This document shows, in pieces, positions 1 through 43,283 of a DNA stretch of 43,283 bases (its first letter is position 1; the number at the start of each line of letters is the position of its first letter). The DNA is taken from contig CASFXA010000017.1 in NCBI GenBank assembly GCA_949298535.1, forward strand, positions 1-43,283, written 5' to 3'. The notes under the pieces are model-generated. The model was given only the letters and a program-made list of their open reading frames with translations, was not told the DNA's origin and searched no databases. This DNA is from an uncultured Oscillospiraceae bacterium (lineage in GTDB: Bacteria; Bacillota; Clostridia; Oscillospirales; Ruminococcaceae). The translations under genes and the position numbers were made by a program.

Positions 1-75
1 GTTGTAAGTGACACGCCCCCGGTCATTGAGGTAAAAGGAAAGCTCATGTTTCCTCTTTTTGCTCATTCTCGGCAT
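1..75 (-). CDS. 5' end of a small basic ORF, truncated by the window edge
   Basis: The first 25 codons are visible, starting at an ATG at 75-73 behind a GGGAGG ribosome binding site. The peptide begins MPRMSKKRKHELSFYLNDRG and is strongly basic, then runs off the window. From memory it resembles the start of very short conserved proteins found beside transfer genes of gut Firmicutes conjugative elements, but that is recall and cannot be tested here. In the same frame upstream there is no stop for about 140 bases and no better start, so a longer product cannot be excluded. Confidence 0.45.
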   Translation of the reverse strand, partial: MPRMSKKRKHELSFYLNDRGRVTYN

Positions 76-420
76 ATTGTGTTTCCTCCCGTTTTCGTGT
101 ATGGTTTCGGGGCGATTTTCGGCAAAAATACAGCCATAGAGCCGCTTAAAATCTCCCGAAGTATCAGCGATAGGGTAGACTATCCCCCTATCAGATTGTC
201 GTGTTTCGGTATCATTTCGGTGTCAGTTCGCCAGTTCTCCCCGATGTCGTTCCTCCCCTGAATCTCACAGCGGCGTATCGCTCCCTTTGGTACGCTCGTT
301 TTGGTCAGGATTCCTCCACATCCCTGCCAAAAGTCATGGCACTACATCGCCGGGGAAGCATATGTCTTCTTTCTTTTTCTGTCAAGATTACAGAAGAGGA
401 GAAAAAGGTTGGATAAACAT
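76..420. other. no convincing gene
   Basis: Short open frames occur on both strands but none has both a good ribosome binding site and a recognisable product. Several minus-strand frames are interrupted by single stops, as in decayed coding DNA left by a mobile element. I see no promoter I would defend here. Confidence 0.4.
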
Positions 421-660
421 CAAGTCATGACCCCCGGCAAAGCCGGGGGCTTGTGTAAGCCCTAGAAGGGCATTGTACCGGCAAACCTCTCAAGAGGCAC
501 TGAATGATCTGCCACTTGCATCATTTGCCCCGCAGCCCGTAAACGGGCATTTCACACACTTTATTACCCTTCGCAAATAAAAAAACTTCCTATTCTTTTC
601 TCGCTTCGCTCGACGCATAAATCTAAAGTCTTTTTACTCTCCCCGGCTTAGCCGGGGGTT
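421..660 (+). ncRNA. palindrome-bounded, multi-hairpin block; possible IS605/IscB-type guide RNA or miniature element
   Basis: The block opens with a GC-rich hairpin (CCCCCGGC 431-438 with GCCGGGGG 442-449, extended by CAAG 421-424 with CTTG 450-453). It then carries successive small hairpins: GCCC/GGGC 459-471, CCTC/GAGG 486-497, ATGAT/ATCAT 504-524 and GCCCG/CGGGC 535-548. GTGT (453-456) can pair with ACAC near 554 to close a multibranched loop. About 90 bases on, a near copy of the first palindrome appears (CCCCGGC 641-647, GCCGGGG 651-657). Subterminal palindromes plus a structured RNA are the hallmark of IS200/IS605 and IscB (HEARO/omega RNA) elements. No tnpA, tnpB or iscB is present, so this would be a stand-alone or miniature derivative. 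Strand is a guess. Confidence 0.4.
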
Positions 661-684
661 GTCGTTTCGCTAAAGCATACTAAA

Positions 685-727
685 AACAAAAGGTCTCCCA
701 TCCAAACCGCATGGGAGACCTTTTGTT
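685..727 (-). terminator. strong bidirectional intrinsic terminator
   Basis: A perfect 17-bp stem (685-701 with 711-727) with a 9-base loop has T-rich tracts on both sides. It lies about 100 bases past the stop codon of the 5'-nucleotidase gene and probably ends that transcript. It would also stop plus-strand transcription from the hairpin block. Confidence 0.8.
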
Positions 728-828
728 GCTATTTTTTCAACAGCTGTCGTATCTGAACCGAAATCTCATCAAAAACCCTGAGCCGGGATTTCAACATCTC
801 AAGCCGGCGGAGAAAGCCGCGTTCCTTT

Positions 829-2544
829 TTATTTCACCGTAATGCGGCCTTCCGTCTGACCATAGGCGCTCAACTGCCCTTCCAAAGTATCGGTGATGTA
901 GGTAATGAGCATCTCATAGTCTGCCATACCTTTGTCGATCAGCAGCTGGTTGTCGGCAAACATACTGTAGCCGTCTCCGCCCTCCTCAATGAGATAGTTG
1001 TGGGAAGCAACGGTATACACCTGATCCGCTTCCAGGGGAAGATAGCTTCCATCCTCCCCCAGCACCTGGACATCGGTAACCCGGCGCTGGCCCTCTGCCG
1101 AAACAAACATTCCATTTTCATCCAAGACCACCGAGGAAGGAATGGAGGTGTCAATGGTGTATTTCAAACCGGATACCTGAAGGAAACCGCCGCTTTCACC
1201 CACCGCGGCCCCTTCCGCAGAAATCTGGCTCTGGGTGTTCATCGCAGAAAGCTCCAGGGCATCCAGAATTTCCTGACCGGTGGCCTCCACCATACACAGG
1301 GTATTTCCGTAGGGATGCACCGCCAACACGTCGGCGTAAGTGATCTCTCCTGCCGGCAGATCCGCCCGGATACCGCCGCCGTTGACCAGGGCTATATCCG
1401 CCTGGGACATCTCCCGATAGGCGTCGGCGCAGAAATTGCCGATGGTGGTTTCACGATTGCGCACCAGGCGGATTCCTTCAGAGTCATTGCAGCTGAGGGC
1501 GGTGTCGCTGTGAGCCACCACCTGGTTCATCTCCTCCTCATAAGTGGCCTGAATGTTGGCAATCAGCTCCTCCACATCGGCGTCCTTCTGCTCGTAATGG
1601 GTAATCAGTCCTGTGCTCAACATTCCGTCAGCAGTAATCACCAGCTGTCCGATGGCCTGGAGCTTGGTGCCGGTGGAGGAGAGAAGAACCTCCTGTCCCT
1701 CTTTATTATCGGCCACATAGCAGGGAATGGCGCTGTGGGCATGACCATCCAGCACCACGTCCACACCGGCGGTATTGGCAATGAGATCCACCGAGCCGAA
1801 AGGAGCAAAATCCTCGCCGTCTCCCAGATGGGTCAGCAGCACCACATAATCTGCGCCTTCCTCCCGGCACTGGTCCACCGTTTCCTGAACGCAGCTGTAA
1901 AAGTCTTCAGCAGAGGCGGAGCAAAAATCATAAACGAAATTGCCGCTGTCATCCTGAAAGGATTTGGGAGTGGAGCTGGTGATGCTGTAGGGGGTGGAAA
2001 CGCCGATGAAGGCTACCTTTACCTCTCCATATTCCTCCACAGCGTAGGGCTTTACATCCGCCAGCAGATTTTCTCCGCTGCCGGTATAGGAGATGTTGCA
2101 GCCCAGATATTGCGCCTGGGCGCTGTCGATGAGATAGGACAGCTGGTCCATCCCATAGTCGAATTCATGGTTGCCCAGAATGGCATAATCATATCCCACC
2201 TGGTTCATCAGATCGATAAGAAATTCTCCCTGGGAAACGGTGGAGATCAGCTCGCCCTGAACAGCGTCACCGCAGTCCACCAGCGTCACATAGGGGGTAT
2301 ACGCTTCCATCCGGTCCCGATAAGCCGCCAGACCGCCATAACCGATGGCGCCGCTGATGCCGCAATGGACATCATTGGTGTACAGAATCACAATATCCCC
2401 TTCCTCCGCCGCAGGCTCCGCAGCGGAAGAACTTTCCTGGGACGCGCCCTCTCCAGAGGCGCCGGCACCGCAGCCAGCCAGCAGGGAAAGGGCCAATGCC
2501 AAGGCGCAAAGCAGCGCCGTCAGCCGATACAGCTTCATAGACAT
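829..2544 (-). CDS. surface lipoprotein, 5'-nucleotidase / 2',3'-cyclic phosphodiesterase family (UshA-like)
   Basis: Predicted 571-residue metallophosphoesterase anchored outside the membrane that removes phosphate from nucleotides so the nucleoside can be salvaged. Visible motifs: a signal peptide ending in a lipobox (LLAGC, Cys about 25), then the two-metal site motifs TNDVH (56-60), GDAVQG (92-97), GNHEFD (124-129), LTHLGD and DGHAHS. The C-terminal substrate domain has VNGGGIRADLPAG. A Ser/Glu-rich linker separates anchor and enzyme. I chose the ATG at 2544 because an AGAGGAG site sits 11 bases upstream; a longer frame from 2571 would put that site inside the gene. It is monocistronic between its own promoter and a terminator. 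The family is clear, the exact substrate is not. Confidence 0.93.
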   Translation of the reverse strand: MSMKLYRLTALLCALALALSLLAGCGAGASGEGASQESSSAAEPAAEEGDIVILYTNDVHCGISGAIGYGGLAAYRDRMEAYTPYVTLVDCGDAVQGELISTVSQGEFLIDLMNQVGYDYAILGNHEFDYGMDQLSYLIDSAQAQYLGCNISYTGSGENLLADVKPYAVEEYGEVKVAFIGVSTPYSITSSTPKSFQDDSGNFVYDFCSASAEDFYSCVQETVDQCREEGADYVVLLTHLGDGEDFAPFGSVDLIANTAGVDVVLDGHAHSAIPCYVADNKEGQEVLLSSTGTKLQAIGQLVITADGMLSTGLITHYEQKDADVEELIANIQATYEEEMNQVVAHSDTALSCNDSEGIRLVRNRETTIGNFCADAYREMSQADIALVNGGGIRADLPAGEITYADVLAVHPYGNTLCMVEATGQEILDALELSAMNTQSQISAEGAAVGESGGFLQVSGLKYTIDTSIPSSVVLDENGMFVSAEGQRRVTDVQVLGEDGSYLPLEADQVYTVASHNYLIEEGGDGYSMFADNQLLIDKGMADYEMLITYITDTLEGQLSAYGQTEGRITVK

Positions 2545-2643
2545 AAACAATAAAACTCCTCTCTGAACCAAAAACGAAAAGACTTTCCAAAATTTCCCCG
2601 CAAAATATCTGACGCAAGCAGGAAAATTCCATTTCAGCTAATC

Positions 2644-2672
2644 ATTATAACATACCCGAAATTTTATGCCAG
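2644..2672 (-). promoter_or_regulatory. extended -10 promoter for the 5'-nucleotidase gene
   Basis: Read on the minus strand, TGTTATAAT gives a perfect extended -10 (hexamer at 2649-2644), about 100 bases before the start codon. The -35 region near 2672-2667 (CTGGCA) is poor, as is usual with an extended -10. Confidence 0.6.
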
Positions 2673-2685
2673 TTCCACAATGGAC

Positions 2686-2710
2686 AAAAAAATTCCCCCT
2701 TTTGGGGGAA
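2686..2710 (-). terminator. intrinsic terminator after rsmE
   Basis: On the minus strand a 7-bp TTCCCCC/GGGGGAA stem with a 4-base loop is followed by seven T residues. It separates the prmA-rsmE operon from the next promoter, whose -35 region starts just past it. Confidence 0.8.
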
Positions 2711-2765
2711 AATCTAAACGCAACGCATCGGAAAAGCTCCAAAAGGAACCATTCCGGGGCCAAAT

Positions 2766-3488
2766 TTACAGATTCTCATAGAAAAAGCCTATTGCTGAAA
2801 GGGCATACATGGGAGCGGTTTCACAGCGCAGGATCCGGGGGCCCATGGTACAGACGGCCAGACCCATCTTTCGGGCAGCTTCCGCCTCCTGCGGCTCAAA
2901 GCCCCCCTCCGCGCCGATGAGCACCGAAAGAGACTGAGGCCGGCTCGCCAACACTTCCCCAAAGGGCTGAACAGCCTGCTCATAAAACAGTACGCCCTGC
3001 TGATCCCGGGACATTTCTCCCAAAGCTCTTTCCAGGGTGAGCAAAGGCTTCACCGGCGGCACCACACCTCTGCCTGATTGTTTGGCTGCCTCCAGGGCGA
3101 TGCGGGAGAGCCGCTCCCGCTTTTTCTCCATAGAGCGCTCATCAGGCCGAGAAACGCACCGACTGGTCAGCACCGGCACAATTGCCGCCGCCCCCAGCTC
3201 CACCGCCTTCTGGACAATCAGCTCCAGCTTATCGCTTTTGGGCAGCGCCTGGTACAAAGTCACCCGAACCGGAAGCTCGCTGCGGCAGGGAATCCGCTCC
3301 GCCACCCGCAGCGTCGCCGTCTCTCCGGAAAGGCCGGCAATGACGCAGCGGCAATCGGTTCCCTGGCCGTCGCAAAGCCACAGCTCCTCCCCCACCCGGC
3401 AGCGAAGGGCCTTCACAATATGCCGTCCGTCCTCCCCGGAGATGGTCACTTCCTCCCCGGCAAAGGGGGGAACAAAAAATCTGGGCAT
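2766..3488 (-). CDS. rsmE: 16S rRNA m3U1498 methyltransferase RsmE
   Basis: Cytoplasmic SAM-dependent methyltransferase that modifies U1498 of 16S rRNA in the 30S subunit. It has 240 residues, normal for the family. It begins MPRFFVPP, with an N-terminal PUA-like RNA-binding part containing GEDGRHIVKALR. The C-terminal SPOUT knot has IGAEGGFEPQE and MGPRILRCETAP, where the usual IGPEGG has Ala for Pro. The pairing with prmA, 12 bases upstream, is a common Firmicutes arrangement and supports both calls. Confidence 0.96.
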   Translation of the reverse strand: MPRFFVPPFAGEEVTISGEDGRHIVKALRCRVGEELWLCDGQGTDCRCVIAGLSGETATLRVAERIPCRSELPVRVTLYQALPKSDKLELIVQKAVELGAAAIVPVLTSRCVSRPDERSMEKKRERLSRIALEAAKQSGRGVVPPVKPLLTLERALGEMSRDQQGVLFYEQAVQPFGEVLASRPQSLSVLIGAEGGFEPQEAEAARKMGLAVCTMGPRILRCETAPMYALSAIGFFYENL

Positions 3489-3500
3489 TTCCCTTCTCCC

Positions 3501-4439
3501 TTACAGCGTGCAGCGGATGGCGCACCATCCGTCCTGCTCCTCCACCGACACCACCGTCAAACCTTGGTCCGCCAGGGCTGCCAGCACCTCCTCCTTCCGG
3601 GGGAGAATGATCCCGGAGGCCACTACCGCCCCGCCCTTGCGCAGGTGGCGGCGGATGGCGGGAGAAAGGGCGATAATAACATCCGCCACAATATTGGCGG
3701 CAATCACGTCATATTCCCCGCCGATCTCCTGAGCCAGCTTCCGGTCATGAACCAAATCCCCACAGAGGGGAACAAAGCGATCCGGCCCAAAGCCGTTCTC
3801 CGCCGCGTTTTCCCCGGCGGTGCGCACCGCCACAGGATCAATGTCCACTCCCACAGCCTTGGACGCGCCCAGCATCAGCGCGGCAATGGAGAGAATACCG
3901 CTGCCGGTGCCCATATCCAGCACCGTGTCCCCGGGACGGACCACCTGCTCCAGCAGCTTGGCGCACAAGCGGGTGGTGTGGTGGGTCCCGGTGCCGAAAG
4001 CCATGCCGGGATCCAGGGTGATTACCAGCTCATCAGGTTCTTTGTCATAATGCTCCCAGCTGGGGCAAACCACCAGCCGGTCCCCCAGGCGGGTGGGATG
4101 GTAATACTCCTTCCAGGCGGTGGCCCACTCCTCCTCCCGGACGGCGCTGGTTTGGACAGTGTAGGGAACCTGCTCCCGTTCCAGCTGGTGGGTGAGATAG
4201 GAGACCGCTTCGGCGGGGCTTTGCTCCGGGCTGATATAAATATGAACGATGCCGGTGTTCCGGTCCCGGGACAGCAGCTCCTCATCAATCAGATCGATGT
4301 GGGCGATCTCCGGAACCAATTCCAGCATATCCGAATAATCCTCCACATAGATGCCGTAAGGCACCGCCATCTGGGCGACGGCCTCCGCCGTTTCCAGATA
4401 CTCCACGGGAATGATAATCTGTACGTCAGTCCAATCCAT
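3501..4439 (-). CDS. prmA: ribosomal protein L11 methyltransferase PrmA
   Basis: SAM-dependent enzyme that trimethylates ribosomal protein L11. It has 312 residues, the usual size. It begins with the substrate-recognition domain (MDWTDVQI) and carries the segment LDPGMAFGTGTHHTT. The Rossmann SAM site is DMGTGSGILSIAA followed by the acidic GVDIDPVAV loop, and the catalytic-side motif is IAANIVADVI. First gene of a two-gene operon with rsmE and its own strong promoter. Confidence 0.96.
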   Translation of the reverse strand: MDWTDVQIIIPVEYLETAEAVAQMAVPYGIYVEDYSDMLELVPEIAHIDLIDEELLSRDRNTGIVHIYISPEQSPAEAVSYLTHQLEREQVPYTVQTSAVREEEWATAWKEYYHPTRLGDRLVVCPSWEHYDKEPDELVITLDPGMAFGTGTHHTTRLCAKLLEQVVRPGDTVLDMGTGSGILSIAALMLGASKAVGVDIDPVAVRTAGENAAENGFGPDRFVPLCGDLVHDRKLAQEIGGEYDVIAANIVADVIIALSPAIRRHLRKGGAVVASGIILPRKEEVLAALADQGLTVVSVEEQDGWCAIRCTL

Positions 4440-4476
4440 TGGGACAACTTCCTTCCTGCGTTAAAATCCGCCTTCC

Positions 4477-4505
4477 ATTATACACGATACCGACAGCAGG
4501 GACAA
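4477..4505 (-). promoter_or_regulatory. sigma-A promoter of prmA-rsmE
   Basis: On the minus strand TTGTCC (4505-4500), a 17-base spacer and a perfect TATAAT (4482-4477) lie about 40 bases before the prmA ATG. Confidence 0.75.
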
Positions 4506-4525
4506 GGGCGCTTTTCCCCGGGAAG

Positions 4526-5713
4526 TCAGGCAATCAGCCGCACCACGTTCCGGTCCAGCTGGAAGCTCTCGTAATTATACACAATGAGAATATCGTCAAA
4601 GGTTGTCTCCTCCAGCAGCTGGCTCATGGTCATGGGCAGCGCCCGCAGGTCCACCACATACACCTCGTCGTAGCTCCAGGTGAGGAAGGGGGCCAGGGAA
4701 TTGCCATAGGAGTCCTTGATGAGCAGCACCCGGCTGGTGATCCCCTGCTGATGATTTTTGTTGTTTTCGCTTTTGATGACAGTCAGGCCGTTGTTGCCGT
4801 AAAGAAAAGCGGCATATTTGTCCCGGAGGGAGAACTGGGCAAGATTGTACATTCCCTCCACCGGAATCTCTCCGCCATCGCTGGTGGGCAGGGTGTGCTT
4901 GCCGTCGATGGTGACGTCCGTGACAGGGAAATCATACCAATGAATGGTGTCTGGCTGGGCGTCAAAGTTCTTGGATTTGCTGAAATAGGTGCCGTAAAAA
5001 TCCGGGACTGCCTGCTTCCATGGCGCCATCTCCTCCAAAGAACCGTAGGCCAGACCGCGGCTCTGGGCATAAGCCTCATAGGCATACCAGGCTCCCAAGG
5101 TGGTCCAGTGGTGATCGGTATGGTAATAAATTTCCTCCTGGCTGTGGCTCTCCATCACCGGCAGCAGCTCCAGGGTGGTCAGATGCTCCCCCTGCACCTG
5201 CTGCTGAAGCTGAGGGATGAGGGAAGTCTGATCGATATTGATGTTTTCCAGCCCCACAGGGAGCTTGTCCGTTAAAATGGCGTAGGAATTGGGGATGATG
5301 CCAAAGGTGACCGGGCCGTCATAGCCGCTGAGAAACTGATTGATATACTTCACGTTCCGGTCCACCTGCTGCTGATCCATCTGGGTGGTTTTGCCAAACA
5401 GATAGTGGTCCTTTCCGTAGGCTACGCCGTTGTTTTCAATCTTGCCCAAAGCGCTTTCCGCCACCGACTTCAGGGTAATCCACTGGTCCCGGAGGACAAA
5501 CTGATCGTTGACAAACTCCTCATACTCCAGGGTATACTCATTTTCCACCAGACTTTTCAGGGAGAAAGCCGGACGCTGCTTGAGGCTGCGGTTTTCCAGA
5601 TCGGAATATTCTCTCCGGGTGGTCATCAGATCGGCGCAGAAGATCGTCAGCATCAAGACTACAAAAAACACCAGGAAGGGATACTGACGCAGTTTTTTCA
5701 TTGTCTCTCTCAT
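4526..5713 (-). CDS. DHHW-family protein, AlgX/AlgJ-like partner of the MBOAT acyltransferase
   Basis: A 395-residue protein with one N-terminal membrane helix (about 11-30) and an extracellular SGNH-like domain. The family signature TDHHWT is at 199-204, and the early ENRSLKQRPAFS and FVNDQFVLRDQW segments are typical of the group. By analogy with AlgJ/AlgX it should pass acetyl groups, brought across the membrane by the MBOAT protein, to a cell-surface polymer. The ATG at 5713 has a GGGAGGG site in front and lies 19 bases after the MBOAT stop, so the two are co-transcribed. The acceptor polymer cannot be told: no polysaccharide genes are nearby. Confidence 0.85.
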   Translation of the reverse strand: MRETMKKLRQYPFLVFFVVLMLTIFCADLMTTRREYSDLENRSLKQRPAFSLKSLVENEYTLEYEEFVNDQFVLRDQWITLKSVAESALGKIENNGVAYGKDHYLFGKTTQMDQQQVDRNVKYINQFLSGYDGPVTFGIIPNSYAILTDKLPVGLENINIDQTSLIPQLQQQVQGEHLTTLELLPVMESHSQEEIYYHTDHHWTTLGAWYAYEAYAQSRGLAYGSLEEMAPWKQAVPDFYGTYFSKSKNFDAQPDTIHWYDFPVTDVTIDGKHTLPTSDGGEIPVEGMYNLAQFSLRDKYAAFLYGNNGLTVIKSENNKNHQQGITSRVLLIKDSYGNSLAPFLTWSYDEVYVVDLRALPMTMSQLLEETTFDDILIVYNYESFQLDRNVVRLIA

Positions 5714-5732
5714 GAAAATTTCCCTCCCCCTC

Positions 5733-7109
5733 TCAGAATCGGAAATACAAAAACGGATTATAGGTTGCATCCACCAGATAAGCGATGGAAACCACCAGCA
5801 CCACTGTCAAAAAGCTGTAACGGACCCACCGATGGCCGGAAAATTTCTCTCCCAGCCACTCCAGCAGCGGCGTGGACAGCAGGATGCCCAGCACCAGCAC
5901 CACAACGTAATTGCGCAGGTAATAAATCCAATCGCCGCCGGGCTGATAAACGAACATCGCCTGGAAATATTGGCCCAGCAGGGAAAAATCAGTGATGGCA
6001 AAGAGGGTCCAGCTAACAAGCAGCAGCGGCAGCAGGTAAACCCGGCTGAGGAGGGGATGACGATTGAGGTGGGGAAGCAGGAAGCCCTTCTCCAACACCA
6101 GAAAGACAAAGAAAAACAGCCCCCACAGCACGAAATTCCAGCTGGCTCCATGCCAGAAACCGGTACAGGCCCAAACCACCAGGATGTTAAAGAAGTTGCG
6201 GGCCTTGCTGCACCGGTTGCCTCCCAGGGGAATATACAGATATTCCCGGAACCAGGAGCCCAGGGTCATATGCCACCGGCGCCAGAACTCAGTGACGCTG
6301 CGGGAGATATAGGGATGGTTGAAGTTCTGGGGAAACTCAAAGCCCAGCATCCGCCCCAGGCCAATGGCCATCAGGGAATAACCGGAAAAGTCAAAATAGA
6401 TCTGCAGCGAAAAGGCCAGAATACCCATCCAGGCCAGGGGAGTGGAGATGGCGCCGTAATTCATCGCCTCCACCTCGCTCCACAGGGCGCCGATATTGTT
6501 GGCCAGCAGCACCTTCCGTCCCAGGCCCAGGATAAAGGTTTCCACCCCCCGCTGAATCTGCCTGAGGTCGGTGGTGCGCTCTTTCAGCTCCCGGTTGATG
6601 TCGGTGTAACGAACAATCGGACCGGCGATCAGCTGCGGGAACAGCACCACAAAGGCGGCGAAATCGATGATATTCTGTTCCGCCTCCACATCGCCCCGAT
6701 AGACGTCGATGGTGTAGCTCATGGTCTGAAAGGTGTAGAAGCTGATGCCCAAAGGGAGGGTAAGGTGGAGCAAGGGAATGGAAGTGCCGGCGACGGCATT
6801 GATATTTTGAATGAAGAAATCGGTGTATTTAAAGAAAAAGAGCATTCCCAGATTAACAAAGACCGACATCAGCAGAAAGCCCCGGCAGGCAGCTTTGTTC
6901 TGACGGTGACGGCGGATCCCGTTGGAGGCGATGTAATCTACCAGTACGGAGGCCACCATAATGGGAAAATATTTCACTTCGCCCCAGGAGTAGAAGATAA
7001 TGCTTTCCACAAAAAGCACCAGATTTTTATACTTTCTGGGGGTGAGATAATAAAGGATAAACGCGACGGGCATAAATCGAAACAGAAACAGGATACTGCT
7101 AAAAACCAT
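5733..7109 (-). CDS. MBOAT-family membrane O-acyltransferase (AlgI/DltB-like)
   Basis: A 458-residue multi-spanning protein of the AlgI type that moves acyl groups across the membrane for O-acetylation of a surface glycan. Visible family marks: many hydrophobic helices, VTEFWRRWHMTLGSWFREYLYIP around 272-294 and the conserved histidine in GFWHGASW (His320). The start at 7109 (MVFSSILFLF) has a GGAGG site six bases upstream; the open frame extends 35 codons further without a better site. Operon with the DHHW gene. Confidence 0.93.
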   Translation of the reverse strand: MVFSSILFLFRFMPVAFILYYLTPRKYKNLVLFVESIIFYSWGEVKYFPIMVASVLVDYIASNGIRRHRQNKAACRGFLLMSVFVNLGMLFFFKYTDFFIQNINAVAGTSIPLLHLTLPLGISFYTFQTMSYTIDVYRGDVEAEQNIIDFAAFVVLFPQLIAGPIVRYTDINRELKERTTDLRQIQRGVETFILGLGRKVLLANNIGALWSEVEAMNYGAISTPLAWMGILAFSLQIYFDFSGYSLMAIGLGRMLGFEFPQNFNHPYISRSVTEFWRRWHMTLGSWFREYLYIPLGGNRCSKARNFFNILVVWACTGFWHGASWNFVLWGLFFFVFLVLEKGFLLPHLNRHPLLSRVYLLPLLLVSWTLFAITDFSLLGQYFQAMFVYQPGGDWIYYLRNYVVVLVLGILLSTPLLEWLGEKFSGHRWVRYSFLTVVLVVSIAYLVDATYNPFLYFRF

Positions 7110-7222
7110 GAACAGTCCTCCGATTGATGTGATGCTTCCCCACGGCTCCGGGAATCGGAACCTGCGGACATTGACCGGCATGAAAAAATGGGGGCTCTGC
7201 CGGTTCTTTTTCAACAGTCTGT

Positions 7223-7251
7223 ATTGTACCAGAAAAAGCTGCCGCTGGAAA
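7223..7251 (-). promoter_or_regulatory. promoter of the MBOAT-DHHW operon
   Basis: Minus strand: TTTCCA (7251-7246), 17-base spacer, then TGGTACAAT with the -10 hexamer at 7228-7223, an extended -10. It lies about 115 bases upstream of the chosen start. Confidence 0.55.
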
Positions 7252-7305
7252 GGGCAGATGAAGAGAAATGAGAAGTTCTTTCCCGCTAAAAGTCTGAAAA
7301 TTTTT

Positions 7306-7809
7306 TCAAGGCTCCCCCGCTCCCAGCGTCTCTTTCAGCAGCTGTTCCAGCGCTTCCAGGTCCCGATCCGCCCCTGTGACCGCCAACACCGGCCCCTGAG
7401 CGGTGAAAAAAATGGTTCCCATGGTTCCTTCTCCGGGAAAAGCCTCCAAAACAAACGCCAGCCGCTCCTCCAGACATTTCTCCGCCTGTTCCTCCGCCCC
7501 CGCCGCCGGAGAAACAAACAGCAGCGCGTCAGGGCTTTCCTCCCGGGCGGACACCACTCCCCAGCCGCCGGCCAGCGCCTCCTCTTCCAGCCCCAGCAGC
7601 GCCGCCAGCTGTTCCTGATCCAGCCATACCGGCTCCTCCAGCTCCCACAGCCGCGCCGCTTTCTCCCCCAGGGGATCCGGGGTTTCAGGGGATGTCTGCG
7701 CCTGTGGGGATGGATTTTGGTCCGACTGCTCCTGAGGCAAGGGAGCCTGTTTTCCAGCGCATCCTGCCGTCAGCAAAATCGCCGCCGCCCATGCAAACAA
7801 CTTTTTCAT
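7306..7809 (-). CDS. small lipoprotein, possibly DUF4358-like
   Basis: A 167-residue exported lipoprotein: MKKLFAWAAAILLTAGC gives a short signal peptide with lipobox LTAGC. A low-complexity Gln/Pro/Ser linker (PLPQEQSDQNPSPQ) follows, then a compact acidic domain with SPDALLFVSPAAG and FLEAFPGEG-like stretches. The composition and the DALLFV segment recall DUF4358 lipoproteins of Clostridia, but I cannot confirm this. An AAGGAGG site seven bases before the ATG fixes the start at 7809. Function unknown. Confidence 0.75.
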   Translation of the reverse strand: MKKLFAWAAAILLTAGCAGKQAPLPQEQSDQNPSPQAQTSPETPDPLGEKAARLWELEEPVWLDQEQLAALLGLEEEALAGGWGVVSAREESPDALLFVSPAAGAEEQAEKCLEERLAFVLEAFPGEGTMGTIFFTAQGPVLAVTGADRDLEALEQLLKETLGAGEP

Positions 7810-8163
7810 GTGCAAGCCTCCTTATGAAGGCCACCGCTCCATCAGTGGTCTGTTTTTCTATTTTTACTGCATCTCCGCCGGTTCTTTTTTCCAAAAAACC
7901 TCTCCTTTCTCAGCCTGCCCCGGTGCTTTTATTCTATGCGTTCACCCCTCAGGAAAGCCCAACGGAAAAGCCCAAACGCTCTGGGGACAGAGAGTCTCTT
8001 TTCCCCTCCCAGCGGAAGGGAGGCTGCGGCGATCCCGCCTCTGAGCTTCTGCCCCGGTCTTGTGAGAAATGCTGTTTTGTGATAAGATAAGTATCGTTTC
8101 CTCCCCCTTTGTCCGGGGGGACCGGCTGTCGCCGCCGCAATCTGAAAGAAAGGATCTGAAACC
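7810..8163. other. intergenic region between divergent lipoprotein and MATE genes
   Basis: This 354-bp stretch holds the MATE promoter listed separately and a small hairpin (CCTCCC/GGGAGG near 8010-8030). Open frames crossing it are shadows with no ribosome binding site. No separate gene is seen. Confidence 0.5.
8060..8088 (+). promoter_or_regulatory. promoter of the MATE-azlCD operon
   Basis: TTGTGA (8060-8065), 17-base spacer and TGATAAGAT with the -10 hexamer at 8083-8088, so an extended -10. It lies about 75 bases before the TTG start of the MATE gene. Confidence 0.65.
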
Positions 8164-9549
8164 TTGGCAACTCAACCTGTCAACGTTCTGGAACTGGGGA
8201 AAACCCCCTCCGCCACCGTCCTCAAGCTTTCCTGGCCCACCATCCTGGAACAAATCGCCTTCACGGTTCTCAACTTCTCCGACACCGCCATGGTGGGCGT
8301 GCTGGGAGCCGCCTGCACTGCCGCTGTGGGCATCACCGCGCCGGTGCTGTGGCTGGTCAACGGCATTATCGCCGCGGTGAGCGTGGGATTCTCCGTCCAG
8401 GTGGCCCAGGATGTGGGGGCGGGAGAGATGGATCGCGCCTCCAGCGTCATCCGTCAGGCCTTTGTCTTTTCCCTTCTTTCCGGCGCTCTGCTGACTGTCG
8501 TCTGTCTCCTTCTTTCCCCGACGCTGCCTGCCCTGATGGGCGCTGAGGACGAGGTTCTGCCCCTGGCAAGACAGTATTTTGGCGTGGTGTGCTTCTCCTT
8601 CTTTTTCAACTGTCTGGAGACAGTGATGGCCGCCACCCTTCGGTGCATGGGCAACACCCGCACCCCCATGACCGCCAATACCATCGCCATTTTTCTGAAT
8701 ATTCTCCTCAACTGGCTGCTGATTTTCCCGCCCCTGACCCTTCATCTGGGCGAAAAGGCCATCGTCATCCCCCGGGCAAATATGGGGCCGGCGGGCGCGG
8801 CCCTGGGGACGGTGCTGTCCATTGCCGCAGCCACCATTCTCATCCTCATTCCTCTGGTTCGGGGCAAGGGAGAACTGAAACTGAACCTTTCCGGAAAATT
8901 TTCCTTTGACCTGCCGGTATTGGGGAGGGCGGCCTTCTTGGGGATCCCTGTCGCTCTGGAACGGATCACCATGTCCCTGGGACAAGCGGTCTATCTCCGG
9001 ATTGTCTCCACCATGGGCACCACCGCCGTGGCCGCTCATCATCTGGCAGTGCAGGCGGAAAGCCTTTCTTACCTCCCCTCCTTCGGTTTTTCCGTAGCCG
9101 CCACCACCCTGGTAGGGCAATCGGTGGGGGCCTCCCAGCCGGAACGGGGGCTGAATTTCGGACGTATCGCCGCCAATATGGGGCTGATCTGCATGAGCGT
9201 CACCGGAGTGCTGCTCTTTGTGCTGTCCGCCCCCATCATTTCCCTGTTCACCCGGGATGCCGCCGTCATCGCTCTGGGCGGAAGCCTGCTGAGAGTGGTG
9301 GCCTTTGCGCAGCCGGGAGAGGCCTGGGCTGAAATTTACACCGGCGCTCTGCGGGGCGCGGGAGATTCCCGCTGGCCCTTTTACATCAACCTGGTGGGTG
9401 TGTGGGGCATCCGGGTGCTGCTGGCGGTGATCTTTGTTTTCGGCTTCGGATTGGGGCTCCAATGGGTATGGGTGGCCATGCTGGCGGACCTCACTTTCCG
9501 TGGTATTGTCTGCCGCCGCCGTTTTCTCCGCCAAAGCTGGTACCGCTGA
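8164..9549 (+). CDS. MATE-family multidrug/toxin exporter
   Basis: A 461-residue, 12-helix membrane antiporter that exports organic compounds using a cation gradient. The MATE pattern is visible: SWPTILEQIAFTVLNFSDTAMVG near the N terminus, ALGTVLSIAAA midway, and a second half with LAVQAESLSYLPSFGFSVAA and GALRGAGDSRWP. The start is TTG with an AAAGGA site nine bases upstream. It is followed after 33 bases by azlC, so the exporter is the first gene of a three-gene operon. Substrate unknown. Confidence 0.95.
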   Translation: MATQPVNVLELGKTPSATVLKLSWPTILEQIAFTVLNFSDTAMVGVLGAACTAAVGITAPVLWLVNGIIAAVSVGFSVQVAQDVGAGEMDRASSVIRQAFVFSLLSGALLTVVCLLLSPTLPALMGAEDEVLPLARQYFGVVCFSFFFNCLETVMAATLRCMGNTRTPMTANTIAIFLNILLNWLLIFPPLTLHLGEKAIVIPRANMGPAGAALGTVLSIAAATILILIPLVRGKGELKLNLSGKFSFDLPVLGRAAFLGIPVALERITMSLGQAVYLRIVSTMGTTAVAAHHLAVQAESLSYLPSFGFSVAATTLVGQSVGASQPERGLNFGRIAANMGLICMSVTGVLLFVLSAPIISLFTRDAAVIALGGSLLRVVAFAQPGEAWAEIYTGALRGAGDSRWPFYINLVGVWGIRVLLAVIFVFGFGLGLQWVWVAMLADLTFRGIVCRRRFLRQSWYR

Positions 9550-9582
9550 ATCCATCCTTTTTACCGAAAAGAGGTCCTGTTC

Positions 9583-10290
9583 ATGTCGTCTCCCCGCTGG
9601 GCTGCCCTCAAGGCCGCCTTCCCTTATACCATCCCGGTGCTCACCGGTTTTTCCTTCCTGGGCATCGCCTATGGCATCCTGATGGCATCCAAAGGCTACG
9701 GCTTTCCCTGGCCGGTGCTGATGAGCCTGCTGGCCTTCTGCGGCAGTATGCAGTATGCCGCTGTGACCCTGTTGGCCTCCGCCTTCCATCCTTTGGCGGC
9801 TCTGGCTCTCTCCCTGATGGTCAATGCCCGGCACCTTTTTTATGGCATCTCCATGCTGGGCCGTTACCGGGGAACAGGAAAAATGAAGCCCTTCCTTATT
9901 TTCGGGCTGTGCGACGAAACCTTCTCTATCCTTTGCTCCGCTCAGCCTCCTGCCGGAGTGGAACAGCGGTGGTTTTTCTTCTTTGTCACGCTGCTGGACT
10001 ACCTGTACTGGTCCCTGGCGACGCTGGTGGGCTGCGTGGTGGGTTCCCTGGTTTCTTTTGATACCAAGGGATTGGATTTTGTCCTCACCGCCTTGTTCGT
10101 GGTGATCTTTCTGGGCCAATGGGAACAGCGGCGCAGCAGGATTCCCGCTCTGGTGGGGGTGGGCTGTTCCATCCTCTGCCTGATGGTGTTCGGCCCCGAC
10201 AACTTTATCCTCCCGGCCATGGCGGTGATTCTGATCGTGCTGACACTGATGCGCAGATATTTGGAGGGAGGGGAGGAACACTCATGCTGA
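9583..10290 (+). CDS. azlC: AzlC, large subunit of branched-chain amino acid exporter
   Basis: A 235-residue membrane protein that with AzlD forms an AzlCD exporter of branched-chain amino acids and analogues. Family marks include [33 protein letters not shown] and [15 protein letters not shown]. Length is normal. Its stop codon overlaps the azlD start by seven bases, indicating translational coupling. Unusually it follows a MATE exporter rather than an Lrp-type regulator. Confidence 0.95.
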
Positions 10291-10616
10291 CGTCCTCACA
10301 GATGCTGCTGTTGGTGGCGATGGTGGCCCTGGGATCCGCCATCACCCGTTTTCTGCCCTTTGTGCTGTTTCCCGATGACAAACCCACTCCTCCCTATGTT
10401 CTCTATCTGGGAACCGTGCTGCCTTACGCCGTGATCGGGCTGCTGGTGGTTTACTGCTTCAAAGGGGTCTCCCTCTCCGCCGCTCCCTATGGGCTGCCGG
10501 AAGCCGTTGCGGTAGGGGCGATTTTCCTGCTCCACTTGTGGAAGAAAAACACCCTGCTGAGCATTGCCGGAGGAACGGCAGTCTATATGCTGCTGCTCCA
10601 GACGGTGTTCTCCTGA
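10284..10616 (+). CDS. azlD: AzlD, small subunit of branched-chain amino acid exporter
   Basis: A 110-residue protein with four hydrophobic helices starting [20 protein letters not shown]. The TRFLPFVLF and [13 protein letters not shown] segments are typical of AzlD. The ATG at 10284 lies within the end of azlC, with a GGGAGG site just upstream; a longer open frame from 10119 is an overlap with azlC, not a real extension. Confidence 0.93.
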
Positions 10617-10730
10617 GCATCGGCCTCAACGACAGACTTCTCCTTTTTGGGATGCCCGCAACGTGGCGACAGATAAAAAGGATCCGTTTTCTTTCCCGTC
10701 GATTCCAGCTTTATCCCATGAAATACAAAG

Positions 10731-10771
10731 AACAAGGCGTTTGGGGAAACTCTTCTCCCAAACGCCTTGTT
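10731..10771. terminator. bidirectional terminator between azlD and the SPFH gene
   Basis: A perfect 15-bp stem (10731-10745 with 10757-10771) and 11-base loop. T-rich DNA follows on the plus strand and a weaker T-rich tract on the minus strand, so it can serve both convergent transcripts. Confidence 0.85.
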
Positions 10772-10780
10772 TTGCTTTTA

Positions 10781-11689
10781 TTACTGGCCGGTGATCTGAT
10801 CGAAATTGATGAAGGGATTGATGCTGTCCCCCATGGCCTGGGGCAGCTTGCCGTCCCACTTTTTCACCTTTTCCAGCTCGATGTACTCGGGGCTGTTCTG
10901 CAGTTCCTGCTGAACAGTGCGGATGGCGTAGGCCTGGGCGTCCGCGGCAATTTTCTGGCTTTCCGCTTCCGCCTCCGCTTCGATGACCGTCTGGCGGGCC
11001 ATCTCCTCCTTCTCCTTGGTCTTGTTCTGCATCTTCAGCGCTTCCTGCTCCGCCACCACCTTGGCCCGGACCGCTTCCTCAAAGCCATCCTCAAAGTCAA
11101 TATCCTCGATGGCCAGATTGTTGACCATCACCCCGCCCTGGGCCAGGCTCTCAGACATTTTCTCCTGGATGGTACTCTGGACCTTGGCCCGATTCTGAAT
11201 CAGCTCCTCCGCCCGGTACTGACCGATCTCATTCTTCACCACCGACTGGAGCTGGGGAATAATCAGCTTGGATTCCACATTCTGAATTCCCACGTTGCGG
11301 ATAATATCGGACAAAGCGCTTTCATCATAGGAATAGTTGAGCTTGATAATGAGATTTTCCACCGTCTGGGTGTCCTTGGTATAGGCGTTGGTAACCAGTT
11401 CATAGGTCTGCTCCCGGACATCTACCTTGACGATCTGCTGGACATAAGGGATCTTCAGCACCAGCCCCGGAGGAATGTCGTCCTCCACAATCCGCCCAAA
11501 CTGGTAGCGAACCCCCACATGGCCTTCATCCACTGTGGTGAAAGCTCCCAGCGCCACCGTCAGTACAAGGAGCGCCGCCACTGCTGCCAGAACTACCTTG
11601 CCCACCTTTTTTCCCGCGTTTCCCGCCTGCTTCATATCCTTCACATCAAAGGGGCTGGATGAAAAATTTTGATTGGGATTAAACGCCAT
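10781..11689 (-). CDS. SPFH-domain membrane scaffold protein (prohibitin/HflC-like)
   Basis: A 302-residue protein: one N-terminal membrane helix (about 31-51), an SPFH domain (starts TVDEGHVGVRYQFGRIV; contains LAIEDIDFEDGFEEAV) and a long charged coiled coil rich in Glu, Ala and Lys (about 225-275). Such proteins oligomerise into membrane microdomain scaffolds and often control FtsH-type proteases. It sits 25 bases behind a BusR-like regulator on the same strand, so the regulator probably controls it. No protease gene is nearby. The ATG at 11689 has an AGGAGG site. Confidence 0.93.
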   Translation of the reverse strand: MAFNPNQNFSSSPFDVKDMKQAGNAGKKVGKVVLAAVAALLVLTVALGAFTTVDEGHVGVRYQFGRIVEDDIPPGLVLKIPYVQQIVKVDVREQTYELVTNAYTKDTQTVENLIIKLNYSYDESALSDIIRNVGIQNVESKLIIPQLQSVVKNEIGQYRAEELIQNRAKVQSTIQEKMSESLAQGGVMVNNLAIEDIDFEDGFEEAVRAKVVAEQEALKMQNKTKEKEEMARQTVIEAEAEAESQKIAADAQAYAIRTVQQELQNSPEYIELEKVKKWDGKLPQAMGDSINPFINFDQITGQ

Positions 11690-11714
11690 TTTCTTTCCTC
11701 CTTATTCTGCTTCG

Positions 11715-12332
11715 TCAGCCAATCAGTTCCCCCACCCGGCTGATCTGGGTGATGTCACAGGCTACCACCAGCACGTCCCCAGACTGAAGCACCAGCTGCG
11801 GGCCGGGAGAAAGAAGAATCTCCTCCCCCCGCCGCACCGCTACAATGGTAGCGCCGGTCTTTTGACGAAATTCCAGCTGTCCGATGCTCTTGCCCAAAAC
11901 GGCGCAGTCCTTCTTCAGCGGGAACTCATAATTGCGCAGCCGGTCGCTCCGCTGGAACCGCTCCCCCAGGTCCGTGATCTGGTTGATGGTCTCATAAATC
12001 TGACCGTCCAGCTCCTCCCGCTGCCGCAGCAGTTCCCGCAGCTGCGCCTTCATCGCCCGGAGATCCCGCCGGGTTTGATACTGCTCCACATACTCCACCG
12101 CCCGCTGACGGGAGATCACCACCGATCCCACATTCTGACGGATGTCAATGATCCCCATATCGCAGAGCAGCCGCATGGCCCGCCGGATCGTCTCCGCAGA
12201 CACCCCATACTGGGAACCCATCAGGGAGCGCCCCGTAAAGCGTTCTTCTTCCTGGATCTCTCCCGACGCAATTTTGGCAGCAATGTCATAAGCCACCTGG
12301 GAATACACAGGGGGCATCGCAGACTGCTTCAT
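11715..12332 (-). CDS. GntR-type regulator with RCK_C (TrkA_C) domain, BusR-like
   Basis: A 205-residue DNA-binding protein. Residues 8-75 form a GntR winged helix (SQVAYDIAAKIASGE, then VSAETIRRAMRLL). About 82-118 is a coiled coil. About 125-205 is an RCK_C domain (AVLGKSIGQLEFRQKTGATI through VLQSGDVLVVACD). This order matches BusR of lactic acid bacteria, which binds c-di-AMP through RCK_C and represses an osmolyte importer. Here no importer is adjacent: the gene leads into an SPFH gene. The ATG at 12332 was chosen for its AAGGAGG site; the frame opens 27 codons earlier. Ligand identity is inferred from architecture. Confidence 0.88.
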   Translation of the reverse strand: MKQSAMPPVYSQVAYDIAAKIASGEIQEEERFTGRSLMGSQYGVSAETIRRAMRLLCDMGIIDIRQNVGSVVISRQRAVEYVEQYQTRRDLRAMKAQLRELLRQREELDGQIYETINQITDLGERFQRSDRLRNYEFPLKKDCAVLGKSIGQLEFRQKTGATIVAVRRGEEILLSPGPQLVLQSGDVLVVACDITQISRVGELIG

Positions 12333-12391
12333 ACCGTTTGAACCTCCTTGCCGCCGCAGCGGCATCATCTGCACACACTGATCTGAACACA

Positions 12392-12434
12392 CAAAAACAA
12401 GACGGCGGTCCATGGTCGCTGGAACTACCGCCGT
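12392..12434 (-). terminator. terminator after the membrane protein gene
   Basis: On the minus strand an 8-bp ACGGCGGT/ACCGCCGT stem (12434-12427 with 12409-12402) with a 17-base loop precedes CTTGTTTTTG. It lies about 50 bases past the stop at 12485 and before the BusR-like gene. Confidence 0.65.
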
Positions 12435-12484
12435 TTCCCTTCAGACCCCATCTACACCTGCCGGCGAAGATTCGGCCTGTTATT

Positions 12485-13036
12485 TCAGCCCGCTCTGCGT
12501 AAAAAACGGGGGCGGAACCAATGAATATAGGCCCCATACAAGTTGGTGACCATATTGTCGTATACGACGAAAAAAACATTTCCCAGCACCAACAGCGCCA
12601 GGGCGGAATATTGACCGAAGGGACCGAATTCATCCAGCACATCCGCCACGCCCATCAGATTGATGATGACCCAGTAAGCGGCAATCACCGCTCCGTTGAA
12701 GATGGCAAATTTCGCCGCCACCCGCAAGAGCCGTACCCGGATTTGGGTCAACAGCGTTTGAAGGATCGGATAATAGCCGAAGAAAAACACAAACAGCAGG
12801 GCAGCCTCCTTGCTGGGCACTACAAACAGCGCCAGCAGCGACACCGCAACATAGACCAGCACAGCGGTTTTCCGTCCGTTTTCCACCACATTGGCCAGCA
12901 GCACCACCCCTGCAAAGGCTGGCAGCGCATAATCGCCAAAGGGAATCATCCCTGTGAGAAACATCAGCAGCAGACTTAACGCAGAAGCCAGGCCGCCCAA
13001 CGCTACCTGAGTACTTTTCGCCGAGGACCTTGACAT
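12485..13036 (-). CDS. conserved clostridial integral membrane protein, unknown role
   Basis: A 183-residue protein with about five hydrophobic helices, starting MSRSSAKSTQVALGGLASAL and ending in a basic tail. The even helix spacing and the small N-terminal GGLASALSLLLMFLTGMIP segment resemble ECF-transporter S components, and I recall similar hypothetical proteins across Clostridia. No energising module or vitamin gene is near, so this stays tentative. AAAAGGAGAGG precedes the ATG. It lies 54 bases behind the DnaJ gene on the same strand. Confidence 0.8.
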   Translation of the reverse strand: MSRSSAKSTQVALGGLASALSLLLMFLTGMIPFGDYALPAFAGVVLLANVVENGRKTAVLVYVAVSLLALFVVPSKEAALLFVFFFGYYPILQTLLTQIRVRLLRVAAKFAIFNGAVIAAYWVIINLMGVADVLDEFGPFGQYSALALLVLGNVFFVVYDNMVTNLYGAYIHWFRPRFLRRAG

Positions 13037-13090
13037 AAAGCCTCTCCTTTTTTCGCCATAAGGCAGAAGTTTTCGCAGAACAGAGCCAGA

Positions 13091-13705
13091 TCAGCAGCCG
13101 TGACCCAAACAGTCGCAGCAGCAGCTGGCGCAGTACATCCCTGCGCACAGGTCGCAGCAGGACATACTGGTCATCTGCACGCTCTGGTTATAGGCGGTCT
13201 GCCGCTGGTACATCAGCCGATTGAGGGCTGCCCGATACTCCTGATTGGAAGGATTCTTCTGGCAGGCGGTGCTGAAATACTGGAGGGCCGCATCCATCCA
13301 GCCCTTGCTGGCGGCAACGCTGCCCTTGAGGAAAAACCATTCGGCATCCCGGCGGTAATCCGGCACTCCATCCAGCAGTTCCTCCGCCTCCACCAGCCGT
13401 CCGCTGTTAATCATCACCCGAATATCGGAAAACTGAGAATATCCCTGGGTGTTGTAACCGCTGTAAGAGCCATAAGCCCCGGCAGAACCTCCCGTCGCAG
13501 TCTGTCCCCTGCCGGAACGCCGCTGCCGCTGAATTTCGTCGTAGGCTTCATTGATTTCTTTCATCTTTTCGGTGGCCAGATCTGCCAGCGGATTATTGAC
13601 ATAGTTGTCCGGATGGTATTTCCGCGCCAGCTTGCGGTAAGCATCCTTCACCTGCTCATCTGTGGCGGAGGGAGAGATTCCCAATACTTTATACGGATCG
13701 GTCAT
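13091..13705 (-). CDS. J-domain protein with cysteine-rich C-terminal tail
   Basis: A 204-residue protein. A J domain at about 3-62 has the HPD motif at 31-33 ([12 protein letters not shown]), so it can stimulate an Hsp70 ATPase. A Gly/Tyr/Ser linker (about 75-95) and a TPR-like helical segment ([40 protein letters not shown]) follow. The last 24 residues hold nine cysteines in clusters such as CCDLC and CASCCCDC, which suggests a metal site or thiol lipidation. It is not full-length DnaJ: no zinc-finger or substrate domain. Start MTDPYK chosen over an upstream in-frame start because of GGAG spacing and the usual J-domain beginning. Confidence 0.9.
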
Positions 13706-13747
13706 AGTGGGCAAAAACTCCAATCTAAAATGAATTTCCCTGCGGAA

Positions 13748-13756
13748 AGTATAGCA
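13748..13756 (-). promoter_or_regulatory. extended -10 promoter for the J-domain gene
   Basis: Minus strand TGCTATACT (13756-13748) is a good extended -10 about 45 bases before the start codon. No clear -35. Confidence 0.45.
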
Positions 13757-13794
13757 AATTTTTTCCTTGATGGGTAGTCCCCTGAAAGAAAAAC

Positions 13795-14661
13795 TTACCA
13801 GTAACGTTGTTTGGGCCGCTCTTTTGCCGGAAGGGCTATCAAGTCAGCGGTATTTTTCAGCCCCAACAGCAAAATATTCTCCAGCACCGGCCCGAATCTC
13901 CGGGGCTCCAGCAGCTGCCAGGCCGTCCCCATCTCCCCGATGGTCAGGTAGAGAGATGCCTTTGCCTGTTCCCGCAGCCGTTGCTGGGGATCTCCCCGCA
14001 GCAGGAAAGGATTATACGCCCCCCGCTGCCGGTCCTTTTCCAGATCATCCAAAGCGTCGGCCATATAAACATATCGTCCCAGCAAATAGCCCAACCGGCG
14101 CAGCACCCGCCGCTCCCCTTCCTTCCGGGACAGGGAAGCAAACACCTCTCCCAAAATGGTGGCGGTGGGATCACAGGCCCGGTCCAGGTCGGCGCAGCCT
14201 TCCTGTTCCAGCGCTGCCTGACGGTCCATCTGCCGCTGAAAAAGCTCCGCCAGCTGCGGTTGGCGACGTTCCGCTTTTTTTCGGGCGGCGGTTGCCAGCA
14301 GCAGCCCCAGCTTCGCTCCCAGCCGCCGTGCCAGACCGCTGTCGGCAGCGTCATCCCGCAGCTTGTGCCAAAGCATCAGCACAGCCATGTCGCAGCAAAA
14401 AACCGTCTCCTCTTCTGTCCCGCAGCAGGGCACCCGTTTGAGGGGATTGACCGGACATCGCTCCACCGTGAAGCCTGGCTCCTCCTCCCTCAGGGAAAGG
14501 GCCATCATGGCAAGAAAGGTGAAATCGTAGCTGAGGGTCATCCGGGCCAAGGGACCATACTGCCGCCCCAGCTCCCGGCAAAGACCGCAGTAAACCGCTT
14601 TATAGCTTTCAAACTCCCGAACCTTCAGCTCCGGTTTAAAAGCTCTGATATAACCAAACAA
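13795..14661 (-). CDS. DUF5685-type protein
   Basis: A 288-residue cytoplasmic protein of a family I recognise as DUF5685, whose members begin MFGY(I/V)RPFKPEL. Here it begins [17 protein letters not shown] from a TTG start behind GGAGGGAG. Notable are paired cysteines: Cys25/28 (YCGLC), Cys69 (RCPVNP), Cys79/80 and Cys89/90. Further on, [12 protein letters not shown] (199-210) followed by RQRGAYNP resembles the second Asp-rich motif of squalene/phytoene synthases, and KLRDD (100-104) is a possible first one. That link is my inference. It lies next to the J-domain gene, a pairing I believe recurs in Clostridia. No function is established. Confidence 0.8.
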
Positions 14662-15292
14662 CGGCGCTCCCTCCGTCTTTTTTCCGCGGACAACCCTTCC
14701 AGGCTCTTTTTGTCCGGCTCCAAGCATATCCCTATCTTACACCAGAAAAATGCAAAAAGCATTAATAAACTGTAAAATGCCATAAACTCACATCTTTCCC
14801 GGGTGAAAAACGCTTTTTCCTTAAAGCAGATACAAATATTTCTTTACAAGTCCTTTGCAGCCGGATATAATAAAAAAATTACAGGCTGTGGATCCATCTG
14901 CTTTTGCGGGAATATCCCGCCGGAAGCCCGGCGGCGGATCCTCCCTCACGGAATGATCTTTCCGCTCAAAATCGGCGCTGTATTCAGGAGAAAAACATCC
15001 CCGGCGGACAAGGCAAAAAGGGCTTCCGCAAACGGACAAATTTCCGGCGGCGCTTTCTCCCCGCCTTTCAGGAAGGGATCCCATTTCGGGAGGATTTTGG
15101 GGGACCCGGACGGGAAGGAAAAAACGCTGCCGCAGAGGGGAAGATTGCCGCGCCTGTTTTTTCTCTCCGCCAACCCTTTGCCTCCTCCCATTTCCTGCGG
15201 ACAGGAAGTTTCAAAAGCCGTGGAAGCTGACCCCAAAACCGGGTTTCGGCGGAGACAGCCCCATCCAAACCTTGAAAAGGAGCTGGTCGTCT
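14662..15292 (+). other. long intergenic region and probable mntP leader
   Basis: The region holds the promoter at 14843-14871 and then about 420 transcribed bases before mntP. The leader has repeated GC-rich inverted segments: GGATCC at 14891-14896 with GGATCC near 14937, enclosing CGGGA/TCCCG and CCGCCGG/CCCGGCGG hairpins, then several more. No open frame has a ribosome binding site. I looked for the yybP-ykoY manganese riboswitch core (GGGGAGUA and GGAAGACC) and do not find it. Confidence 0.5.
14843..14871 (+). promoter_or_regulatory. sigma-A promoter reading toward mntP
   Basis: TTTACA (14843-14848), 17-base spacer and perfect TATAAT (14866-14871). It is the nearest good promoter upstream of mntP and would give a leader of about 415 bases. 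Confidence 0.7.
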
Positions 15293-15862
15293 TTGAATCT
15301 TGCCACACTGTTTATTCTTGCCGTTGGGCTGTCCATGGACGCTTTCGCCGTCTCGGTGAGCAACGGAATCTGCTACCGGAACTATACCCCCCGCCAGGCC
15401 TTTGCCACCGCTCTGGCCTTCGGCGGCTTCCAGGGGCTGATGCCTGTGTTGGGCTTCATCGCCGGCACCACCTTTATTTCCCTCATTGAGTCGGTGGACC
15501 ATCTCATCGCCCTGGCGCTGCTGGGGTATCTGGGAGGGAAAATGATCTGGGAGGCCCGCAAGGAAATGGGCTCTGAGGACGAATGTCCCGTCAGCGGCGC
15601 TTTTTCTCTCCGCAGTCTGCTGCTCCAGGCGGTAGCCACCAGCATCGACGCCCTGGCGGTGGGCATCAGCCTGGCGGCCCTTCGGGTGGAAATCATCCCC
15701 GCCGCTTCCTTTATCGCGGCGGTCACTTTCACCTGCTCCCTCCTGGGGGTCGGCCTGGGCAAGCGCTTCGGCAGAGTGCTGGAATCCCGGGCGCAAATTT
15801 TTGGCGGGCTGATCCTCATTGCCATCGGCCTGAAAATTTTTGTGGAGCATACCTTCGGATAA
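15293..15862 (+). CDS. mntP: manganese exporter MntP
   Basis: A 189-residue, six-helix membrane protein that pumps Mn(II) out. Both family motifs with the essential aspartates are present: LSMDAFAVSVSNG near the N terminus and TSIDALAVGISLAA in the second half. Gly-rich helices (LGYLGGKMIWEAR, GLILIAIGLKIF) also fit. I use the TTG at 15293, since AAAAGGAG lies 10 bases before it; an earlier in-frame TTG overlaps that site. The long leader suggests metal control, but no known riboswitch was recognised. Confidence 0.93.
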   Translation: MNLATLFILAVGLSMDAFAVSVSNGICYRNYTPRQAFATALAFGGFQGLMPVLGFIAGTTFISLIESVDHLIALALLGYLGGKMIWEARKEMGSEDECPVSGAFSLRSLLLQAVATSIDALAVGISLAALRVEIIPAASFIAAVTFTCSLLGVGLGKRFGRVLESRAQIFGGLILIAIGLKIFVEHTFG

Positions 15863-16246
15863 AATTTCCCCTTGAGCAAGGCGCAGCATAGTTTGCGCGA
15901 GATTTCCAAACTGTTGAACCCCCGGGAGCAAAACGGCCAGACCTCTGACAAGAAAGCACCGACCTCACCTGTTCCCCAGCCGATGAGACCCTTTGGTCAC
16001 TTGCTGACAAAAGACACCGTTTTTTCTCTCTCCGCCCTGCCTTGTGGAATTTATCCCTTGTGTCGGGGCGGATTTTGTTGTATCATGAATAAAATACAGA
16101 TCAATCGGCAGCTTTTCTCTGCCATCATGGGACTGCCGGCGGCGCCCATGATCTTTTTTGACCGCCGCATTTTATTCCTTTAAACTGTCAGGGCAAAAAA
16201 GCAGTCCTCACCGGACACAACATCAAAGAGCAAGGAACGTGAAGAA
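15863..16246 (+). other. intergenic region before iorA
   Basis: This 384-bp stretch carries an imperfect direct repeat (CTGACAAGAAAGCACCG 15945-15961 and CTGACAAAAGACACCG 16004-16019) and the iorA promoter. A 103-codon open frame from 15872 has no ribosome binding site and no recognisable product, so I do not call it. Confidence 0.45.
16058..16086 (+). promoter_or_regulatory. promoter of iorAB
   Basis: TTGTGT (16058-16063), 17-base spacer and TATCAT (16081-16086), about 160 bases upstream of the iorA ATG. Confidence 0.5.
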
Positions 16247-17989
16247 ATGAAAGAACTGATGTTAGGCAATCAGGCGGCGGCCCGCGGCCTTTATGAGGCG
16301 GGCTGCCATGTGGTCTCCAGCTATCCCGGCACCCCCAGCACCGAGATCACCGAGTATGTCAGCGGCTACCCCGAAATTTACTCCGAATGGGCCCCCAATG
16401 AAAAGGTGGCCTACGAGGTGGCCATCGGAGCGGCCATCGGCGGCGCGCGGAGCTTTTGCGCCATGAAGCACGTGGGCCTCAACGTGGCGGCGGACCCTTT
16501 GTTCACCACCGCTTACACCGGCGTCAACGGCGGAATGATTATCGCTGTGGCCGACGACCAGGGGATGCACTCCTCCCAGAACGAACAGGATTCCCGACAC
16601 TATGCTCAGGCCGCCAAGGTACCTATGGTGGAGCCTTCCGACAGCCAGGAGTGCGCCGATTATATCAAAGCCGCTTACGCCATCTCCGAGGAGTTTGACA
16701 CTCCGGTGCTGTACCGTCTGTCCACCCGGGTCTCCCATTCCCAAAGCCTGGTGGAGCTGGGCGCCCGTGAGGAGCTGCCGGTGCGGGATTATGAGAAAAC
16801 CCCCAAGAAATACGTCATGATGCCCGCCAACGCCCAGGGACGCCACGTCTTTGTGGAGGAGCGGACCCTGAAGCTGAAGCAATTCGCTGAAACCACCCCC
16901 CTCAACCGGGTGGAGGAGGGCAGTGACCGGCGCATCGGCGTCATCACCGCCGGCATTTGTTACCAGTACGTCCGGGAGGCCATGCCTGACGCCCCGGTGC
17001 TGAAGCTGGGCCTGCTCAATCCCCTGCCGGAGCAGCTGATCCGGGATTTTGCCGCCACTGTGGATCGGGTGGTGGTGGTGGAGGAGCTGGATCCCATCAT
17101 CGAGAACCACTGCGCCGCCCTGGGCATCCCTGTCACCGGCAAGGCTGTTTTCGGTTACATCGGCGAAATTTCCCAAAAGCTCATTCGGGAAAAGCTGTTG
17201 GGACAGCCGCCCCTGGAGAACTGCGCCTATCCGGAAGCGGTGCCGGTGCGTCCGCCGGTGCTGTGTCCCGGATGTCCTCACCGGGGGGTCTTCTATATCT
17301 TACATAAGCTGGGGCTGACGGTTTTCGGCGACATCGGCTGCTATACGCTGGGCGCTACTCCTCCCCTGCTGGCTATGGACACCACTTTGTGCATGGGCGC
17401 CTCCATCTCCGGCCTCCATGGCTTTACCAAAGCCCGGGGCATTGACGCCGCCAAAAAGGCGGTGGCGGTCATTGGAGATTCCACCTTCATGCACAGCGGC
17501 ATGACCGGCCTGGCGGACATCACCTACAATCACGGCGTTTCCACCGTCATTATCCTGGATAACTCCATCACCGGCATGACCGGCCACCAGCAAAATCCCA
17601 CCACTGGTTACGACATCCACAACCAGCCCACCTATCAGATTTCCCTGGAGGCGGTGTGCCACGCTTTGGGGGTGTCCCGTGTTGTGGTGGTGGATCCCGC
17701 CGATCTCAAGGCGCTGGAAGCCGCCGTCCGCACGGAAACCGCCGCTGAGGAGCCTTCCGTTATTATTGCCCGCCGTCCCTGCGCTTTGCTCAAGGGCGTC
17801 AAGGCCAAGCCCCCCGTCCATGTGGCAGCGGATCAGTGCATTGCCTGCCGCAAGTGCTTCCAGATCGGCTGTCCCGCCATCACCATGAAGGACGGCAAAG
17901 CCCATATTGACGATACCCTCTGTGTGGGCTGCGGCCTTTGCGTAGGTCTTTGCCCCAAATCCGCCATCAAGGAGGCTGAAGTAAGATGA
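16247..17989 (+). CDS. iorA: indolepyruvate ferredoxin oxidoreductase, alpha subunit
   Basis: Large subunit of the oxygen-sensitive enzyme that converts aryl pyruvates from aromatic amino acids to aryl-acetyl-CoA while reducing ferredoxin. It has 580 residues, normal. Order: an N-terminal pyrimidine-binding domain (MLGNQAAARGLYEAG, SSYPGTPSTEI), a thiamine diphosphate-binding domain with GDIGCYTLG, GDSTFMHSG and DNSITGMTGHQQNP, and a C-terminal ferredoxin part. The iron-sulfur motifs are C-x2-C-x2-C-x4-C (531-542) and CVGCGLCVGLCP. Overlaps iorB by four bases (ATGA), so the subunits are made together. Marks an anaerobic amino-acid fermenter. Confidence 0.96.
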   Translation: MKELMLGNQAAARGLYEAGCHVVSSYPGTPSTEITEYVSGYPEIYSEWAPNEKVAYEVAIGAAIGGARSFCAMKHVGLNVAADPLFTTAYTGVNGGMIIAVADDQGMHSSQNEQDSRHYAQAAKVPMVEPSDSQECADYIKAAYAISEEFDTPVLYRLSTRVSHSQSLVELGAREELPVRDYEKTPKKYVMMPANAQGRHVFVEERTLKLKQFAETTPLNRVEEGSDRRIGVITAGICYQYVREAMPDAPVLKLGLLNPLPEQLIRDFAATVDRVVVVEELDPIIENHCAALGIPVTGKAVFGYIGEISQKLIREKLLGQPPLENCAYPEAVPVRPPVLCPGCPHRGVFYILHKLGLTVFGDIGCYTLGATPPLLAMDTTLCMGASISGLHGFTKARGIDAAKKAVAVIGDSTFMHSGMTGLADITYNHGVSTVIILDNSITGMTGHQQNPTTGYDIHNQPTYQISLEAVCHALGVSRVVVVDPADLKALEAAVRTETAAEEPSVIIARRPCALLKGVKAKPPVHVAADQCIACRKCFQIGCPAITMKDGKAHIDDTLCVGCGLCVGLCPKSAIKEAEVR

Positions 17990-18576
17990 CAACTACCAAA
18001 AGCATCATGATCGTCGGCGTAGGCGGACAGGGAAGCCTGCTGGCCAGCAAAACCCTGGGACGGCTGCTGATGAACGCCGGCTATGACGTCAAGGTCTCTG
18101 AGGTCCATGGAATGTCCCAGCGGGGCGGATCGGTGGTCACCTATGTCCGTTACGGGGACCGGGTCTGTTCCCCTGTCATCCAGACCGGGGAGGCGGATGT
18201 ACTGCTTTCCTTTGAGCTGTGCGAGGCGGCCCGCTGGAGCAGCTTCCTGAAAAAGGATGGCGTACTGATTACCAGCACACAGCAGATCATGCCCATGCCG
18301 GTGATTACCGGAGCGGCACAATATCCCGCCGATCTGGAAAAGAACCTTCGGGCGGTCTGCCCCCGGGCCTATATTGTAGACGCCCTCACCCCCGCTGAGC
18401 AGGCGGGCAGCAGCAAAGCGGTGAACGTGGTGCTGCTGGGACTGCTCTCCAAAATGATGGACCTTCCTGAGGATGCCTGGAAAGAGACCCTCAGGGAATG
18501 CGTGAAGCCCCAATTCCTGGAGATGAACCTGAAGGCCTTCCAGCTGGGTCGGGAGCTGCACAAGACCCAGGACTAA
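17986..18576 (+). CDS. iorB: indolepyruvate ferredoxin oxidoreductase, beta subunit
   Basis: A 196-residue partner of IorA carrying the gamma-type oxidoreductase domain. It begins with the nucleotide-fold motif GVGGQGSLLASKTLG, followed by SEVHGMSQRGGSVVTYVRYG, which is diagnostic for the family. Near the end, SSKAVNVVLLGLLSKMM is also typical. Starts inside the last codons of iorA (ATGA overlap). Confidence 0.96.
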   Translation: MTTTKSIMIVGVGGQGSLLASKTLGRLLMNAGYDVKVSEVHGMSQRGGSVVTYVRYGDRVCSPVIQTGEADVLLSFELCEAARWSSFLKKDGVLITSTQQIMPMPVITGAAQYPADLEKNLRAVCPRAYIVDALTPAEQAGSSKAVNVVLLGLLSKMMDLPEDAWKETLRECVKPQFLEMNLKAFQLGRELHKTQD

Positions 18577-18611
18577 AAATTTTTCAGCACAAGCCAAAAC
18601 CACCGGATTAC

Positions 18612-18654
18612 AGCGGCGGCAGAGGGTCCCTGCGGCCTTCTGCCCCGCTTTTTT
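18612..18654 (+). terminator. terminator after iorAB
   Basis: A GC-rich stem (GCGG-GGCAGA with TCTGCC-CCGC, one bulge) is followed by six T residues, about 40 bases past the iorB stop. Confidence 0.7.
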
Positions 18655-18809
18655 CATCCGCAAAGCGTTGAGCAAACCGCAACCGTTGTCATCTGCGCTG
18701 CAGCATCCGCCGCATTTTCCAACGCTTTCCAGTTCTTTTCTGCGTTCCCGCTCCAAAGAGAAGCCCGTCAGAAATCAGGTCGTTTTCATCTGTGAGAGGA
18801 GGAATTGTT

Positions 18810-19397
18810 ATGCTGAGATTGGGAAGGGACTTTCGGGGATTCTTTCTGTATGAGGATTCAGGCGCACTGAACGCCATTGGAGGGGCCATTATTGTGCCCG
18901 TCTTCATGATCCTCGCGCCGCCGGCTTTGGTGCTGCTGTTTTTCTGGTGTCTGGGGGTCCGCGGGATCATTCTCAGCGGGATCATGGCTCTGCTGACCTT
19001 CCTCTGCTTTATTCTCTCCCAAAAAAGCGCCGGTGTCAAAAAGCTGGCCATCGGCGCCTGGTATGACACCATCATTTCCGCCCTGTTTGCTTTTTCCACC
19101 GTCTATTCTGTCCACGCCAAGGGGGACTGGGGATTTCTCACCTGGCTGGCCATGGGCATCTGCGGCATGGCGCTGCTGATCCTGGGCATCACCATCGGCG
19201 GAAGCATCGCCGCCACCACAGTCTACTTTTTCTCCCTGATTCTCTCCTGGCTGTTCAGCATGACCATCAACTACGGCCTCGTCCATAACCGAGCGCTGCC
19301 GGATTTCATCTATCTGACGATCCTCATTCCCATCCTTCTGCAGCTGATTGTCGCCCTGTTCCACACCCTGCGCCTGCTTTTGGGGGGACTGCGGTGA
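18810..19397 (+). CDS. integral membrane protein, not recognised
   Basis: A 195-residue protein with about five hydrophobic segments, starting MLRLGRDFRGFFLYEDSGAL and ending in a Leu-rich helix. The first 25 residues are polar, so the N terminus may be cytoplasmic. An AGAGGAGG site lies seven bases before the ATG, which makes the gene credible. No conserved motif is seen. It is 47 bases upstream of the leucine-rich-repeat gene and probably shares its transcript. Confidence 0.75.
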   Translation: MLRLGRDFRGFFLYEDSGALNAIGGAIIVPVFMILAPPALVLLFFWCLGVRGIILSGIMALLTFLCFILSQKSAGVKKLAIGAWYDTIISALFAFSTVYSVHAKGDWGFLTWLAMGICGMALLILGITIGGSIAATTVYFFSLILSWLFSMTINYGLVHNRALPDFIYLTILIPILLQLIVALFHTLRLLLGGLR

Positions 19398-19444
19398 GTG
19401 GTCTTTGATTTTGTTTTTCATTCCAACCAAAGGGGGCAGTTCCC

Positions 19445-20446
19445 ATGCCTTTGACTGAGGCAAAATGCACCAATTGCGGCGCTTTTCTTTCGGTGGACCC
19501 CGGCAGGGACGCCGCCATCTGTCCCTACTGCGGAGCCCCCTTTATTGTGGAAAAGGCCATCCGCCACTACCATATTACCAATCACATTCAGGCGAATGTG
19601 GTCCATCTTCACGGAGAAACTCCCTCCGATTTTGTCATCCGGGCCGGATGTCTGGAAAAATATGTGGGGGCCGGGGTGGAGGCGATTCTTCCCCAGGGGA
19701 TCACCGCCATCGGACCCGGCTCATTCCAAAACTGTATCGGACTGATCCATGTGGAGATTCCCGCAGGCGTAACGGAGATCGGCGCCTATGCCTTCGCCGG
19801 ATGCCGGGGGCTGACTCATGTGCTCCTTCCTCCTACCGTAAAAAAGATTGGGGCCTACGCCTTCGCCGGATGCCAGGGCCTGAGCCGCATGGATCTTCCC
19901 CCCGGCGTGACGGAACTGGGGCCTTCCGCCTTTCAGGACTGTGCCTGTCTGGAGCAGGCGGTTCTCCCCCCTTCCCTCGGATCTATCCCCCGGGGCTGCT
20001 TTTTCCGCTGCCGGAACCTCCAGGAAATCATACTGCCGGAGGGAATCACAGAGATTCAGGACGGGGGAGAACCGGTGGACTTTGTGATGCGGGAGGATCT
20101 TATGCCCAAAGGCGCCTTTGAGGGATGTGTGGGACTGCGTCAGGCTGCCTTTCCCTCCAGTTTAAGAATGATTGGGAGCTCCTCCTTCCGGGGCTGTGTC
20201 CGGCTGGAAAATCCCGCCTTTCCCCAGGGGCTGCGGCTGATCGGCAGCTACGCTTTTTCCGGGTGTCTCAACTTCACCCGCTTGCAGCTGCCCAACGGGA
20301 TCCATCTGGAAGCAGGGAGCTTCGATAACTGCGAAAGGCTGGAAGAGGTGGCTCCTCTGTTCATGGCCATCAAATATTCCGCCGCCTTCCGGGGCTGCCC
20401 CAGGGTGCAGAATCGTCTGGACTTCCGGGGGCTGGGGGGAATCTGA
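19445..20446 (+). CDS. zinc-ribbon plus leucine-rich-repeat (BspA/LRR_5 type) protein
   Basis: A 333-residue protein without signal peptide. Cys8/Cys11 and Cys26/Cys29 (CTNC, CPYC) form an N-terminal zinc ribbon. From about 70 to 330 it is built of ~23-residue LRR_5 repeats, such as ITAIGPGSFQNCIGLIHVEIP and VTEIGAYAFAGCRGLTHVLLP. LRR_5 proteins of gut bacteria are mostly secreted; with no signal peptide and an intracellular-type zinc ribbon this one should stay in the cytoplasm and act as a binding scaffold. GGGGG precedes the ATG. Partner unknown. Confidence 0.9.
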   Translation: MPLTEAKCTNCGAFLSVDPGRDAAICPYCGAPFIVEKAIRHYHITNHIQANVVHLHGETPSDFVIRAGCLEKYVGAGVEAILPQGITAIGPGSFQNCIGLIHVEIPAGVTEIGAYAFAGCRGLTHVLLPPTVKKIGAYAFAGCQGLSRMDLPPGVTELGPSAFQDCACLEQAVLPPSLGSIPRGCFFRCRNLQEIILPEGITEIQDGGEPVDFVMREDLMPKGAFEGCVGLRQAAFPSSLRMIGSSSFRGCVRLENPAFPQGLRLIGSYAFSGCLNFTRLQLPNGIHLEAGSFDNCERLEEVAPLFMAIKYSAAFRGCPRVQNRLDFRGLGGI

Positions 20447-20549
20447 CCGGCCTTCAGAAACGGGGACGTCTCCATGCCATCCGGGCAAAGTCCCGGGACG
20501 GTCTTTCCCTGGACGCAGCTGGGAACCGGCGCAAAATCAGATCAAATCA

Positions 20550-20586
20550 AAGCGGCAGAGGGCAACCCAGGCTCTCTGCCGCTTTT
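20550..20586 (+). terminator. terminator after the LRR gene
   Basis: An 11-bp AAGCGGCAGAG/CTCTGCCGCTT stem (20550-20560 with 20574-20584), 13-base loop and a run of five T residues. Confidence 0.8.
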
Positions 20587-20610
20587 TGTCCAAATCCGCG
20601 CTTTCCACGA

Positions 20611-21126
20611 TCAGCTTTCCGGATCTTCTTCTCCCTCAGCCGGGAGGTCCAGCTCCCTCCTGTCGTGAATCTGAAACTCCTCCTCCGCCTTTTCCCGGGA
20701 AGGAAAAATACGAATTGCGTCCGTAGGCTGAAGGCTCTCCCGCCAGCGATACTCCCCTGTCAGAAACCGGGAACTTTCCTCCGTAAGGAAATACACCTTC
20801 TGCTCCGTTGAAAGATAAAAGAGGGGAAAGTTTTTCTCAAAGGAAACGTCGGTTTCCGTCGTAATAAAATAGCCGCCGGCGCTGTCATAGCCCAGCACCA
20901 AAATTGCCGGAACTGCATAAAAATTTTGCTGCGGACCTTCCTGACCAAAGAAAAAATGAAAGTCTTCCTTCCAAAATGGGGTCAGCACCTCATGGGCGCG
21001 ATACCGTTCCGGCTCCTGATGCACCGAAACGCCGGTAAAAACAACGCTCTTTCCCCCGACAATCACGCCGAAGCCTTCCATTCCTGTACGGTCCAGGTAG
21101 TAATTGGGATCCTGCGCCGGAGCCAT
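20611..21126 (-). CDS. conserved-looking soluble protein of unknown function
   Basis: A 171-residue acidic protein starting MAPAQDPNYYLDRTGMEGFG. No signal peptide or membrane helix. Beta-rich pattern with many aromatics (FHFFFGQEGPQQNFYAVPAI, FEKNFPLFYLSTEQKVYFL) and a Glu-rich tail. The ATG at 21126 is preceded by GGGAGGAAG; the open frame runs further up but without a site. It follows the FUSC gene by 71 bases on the same strand. I do not recognise a family. Confidence 0.7.
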   Translation of the reverse strand: MAPAQDPNYYLDRTGMEGFGVIVGGKSVVFTGVSVHQEPERYRAHEVLTPFWKEDFHFFFGQEGPQQNFYAVPAILVLGYDSAGGYFITTETDVSFEKNFPLFYLSTEQKVYFLTEESSRFLTGEYRWRESLQPTDAIRIFPSREKAEEEFQIHDRRELDLPAEGEEDPES

Positions 21127-21197
21127 GGTTTTCTTCCTCCCACCGTCCTTTTCCTGCCTGCGGAACGCGGCTTTGTCTCCCCGCGCCGCCGGACAAT

Positions 21198-21758
21198 TTA
21201 TACCGCCCCGCCCTCGCTGCTTCCATTTTCCTGCCTTCCCCTGAGGGCAGCGCGCCACCGCACCAGGCGTTCCCGGGGGAAAAGCCAGTTGATCGCCAGC
21301 GCCATCACCACACCCACGCCGGTGTCCAGCATCCGGTTGAGGGCATAGCTGATATAAGCGTCGGCAGGGGTATTAAAGAGAATGATGCACAGCACAACCC
21401 CACCAGGCTGTACCGCTCCCACCCAGAAATACTGACTGAGCAGAATCAGGATAATCACGCCGATGAACAAAAAGATCATCAGGGCAGGATGATTGCCTCC
21501 ATCGGGATAAAAAAACAGATAGAAACGAAACAGAACCATCCCCAGGAAACCGCCGATGACGGTGCCGAACAGGCGGTTGCCTCCGTGGAGCTTGGAGTGT
21601 TCCAAATCCGTCCCCGTTCCAAAGATGGCGCCGATGCAGGCGAAGGTGGGGTTGCGGTCAATCAGTTCATAAATCAGCGCGCACAGGGACGCCGCCACCG
21701 CGGTTTTCAGGTTGCGCAATCCGATATGGGGCAGCAGGCTGGTTTTCCGGTCTGACAT
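21198..21758 (-). CDS. FUSC / aromatic acid exporter-like membrane protein
   Basis: A 186-residue protein with four to five membrane helices. LRNLKTAVAASLCALIYELI at the start, GNRLFGTVIGGFLGMVLF in the middle and LNRMLDTGVGVVMALAINWLF near the end match the ArAE_1/FUSC group of small Firmicutes proteins. The group is annotated as aromatic-acid exporters, but most members, including this one, have no proven substrate. AAAAGGAG precedes the ATG. Confidence 0.88.
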   Translation of the reverse strand: MSDRKTSLLPHIGLRNLKTAVAASLCALIYELIDRNPTFACIGAIFGTGTDLEHSKLHGGNRLFGTVIGGFLGMVLFRFYLFFYPDGGNHPALMIFLFIGVIILILLSQYFWVGAVQPGGVVLCIILFNTPADAYISYALNRMLDTGVGVVMALAINWLFPRERLVRWRAALRGRQENGSSEGGAV

Positions 21759-22057
21759 ACTCCTTTTTCCTCCATTTGCGGCTCGTTTTTATTCCCGGCA
21801 AAGATGCTCTCCCCCAATCGGGCCGATTGCCGCTGCGTTTCCTTTGGCTGAAACGCAGCTCCTCCCCGAACCATTTTACCGAAGAGAAAAGGCAGGGCGC
21901 CGGAACCGCCGGACCAGGACAGGCCGGCCCCGGAAACAGGAGGACGCATCTGTCTTTCTCTCGTTCGCGGTCTCCCGGCTCCTCTTCACCAGTGCAAAGC
22001 CAAAACAATGTTATTATAGCAGAAACAGAAACAGAGATGAGGGAAAAAGGAAAATTT
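21759..22057. other. intergenic region upstream of the FUSC gene
   Basis: About 300 bases holding the minus-strand promoter near 22013 and an untranslated leader of about 250 bases. Only shadow frames; no other feature seen. Confidence 0.45.
22013..22021 (-). promoter_or_regulatory. extended -10 promoter for the FUSC gene
   Basis: Minus strand TGCTATAAT (22021-22013) is a perfect extended -10. No -35 of note. Confidence 0.5.
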
Positions 22058-23029
22058 TTACTGTTCTTTGTCCTTCTCCCCCCAAATCTCCTCCAACAGC
22101 GTCAGCGCTTTGGGATACAGGGGGTCCAGGGCACAGCCGCAGCCGCCGCACTGATCCTGCGCCGCCGCCACTGCATCCCGCAGCTTCCGGGGGGCCACAG
22201 TGCCTGCCAGCCATTCCCGGGCGGGATCGGCCAACAGCTCCCATCCGCTGCCGGCAAAGGCCTCCAGAATCCGGCGGAGTTCTTCTTTTTCCTTCTCCTC
22301 GCCTTCTTCCGCCGTTTCCCGCGGGGAGGGGTCCTCTGCGGCCCTCCGCTCCGTCCCATAGGGACAGACCCGCATACAGATCCCACATACCGCCCCCCGG
22401 CCAATTTTTTGGAAGGCCCGCTTCATATATTCGCTGCACAGCCGGGGATCAATGAGGGAAAACTCCGGCATCCCCCGACGGTACACCACTCCCTTGATGG
22501 CGTGGGCGGGACAGGCGGAAACGCAACGTCCGCATTTCTCGCAAAGCCGGTTTTCCAGCTCTTCCGGATTTTCTTCCACCAGAGGGCAATCGGTGAACAC
22601 CGTTCCCAGTCGGACCCGGGGACCATACTTCCGGTGAAGGAAGAGACCGTTCTTCCCCATCACTCCCAGAGCCGCCAGGCAGGCCCCCTGTTTGTGGGGA
22701 AAGCGCCCGTGGAAACCGTTGGGATCCTCCGGGGTGGGGATGCTTTGGGAGGCCCCCACAGGGAGGTATCGCCATCCCTGCCGCTGAAGCAGCAGCCCCA
22801 CCTCCAGCATACACCGGTCCAGATAGGCGTTGACGGTGCGGTAATGATGAAAATAGCTGTGGGTGGGCCGGTCTGTGATCTCCTCCACTACGGCGTCGGA
22901 CAGCCGGGCCACCAGCGTGATGCCATAGCCCAATCCGCCGCTGCCCGGATGATCGGTGCGGAAAAAGCCCAAATCCGCCAGGCCCAGATGTTGGGCCAAC
23001 TGAATCAGCTGCTGCTGAATCGTCATCAT
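22058..23029 (-). CDS. QueG-like 4Fe-4S double-cluster protein
   Basis: A 323-residue cytoplasmic iron-sulfur protein related to epoxyqueuosine reductase QueG. Two cluster motifs are clear: CEKCGRCVSACP and CGICMRVCP. The upstream part shows QueG-like MGKNGLFLHRKYGPRVRLGT. A third cysteine group, QCGGCGC, lies near the C terminus. The HEAT-repeat tail of true QueG is absent and the protein is shorter, so an unknown reductase role is as likely as queuosine synthesis; no other queuosine genes are here. AGGAGG precedes two adjacent ATGs (23029, 23026), and the first overlaps the rarA stop as TAATG, so it is translationally coupled to rarA. Confidence 0.85.
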   Translation of the reverse strand: MMTIQQQLIQLAQHLGLADLGFFRTDHPGSGGLGYGITLVARLSDAVVEEITDRPTHSYFHHYRTVNAYLDRCMLEVGLLLQRQGWRYLPVGASQSIPTPEDPNGFHGRFPHKQGACLAALGVMGKNGLFLHRKYGPRVRLGTVFTDCPLVEENPEELENRLCEKCGRCVSACPAHAIKGVVYRRGMPEFSLIDPRLCSEYMKRAFQKIGRGAVCGICMRVCPYGTERRAAEDPSPRETAEEGEEKEKEELRRILEAFAGSGWELLADPAREWLAGTVAPRKLRDAVAAAQDQCGGCGCALDPLYPKALTLLEEIWGEKDKEQ

Positions 23030-24375
23030 TACTCCTCCTTGCCGTCAGAAATCCGATGGAGACGTTTCCATTCCTTAATTTGTTCCAGCCGCTCCCGCAC
23101 CCGGGCCTCAGAACCCTGTCCGGTGGGCCTGTAATATTCCCGCCCCAGCAGACTGGGGGGCAAACAATCCATCAGCGTCAGCTTGTCCGGAGCGTCGTGA
23201 GCATATTGATACCCTTCTCCATAATGAAGCTCCTTCATCAGTCCCGTGGGGGCGTTGCGGATCTGGAGGGGCACCGGCTCCGCCAGCATCCTTTGCGCGT
23301 CCTTTTTAGCCGCTTCATAAGCCACATACAGGGCGTTGGATTTCGGAGCCATGGACAGATACACCACTGCATGGGTCAGGCTGACGGTACATTCCGGCAT
23401 CCCGATAAAATGGCTGGCCTGATAGGCCGCCGTGGCGATCTCCAGCGCCCGGCTGTCCGCCAATCCCACATCCTCGCTGGCAAAACGGATCAGCCGCCGG
23501 GCCACATACAGCGGATCCTCCCCCGCTTCCAGCATCCGGGCCAGCCAATAGACAGCGGCGTCCGGATCGCTGTTGCGCATGGATTTATGCAGGGCAGAAA
23601 TCAGGTTATAATGTTCCTCTCCATTTTTGTCGTACAGGAGGGATTTTTTGCTGATACACTGTTCCAACACCGGCCGGGTCACACGGATGACGCCCTGTTC
23701 CTCCGGGCTGTTGAGGACCACCATTTCCAGGGTGTTGAGAGCGGTGCGGGCGTCCCCATCCGCAAAGGCGGCAATCAGCTCCAGCATCCCCTCTTCCAGC
23801 TCCACCCGCTGCAAACCAAAGCCCCGGGGATCCTCCAGGGCATGGGACAGCAGCCGGGCCAAATCCCGGGTGGTAAGGGCCTGGAGAACAAACACCTTGC
23901 ACCGGGACAGCAGCGCGGAATTGATCTCAAAGGAGGGGTTCTCTGTGGTAGCCCCGATGAGGATGATGCTCCCCCGCTCCACAAAGGGGAGAAAAGCGTC
24001 CTGCTGAGCTTTATTGAAACGGTGGATTTCATCCACAAACAGGATGGTCACATCCCCCAGACGGCGGCTTTTTTCCGCCTGGGCCATCACCTCCCGGATC
24101 TCCTTGATCCCGCTGGTGACGGCGCTGAAATCCACAAACTGCGCTTTGGTGCGCCGGGCGATAATCCGGGCCAGGGTGGTTTTGCCCACTCCCGGAGGTC
24201 CCCAGAAAATCATGGAGGAAACCTGATCCCGGTCAATAAGATTGCGCAGCACCTTTCCTTCCCCCAGCAGATGCTCCTGCCCCACAAATTCCGACAGATC
24301 CCGGGGACGCACCCGACTGGCCAGAGGAGCGCTGTCTACTCCCTGGCGCTCAAAGAAACTCTGCTGCTCCGCCAT
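23029..24375 (-). CDS. rarA: replication-associated recombination protein A (RarA/MgsA)
   Basis: AAA+ ATPase that acts at stalled replication forks with the clamp-loader fold. It has 448 residues, normal. N terminus [16 protein letters not shown]; Walker [10 protein letters not shown] at 59-67; Walker [11 protein letters not shown] at 111-120; sensor 1 [16 protein letters not shown]-terminal domain with [20 protein letters not shown] and the closing [18 protein letters not shown] precedes the ATG. First gene of a two-gene transcript. Confidence 0.96.
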
Positions 24376-24425
24376 TCCTTCTCACCTCTCTGGAAAGCTC
24401 TGCTGGATTTCCACTGTTCCTCTCT

Positions 24426-24454
24426 ATCATATCTGTTTCCCTGGCCGGAATCAA
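24426..24454 (-). promoter_or_regulatory. sigma-A promoter of rarA
   Basis: Minus strand TTGATT (24454-24449), 17-base spacer and TATGAT (24431-24426), about 50 bases before the rarA ATG. Confidence 0.7.
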
Positions 24455-24481
24455 GGAGGCGAACATATTTTCTTTTTCAAT

Positions 24482-24509
24482 AAAAAACAAAAGGCCCAAA
24501 AAGCCTTTT
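24482..24509 (-). terminator. terminator after the XRE regulator gene
   Basis: Minus strand AAAAGGC/GCCTTTT stem (24509-24503 with 24495-24489) with a short loop, followed by GTTTTTTA. Confidence 0.75.
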
Positions 24510-24518
24510 CCCGCCCAG

Positions 24519-24881
24519 TTATGATAATGTTTCCATCTCTCTTTCCGTGCTGTGGCGGGCGGAGGCTATCGCTTTGACCAGCGCCCGGATCATCTCCTCC
24601 GCCATCGGCTGAAACTGGGGATCCAGCTGCTCCAGCAAATCCATCAGTTCCTCTCCAAGTTCCTGCTGATGTCCCAGCAAAACTTCATCTGCCGAAAGGC
24701 ATAATACTTCGCACAGCTTCTTCAAGGTGGCCAGAGACATTCCCTTCCGACCTGTTTCGATATAGCTCATAAAAAGAGCGCTGACGCCCACCAATTCTGC
24801 CAGCTCTTCCCGGGTCATTTTCAGGAATTCCCGCCGACGGCGGATGCGTTCCCCGATCTGGATGTTAAGTTCCTTTTTCAT
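24519..24881 (-). CDS. XRE-family helix-turn-helix regulator
   Basis: A 120-residue protein with a Cro/C1-type HTH at about 10-65 (IGERIRRRREFLKMTREELA, then GVSALFMSYIETGRKGMSLA). The C-terminal helical region (LGEELMDLLEQLDPQFQPMA) could dimerise or sense a signal. Start MKKELNIQ was taken as the usual XRE beginning; the local ribosome site is weak. Divergent from the small gene at 25013, sharing an 85-130 bp control region with a palindrome between the two -35 boxes, so it most likely represses itself and that gene. Confidence 0.92.
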   Translation of the reverse strand: MKKELNIQIGERIRRRREFLKMTREELAELVGVSALFMSYIETGRKGMSLATLKKLCEVLCLSADEVLLGHQQELGEELMDLLEQLDPQFQPMAEEMIRALVKAIASARHSTEREMETLS

Positions 24882-24899
24882 CACGTCATCACCATCCCT

Positions 24900-24929
24900 A
24901 TTGTAGCCAAGGGAGAGTGACCAGTACAA
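24900..24929 (-). promoter_or_regulatory. promoter of the XRE gene
   Basis: Minus strand TTGTAC (24929-24924), 18-base spacer and TACAAT (24905-24900), about 20 bases before the start codon. Confidence 0.65.
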
Positions 24930-24930
24930 T

Positions 24931-24943
24931 TTACTAATAGTAA
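24931..24943. promoter_or_regulatory. palindromic operator between divergent promoters
   Basis: TTACTAATAGTAA is a perfect 13-base dyad around a central A. It sits exactly between the -35 hexamer of the XRE promoter (ends 24929) and that of the small-gene promoter (starts 24944). A dimer bound here would cover both. The XRE protein is the obvious candidate; this is inference from position. Confidence 0.6.
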
Positions 24944-24972
24944 TTGATTATTATTTACCATCGGTATATAAT
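24944..24972 (+). promoter_or_regulatory. sigma-A promoter of the small gene at 25013
   Basis: TTGATT (24944-24949), 17-base spacer and perfect TATAAT (24967-24972), 40 bases before the ATG. Confidence 0.75.
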
Positions 24973-25012
24973 TGGTTAAAAAAGGTGTCTTTTTATCGAA
25001 CAGGGGTGAATT

Positions 25013-25321
25013 ATGAGATCGTCCGTCACAGCTCCTACTTTACTTGAAAATTTAGCCTCCAAACTGGGACTGCTTTATTTATCTGATTTACAATACGGCA
25101 AAGTGCCTCCTCATCAGTTGGCCGAAACATTGAAGCAATTTGATCCGAAAAACTATTCCTGCGCCCAATGGAACGATACTATTGAATACCTCACCGGGAA
25201 AAGAGAAAATTTCGCTACTGCGGAAGCCGCTTATGCCTTCCTGCTGCAATTTTTGGAGACACCATTGACAAAAAACAAAGGCCCCCTCCCCGCCAACGGA
25301 GTGAGAGCCCCTGTGAAATGA
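25013..25321 (+). CDS. small protein of unknown function, divergent from XRE regulator
   Basis: A 102-residue soluble protein starting MRSSVTAPTLLENLASKLGL. It looks all-helical with segments such as LYLSDLQYGKVPPHQLAETL and ATAEAAYAFLLQFLETPL, and ends in a basic, Pro-containing tail. AGGGGTG precedes the ATG and a strong promoter lies upstream, so expression is likely. The region is more AT-rich than its neighbours, which hints at later acquisition. I do not recognise a family; a regulator-controlled accessory or immunity-type protein is possible but unproven. Confidence 0.75.
   Translation: MRSSVTAPTLLENLASKLGLLYLSDLQYGKVPPHQLAETLKQFDPKNYSCAQWNDTIEYLTGKRENFATAEAAYAFLLQFLETPLTKNKGPLPANGVRAPVK
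25268..25309 (-). terminator. fumC terminator embedded in the convergent small gene
   Basis: On the minus strand, 25309-25297 can pair with 25292-25280 across a 4-base loop (13 positions, one mismatch, several G-U), followed by TTTGTTTTTTG. It lies inside the last 15 or so codons of the opposite-strand gene. Confidence 0.6.
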
Positions 25322-25325
25322 CAAA

Positions 25326-26711
25326 TCAGCGCCCTGATGCCAGGGGGCCAATCATCTGCTCCGGACGAACAATGCGATCAAATTCCTCCCCTGTCAAAAT
25401 TCCCAGTTTTACTGCCGCCTCCCGGAGGGTCAATCCCTCCCGGTGGGCGGTTTTTGCGATTTTTGCGGCGTTTTCATAGCCGATATGGGGGTTGAGGGCG
25501 GTGACCAGCATCAAACTGTTGTCCAGATTTTGCTTGATTTTAGGCAGATTGGGCCGGATTCCCTGGGCGCAATGGATCCGGAAGGACTCCATAGCGTCTG
25601 CCAGCAGCCGGGCCGACTGGAGGAAATTGTAGGCGCACACCGGCATAAAGACGTTCAGCTGAAAGTTCCCCTGGCTGGCGGCCATTCCAACCGCCACGTC
25701 GTTGGCCATCACCTGCACCGCTACCATGGTCAGCGCCTCGCATTGGGTAGGATTGACCTTGCCGGGCATGATGGAGGAACCCGGCTCGTTTTCCGGAATC
25801 AGCAGCTCTCCGATGCCGCAGCGGGGGCCGCTGGAAAGCCACCGGACGTCGTTGGCCACCTTCATCAGATCGGCAGCCAGCGCCTTCATGGCCCCATGGG
25901 CAAAAGCCATCTGATCCTTACTGGTGAGGGCGTGGAACTTATTGGGGGCGGTAACGAACTTCTTCCCGGTTATCTGCGACAGCGTTTCCGCCGACAGCCG
26001 GCCAAATTCCGCCGGCGCGTTGAGGCCGGTCCCCACGGCGGTGCCTCCCAGGGCCAGCTGCTGAAGGCCATCCAGGCTATCCCGGAGCATCTTCCTGCAC
26101 TGGATGAGCATCTGCTGCCAGCCGCTGATCTCCTGACCCAGGGTCAGGGGAGTGGCATCCTGAAGGTGGGTCCGTCCGGTTTTAATAATATCCCGATACT
26201 CCTCTGACAGCCGGCCAAAGGTCTCCTCCAACCGGTTGAGGGAGGGAAGCAGCCGGTCCTCCAGCGCTGTCACCGCCGCGATGTGCATGGCGGTGGGATA
26301 GGTGTCGTTGGAGCTTTGGGACATATTCACATGATCGTTGGGGTGAAGAAGTTTTTCCCCCAGCAGCTCATTGCCCCGGTTGGCAATCACCTCGTTGACG
26401 TTCATGTTGGACTGGGTACCGCTGCCAGTCTGCCACACCACCAGGGGAAAATGTTCGTCCAGTTGTCCGGCGGAAATTTCGTCGCAGACCTGTACAATGG
26501 CCCGGGCCCGCCGCTCATCCAGGCGTCCCAGCTGAAGATTGGCCAGCGCCGCCGCCTTTTTCAGCAGAGCGAAGGCCCGGATAATCTCCTCCGGCATCCG
26601 CTCCCCGCCAATCTTGAAATTCTCAAAGCTCCGCTGCGTCTGGGCGCCCCAGTACTTGTCCGCCGGGACCCGCACCTCTCCCATGGTGTCATGTTCCATT
26701 CGATATTCCAT
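25326..26711 (-). CDS. fumC: class II fumarate hydratase FumC
   Basis: Cytoplasmic homotetramer that interconverts fumarate and malate without an iron-sulfur cluster. It has 461 residues, standard. Motifs: [18 protein letters not shown], the [13 protein letters not shown] substrate loop, [11 protein letters not shown] and the signature [13 protein letters not shown] (311-323). Gly in PGKVNPTQ favours fumarase over aspartase, which has PAKVNP. The ATG at 26711 has AAAAGGAG seven bases ahead. It follows the malic enzyme gene by 45 bases, so malate, pyruvate and fumarate interconversion is encoded by one transcript. Confidence 0.95.
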
Positions 26712-26756
26712 GCTGCCGCTCCTTTTCTCCATTCCTTGTGGGGGAATCCCCGTTTT

Positions 26757-27929
26757 TTACTTTCTGTTCAGGCCCAGACGGACCGCTTCCTCCGCCACAG
26801 CTCCCGCCACCGCGTCAGCCACCTTGGGATTGAAGGAATCCGGCAGCACATAGTCGGGGCGCAGCTCCTCCTCGGTGACAATGGAGGCGATGGCCTTGGC
26901 GGCGGCAATCTTCATCGTCTCGGTAATCTCCCGGGCGCGCACCGCCAGGGCCCCTTTGAAGATGCCGGGGAAAACCAGCACGTTATTGATCTGATTGGGG
27001 AAGTCGGACCGGCCGGTGCCTATAACCGCCGCGCCGCCTTTCTTTGCTTCATCGGGCATAATCTCCGGCACAGGATTGGCCATGGCGAAAACGATGGGAT
27101 CCCTGGCCATGGTGGAGACCATTTCCGCCGTTACCAGACCGGGCTTGGAAACGCCGATAAACACATCCGCCCCCTTGAGCACTTCCGCCAGGGTCCCCTG
27201 CCGGTTGTCCTTATTGGTCTTTTCCGCCATCTCCGTCTGAGCGGGGTTCATCCAGTCGGCGCCCCGGTAGAGGGCCCCCTTGATGTCGCACAGGACAATG
27301 TCCCCAAAGCCCATCTGAAGCAGCAGCTTGCCAATGGAGATGCCGGCGGCTCCGGCCCCGTTGATGACGATGCGCAGCTGCCCCATGGTCCTGCCGGTCA
27401 CCCTGACGGCATTGAGCAGCGCCGCTCCCACCACAATGGCAGTGCCATGCTGATCGTCGTGAAAAACAGGAATATCGCAGCGCTTTTTCAGCTCCGCCTC
27501 GATCTGGAAGCACCGGGGGGCGGAAATATCCTCCAGGTTGATGCCGCCGAAGCTCTTGGAGATGAGAAGGATGGTGTTGATGATGGTCTCGGGATCCTTG
27601 GAGTCGATGCAGATGGGGAAGGCGTCCACCCCAGCAAAGGTTTTAAAGAGGGCGCATTTTCCCTCCATCACCGGCATCGCCGCCTCGGGACCGATGTCCC
27701 CCAGCCCCAGCACCGCGGTGCCGTCGGTGATGACCGCCACCAGATTGCCCCGGCGGGTCAGTTCATAAGAAAGGTTGGGGTCCTTTTCGATGGCCAGACA
27801 GGGCTCCGCTACGCCGGGGGTGTAAGCCACCGCCAGCTGCGCCTTGTCCTTCACTTCCGCCCGGGAAATAACCTCGATTTTCCCTTGCCATTCATAATGC
27901 TTTTTCATCGCCAGTTCTTTGTTGTCCAT
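26757..27929 (-). CDS. malic enzyme (malate dehydrogenase, decarboxylating)
   Basis: A 390-residue short bacterial malic enzyme converting malate to pyruvate and CO2 with NAD(P). Visible: [14 protein letters not shown], the catalytic [19 protein letters not shown] stretch, [13 protein letters not shown] for metal binding and the Rossmann motif [13 protein letters not shown]. The C-terminal phosphotransacetylase domain of long MaeB forms is absent. The start MDNKELAM at 27929 was preferred over the upstream open frame, which reads through the promoter region. First gene of an operon with fumC. Confidence 0.94.
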
Positions 27930-27996
27930 CTGAATACACCTGCTTTCTTTGCTACTAAAATGCTTTGTTTTGAGCTGAAGAACTGCTTCTGAAAAA

Positions 27997-28025
27997 AGCA
28001 TAGCCCGAAATCTTTTTTTCGTCAA
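27997..28025 (-). promoter_or_regulatory. promoter of the malic enzyme-fumC operon
   Basis: Minus strand TTGACG (28025-28020), 17-base spacer and TATGCT (28002-27997), about 70 bases before the start codon. Confidence 0.6.
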
Positions 28026-28106
28026 GAAGAAGATGGGAGGGAGAGGATACTTCTTCTCCCAAAAACATGAAATTATAGAAAAATTGTGAATTTCTTTCCC
28101 TTCCTC

Positions 28107-28135
28107 TTGATTTCCTGAGAAAGGAAAGCTATACT
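28107..28135 (+). promoter_or_regulatory. sigma-A promoter of htpG
   Basis: TTGATT (28107-28112), 17-base spacer and TATACT (28130-28135). The CIRCE element begins four bases downstream, so HrcA bound there would block initiation. Confidence 0.8.
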
Positions 28136-28138
28136 ATA

Positions 28139-28165
28139 TTAGCACTCATCGATATAGAGTGCCAA
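28139..28165 (+). promoter_or_regulatory. CIRCE operator (HrcA binding site)
   Basis: TTAGCACTC (28139-28147), nine-base spacer and GAGTGCCAA (28157-28165). This matches the CIRCE consensus TTAGCACTC-N9-GAGTGCTAA except for one base in the right arm. Confidence 0.92.
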
Positions 28166-28197
28166 AATTGTATTATTTTATTTCGAGGTGTCATCCT

Positions 28198-30081
28198 GTG
28201 AAAGAATTTAAAGCTGAATCCAAACGCCTGCTGGAAATGATGATTAACTCCATCTACACCCATCGGGAGATCTTCCTCCGGGAGCTGATCTCCAACGCCA
28301 GCGACGCCATCGACAAACTCTACTTTCGTTCCCTCACCGACCAATCCGTCGGCCTGTCCCGGGAGGATTTTCACATCCATCTGACCCCGGACAAGGAAAA
28401 CCGCACCCTCACCATTACCGACAACGGCATCGGTATGGACAAGGAGGAACTGGAAAACAATCTGGGCACCATCGCCCGCAGCGGCTCCCTCAACTTTAAG
28501 AAGGAAAACGACACCGGCGACGATGTCAGCATCATCGGTCAATTCGGCGTTGGCTTCTATTCCGCTTTCATGGTCGCCAAAGAGGTGGAGGTCATCAGCC
28601 GGGCCTTTGGCAGCGAAGATGCCTGGCGGTGGAGCTCCACCGGCGCCGAAGGCTATGACATTGTCCCCGCCCAGCGTCAAGAGGCCGGCACCACCATCAT
28701 CCTTCATCTGAAAGACAATACCGAGGAGGACAATTACGACGAGTTTCTGGATCAGTACCGTCTGTCCGACCTCATCAAGCGGTATTCCGATTATATCCGT
28801 TATCCCATCCAGATGGAAATGAACCACAGCCGCAAGAAGGAGGACTCTGACGAATACGAAACCGTCACCGAAACCGAGACTCTCAACACCATGATCCCCC
28901 TGTGGCGCAAAAACAAGAGCGAAGTGACCGCTGAGGAATACAACAGTTTCTATAAGAGCAAATTTATGGATTATGAGGATCCTCTGCTGGTCATCCACAC
29001 CAAAACCGAAGGATCCGCCACCTATGACGCCCTTCTCTTTGTCCCCAGCCGCGCTCCCTACGACTACTACTCCAAGGACTACGAAAAAGGCCTCCAGCTC
29101 TATTCCAGCGGCGTGCTTATCATGGATAAATGCGCCGATCTGCTCCCCGATTGTTTCAGCTTTGTCCGGGGTCTGGTAGATTCCCAGGATCTGTCCCTGA
29201 ACATCTCCCGGGAAATGCTCCAGCATGACCGCCAGCTGCACCTCATCGCCCGGAGCTTGGAAAAGAAGATCAAGGCCGAACTGCTGAAAATGCAGCAGAA
29301 CGACCGGGAAAAATACGAAACCTTCTGGAAGCAGTTTGGCCGTCAGATCAAATTCGGCCTCTACGAGGGCTTCGGCGCCAACAAGGATCTGCTCCAGGAT
29401 CTGGTGCTGTTCCACTCCTCCGCTGAAAACAAGCTGGCGACATTGGGAGAATATGTTTCCCGGATGAAGGAAGATCAGAAACAGATTTTCTACGCCTGCG
29501 GCGAAAGCGTTGCCCGGGTGGAGCATCTGCCCCAGACTGAGCTGGTGCGGGAAAAGGGATACGAAATCCTTTACCTGACCGAGGATGTGGATGAATTCTG
29601 CCTGAAGATGCTCCACAGTTTCCAGGACAAGGAGTTCAAGAATGTCTCCGACGGCGATCTGGACCTGGAAACCGAGGAGGAAAAGAAGGCCAGCCAGCAG
29701 CAGACCGAGGAAAACAAGGACCTCCTCTCCTTCCTCAAGGATGCCTTGGGGGATAAGGTCAAGGAGGTGCGGATCTCCCGCCGGCTGAGAAGCAATCCCG
29801 TCTGCATCACCAGCGATGGCGGCCTTTCTCTGGAAATGGAAAAGGTCCTCAGCGCCATGCCCACCGGGGAGGCAGGCAAGATTAAGGCGGAGCGGGTGCT
29901 GGAACTGAACCACGATCATCCCGTTTTCTCGGTTCTCAGCCAGCTGTATGAGAGCGACAAGGAGAAGCTCAAGGACTACGCTGAGGTGCTTTACGATCAG
30001 GCGCTGCTGATTGAAGGACTGCCGGTGGAGGATCCGGTGGCCTACACCAACAAAGTTTGCCAGCTGATCGCCGGAAAATAA
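28198..30081 (+). CDS. htpG: chaperone HtpG (bacterial Hsp90)
   Basis: ATP-driven dimeric chaperone of 627 residues, normal length. The GHKL ATP site shows LRELISNASDAIDKL, the NGIGMD motif, and GQFGVGFYSAFMV for the lid. The middle domain has LYSSGVLIMDK and LNISREMLQ, and the C-terminal dimerisation part follows a short acidic Glu/Lys segment. The GTG at 28198 has a GAGGTG site seven bases upstream; an earlier in-frame codon lies inside the CIRCE element. Expression should be heat-inducible through HrcA. Confidence 0.97.
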   Translation: MKEFKAESKRLLEMMINSIYTHREIFLRELISNASDAIDKLYFRSLTDQSVGLSREDFHIHLTPDKENRTLTITDNGIGMDKEELENNLGTIARSGSLNFKKENDTGDDVSIIGQFGVGFYSAFMVAKEVEVISRAFGSEDAWRWSSTGAEGYDIVPAQRQEAGTTIILHLKDNTEEDNYDEFLDQYRLSDLIKRYSDYIRYPIQMEMNHSRKKEDSDEYETVTETETLNTMIPLWRKNKSEVTAEEYNSFYKSKFMDYEDPLLVIHTKTEGSATYDALLFVPSRAPYDYYSKDYEKGLQLYSSGVLIMDKCADLLPDCFSFVRGLVDSQDLSLNISREMLQHDRQLHLIARSLEKKIKAELLKMQQNDREKYETFWKQFGRQIKFGLYEGFGANKDLLQDLVLFHSSAENKLATLGEYVSRMKEDQKQIFYACGESVARVEHLPQTELVREKGYEILYLTEDVDEFCLKMLHSFQDKEFKNVSDGDLDLETEEEKKASQQQTEENKDLLSFLKDALGDKVKEVRISRRLRSNPVCITSDGGLSLEMEKVLSAMPTGEAGKIKAERVLELNHDHPVFSVLSQLYESDKEKLKDYAEVLYDQALLIEGLPVEDPVAYTNKVCQLIAGK

Positions 30082-30170
30082 CCTTTGGTATCCGGCAAAG
30101 TATCCTGAAAGCTGAAACGCTGGAACCAAATTCCGGCTGAACATCAGCATTTGAAGTCCACACAAGATAG

Positions 30171-30213
30171 AAAGGGAGCGTCCCTGCCCTCAGGCAGGGA
30201 CGCTCCCTTTTTT
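30171..30213 (+). terminator. strong terminator after htpG
   Basis: An 18-bp perfect stem (30171-30188 with 30193-30210), 4-base loop and T run to 30213. The other strand is A/T rich enough that it may also stop the convergent LysR transcript. Confidence 0.9.
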
Positions 30214-30270
30214 AAACTGCTCTGGCTGCGAAATTTTAAAACAGGGCCGAAAGAGGATGCTCCCTTGTCC

Positions 30271-31224
30271 TCAATCGATTCGGTTCCAAACGCCGCTGTC
30301 GGTCTTTTCCTTGACCAGGGAGACAAAATCCCGCATAGCATTGGAAACATAGGTGTCCGTGCGATAGATCGCGCAAAGATTGTGTTCAAATTCCCCTTTA
30401 TCCAGCCGGAAAAAGGCCCCCTCCCGCCGTTTGCAGAAATTATAGGCATAAGAGTCCTGTCCCAGCGCAAAGCCTACCCCCGCCTGCACCAGGGGAAAAA
30501 GGGTCTCGGTGCTGGACAGCTCCAAAATAATCTGAGGCTTAAACTGGTAGGCCTCCCAGATGGGCCGAACCCCTAAAACATATCGGTTTCCGGTGCAGGA
30601 AATAAAGGGCTCCCCCGCCACCTGACGCAGGTCGATGGGGGGACGCTTGTTCCAGTTATAGATCTTTTTGGCCTCCTGGGCCAGGGGATGCTGGGGAGGA
30701 ACCGCCAACAAATGGGCATAACGAAACAGCGGTTCATATACCAGCATCCTTTGATCCGCCGGGTCTATGCCCAGCTCCAGGTTGTCCATCACAAAAGCCA
30801 GATCCAGATCCCCTGAAAGGACCTTTTTTTCAAACCCCAAAGTGGTGTGAACCACCACCTTCACCCGGGGATATTTGGCGCGGAACAGCGGAATGATCTC
30901 CGGCAAAAACTGCTGGGCGCGGATGGGGGACAGCCCAATATTCAGCCGCCCCTCCTGACCATCTGCTGCATCCGCCAGTTTTCTTTCCAGATTTTGCTGA
31001 AGGATCAGCTGCCGCCGAACCGTTTTGATGATCTCTTCCCCTTCGTAGGTGAGAACCAGCCGGTTATTTTGCTTGGTCAGCACCTGGCACCCATATTCCT
31101 TTTCAATGGAGCTCACCGTCTGGGATAAAGCCGGCTGGGAGATGAACAATTCCTTGGCTGCCGCGGAAATGCTCCCCACCTTCGCCACCTTTTCCAGGGC
31201 CTCCAATTTCTTTTCGTTCATCAT
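30271..31224 (-). CDS. LysR-family transcriptional regulator
   Basis: A 317-residue regulator. The N-terminal winged helix is typical (LEALEKVAKVGSISAAAKEL, then SQPALSQTVSSIEKEYG). The effector-binding domain follows from about 90, with RLNIGLSPIRAQQFLPEIIP and SGDLDLAFV. The target is not evident because LysR genes usually sit divergent from their targets, while this one is downstream of and only 9 bases from a NYN-LOTUS gene on the same strand. GAGGGTG precedes two adjacent ATGs. Confidence 0.94.
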   Translation of the reverse strand: MMNEKKLEALEKVAKVGSISAAAKELFISQPALSQTVSSIEKEYGCQVLTKQNNRLVLTYEGEEIIKTVRRQLILQQNLERKLADAADGQEGRLNIGLSPIRAQQFLPEIIPLFRAKYPRVKVVVHTTLGFEKKVLSGDLDLAFVMDNLELGIDPADQRMLVYEPLFRYAHLLAVPPQHPLAQEAKKIYNWNKRPPIDLRQVAGEPFISCTGNRYVLGVRPIWEAYQFKPQIILELSSTETLFPLVQAGVGFALGQDSYAYNFCKRREGAFFRLDKGEFEHNLCAIYRTDTYVSNAMRDFVSLVKEKTDSGVWNRID

Positions 31225-31233
31225 GGATCACCC

Positions 31234-31992
31234 TCAGCCTTTTCCCTTTTTCTGCACCTTTTCCCGCACATAGATGGTTTTTCCTCCGCCCTCCTGCCGG
31301 CCCACTGTTTTGATCTCGAAGGTATTGAGAGAATTGATCAGACGGGTCAATTTTTTAAAGCCGTAGTTTCGCACGTCAAAATCCGGATACCGCTTTATCA
31401 GCAGATTGCCAATATCGCTGACTGTGGCCCAGCCCTCGTCGTCGGAGGTCTCATCCACAATATTCCGGATCACCTTGGACAGATCCTTCACCGGGATGCG
31501 CCCCTGCACCTCCTCCACCGGAGTCTGGGGCGCCTCCCCGGAGGCGGGAACAGTCTCCCGCCCCAACACCTCCAGATAGGTAAATTTATTGCAGGCGGCC
31601 ACAAAAGGGCTGGGGGTTTTCTTTTCGCCCATGCCGATGACATACATCCCTGCCTCCCGCAGACGGGAAGCCAGGCGGGTAAAGTCGCTGTCGCTGGAAA
31701 CGATGCAGAACCCTTCCACATTGCCGGTGTATAAAATGTCCATCGCGTCAATAATCATCGCTGAATCGGTGGCGTTTTTCCCTACTGTATAACTGTACTG
31801 CTGGATCGGGGTGATGGAATGGTCCAGCAGCACCCCCTTCCAGGAGCCTAAAGCCGGCTTGGTCCAATCTCCATAGATCCGTTTATAGGTGATGGTCCCT
31901 TCCGTTGCCAGCTCATCCAAAATAAATTGGATATACTTTTCCGAAACATTATCGGCGTCGATAAGCACTGCAAAGCGATGATCCGCAGACAT
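31234..31992 (-). CDS. NYN (PIN-like RNase) domain protein with OST-HTH/LOTUS domain
   Basis: A 252-residue cytoplasmic protein. The NYN domain (about 6-140) has the acidic residues of a metal-dependent nuclease: LIDADN (Asp12, Asp14), KNATDSAMIIDAMD (Asp76) and SSDSDF (Asp101/103). A linker and a LOTUS/OST-HTH domain (about 165-245, VKDLSKVIRNIVDE to KTIYVRE) follow; LOTUS domains bind RNA, notably G-quadruplex RNA. Together they suggest an RNA-cutting or RNA-handling protein. It is the first gene of an operon with the LysR regulator. The RNA target is unknown. Confidence 0.9.
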   Translation of the reverse strand: MSADHRFAVLIDADNVSEKYIQFILDELATEGTITYKRIYGDWTKPALGSWKGVLLDHSITPIQQYSYTVGKNATDSAMIIDAMDILYTGNVEGFCIVSSDSDFTRLASRLREAGMYVIGMGEKKTPSPFVAACNKFTYLEVLGRETVPASGEAPQTPVEEVQGRIPVKDLSKVIRNIVDETSDDEGWATVSDIGNLLIKRYPDFDVRNYGFKKLTRLINSLNTFEIKTVGRQEGGGKTIYVREKVQKKGKG

Positions 31993-32061
31993 GATCCCGC
32001 CCCTTTCTCTCCCCTTGATTCTGACGGCTCAGAAAAAGTTTTCTCTTGTTTTGTGTATTTT

Positions 32062-32090
32062 ATTGTACCCTTTTTGTTTCTCAGCGTCAA
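32062..32090 (-). promoter_or_regulatory. sigma-A promoter of the NYN-LysR operon
   Basis: Minus strand TTGACG (32090-32085), 17-base spacer and TACAAT (32067-32062), about 70 bases before the ATG. Confidence 0.75.
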
Positions 32091-32211
32091 TGAAAAACCT
32101 CGCCGTACCCGGTAAAATCACTGCCGCAGGATGTTGGAAAATCAGCTTTTTTCATTTTCTGCCTTGCCGTCAACAAAGCAAACCCTATCACCGTTTTCAA
32201 CGGATGCCTTT

Positions 32212-32258
32212 CCTAAAAATCAAACGCCTCCGAACGACTTTTCATCGTCCGAAGGCGT
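32212..32258 (-). terminator. terminator after the CinA-sortase gene
   Basis: Minus strand 14-bp stem (32258-32245 with 32237-32224, one G-U/mismatch zone), 7-base loop, then TTGATTTTTA. It lies just past the stop at 32272 and closes the cysteine desulfurase-thiI-cinA/srtB operon. Confidence 0.85.
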
Positions 32259-32271
32259 CAAAATTTATCTT

Positions 32272-35200
32272 TTATCCTCTTGGGCCTCCGTGGCCAGGAC
32301 CCGCTGCAGCAGGGCCCTGCTCCGGAACGGGGACTTCACTTTCCGGTGTTGGTTCCTCCCCGTCAGGACCTGGCGGCAAAGGGGCCGCGTCAGAATCACT
32401 GCTCTGGGAGCTGGGAAGTTCCTCCTCAGAAGAGGTGCTGCTGGAGGAGGAACTGGAGCTGCTTTGAGAGCTGGAGCTACCGGAGGAAGAACTGGAACCG
32501 CCCTGAGAACTGGAACTGCTGGAAGGGCTGGAGCTGGAACCGCTGGAACTGGAACTGCTGGGCAGAGACGTCTCCCCGCTTGAAGACGCGCTGCTGGATG
32601 ATGACGAACCGGAACTGCTGGGGCTGGAACTACTGGAAGGGCTGGAACTACTGGAAGGGCTGGAGCTGCTGGAAGGGCTGGAGCTGCTGGAGCTGGAGGA
32701 AGGCAGGGAACCGGGGGAAGAGGACTGCTGAAGCTCCTTGATAATCTGTTGTGTTTCATCCCAGCTATGGGAATCCCACACATCCTCCTGGGAGAATCCG
32801 GCATCGGAGACGATCTTTTTCCGCTCCGCAATCAGGGAGGACATCTTGCTGTAGGAAAATCCCCGTTCGCTCTCGTTGAGCCACATCCGGTTGGACTGAT
32901 ACAGATCCTCCCGGCGGGCCTCATCAATAGCCGCGCTGATCTCCGCCCAAGTGCCGTACTGGTCGGAATCCACTCCCCACTCTCTGGCCAATTCCTTGCG
33001 GTCTTTCATCAGATTTTCCAAATCCCGTACGGAAAGTCCAGAGTCGCCGCTGTCCAGCCACTTGGGATTATCTTTAATCAATTGCTCCGCTTCATTTCCC
33101 GCAGAGGGAGATGAACCAGAGGATGTACTGGAGGAGCCGGAGGAACTGGAAGGCAGCTGCGCCCCATATTCCTCCATCCGCTCCTCAATGAGAGCCTCGA
33201 TGCGGCTCCATCTGCCGGCGGAATAGATCTCACTGTCGGTGAGCCACTCCTCCGCCAGGCTCCGCCGCTCTTCCGCCAGACTCAAACGCTTTGAGAGGGA
33301 CAGGTCCTGCTCGCTGGAGGACAGGTAGAGGCGGAACATCTCCTGCCGCTGCTCGATGAGATAGAGCATACTGTCCAGCGACAGCTGTGACTGCTCATCG
33401 CTGGTGAGATACTTCTGGGCGTCCTGCTGCCGCTGAGCGGACAGGGTTGCCTGCTCCTCCGCGGACAGACCGTTTTTCTCCTCATCAGTGAGCCATTTCC
33501 CGCTGCTGGCGGCCGCGGAGGCAGCTGCCTGCTCCTCCGCCTGCCGTTCCGATTCCTGAGCCTTGGAGATGGCGGCATACCATTCGGCGGGCATCACCGG
33601 ATTGTAGTTGATGGTTGCTCCGGCGGTATCCACCTCTGTGCTTTCCCCATCCCGCACCTTCCGGGCAAACACCACAAAACGGGCGATCCGTTCGCCGCTC
33701 TCGCTGCGGAAGGAATAATCGCAGGTGGACAACGTGAGAAGCAAGTCGCTGGGCAGCACATCCACGGTGGTATTGATGAGGCTGCGTTCCTTGATCTGAT
33801 TGACATAGTTCATCAGATCCTCGTCGCTGTCCTTCTCAATAAAGTTGTGGTAATTGAAATCCGGATCATCCTTTTTACACACCACAATGCCGAAAATCTT
33901 GTAGGTGCCGGTGTAATAAACACTGTCATACTGCACCAGGGGATGTTCCCGGTAGTAAGAGATGGACTTATAGTTGAGCAGTTCTCCAAACATCTGTCCG
34001 TCATTCATGTTATGGGCATAAATGACGGTATTGGTGCTGGGGGCCCGCTGATCCACCCGGAAGTCCACAAAGGGAACGCCATGGTTGTTGCTGGCCCGGG
34101 TGAAGTCCCGCCGTTCATAATAGCTATTATCCACCGTCTGCACCACGGCATAGTCCACCTGAGTGTCCTCAATTTTGATCCATCCGGCGATGTCCTCGTT
34201 CTGCGCATACAGATTTGCGAATTTGGGCAGATAAGCCGCAGGATACCCGTCAATCATCGCGGCATCGGAAGCGGTGATGTCGTCGCTGATAAGCCCGCGA
34301 AGCTCTTCCGACAGCTTGCGGTTGTTGTACCGCTCCAGGTAAACGCTTCCGATATACACCAGACAGCTGAGAAAGACCGCCAGACACACCGCCACCGCAA
34401 TCACCCGGATCTTATCGTTGGAGGTGAGCTTTCCTGCCCGAAACCGCTGCATCAGGCTGGTTTTTTCTGTGGGTTTTTCTTCCATTTGGGAGGCATCCCT
34501 CTCCTTACTGGCTCCAGCCTTTTTCCCAAGGCCAAAGCGGGATTGGGCCAAATGAAAAACGCCCTGAAACAGCGGCGCCTTTGCCCTGCCGTTTCCAACC
34601 TTCAGCGCTTCCTCCGCCGGGACGCCGCCTGGCATCTGCTCCCCCTGCACGCCATAGAGGCGCAGCATATTCAGCGCGTGGAGAACCGCAATCTCCCGTT
34701 GCTCTTCCCCGTCTCCATCCCCCAGCCGCAGCTGACGCCGCCAAACCTGTTCCCCGTTGGTCAGGGCCAGATAAACCACCCCCGACGGTTTGGAGGGATC
34801 GGCAGATTTGCCCACCGAAGCGGTGATGGAAATGCCCAATGAAGACCCTGCCGCTTGACGGGCTTTGAGCGCCATGGCGGCAGCGGCCTGGCGGCTGATG
34901 GTTCCGCAGGAGGACAGCAATTTTTTGGAAATATCCAGCGTTTCCAATTTGGCTCGATTATAGAATACCCCGGAAACGCCGTCTAAAACCCGTCCGCTGT
35001 CAGGAAGCTGAAGAATTTTTTGGCTGAGCAACCCGCCGGTGCCAGATTCCGCCACCGCGATGGTCAAGCCCGCTCCGGCAAGGACCTCCCAAACAGCGGC
35101 AGCCATGGACTGCCGTTTGCTGCTGTAAAGACAAGGGCCCAGCGCCTCAGCCAGCTTTTCATACAGACGATCCAGCTTCTCCTCCGCCTGCTGGCGGCTG

Positions 35201-35919
35201 CTGCCTCCCGTCTCGGCAGTGATTTCATAATCTCCCGCTGTATACCGATAGTCCACCCGGGGATCCTCCAGGCGGAGAAAGGGTTCCAGCAGCTGGGCGA
35301 CGGATTTGCTCCCCACCTCTGCTGCCTTCAGGGTCATCCGCACCGCTGTGGGGCCGCCGTCCTTCTCTATAGGGCGCTGGCGATCCCGAAGCATATTGGA
35401 AAAACGAACCAGCAGCTGCTCCACGTCATGATTAAACACCAGATGCAGCTCGCTGGGGCTGGCAGGCAGCACCAGCAGCATCTGCTGCCTGGCCGCCAGC
35501 ACATATCCCTGCACAAACCCGCTGCTGTTGGGCAGCAGCAGCGCGCTCTGAGGAAGCCGCGCGTAACATTCCAGTTCTTCCGGAGAAATTTCCCCGCCGG
35601 TGCGCTGCAGATGTTCCTGCACCAAAGACAGCGCGGTTTTATTCACCTTTGTCTCCAGATGGAGACCCCGGGCCACCACCTGGCAAACCGCTGCCGCCGC
35701 CTGGGGCTGAGGAGCGGTGAGCAGCACCACCAGCTGTGTGTGACGGGAACAGGTCCGCACCTGCTCAAAAAGTTCCTCCCCGTCAGCGGCGGATACCGCC
35801 GTCCCGTCAGCCTGAATCTTCAGCCGCTCCAACGCCTGATGGAGATAAGTCATACTGGCCTGGAAAAAATCGCCGTATGCTGCGGCGTCTCCCACGGCCA
35901 GCAAAACTGCTTTCATCAA
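32272..35919 (-). CDS. CinA-class B sortase fusion protein with helical repeats and Ser-rich tail
   Basis: A single uninterrupted 1215-codon frame. Residues 1-170: CinA N-terminal molybdopterin-binding-like domain (KAVLLAVGD, NSSGFVQGY, LPASPSELHLVFNHDVE). 272-423: CinA C-terminal deamidase-like domain (AVAESGTGGLLSQKILQLP, VFYNRAKLETL). 504-526: one membrane helix after a basic stretch, so CinA is cytoplasmic. 555-755: class B sortase with NNHGVPFVDFR, His636 (IYAHNMNDG), Cys733 (TLSTC) and Arg747 (RFVVFAR), all intact. 805-1060: about seven ~28-residue helical repeats. 1066-1170: serine-rich tail, then a Pro/Gly end. The CinA motifs are eroded (ESGTGG for ESCTGG; no GPGG). No LPXTG-like substrate is in the window. 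Last gene behind thiI (27 bases). Confidence 0.92.
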   Translation of the reverse strand: MMKAVLLAVGDAAAYGDFFQASMTYLHQALERLKIQADGTAVSAADGEELFEQVRTCSRHTQLVVLLTAPQPQAAAAVCQVVARGLHLETKVNKTALSLVQEHLQRTGGEISPEELECYARLPQSALLLPNSSGFVQGYVLAARQQMLLVLPASPSELHLVFNHDVEQLLVRFSNMLRDRQRPIEKDGGPTAVRMTLKAAEVGSKSVAQLLEPFLRLEDPRVDYRYTAGDYEITAETGGSSRQQAEEKLDRLYEKLAEALGPCLYSSKRQSMAAAVWEVLAGAGLTIAVAESGTGGLLSQKILQLPDSGRVLDGVSGVFYNRAKLETLDISKKLLSSCGTISRQAAAAMALKARQAAGSSLGISITASVGKSADPSKPSGVVYLALTNGEQVWRRQLRLGDGDGEEQREIAVLHALNMLRLYGVQGEQMPGGVPAEEALKVGNGRAKAPLFQGVFHLAQSRFGLGKKAGASKERDASQMEEKPTEKTSLMQRFRAGKLTSNDKIRVIAVAVCLAVFLSCLVYIGSVYLERYNNRKLSEELRGLISDDITASDAAMIDGYPAAYLPKFANLYAQNEDIAGWIKIEDTQVDYAVVQTVDNSYYERRDFTRASNNHGVPFVDFRVDQRAPSTNTVIYAHNMNDGQMFGELLNYKSISYYREHPLVQYDSVYYTGTYKIFGIVVCKKDDPDFNYHNFIEKDSDEDLMNYVNQIKERSLINTTVDVLPSDLLLTLSTCDYSFRSESGERIARFVVFARKVRDGESTEVDTAGATINYNPVMPAEWYAAISKAQESERQAEEQAAASAAASSGKWLTDEEKNGLSAEEQATLSAQRQQDAQKYLTSDEQSQLSLDSMLYLIEQRQEMFRLYLSSSEQDLSLSKRLSLAEERRSLAEEWLTDSEIYSAGRWSRIEALIEERMEEYGAQLPSSSSGSSSTSSGSSPSAGNEAEQLIKDNPKWLDSGDSGLSVRDLENLMKDRKELAREWGVDSDQYGTWAEISAAIDEARREDLYQSNRMWLNESERGFSYSKMSSLIAERKKIVSDAGFSQEDVWDSHSWDETQQIIKELQQSSSPGSLPSSSSSSSSPSSSSSPSSSSSPSSSSSPSSSGSSSSSSASSSGETSLPSSSSSSGSSSSPSSSSSSQGGSSSSSGSSSSQSSSSSSSSSTSSEEELPSSQSSDSDAAPLPPGPDGEEPTPESEVPVPEQGPAAAGPGHGGPRG
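32623..32694 (-). repeat. four tandem 18-bp repeats coding SPSSSS units
   Basis: Four head-to-tail 18-bp units (32623-32640, 32641-32658, 32659-32676, 32677-32694) encode Pro-Ser blocks in the tail of the CinA-sortase protein. The units keep the reading frame, so slippage would change tail length without breaking the gene. Confidence 0.8.
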
Positions 35920-35946
35920 TTTGTTTTCCTCCCTTTTTCCTTGGGG

Positions 35947-37146
35947 TCAGATTTCACGATAGCCGCTGTAGCGGCGGGACAAAACCACCAGCTCCGCCTC
36001 GTCCACCGCCCGCTGAAACAGCTCCGGCTCCAGCGCCATCTTTTCCTCGATGGCCGATACATCCGCCGGACGGGGCTTGGTTTTGGGATGCCGTGGGGTA
36101 AAGACGGTGCAGCAATCCTCATAAGGGAGGATGGAGGTGTCGAAGGTATCGATCTTCCGGGCAATGCGGATGATCTCCTCCTTGTCCATGCCGATGAGGG
36201 GCCGCAGCACCGGCAGTTCTGTCACCCCATCGGTGCAGGCCAGCGCCGGCAGGGTCTGACTGGCTACCTGGGCGAGGCTTTCCCCGGTGATCAGGCCGCC
36301 ACATTCCTCCCGCCGGGCAATGGCCCCGGCAATGCGCATCATGGCCCGGCGCATCAGCAGGGTGAAGTAATCCTCCGGGCCCCGCTGCCGCAGCTGTTCC
36401 TGAATTTCGGTGAAGGGCACCACAAACAGCCGGATTTTACCGGTATAGGGGAGCAGCTTTTCTCCCAAAGAAATCACCTTCTGCCGGGCCCGGTCACTGG
36501 TGTAGGGAGGACTGGCGAAGTGAATGGCGATCAGCTCCAGCCCCCGCTTGGCCATCATGTAGCCCGCCACCGGGCTGTCAATGCCCCCGGAAAGGAGCAG
36601 CGCCGCCCGGCCGGAGGTGCCCACCGGCATCCCCCCTGCGCCAGGCAATTGATCGGTATGTACATAAGCGGCGGTTTCCCGGATCTCCACCGTCACGGTG
36701 ACATCAGGATGCTCCACATCCACCCGCAGATGGGGAAACGCCTCCAGCAGCTCTCCCCCCAGCTCCCGGCAAATCTCCGGAGAGGTCATGGGGAACAGCT
36801 TATCCGCCCGCTTCGCCTCCACCTTGAAGGTGCGGGCTTCCTCCAGGGCCGGAGCCAGATATTCCCGGCTTTTGGCGCAGATGTCCTCAAAATTTTTCTC
36901 CACAATGCAGGCTCTGGTCAGCGCCGCGATACCGAACACCGTTTGAAGGCGGCTGACCAGCTGGTCCATGTCCACATCTTCCCTCTGAGGCTCCACATAA
37001 AGGGTGGACTGCTTCTTCCAGATGTGGAAAGGCCCCAGATCTTCAATGCGCCGCTTCATATTCTTAATCATCACGTCCTCAAAATTGTGGCGGTTCAGCC
37101 CCTTGAGGACCACTTCTCCGCTTTTCAGCAGGACCAGTTCCTTCAT
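35947..37146 (-). CDS. thiI: tRNA 4-thiouridine sulfurtransferase ThiI
   Basis: Makes s4U8 in tRNA (and can serve thiazole synthesis) by adenylating the uridine and taking sulfur from a cysteine desulfurase. It has 399 residues. A ferredoxin-like/THUMP region fills about 1-165 (GIAALTRACIVEKNFEDI, RTFKVEAKRADK). The PP-loop SGGIDSPVAGYMM starts at 186 and GESLAQVASQT follows. It ends after CCTVFTPRHPKTKP, without the rhodanese domain of the E. coli protein, as in most Firmicutes. The adjacent desulfurase gene, 43 bases upstream, parallels the B. subtilis NifZ-ThiI pair. Confidence 0.96.
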   Translation of the reverse strand: MKELVLLKSGEVVLKGLNRHNFEDVMIKNMKRRIEDLGPFHIWKKQSTLYVEPQREDVDMDQLVSRLQTVFGIAALTRACIVEKNFEDICAKSREYLAPALEEARTFKVEAKRADKLFPMTSPEICRELGGELLEAFPHLRVDVEHPDVTVTVEIRETAAYVHTDQLPGAGGMPVGTSGRAALLLSGGIDSPVAGYMMAKRGLELIAIHFASPPYTSDRARQKVISLGEKLLPYTGKIRLFVVPFTEIQEQLRQRGPEDYFTLLMRRAMMRIAGAIARREECGGLITGESLAQVASQTLPALACTDGVTELPVLRPLIGMDKEEIIRIARKIDTFDTSILPYEDCCTVFTPRHPKTKPRPADVSAIEEKMALEPELFQRAVDEAELVVLSRRYSGYREI

Positions 37147-37189
37147 CCCTTTTCTCTCCTCCATAACGCCGGTAACGGCGGATTCTTTC

Positions 37190-38329
37190 TCAGGGCCGCA
37201 CCCGGGCGATCTCCCGGGCTCCTCTGGCCAGACAGGCGCAGAAATGTTCCACGTCCTCCCGGGTGTTGTCCCGGCACAGGCTCACCCGTACGGCGCTGTC
37301 CACCCGTTCCAACGGCAGGCCCATAGCGGTGAGAACATGGCTTCGCGCTCCTTTGGAACAGGCGGAGCCGCTGGAAACATAAATCCCAAATTGTTCCAGA
37401 TAGTGGATCATCACCTCGGAGCGGATGCCGGGAACAGACAGGTTCGTAATATAAGGTGCGCCATCCAGCGGGGAATTGATGCATACGCCGGGAATTTCCC
37501 CGCATCTTTCCAGCAAAAGCTGCCGCAGCTCCTGATAGCGGGCCATATGGTTCTTCTGCCCAGCCCAGATCTCCTCCGCAGCCAAACCAAACCCGCAGAT
37601 GCCCGGAACGTTCTCCGTGCCGGGATGAAAACCCTGTTCCTGGGGGGAGCCGTAATAGAGGGGCTGCACCCGGACACCTTTGCGGTGATACAAAGCCGCC
37701 ACCCCCTTGGGGCCATGGATCTTGTGGCCGCTGATGGTCACCAGATCCAGCTTCCAGCTCTCGGGGGCGATGGGCAGCCGCCCAAAGCTCTGGACGCAAT
37801 CCCCATGGACCAGCACTTTGGGGTTGTTCCGCTTGGCCAGCCGGGCAATGGTCCGCAGGTCGTTGACGGCGCCGGTTTCACTGTTGACGTGCATCACCGA
37901 CACCAGCACGGTGTTCTCATCCACCTGGGCCGCCACCTCCTGGGGATCCAAAGAGCCGTCAGGCCGGGGGGCCACCCGCACCACCTGAAACCCTTCCTTC
38001 TCCAGCTGCGCCGCAGCGGCCAGCAGGGAATCATGCTCCACCGCCGTGGTCACCACCTTGCGCCCTCCATGCCTGTTGGCCCGGACGCCTCCCAAGATCG
38101 CAAGATTATTGGCCTCGCTGCCGCAGGAGGTGAAAGCGATCTCCTCCCGCCGGGCTCCCAGCACCGCCGCCACCTGTTCCCTGGCGGCGGTCATCCGCTG
38201 TTCCGCCAAAAAACCCTTTCGGTGCAGGGAGGACGGATTGCCGTATTCCTCGGTCATCATATGGTGTATCAGCGCCGCTACCGACTCAGACACCCTGGTG
38301 GTGGCGCTGTTATCCAGATAAGTCTCCAC
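37190..38329 (-). CDS. cysteine desulfurase (NifS/IscS family; NifZ-like by context)
   Basis: PLP enzyme of 379 residues that takes sulfur from cysteine and holds it as a persulfide. Seen: YLDNSATTRVSESV at the start, the cofactor histidine in TTAVEHDSLL, the PLP lysine in ISGHKIHGPKG, the catalytic cysteine loop SSGSACSKGARSHVL, and VRVSLCRDNT near the end. The start is GTG at 38329 (VETYLDNS), where GGGAAG lies at suitable distance; an earlier TTG has no site. Next to thiI, so its main job is likely sulfur supply for tRNA thiolation. First gene of a three-gene operon. Confidence 0.94.
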   Translation of the reverse strand: METYLDNSATTRVSESVAALIHHMMTEEYGNPSSLHRKGFLAEQRMTAAREQVAAVLGARREEIAFTSCGSEANNLAILGGVRANRHGGRKVVTTAVEHDSLLAAAAQLEKEGFQVVRVAPRPDGSLDPQEVAAQVDENTVLVSVMHVNSETGAVNDLRTIARLAKRNNPKVLVHGDCVQSFGRLPIAPESWKLDLVTISGHKIHGPKGVAALYHRKGVRVQPLYYGSPQEQGFHPGTENVPGICGFGLAAEEIWAGQKNHMARYQELRQLLLERCGEIPGVCINSPLDGAPYITNLSVPGIRSEVMIHYLEQFGIYVSSGSACSKGARSHVLTAMGLPLERVDSAVRVSLCRDNTREDVEHFCACLARGAREIARVRP

Positions 38330-38765
38330 TGCCTTTCTTCCCTTCCCGGACAGCAGCTCCGGCTGCCGCCGCTGTATTGTTGGACCCCCTGGGCCCAAAC
38401 CCAATCAATGACATTTTATTTTAGCATAAAAACCGCCTGCTGTGTTGATTTTCATGATTTGTTTACAGTTTTTCTCCCACCTGACCTTTTCCGTCTCCCT
38501 CTTCTCCCCTGATTTTGTCACAATCACTTCTTTTTAAGGGATTTTTACCAAATCGATCTTCCTTTTAACCGATAAAAGCCTGTTTCAAACCCTTCATTTG
38601 GAACCATCAAAACAGCGGGCGGGAGGAAAATTCAGAAAAATCTGCCGGAAGTCTTTCCATTTTTCTCTTTTTTGGGTATGATAATACAGAAACGGGGAAA
38701 AAGGAACCATCTTTTTTCTCCAAAATCTGTAGCCGCACTGGCGGCGGAATGGAAGTTTTGGCAAT
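38330..38765. other. divergent intergenic region, desulfurase operon / peptide-binding protein
   Basis: On the minus strand TGCTAAAAT (38426-38418) is a likely extended -10 for the desulfurase-thiI operon, about 90 bases before its GTG. On the plus strand TATGATAAT near 38677-38685 is a candidate -10 for the peptide-binding protein gene. No other feature or credible ORF is seen. Confidence 0.45.
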
Positions 38766-40526
38766 ATGAGGAAATTTCTTGCAATGACACTGGCGGCGGC
38801 GCTGATGCTGCTGGCCGGCTGCGGGGAAGAAGAAGCATCGGTCACCCCCGCGCCGGTGGTGGAGAGCGCTCTGAATATTCAGCTGGGGGGAGAGCCGGAA
38901 TCCCTGGATCCCGCCTTTGCACAAACCGCGGCGGAGCAAAGCTATCTGCTCCATATTTTAGAGGGGCTGGTGACCCTTTCCGAAGGGATGGAACCTGTGC
39001 CCGCCGTGGCGGAAAGCTGGCAAAAAGGGCTCAACGACGAGGGGCTTACTGTCTATACCTTTCAGCTGAGCGATCAGGCGAAATGGAGCGACGGTCAGGC
39101 GGTCACCCCCCAGGATTTTATTTACGCCTGGAAACGGGTTCTCTCTCCGGAAACCGCTTCCCCTCTGGCCTATGAACTCTATCCCATTCTCAACGCCCAG
39201 GCGGTGGCGGAAGGGACCATGGAAGCCGACGAGCTGGGCGTTTCCGCCAGCGAGGACGGCGCGCTGATGGTCACCCTGGGATGGGATTGTCCGGATTTTC
39301 TCACCCGGCTGGCCTCCCCGGTTTTCGCTCCCCTGCGGGAGGATGTGGTTTCCGCCAATCCGGAAGGATGGGCCAACGACGTGGAGCAATATCCCTGCAA
39401 CGGGCCTTATCAAATCGAGGAATGGCTCCACGACCAGAGCCTCACCCTCACAGCCAACGACCAATACCGGGACCCTCAGGCGGCGGCCACGGAGACCATC
39501 AATTTTGTCCTTTCCGACGATCAGCAGGCAGTAGCGGAAGCCTACAGGAACGGGACCATTCTTTTTGCCAAGACGCTTCCCCTGCTGGAACTGGAGGAAG
39601 CGGAGGATTCCCAGCTGTGCCATCAGCCTTTGATGGGAACCTATTCCCTGGTTTTTCGGGCCGGGCGCGAAGGATATGGAGACCCACTGGTGCGTCAGGC
39701 CCTGTCCATGGTGCTGAACCGGAACGAACTCACCGCCCAGCTGCGGGACGGCAGCACTGCGGCGGAGGCTCTGATTCCTCAGGGAACCACCGGGGAGGAA
39801 GGGGATTTCCGCAAAGAGGGGGGAGCCCTTCTGGAAAGCTACGGAGAGGACTCCTCTGAAGCCGCCCTGGAGCTGCTCAGGGAAGCCGGATGGGAAAACC
39901 CTTCGGAACTGCCCACCCTTGTTTACCTCACCAACGACAGTTCCCTCCATACCCGCATTGCGGAATATGTCTGCGGCGTGTGGGAACAAAAGCTGGGGCT
40001 GAAAACTGAAATCCAGATTTTGGGCTGGAACGACTATCAGCAGGCCCTGACAGAGGGGGATTTCGACGTCACCCGAAGCGCTTTCCTCTCCACCCACACT
40101 GATCCGGGCGCTTTCCTGTTGGGATGGATCACCGACGGCGCTCAGAATGTCACCGGCTACAGCAGCGCCGCCTTCGATCAGCTGGTGGCCGGAGGATATG
40201 GCGCGGAGGTTCTCGCCATTCCCCAGGAGGAGCCGGAAGCCTCAGAGGAAGAGGAAAAGGAAACCTCCCAGGAGGAGGAGCCAGCCTCCGCTCCGGCTGA
40301 GGAGGAGAGTGGCGAAGAGGAATCCACAGAGGAAGAGCCCCAGGAGCAGCCTTCCAAAATCCAGCTGCTTCATCAGGCGGAGCAGCTGCTGGTGCAGAAG
40401 GATCGGGCAGTCGTCCCTCTGTTCTGGTATGGCCAGGAGTATCTGGCGGCGGATCAGCTGATGAATTGGTGCGACTATCCCAACGGCTGGAATCTCTTTG
40501 TGGGAGCCTATACCGAAGAAGAATAA
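38766..40526 (+). CDS. peptide ABC transporter substrate-binding lipoprotein (OppA/DppA type)
   Basis: A 586-residue exported lipoprotein with lipobox LLAGC (Cys19), which captures peptides or similar solutes outside the cell. Family marks: LNIQLGGEPESLDPAFAQT, LVTLSEGMEPVPAVAESW, YTFQLSDQAKWSDGQAVTPQDFIYAWKR and NGPYQIEEW. Odd: residues 487-530 are an almost purely Glu/Ser/Pro insertion within the C-terminal lobe, splitting the usual fold. No permease or ATPase genes accompany it, so it is an orphan binding protein served by a transporter elsewhere. The ribosome site is weak (GGAAG). Confidence 0.92.
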   Translation: MRKFLAMTLAAALMLLAGCGEEEASVTPAPVVESALNIQLGGEPESLDPAFAQTAAEQSYLLHILEGLVTLSEGMEPVPAVAESWQKGLNDEGLTVYTFQLSDQAKWSDGQAVTPQDFIYAWKRVLSPETASPLAYELYPILNAQAVAEGTMEADELGVSASEDGALMVTLGWDCPDFLTRLASPVFAPLREDVVSANPEGWANDVEQYPCNGPYQIEEWLHDQSLTLTANDQYRDPQAAATETINFVLSDDQQAVAEAYRNGTILFAKTLPLLELEEAEDSQLCHQPLMGTYSLVFRAGREGYGDPLVRQALSMVLNRNELTAQLRDGSTAAEALIPQGTTGEEGDFRKEGGALLESYGEDSSEAALELLREAGWENPSELPTLVYLTNDSSLHTRIAEYVCGVWEQKLGLKTEIQILGWNDYQQALTEGDFDVTRSAFLSTHTDPGAFLLGWITDGAQNVTGYSSAAFDQLVAGGYGAEVLAIPQEEPEASEEEEKETSQEEEPASAPAEEESGEEESTEEEPQEQPSKIQLLHQAEQLLVQKDRAVVPLFWYGQEYLAADQLMNWCDYPNGWNLFVGAYTEEE

Positions 40527-40537
40527 AAAACAGATTT

Positions 40538-40576
40538 TGCCGGGGCGGAAACAGAAAGTTTTCCCCCGGCATTTTT
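40538..40576 (+). terminator. terminator after the peptide-binding protein gene
   Basis: TGCCGGGG/CCCCGGCA stem (40538-40545 with 40564-40571), 18-base loop and a T run. Confidence 0.75.
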
Positions 40577-41073
40577 CCTCCGGTAGGAAGCTCACCCTCA
40601 TTTTGGCGCCGGGGCCCTGGACATTTGCGTGCCCGCATCTTGGGACCTCGCAACCGGACCCTTTTTACAGAGGTTCCTGCCGCCCTGTTCCATAGAGCAA
40701 ATCTTCTTTTGAACATGAGATCGGTCAAATGTGAAGCCCCCGAACTCCAGTGTTTTCCGTATCGGCTCCCCAGCTCTGCGAAGCAGCGTGGCCGTCCTGT
40801 ATCCCTTCGGTTTGATGTTCTCCCTGATTTTCCTTCCCCTTCCCCCAGGATGCTCCCCTCCCCCGATGGAGAATCGGACGAAGCCCTGAAAGAGCCGCCG
40901 CGGCATCTTCTGTCAGCTGAAACGGCATCTTTTCTTTCGCGGACCGCAAACGGGGGGAAGAAATTCCTTCTGCCAAAACAGCATGACCGCTGATCGCTTT
41001 TCTTCCCCGGCGCTTTTCCTCCCTTTCCACTTCCCTGGAGGAGGGGATTTCGCCGCGTGTAAGGAAAGAAGAA

Positions 41074-41109
41074 AGGAGCGTTTCCCCGCCATTTCAGGGA
41101 AACGCTCCT
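41074..41109 (-). terminator. terminator after the M23 peptidase gene
   Basis: A perfect 13-bp stem (41109-41097 with 41086-41074), 10-base loop, then TTTCTTCTTT on the minus strand, about 30 bases past the stop codon. Confidence 0.8.
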
Positions 41110-41140
41110 GTTTTGTCTCTAAAGCAGCCTCCATCCTCCA

Positions 41141-43093
41141 TTATCTGCCGGGATAGTAGGTGCCGATATAATTGGCCGGATTCATAATCTGACCATTGAT
41201 GCGGATCTCAAAGTGGCAATGGTTGCCGGTGGCGTTGCCGGTCCGGCCCACCAGGGCAATCAGCTGTCCCTGCTCCACATAATCTCCCGGCGCCACCAGC
41301 ACCTGAGAGCAGTGAGCATAACGGGTCATCACGCCGTTGCCGTGATTGATGTCCACACGCTTGCCATAAGCGCCCACAGAATAGTTGCTGGCATAGGTGA
41401 CGTAGCCCGCTCTGGAAGCCCGGATTGCCGTGCCCTGGTTGCAGGCGATGTCCATACCGGTGTGGCCGTAATAGCCGTACAAACCAGCGCTCATATAACC
41501 GCCGTCCACCGGCCAGATGAAATTGGCGCTGGTATCGTCGCTGCTGGTGAGGTACTGACTGGGCCGCAGGGTCCCCCGCCGCTGCTTGGCGTTGACCGGC
41601 TCCTGGGTCACTGTAACGCTGATACGGTTTTCATTGACCTTCTCGCCGTCGATGTAGGTGATGTCCGATACCACAGTCTGCTCTCCGGCGACGCCCATGC
41701 TGATGGTCTCCACATACCCTTCAGGATACCGGTTGTCATCCACATACTCGATTTCATAATCCAGTTCCTCGGTATAAGTCTCCCGCCGGGTCACCTGGAT
41801 TCCCAGGCTCAGATCAAAACGGGCCACCGTCAGCGTCTCTCCCGTCCACAGCCGGGGCAGGGTTCCTTCCTCGGCATCCTCTGCCAAGCGGCTTTCCAGC
41901 TGAGGATTCAGTTCCAGCAGACTCTCCACTGTGGTGTTGTTGGCCTGAGCCACCGACTCCAGGGTATCTCCGGAAACCACCTGATAATCAATCTGATAAT
42001 CTTTATTGGATTCCAGACTGTTCTTGATTTCAAAAATGGACTTGATGGAGCTGACAGGGTAGACCCCCTCCCGCAGCGCCACCTTTTTGACAAACTGAAC
42101 CAGCTCATGATCGGTGCCGGTGCGGTAGCTTTCCAAAATGGAATCGATGTAGAAAAGGAATTCGGTCCCGTCGTCCACCGCTCCCAGGAATTGGCCGTCA
42201 ATATAGATGCCGTCCGCCTGCTCCACCTCGTTGCGGGAGGCGGAAAGGATCTTGTTGGCCAGCGTATCGGCATCAATCAGGCTGTCCTCATCGGCAATCA
42301 CCAGACGAAAAGACGGCTTGCTGTCCTCAGGGGCCAGATATTCCTCCTCCAGCAGACGGTCCAGCACCATATTCTGCGCCTCATAAAAATCGCTCTCGCT
42401 GGCAATGCAGCCCAGCTTCTGGCCGGAATACTCCACCTCCAGGGCGTAGTTGATTCCGTCAAAGTAGAGGATCACCGACGCCAGAATGGTGCAGCCGATA
42501 ATGGGGGCGATAAAGTTGGCAATCTGATTGAAGGGGCGGCCCAAAGAGTAAAAATAAGAAGCAAGCAAACGAATGGGGCCGGGTTCCTTGGCCTGTCCAT
42601 CCCGCCAACGTTTGGCCGCCAGATTTTTGCACAGGAGGCGGGTCTTTGCTGTAATATCGTCAAAAGGAGCCAGGCAGGCCCCGGCGATCCGGTCAAAAAA
42701 GGTGATAATCCGCCGCTGCACCCCTTCCACAAGGGGAGGGATGGTGTACCACAGCCAGATAAAAACCTTCTGAATGAGGCGTTTGAAATCGTTGACATCC
42801 CGGATCAGCTGCATCCCAATGTAGTAACATTCGTGATAAGCCCAATCCAGATACCGTCCTGACAGCTGGGAGGAATCCTCCTTCTGCTCCTCTTTGGTGG
42901 GGAGCATATCCTTTTTCCGGAAGGGAATCCCCTTTGGCGCAAGGCGTCCCAGTCGGGAAAAGGAGAATTTTTTCTTTGTCTTTTTCTCCTGTGGAGCATC
43001 CTCGCCGGAAACCGGCTGCTCCTGAGGCGGCAGACCTTTTTCCTCCTGATGCCTGGAATCATTCCTGCTATCAGAATGTGTCCGCTTCTCCAT
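41141..43093 (-). CDS. membrane-anchored LysM-G5-M23 peptidoglycan endopeptidase
   Basis: A 650-residue cell-wall hydrolase. Residues 1-75 are charged and low-complexity; about 75-190 form an intracellular helical region; 192-212 is the membrane helix. Outside follow an uncharacterised stretch (215-365), LysM (about 368-400, YQVVSGDTLESVAQANNTTV) for glycan binding, G5 (about 436-500), and M23 (about 540-645). The zinc and catalytic residues are present: His544 and Asp548 (GHTGMD), His594 (RYAH), and His625/627 (HCHFEI). It should cut peptide cross-links. The long cytoplasmic part is unusual. GGAGG precedes the ATG. Confidence 0.95.
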   Translation of the reverse strand: MEKRTHSDSRNDSRHQEEKGLPPQEQPVSGEDAPQEKKTKKKFSFSRLGRLAPKGIPFRKKDMLPTKEEQKEDSSQLSGRYLDWAYHECYYIGMQLIRDVNDFKRLIQKVFIWLWYTIPPLVEGVQRRIITFFDRIAGACLAPFDDITAKTRLLCKNLAAKRWRDGQAKEPGPIRLLASYFYSLGRPFNQIANFIAPIIGCTILASVILYFDGINYALEVEYSGQKLGCIASESDFYEAQNMVLDRLLEEEYLAPEDSKPSFRLVIADEDSLIDADTLANKILSASRNEVEQADGIYIDGQFLGAVDDGTEFLFYIDSILESYRTGTDHELVQFVKKVALREGVYPVSSIKSIFEIKNSLESNKDYQIDYQVVSGDTLESVAQANNTTVESLLELNPQLESRLAEDAEEGTLPRLWTGETLTVARFDLSLGIQVTRRETYTEELDYEIEYVDDNRYPEGYVETISMGVAGEQTVVSDITYIDGEKVNENRISVTVTQEPVNAKQRRGTLRPSQYLTSSDDTSANFIWPVDGGYMSAGLYGYYGHTGMDIACNQGTAIRASRAGYVTYASNYSVGAYGKRVDINHGNGVMTRYAHCSQVLVAPGDYVEQGQLIALVGRTGNATGNHCHFEIRINGQIMNPANYIGTYYPGR

Positions 43094-43164
43094 ATTCCGC
43101 CTCCTTTCCGATTATTTTCACCGGGCGATCCTCCCGGCCAGACAGTTATTCTACAATCTTTAGA

Positions 43165-43193
43165 ATTATACCGGATTTTCATAAAAAAAGCAA
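43165..43193 (-). promoter_or_regulatory. sigma-A promoter of the M23 gene
   Basis: Minus strand TTGCTT (43193-43188), 17-base spacer and perfect TATAAT (43170-43165). The -35 box overlaps the terminator of the preceding gene. Confidence 0.75.
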
Positions 43194-43222
43194 GGCGGGA
43201 CCGGAAAACTCTCCTCCCGCCT
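43183..43222 (-). terminator. terminator of a minus-strand gene beyond the window
   Basis: Minus strand AGGCGGGA/TCCCGCCT stem (43222-43215 with 43200-43193), 14-base loop, then TGC and seven T residues. It must end a transcript arriving from past the right edge. Confidence 0.75.
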
Positions 43223-43283
43223 CACTTCTCAGTCTGATTATACCCCCTTTGGCGATGCTCTTTGTTACGATAATGTAAAAAAT

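Follow-up and report, generated by a model that had tools for sequence, protein, structure and literature searches.

The fusion gene and its surroundings

The window analysed here is the whole stretch of 43,283 nucleotides of contig CASFXA010000017.1, from an uncultured Oscillospiraceae bacterium. On its minus strand, a single uninterrupted frame runs from 35919 to 32272 and encodes 1215 amino acids, with a start at TTG 35919 or ATG 35916 and a stop at 32274-32272 (Table 1). From the N-terminus, the protein is composed of COG1058-like, KH-like and PncC-like domains (the CinA part, reaching to about residue 423), a variable linker, a hydrophobic helix and a class B sortase domain, after which follow a repeat-rich tail, where no Pfam family exceeded its cut-off (residues 781-1060), and a Ser/Pro-rich end. 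The TTG lies 27 nt behind the thiI stop. Given the genes upstream, the GGGAGG before the start and the terminator-like hairpin after the stop, the fusion gene reads as the final member of a three-gene run (desulfurase, thiI, fusion), promoter and terminator calls around it being consensus matches only.

Table 1. Positions of the fusion gene, its parts and its upstream neighbours in the window.
Feature	Position	Strand	Basis or remark
Fusion gene: degenerate CinA, TM, class B sortase, tail	32272..35919	-	ORF and Pfam/NCBIfam profiles
COG1058/MoCF-like domain, residues 1-175	35395..35919	-	Profile and predicted structure; E12, D45, D76 equivalents are Ala
KH-like CinA domain, ~residues 190-268	35116..35352	-	Below Pfam cut-off; GIGES Glu replaced by Ser204
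PncC/CinA C-terminal domain, residues 270-423	34651..35112	-	K324, T366 retained; Y296 to F319, R377 to G404
Cytoplasmic linker, residues 424-500	34420..34650	-	Weak constraint, dN/dS 0.33
Transmembrane helix, residues 506-524	34348..34404	-	Hydropathy
Class B sortase domain, ~residues 563-756, His636/Cys733/Arg747	33652..34233	-	Pfam, NCBIfam, residue alignment
Repeat-rich tail, residues 781-1060	32740..33579	-	Helical by eye only
Ser/Pro-rich C-terminal stretch, residues 1061-1215	32275..32739	-	Translation
Shine-Dalgarno-like GGGAGG	35928..35933	-	8 nt ahead of TTG, 11 nt ahead of ATG
Terminator-like hairpin, 16 pairs, T-rich tail	32223..32259	-	Immediately 3' of fusion-gene stop
thiI, directly upstream of fusion gene	35947..37164	-	TIGR00342, 378 bits (cut-off 264.5)
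NifS/IscS-type cysteine desulfurase	37190..38404	-	Pfam Aminotran_5 over cut-off; best NCBIfam models below theirs

The fusion is a genuine single gene

An earlier sequence-only reading, which gave no strand, had described one frame holding a CinA fold, a membrane helix and a sortase; this description was borne out, on the minus strand. The source genome is a 180-contig draft, such that an artefact of assembly or frame merging two genes had to be considered, but we regard this as virtually impossible, since the same single frame occurs in the Angelakisella massiliensis record NZ_LT629945.1 (87% for a tail-less query of residues 1-780) and in seven further members of the genus, and other families have fused forms as well. 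Residues 1 or 2 to 780 were matched in 9/10 genomes of the genus (own genome counted; A. massiliensis, 87%), and in the tenth (G006, 59% complete) a fragment was found where a contig ends. A second search, which overlaps the first in several genomes (e.g. L038 is G002 by coordinates), returned 11 loci, of which 8 start at residues 1-4 and reach 780, and one more covers 96-780. The search of related genomes that the sequence-only reading had proposed as a check thus found its architecture throughout most of the genus, and we reject both an assembly join and a fusion confined to the source genome. The fusion gene is confirmed as a genuine single gene.

A class B sortase with intact catalytic residues behind one predicted membrane helix

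Class B sortases carry out transpeptidation of an NPxTN-like substrate. In the fusion protein, Sortase PF04203 matched residues 581-755 with 39.1 bits (cut-off 26.6), and the curated class B profile TIGR03064 scored 159.5 bits, over its cut-off of 153.75. The catalytic residues His636, Cys733 and Arg747, described earlier as intact, are indeed so in the alignment, with the Cys in TLSTC, and all three are present in 8/8 Angelakisella-type rows. A strong hydrophobic segment separates CinA from sortase, with a net charge of +4 before and 0 after it; hydropathy and flanking charge place the helix, previously drawn at 504-526, at residues 506-524. These features are consistent with an N-terminal membrane helix that would leave the sortase domain outside and CinA inside, and 24/24 proteins scanned have one hydrophobic segment ahead of the outer part, at the expected place. 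A weaker hydrophobic segment lies within the CinA part (272-290), also in A. massiliensis.

The predicted structure of the whole protein (mean pLDDT 68, pTM 0.39, from a 10-row alignment) recovered both folds, as Foldseek matched it to Thermus CinA 4ct8 (E 1.1e-28) and to S. aureus SrtB 4lfd (E 7e-8), but confidence in the sortase part was low (blocks of 32-84). Within the CinA part, pLDDT was mostly 70-94, and low at 171-190, 301-340 and 371-380. Profiles, hydropathy and structure match agree on a single protein in which one helix connects a CinA fold with a class B sortase, as had been claimed.

The CinA part keeps the fold and has lost most known catalytic residues

The name of CinA ties it to competence and DNA damage, assays tie it to NAD recycling, and we know of no link of CinA to the cell surface. 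The PncC-type profile CinA PF02464 matched residues 270-420 with 104.4 bits (cut-off 23.5); MoCF_biosynth, which the proposed domain search had also named, reached only 13.5 of 26.6 bits, and CinA_KH 14.1 of 27. The full-length model PRK00549 scored 174.2 bits against a cut-off of 379 in an end-to-end match (residues 2-420), so that the fusion protein falls short of the full-length CinA equivalog; the other CinA of the genome scores 501.3.

We then read individual residues from an alignment of fused, adjacent and canonical CinAs with Thermus CinA. PMC4246079, from which positions are taken, assigns E12, D45, D76 and E187 to ADP-ribose/Mg and Y296 and R377 to the NMN phosphate clamp, and describes a dimer. 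The window protein has Ala at the positions of E12, D45 and D76 and Ser at that of E187, and so lacks the ADP-ribose pyrophosphatase residues; the NMN deamidase residues Y296/K301/T340/R377 read F/K/T/G, with two of four retained. The equivalents of E156, K301 and T340 are kept, and E291, S292, T294, K324 and T366 are still present. The claim of a complete CinA therefore holds for the fold and fails for the active sites, where most known catalytic residues are replaced, and judging from these replacements we reject a complete, working CinA for the window protein.

Similar losses recur across the nine fused rows of the genus (window, L038-L044 and G007). The D45 and D76 equivalents are replaced in 9/9 rows, E12 and Y296 in 8/9, R377 in 7/9 and E187 in 4/9; L039 retains R377, and G007 retains Y296, K301 and R377, without T340. 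The loops around G284-S286 and 341-345, as well as the Tyr/Arg pair, are altered in ways that vary among species of the genus. Since K301 and E156 are retained in 9/9 rows, T340 in 7/9 (Ser in L041, Val in G007) and E187 in 5/9, some residual binding or chemistry may persist in the CinA part.

Purifying selection on the degenerate CinA, and a second copy

We compared the window with A. massiliensis by the Nei-Gojobori method with 1000 bootstraps, a simple method applied to a single species pair with dS ~0.9. In this pair, the CinA part has a dN/dS of 0.109 (bootstrap 0.077-0.153), the TM and sortase part is the most constrained of the protein (0.022), and the tail, linker and Ser-rich parts follow at 0.094, 0.326 and 0.456 (the last from 936 valid bootstraps). 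Among comparison genes, canonical CinA gave 0.087, ThiI 0.063 and NifS 0.130. With a ratio lying between those of canonical CinA and NifS, the degenerate CinA is, in this one species pair, under purifying selection about as firm as that on its working neighbours.

The source genome encodes a second CinA, over its cut-off and with all listed active-site residues present, next to a gyrase-B-like gene. A canonical second or tandem CinA was found in 16/18 genomes having a degenerate fused or tandem CinA: 8/9 of the genus, G013, G020, G031 and the tandem genomes G017, G021, G029, G033 and G034; none was found in G007 (92% complete) or G035 (87% complete). This count includes G020, whose protein is without sortase, G013, whose fused protein is without a PncC domain, G031, whose second CinA is PncC only, and G017, whose tandem copy is classed as degenerate by profile score only, and leaves out L045 and L046. 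The opposite arrangement was seen in genomes whose fused CinA keeps Y296, K301, T340 and R377 (13/13 canonical fusions read: G010, G014, G023, G026, G032, G039, G050, G058, G064, G073, G083, G088 and G101), where no second CinA was found in any of the 13, each having a single PF02464 match. Three of these fusions (G014, G050, G058) have the PncC domain only and E12 of G023 lies outside the frame read; the other 9 retain E12, D45, D76 and E187. As a second, canonical CinA could cover the metabolic job, the known active sites of the fused CinA would be free to decay.

A recurrent association at the nifS-thiI-cinA locus

To place the fusion in context, we used an order sample of 132 Oscillospirales genomes, 120 of them with a CinA match, and inspected 117 loci in addition to that of the window; G116 and G156, whose CinA is split, are not among them. 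The cinA gene was fused to a sortase in 8 loci and adjacent to a sortase gene in 12, and 97 showed neither arrangement; 84/117 have thiI upstream, and a SpoIID gene follows in 8/20 fused or adjacent loci. Adjacent genes, thiI and SpoIID are possibly undercounted here, with ~1.5 kb of flank only in 14/117 loci and others ending at contig ends. Fused or adjacent cases occur in six families (f1, f4, f9, f15, f23, f24). The fusion protein is located at a conserved nifS-thiI-cinA locus, at which ThiI and a PncC domain have also been fused once. Outside the order, no CinA frame longer than 532 aa was found (129 genomes, 114 with a CinA match, of a 133-genome class sample); by this test, which concerns frame length and not CinA/sortase adjacency, a class-wide fusion is not supported.

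The label 'fused' changes at least 6 times on well-supported branches of the sortase tree, and at least 4 times on well-supported branches of the CinA tree for fusions retaining the CinA residues, in unrooted trees with several long branches, where changes may be fissions and gains cannot be told from losses. Both trees, for instance, place the fused G088 together with G044 and G069, which are unfused. With several label changes on both, a single origin of the fusion is not favoured. All 12 degenerate CinAs lie on one side of one branch of the CinA tree (support 97/92), a grouping that may reflect long-branch attraction.

The partner from the SpoIID/LytB-domain family (TIGR02669, PF08486), which cuts or remodels wall glycan, is among closer relatives also found within the same protein as CinA/sortase (G013, G023, G026, G035 and tandem G029 and G034), and in G020 within a protein without sortase. 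SpoIID is backed by Pfam or NCBIfam in eleven cases (L080, L081, L082, L083, L088, L089, L091, L092, L093, L045 and L212), the remaining SpoIID neighbours resting on a purpose-built HMM; our sortase, SpoIID and CinA HMMs were built partly from the proteins scored, whose scores are to that extent by construction. A Glu that we take to be catalytic is present in 15/15 aligned SpoIID domains. G035, G023, G026 and the G034 tandem protein have substitutions at the sortase His and Cys, and G020 has no sortase at all; G023 and G026 retain the CinA deamidase residues, and G035 retains neither half's catalytic residues. Loss of catalytic residues from either half, with the linkage persisting, suggests that the membrane-spanning architecture matters beyond any single activity, the alternative being drift of parts. 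In the window protein, Pfam and NCBIfam profiles found no SpoIID domain; the source genome has two SpoIID matches, both on other contigs.

Possible roles of the fused CinA

Compared with known class B sortases (TIGR03064; SrtB chains 1ng5 and 1rz2), the fusion protein shares the fold by sequence, the His/Cys/Arg and one N-terminal membrane helix, and has in addition a CinA-fold cytosolic region of ~500 residues ahead of the helix and a ~440-residue tail behind the sortase. With bifunctional CinA (COG1058-KH-PncC; Thermus 4ct8, PMC4246079) it shares domain order and predicted fold, but it is membrane-tethered, scores below the PRK00549 cut-off and has most Mg/ADP-ribose ligands and the NMN clamp replaced. 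We favour a model, to which we give about an even chance, of a working sortase outside the membrane joined to a retained, non-catalytic cytosolic CinA module that most likely forms dimers and pairs or positions the sortase. The module would derive from the cinA gene that belongs to the nifS-thiI-cinA-srtB locus itself. The sortase would act outside as a transpeptidase and anchor its substrate, while the second CinA would take the metabolic job and the active sites of the fused module decay. Selection would retain the CinA fold rather than its known catalysis, and the fold would dimerise in the cytosol like Thermus CinA, perhaps with leftover binding in the half-kept PncC pocket. Dimerisation, positioning, sortase activity and localisation are all, in this model, inferred.

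The sequence-only reading had instead proposed that the CinA part senses a nucleotide or NAD-related signal and gates anchoring. This idea is weakened by the replacement of clamp and Mg/ADP-ribose residues and by the canonical CinA elsewhere in the genome; K301, T340 and E156 are still in place, and sensing or gating by the remaining pocket is possible. A broader form of the idea, a ligand-gated sortase, would have what remains of the PncC pocket bind a small molecule, nicotinamide-like or other, and relay the signal along the helix to the sortase; we consider this unlikely. The five further residues present in the window protein (E291, S292, T294, K324, T366), the K301 equivalent in all nine genus rows and the purifying selection on the module argue for it, but the Y296/R377 phosphate clamp is lost in the window protein, and one helix with a weakly constrained linker of 77 residues is poorly suited to tight coupling.

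A fusion between adjacent genes may be selectively neutral. The two neighbours could have merged through loss of a stop codon, leaving a CinA part that is tolerated and drifting, which we think quite unlikely. Such an origin would fit the 12 loci where cinA and sortase are adjacent yet unfused, the loss of catalytic residues from each half in some lineages and the one ThiI-PncC fusion, but a drifting passenger would hardly show a dN/dS so far under those of the linker and Ser-rich parts, or a CinA fold still predicted in a module retained across the genus. Least likely of the biological alternatives, and in our view improbable, is a membrane-held enzyme whose PncC pocket hydrolyses another amide: the catalytic Lys is kept in every genus row and the Thr in seven of nine, but the altered loops and Tyr/Arg pair differ between species of the genus.

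In a wider reading, which we put forward tentatively and with considerable doubt, a recurrent trans-envelope module of Oscillospirales, encoded behind nifS-thiI, would be built from CinA, class B sortase and SpoIID. A cytosolic (pseudo)CinA dimer would here sense metabolic state or place the complex, thereby controlling wall-protein anchoring or wall cutting outside, and the link would outlast the catalytic residues of either half. Repeated neighbourhood and fusion, together with a retained fold whose active sites are degraded, allow a role of CinA outside catalysis to be put to the test, and the large folded cytosolic part carried by this sortase would offer a possible route for the cell interior to influence wall anchoring.

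That relatives carry both genes adjacent or joined points to an undescribed link between CinA and sortase; within the one limited paper collection searched, we found no description of the pairing. PMC3814617 names cinA and the putative sortase ywpE separately among genes co-evolving with polC in Bacillus subtilis, and PMC9513430 mentions CinA and sortase apart, in an expression table and in a reference.

Other gene arrangements at the cinA locus

The second gene that follows canonical cinA immediately on its 3' side in two relatives' loci (L091 and L212; table) recurs in the same tandem arrangement in L210, L211 and L090, and in each of these loci it consists of a degenerate KH/PncC part joined to a sortase-like region. 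A SpoIID domain is additionally present in the L091 and L212 genes, and in the former the sortase His and Cys are replaced. Sortase and SpoIID domains also share one protein in genome G031; a Pfam scan of this protein returned no CinA family match.

The nifS-thiI-cinA locus holds a further fusion in genome G062, where ThiI and a PncC-type CinA domain form a single frame of 547 aa. The thiI matches of genome G127 are split over two overlapping frames of 212 and 195 aa, such that this gene looks as if frameshifted. Contig C226 of genome G003 carries the same CinA match at each end, in opposite orientations, as if palindromically assembled.

Tails and downstream neighbour of the fusion

The tail repeats of the window fusion, in which no Pfam family scored above cut-off, are common to Angelakisella species. 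Two relatives' loci (L087 and L085) have bacterial Ig-like tails in place of the repeats. The downstream neighbour adjoins the fusion in A. massiliensis (L038) as well.

Coordinates of the features described
Feature	Location	Strand
Second gene immediately 3' of canonical cinA	L091:4339-7236	
Second gene immediately 3' of canonical cinA	L212:6409-9234	
Sortase-SpoIID protein (G031)	L088:5383-8304	
ThiI-PncC frame (G062)	L171:3843-5486	-
thiI matches in two overlapping frames (G127)	L142:3027-4228	
NYN nuclease-like + OST-HTH/LOTUS domain protein, downstream of fusion	window 31234-31992	-
Repeat-rich tail of window fusion, W-L-T-x-x-E type units	window 32740-33579	-
Ig-like tail, Big_2, four stretches	L087:5202-9080	
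Ig-like tail, Big_9, two stretches	L085:6202-8925
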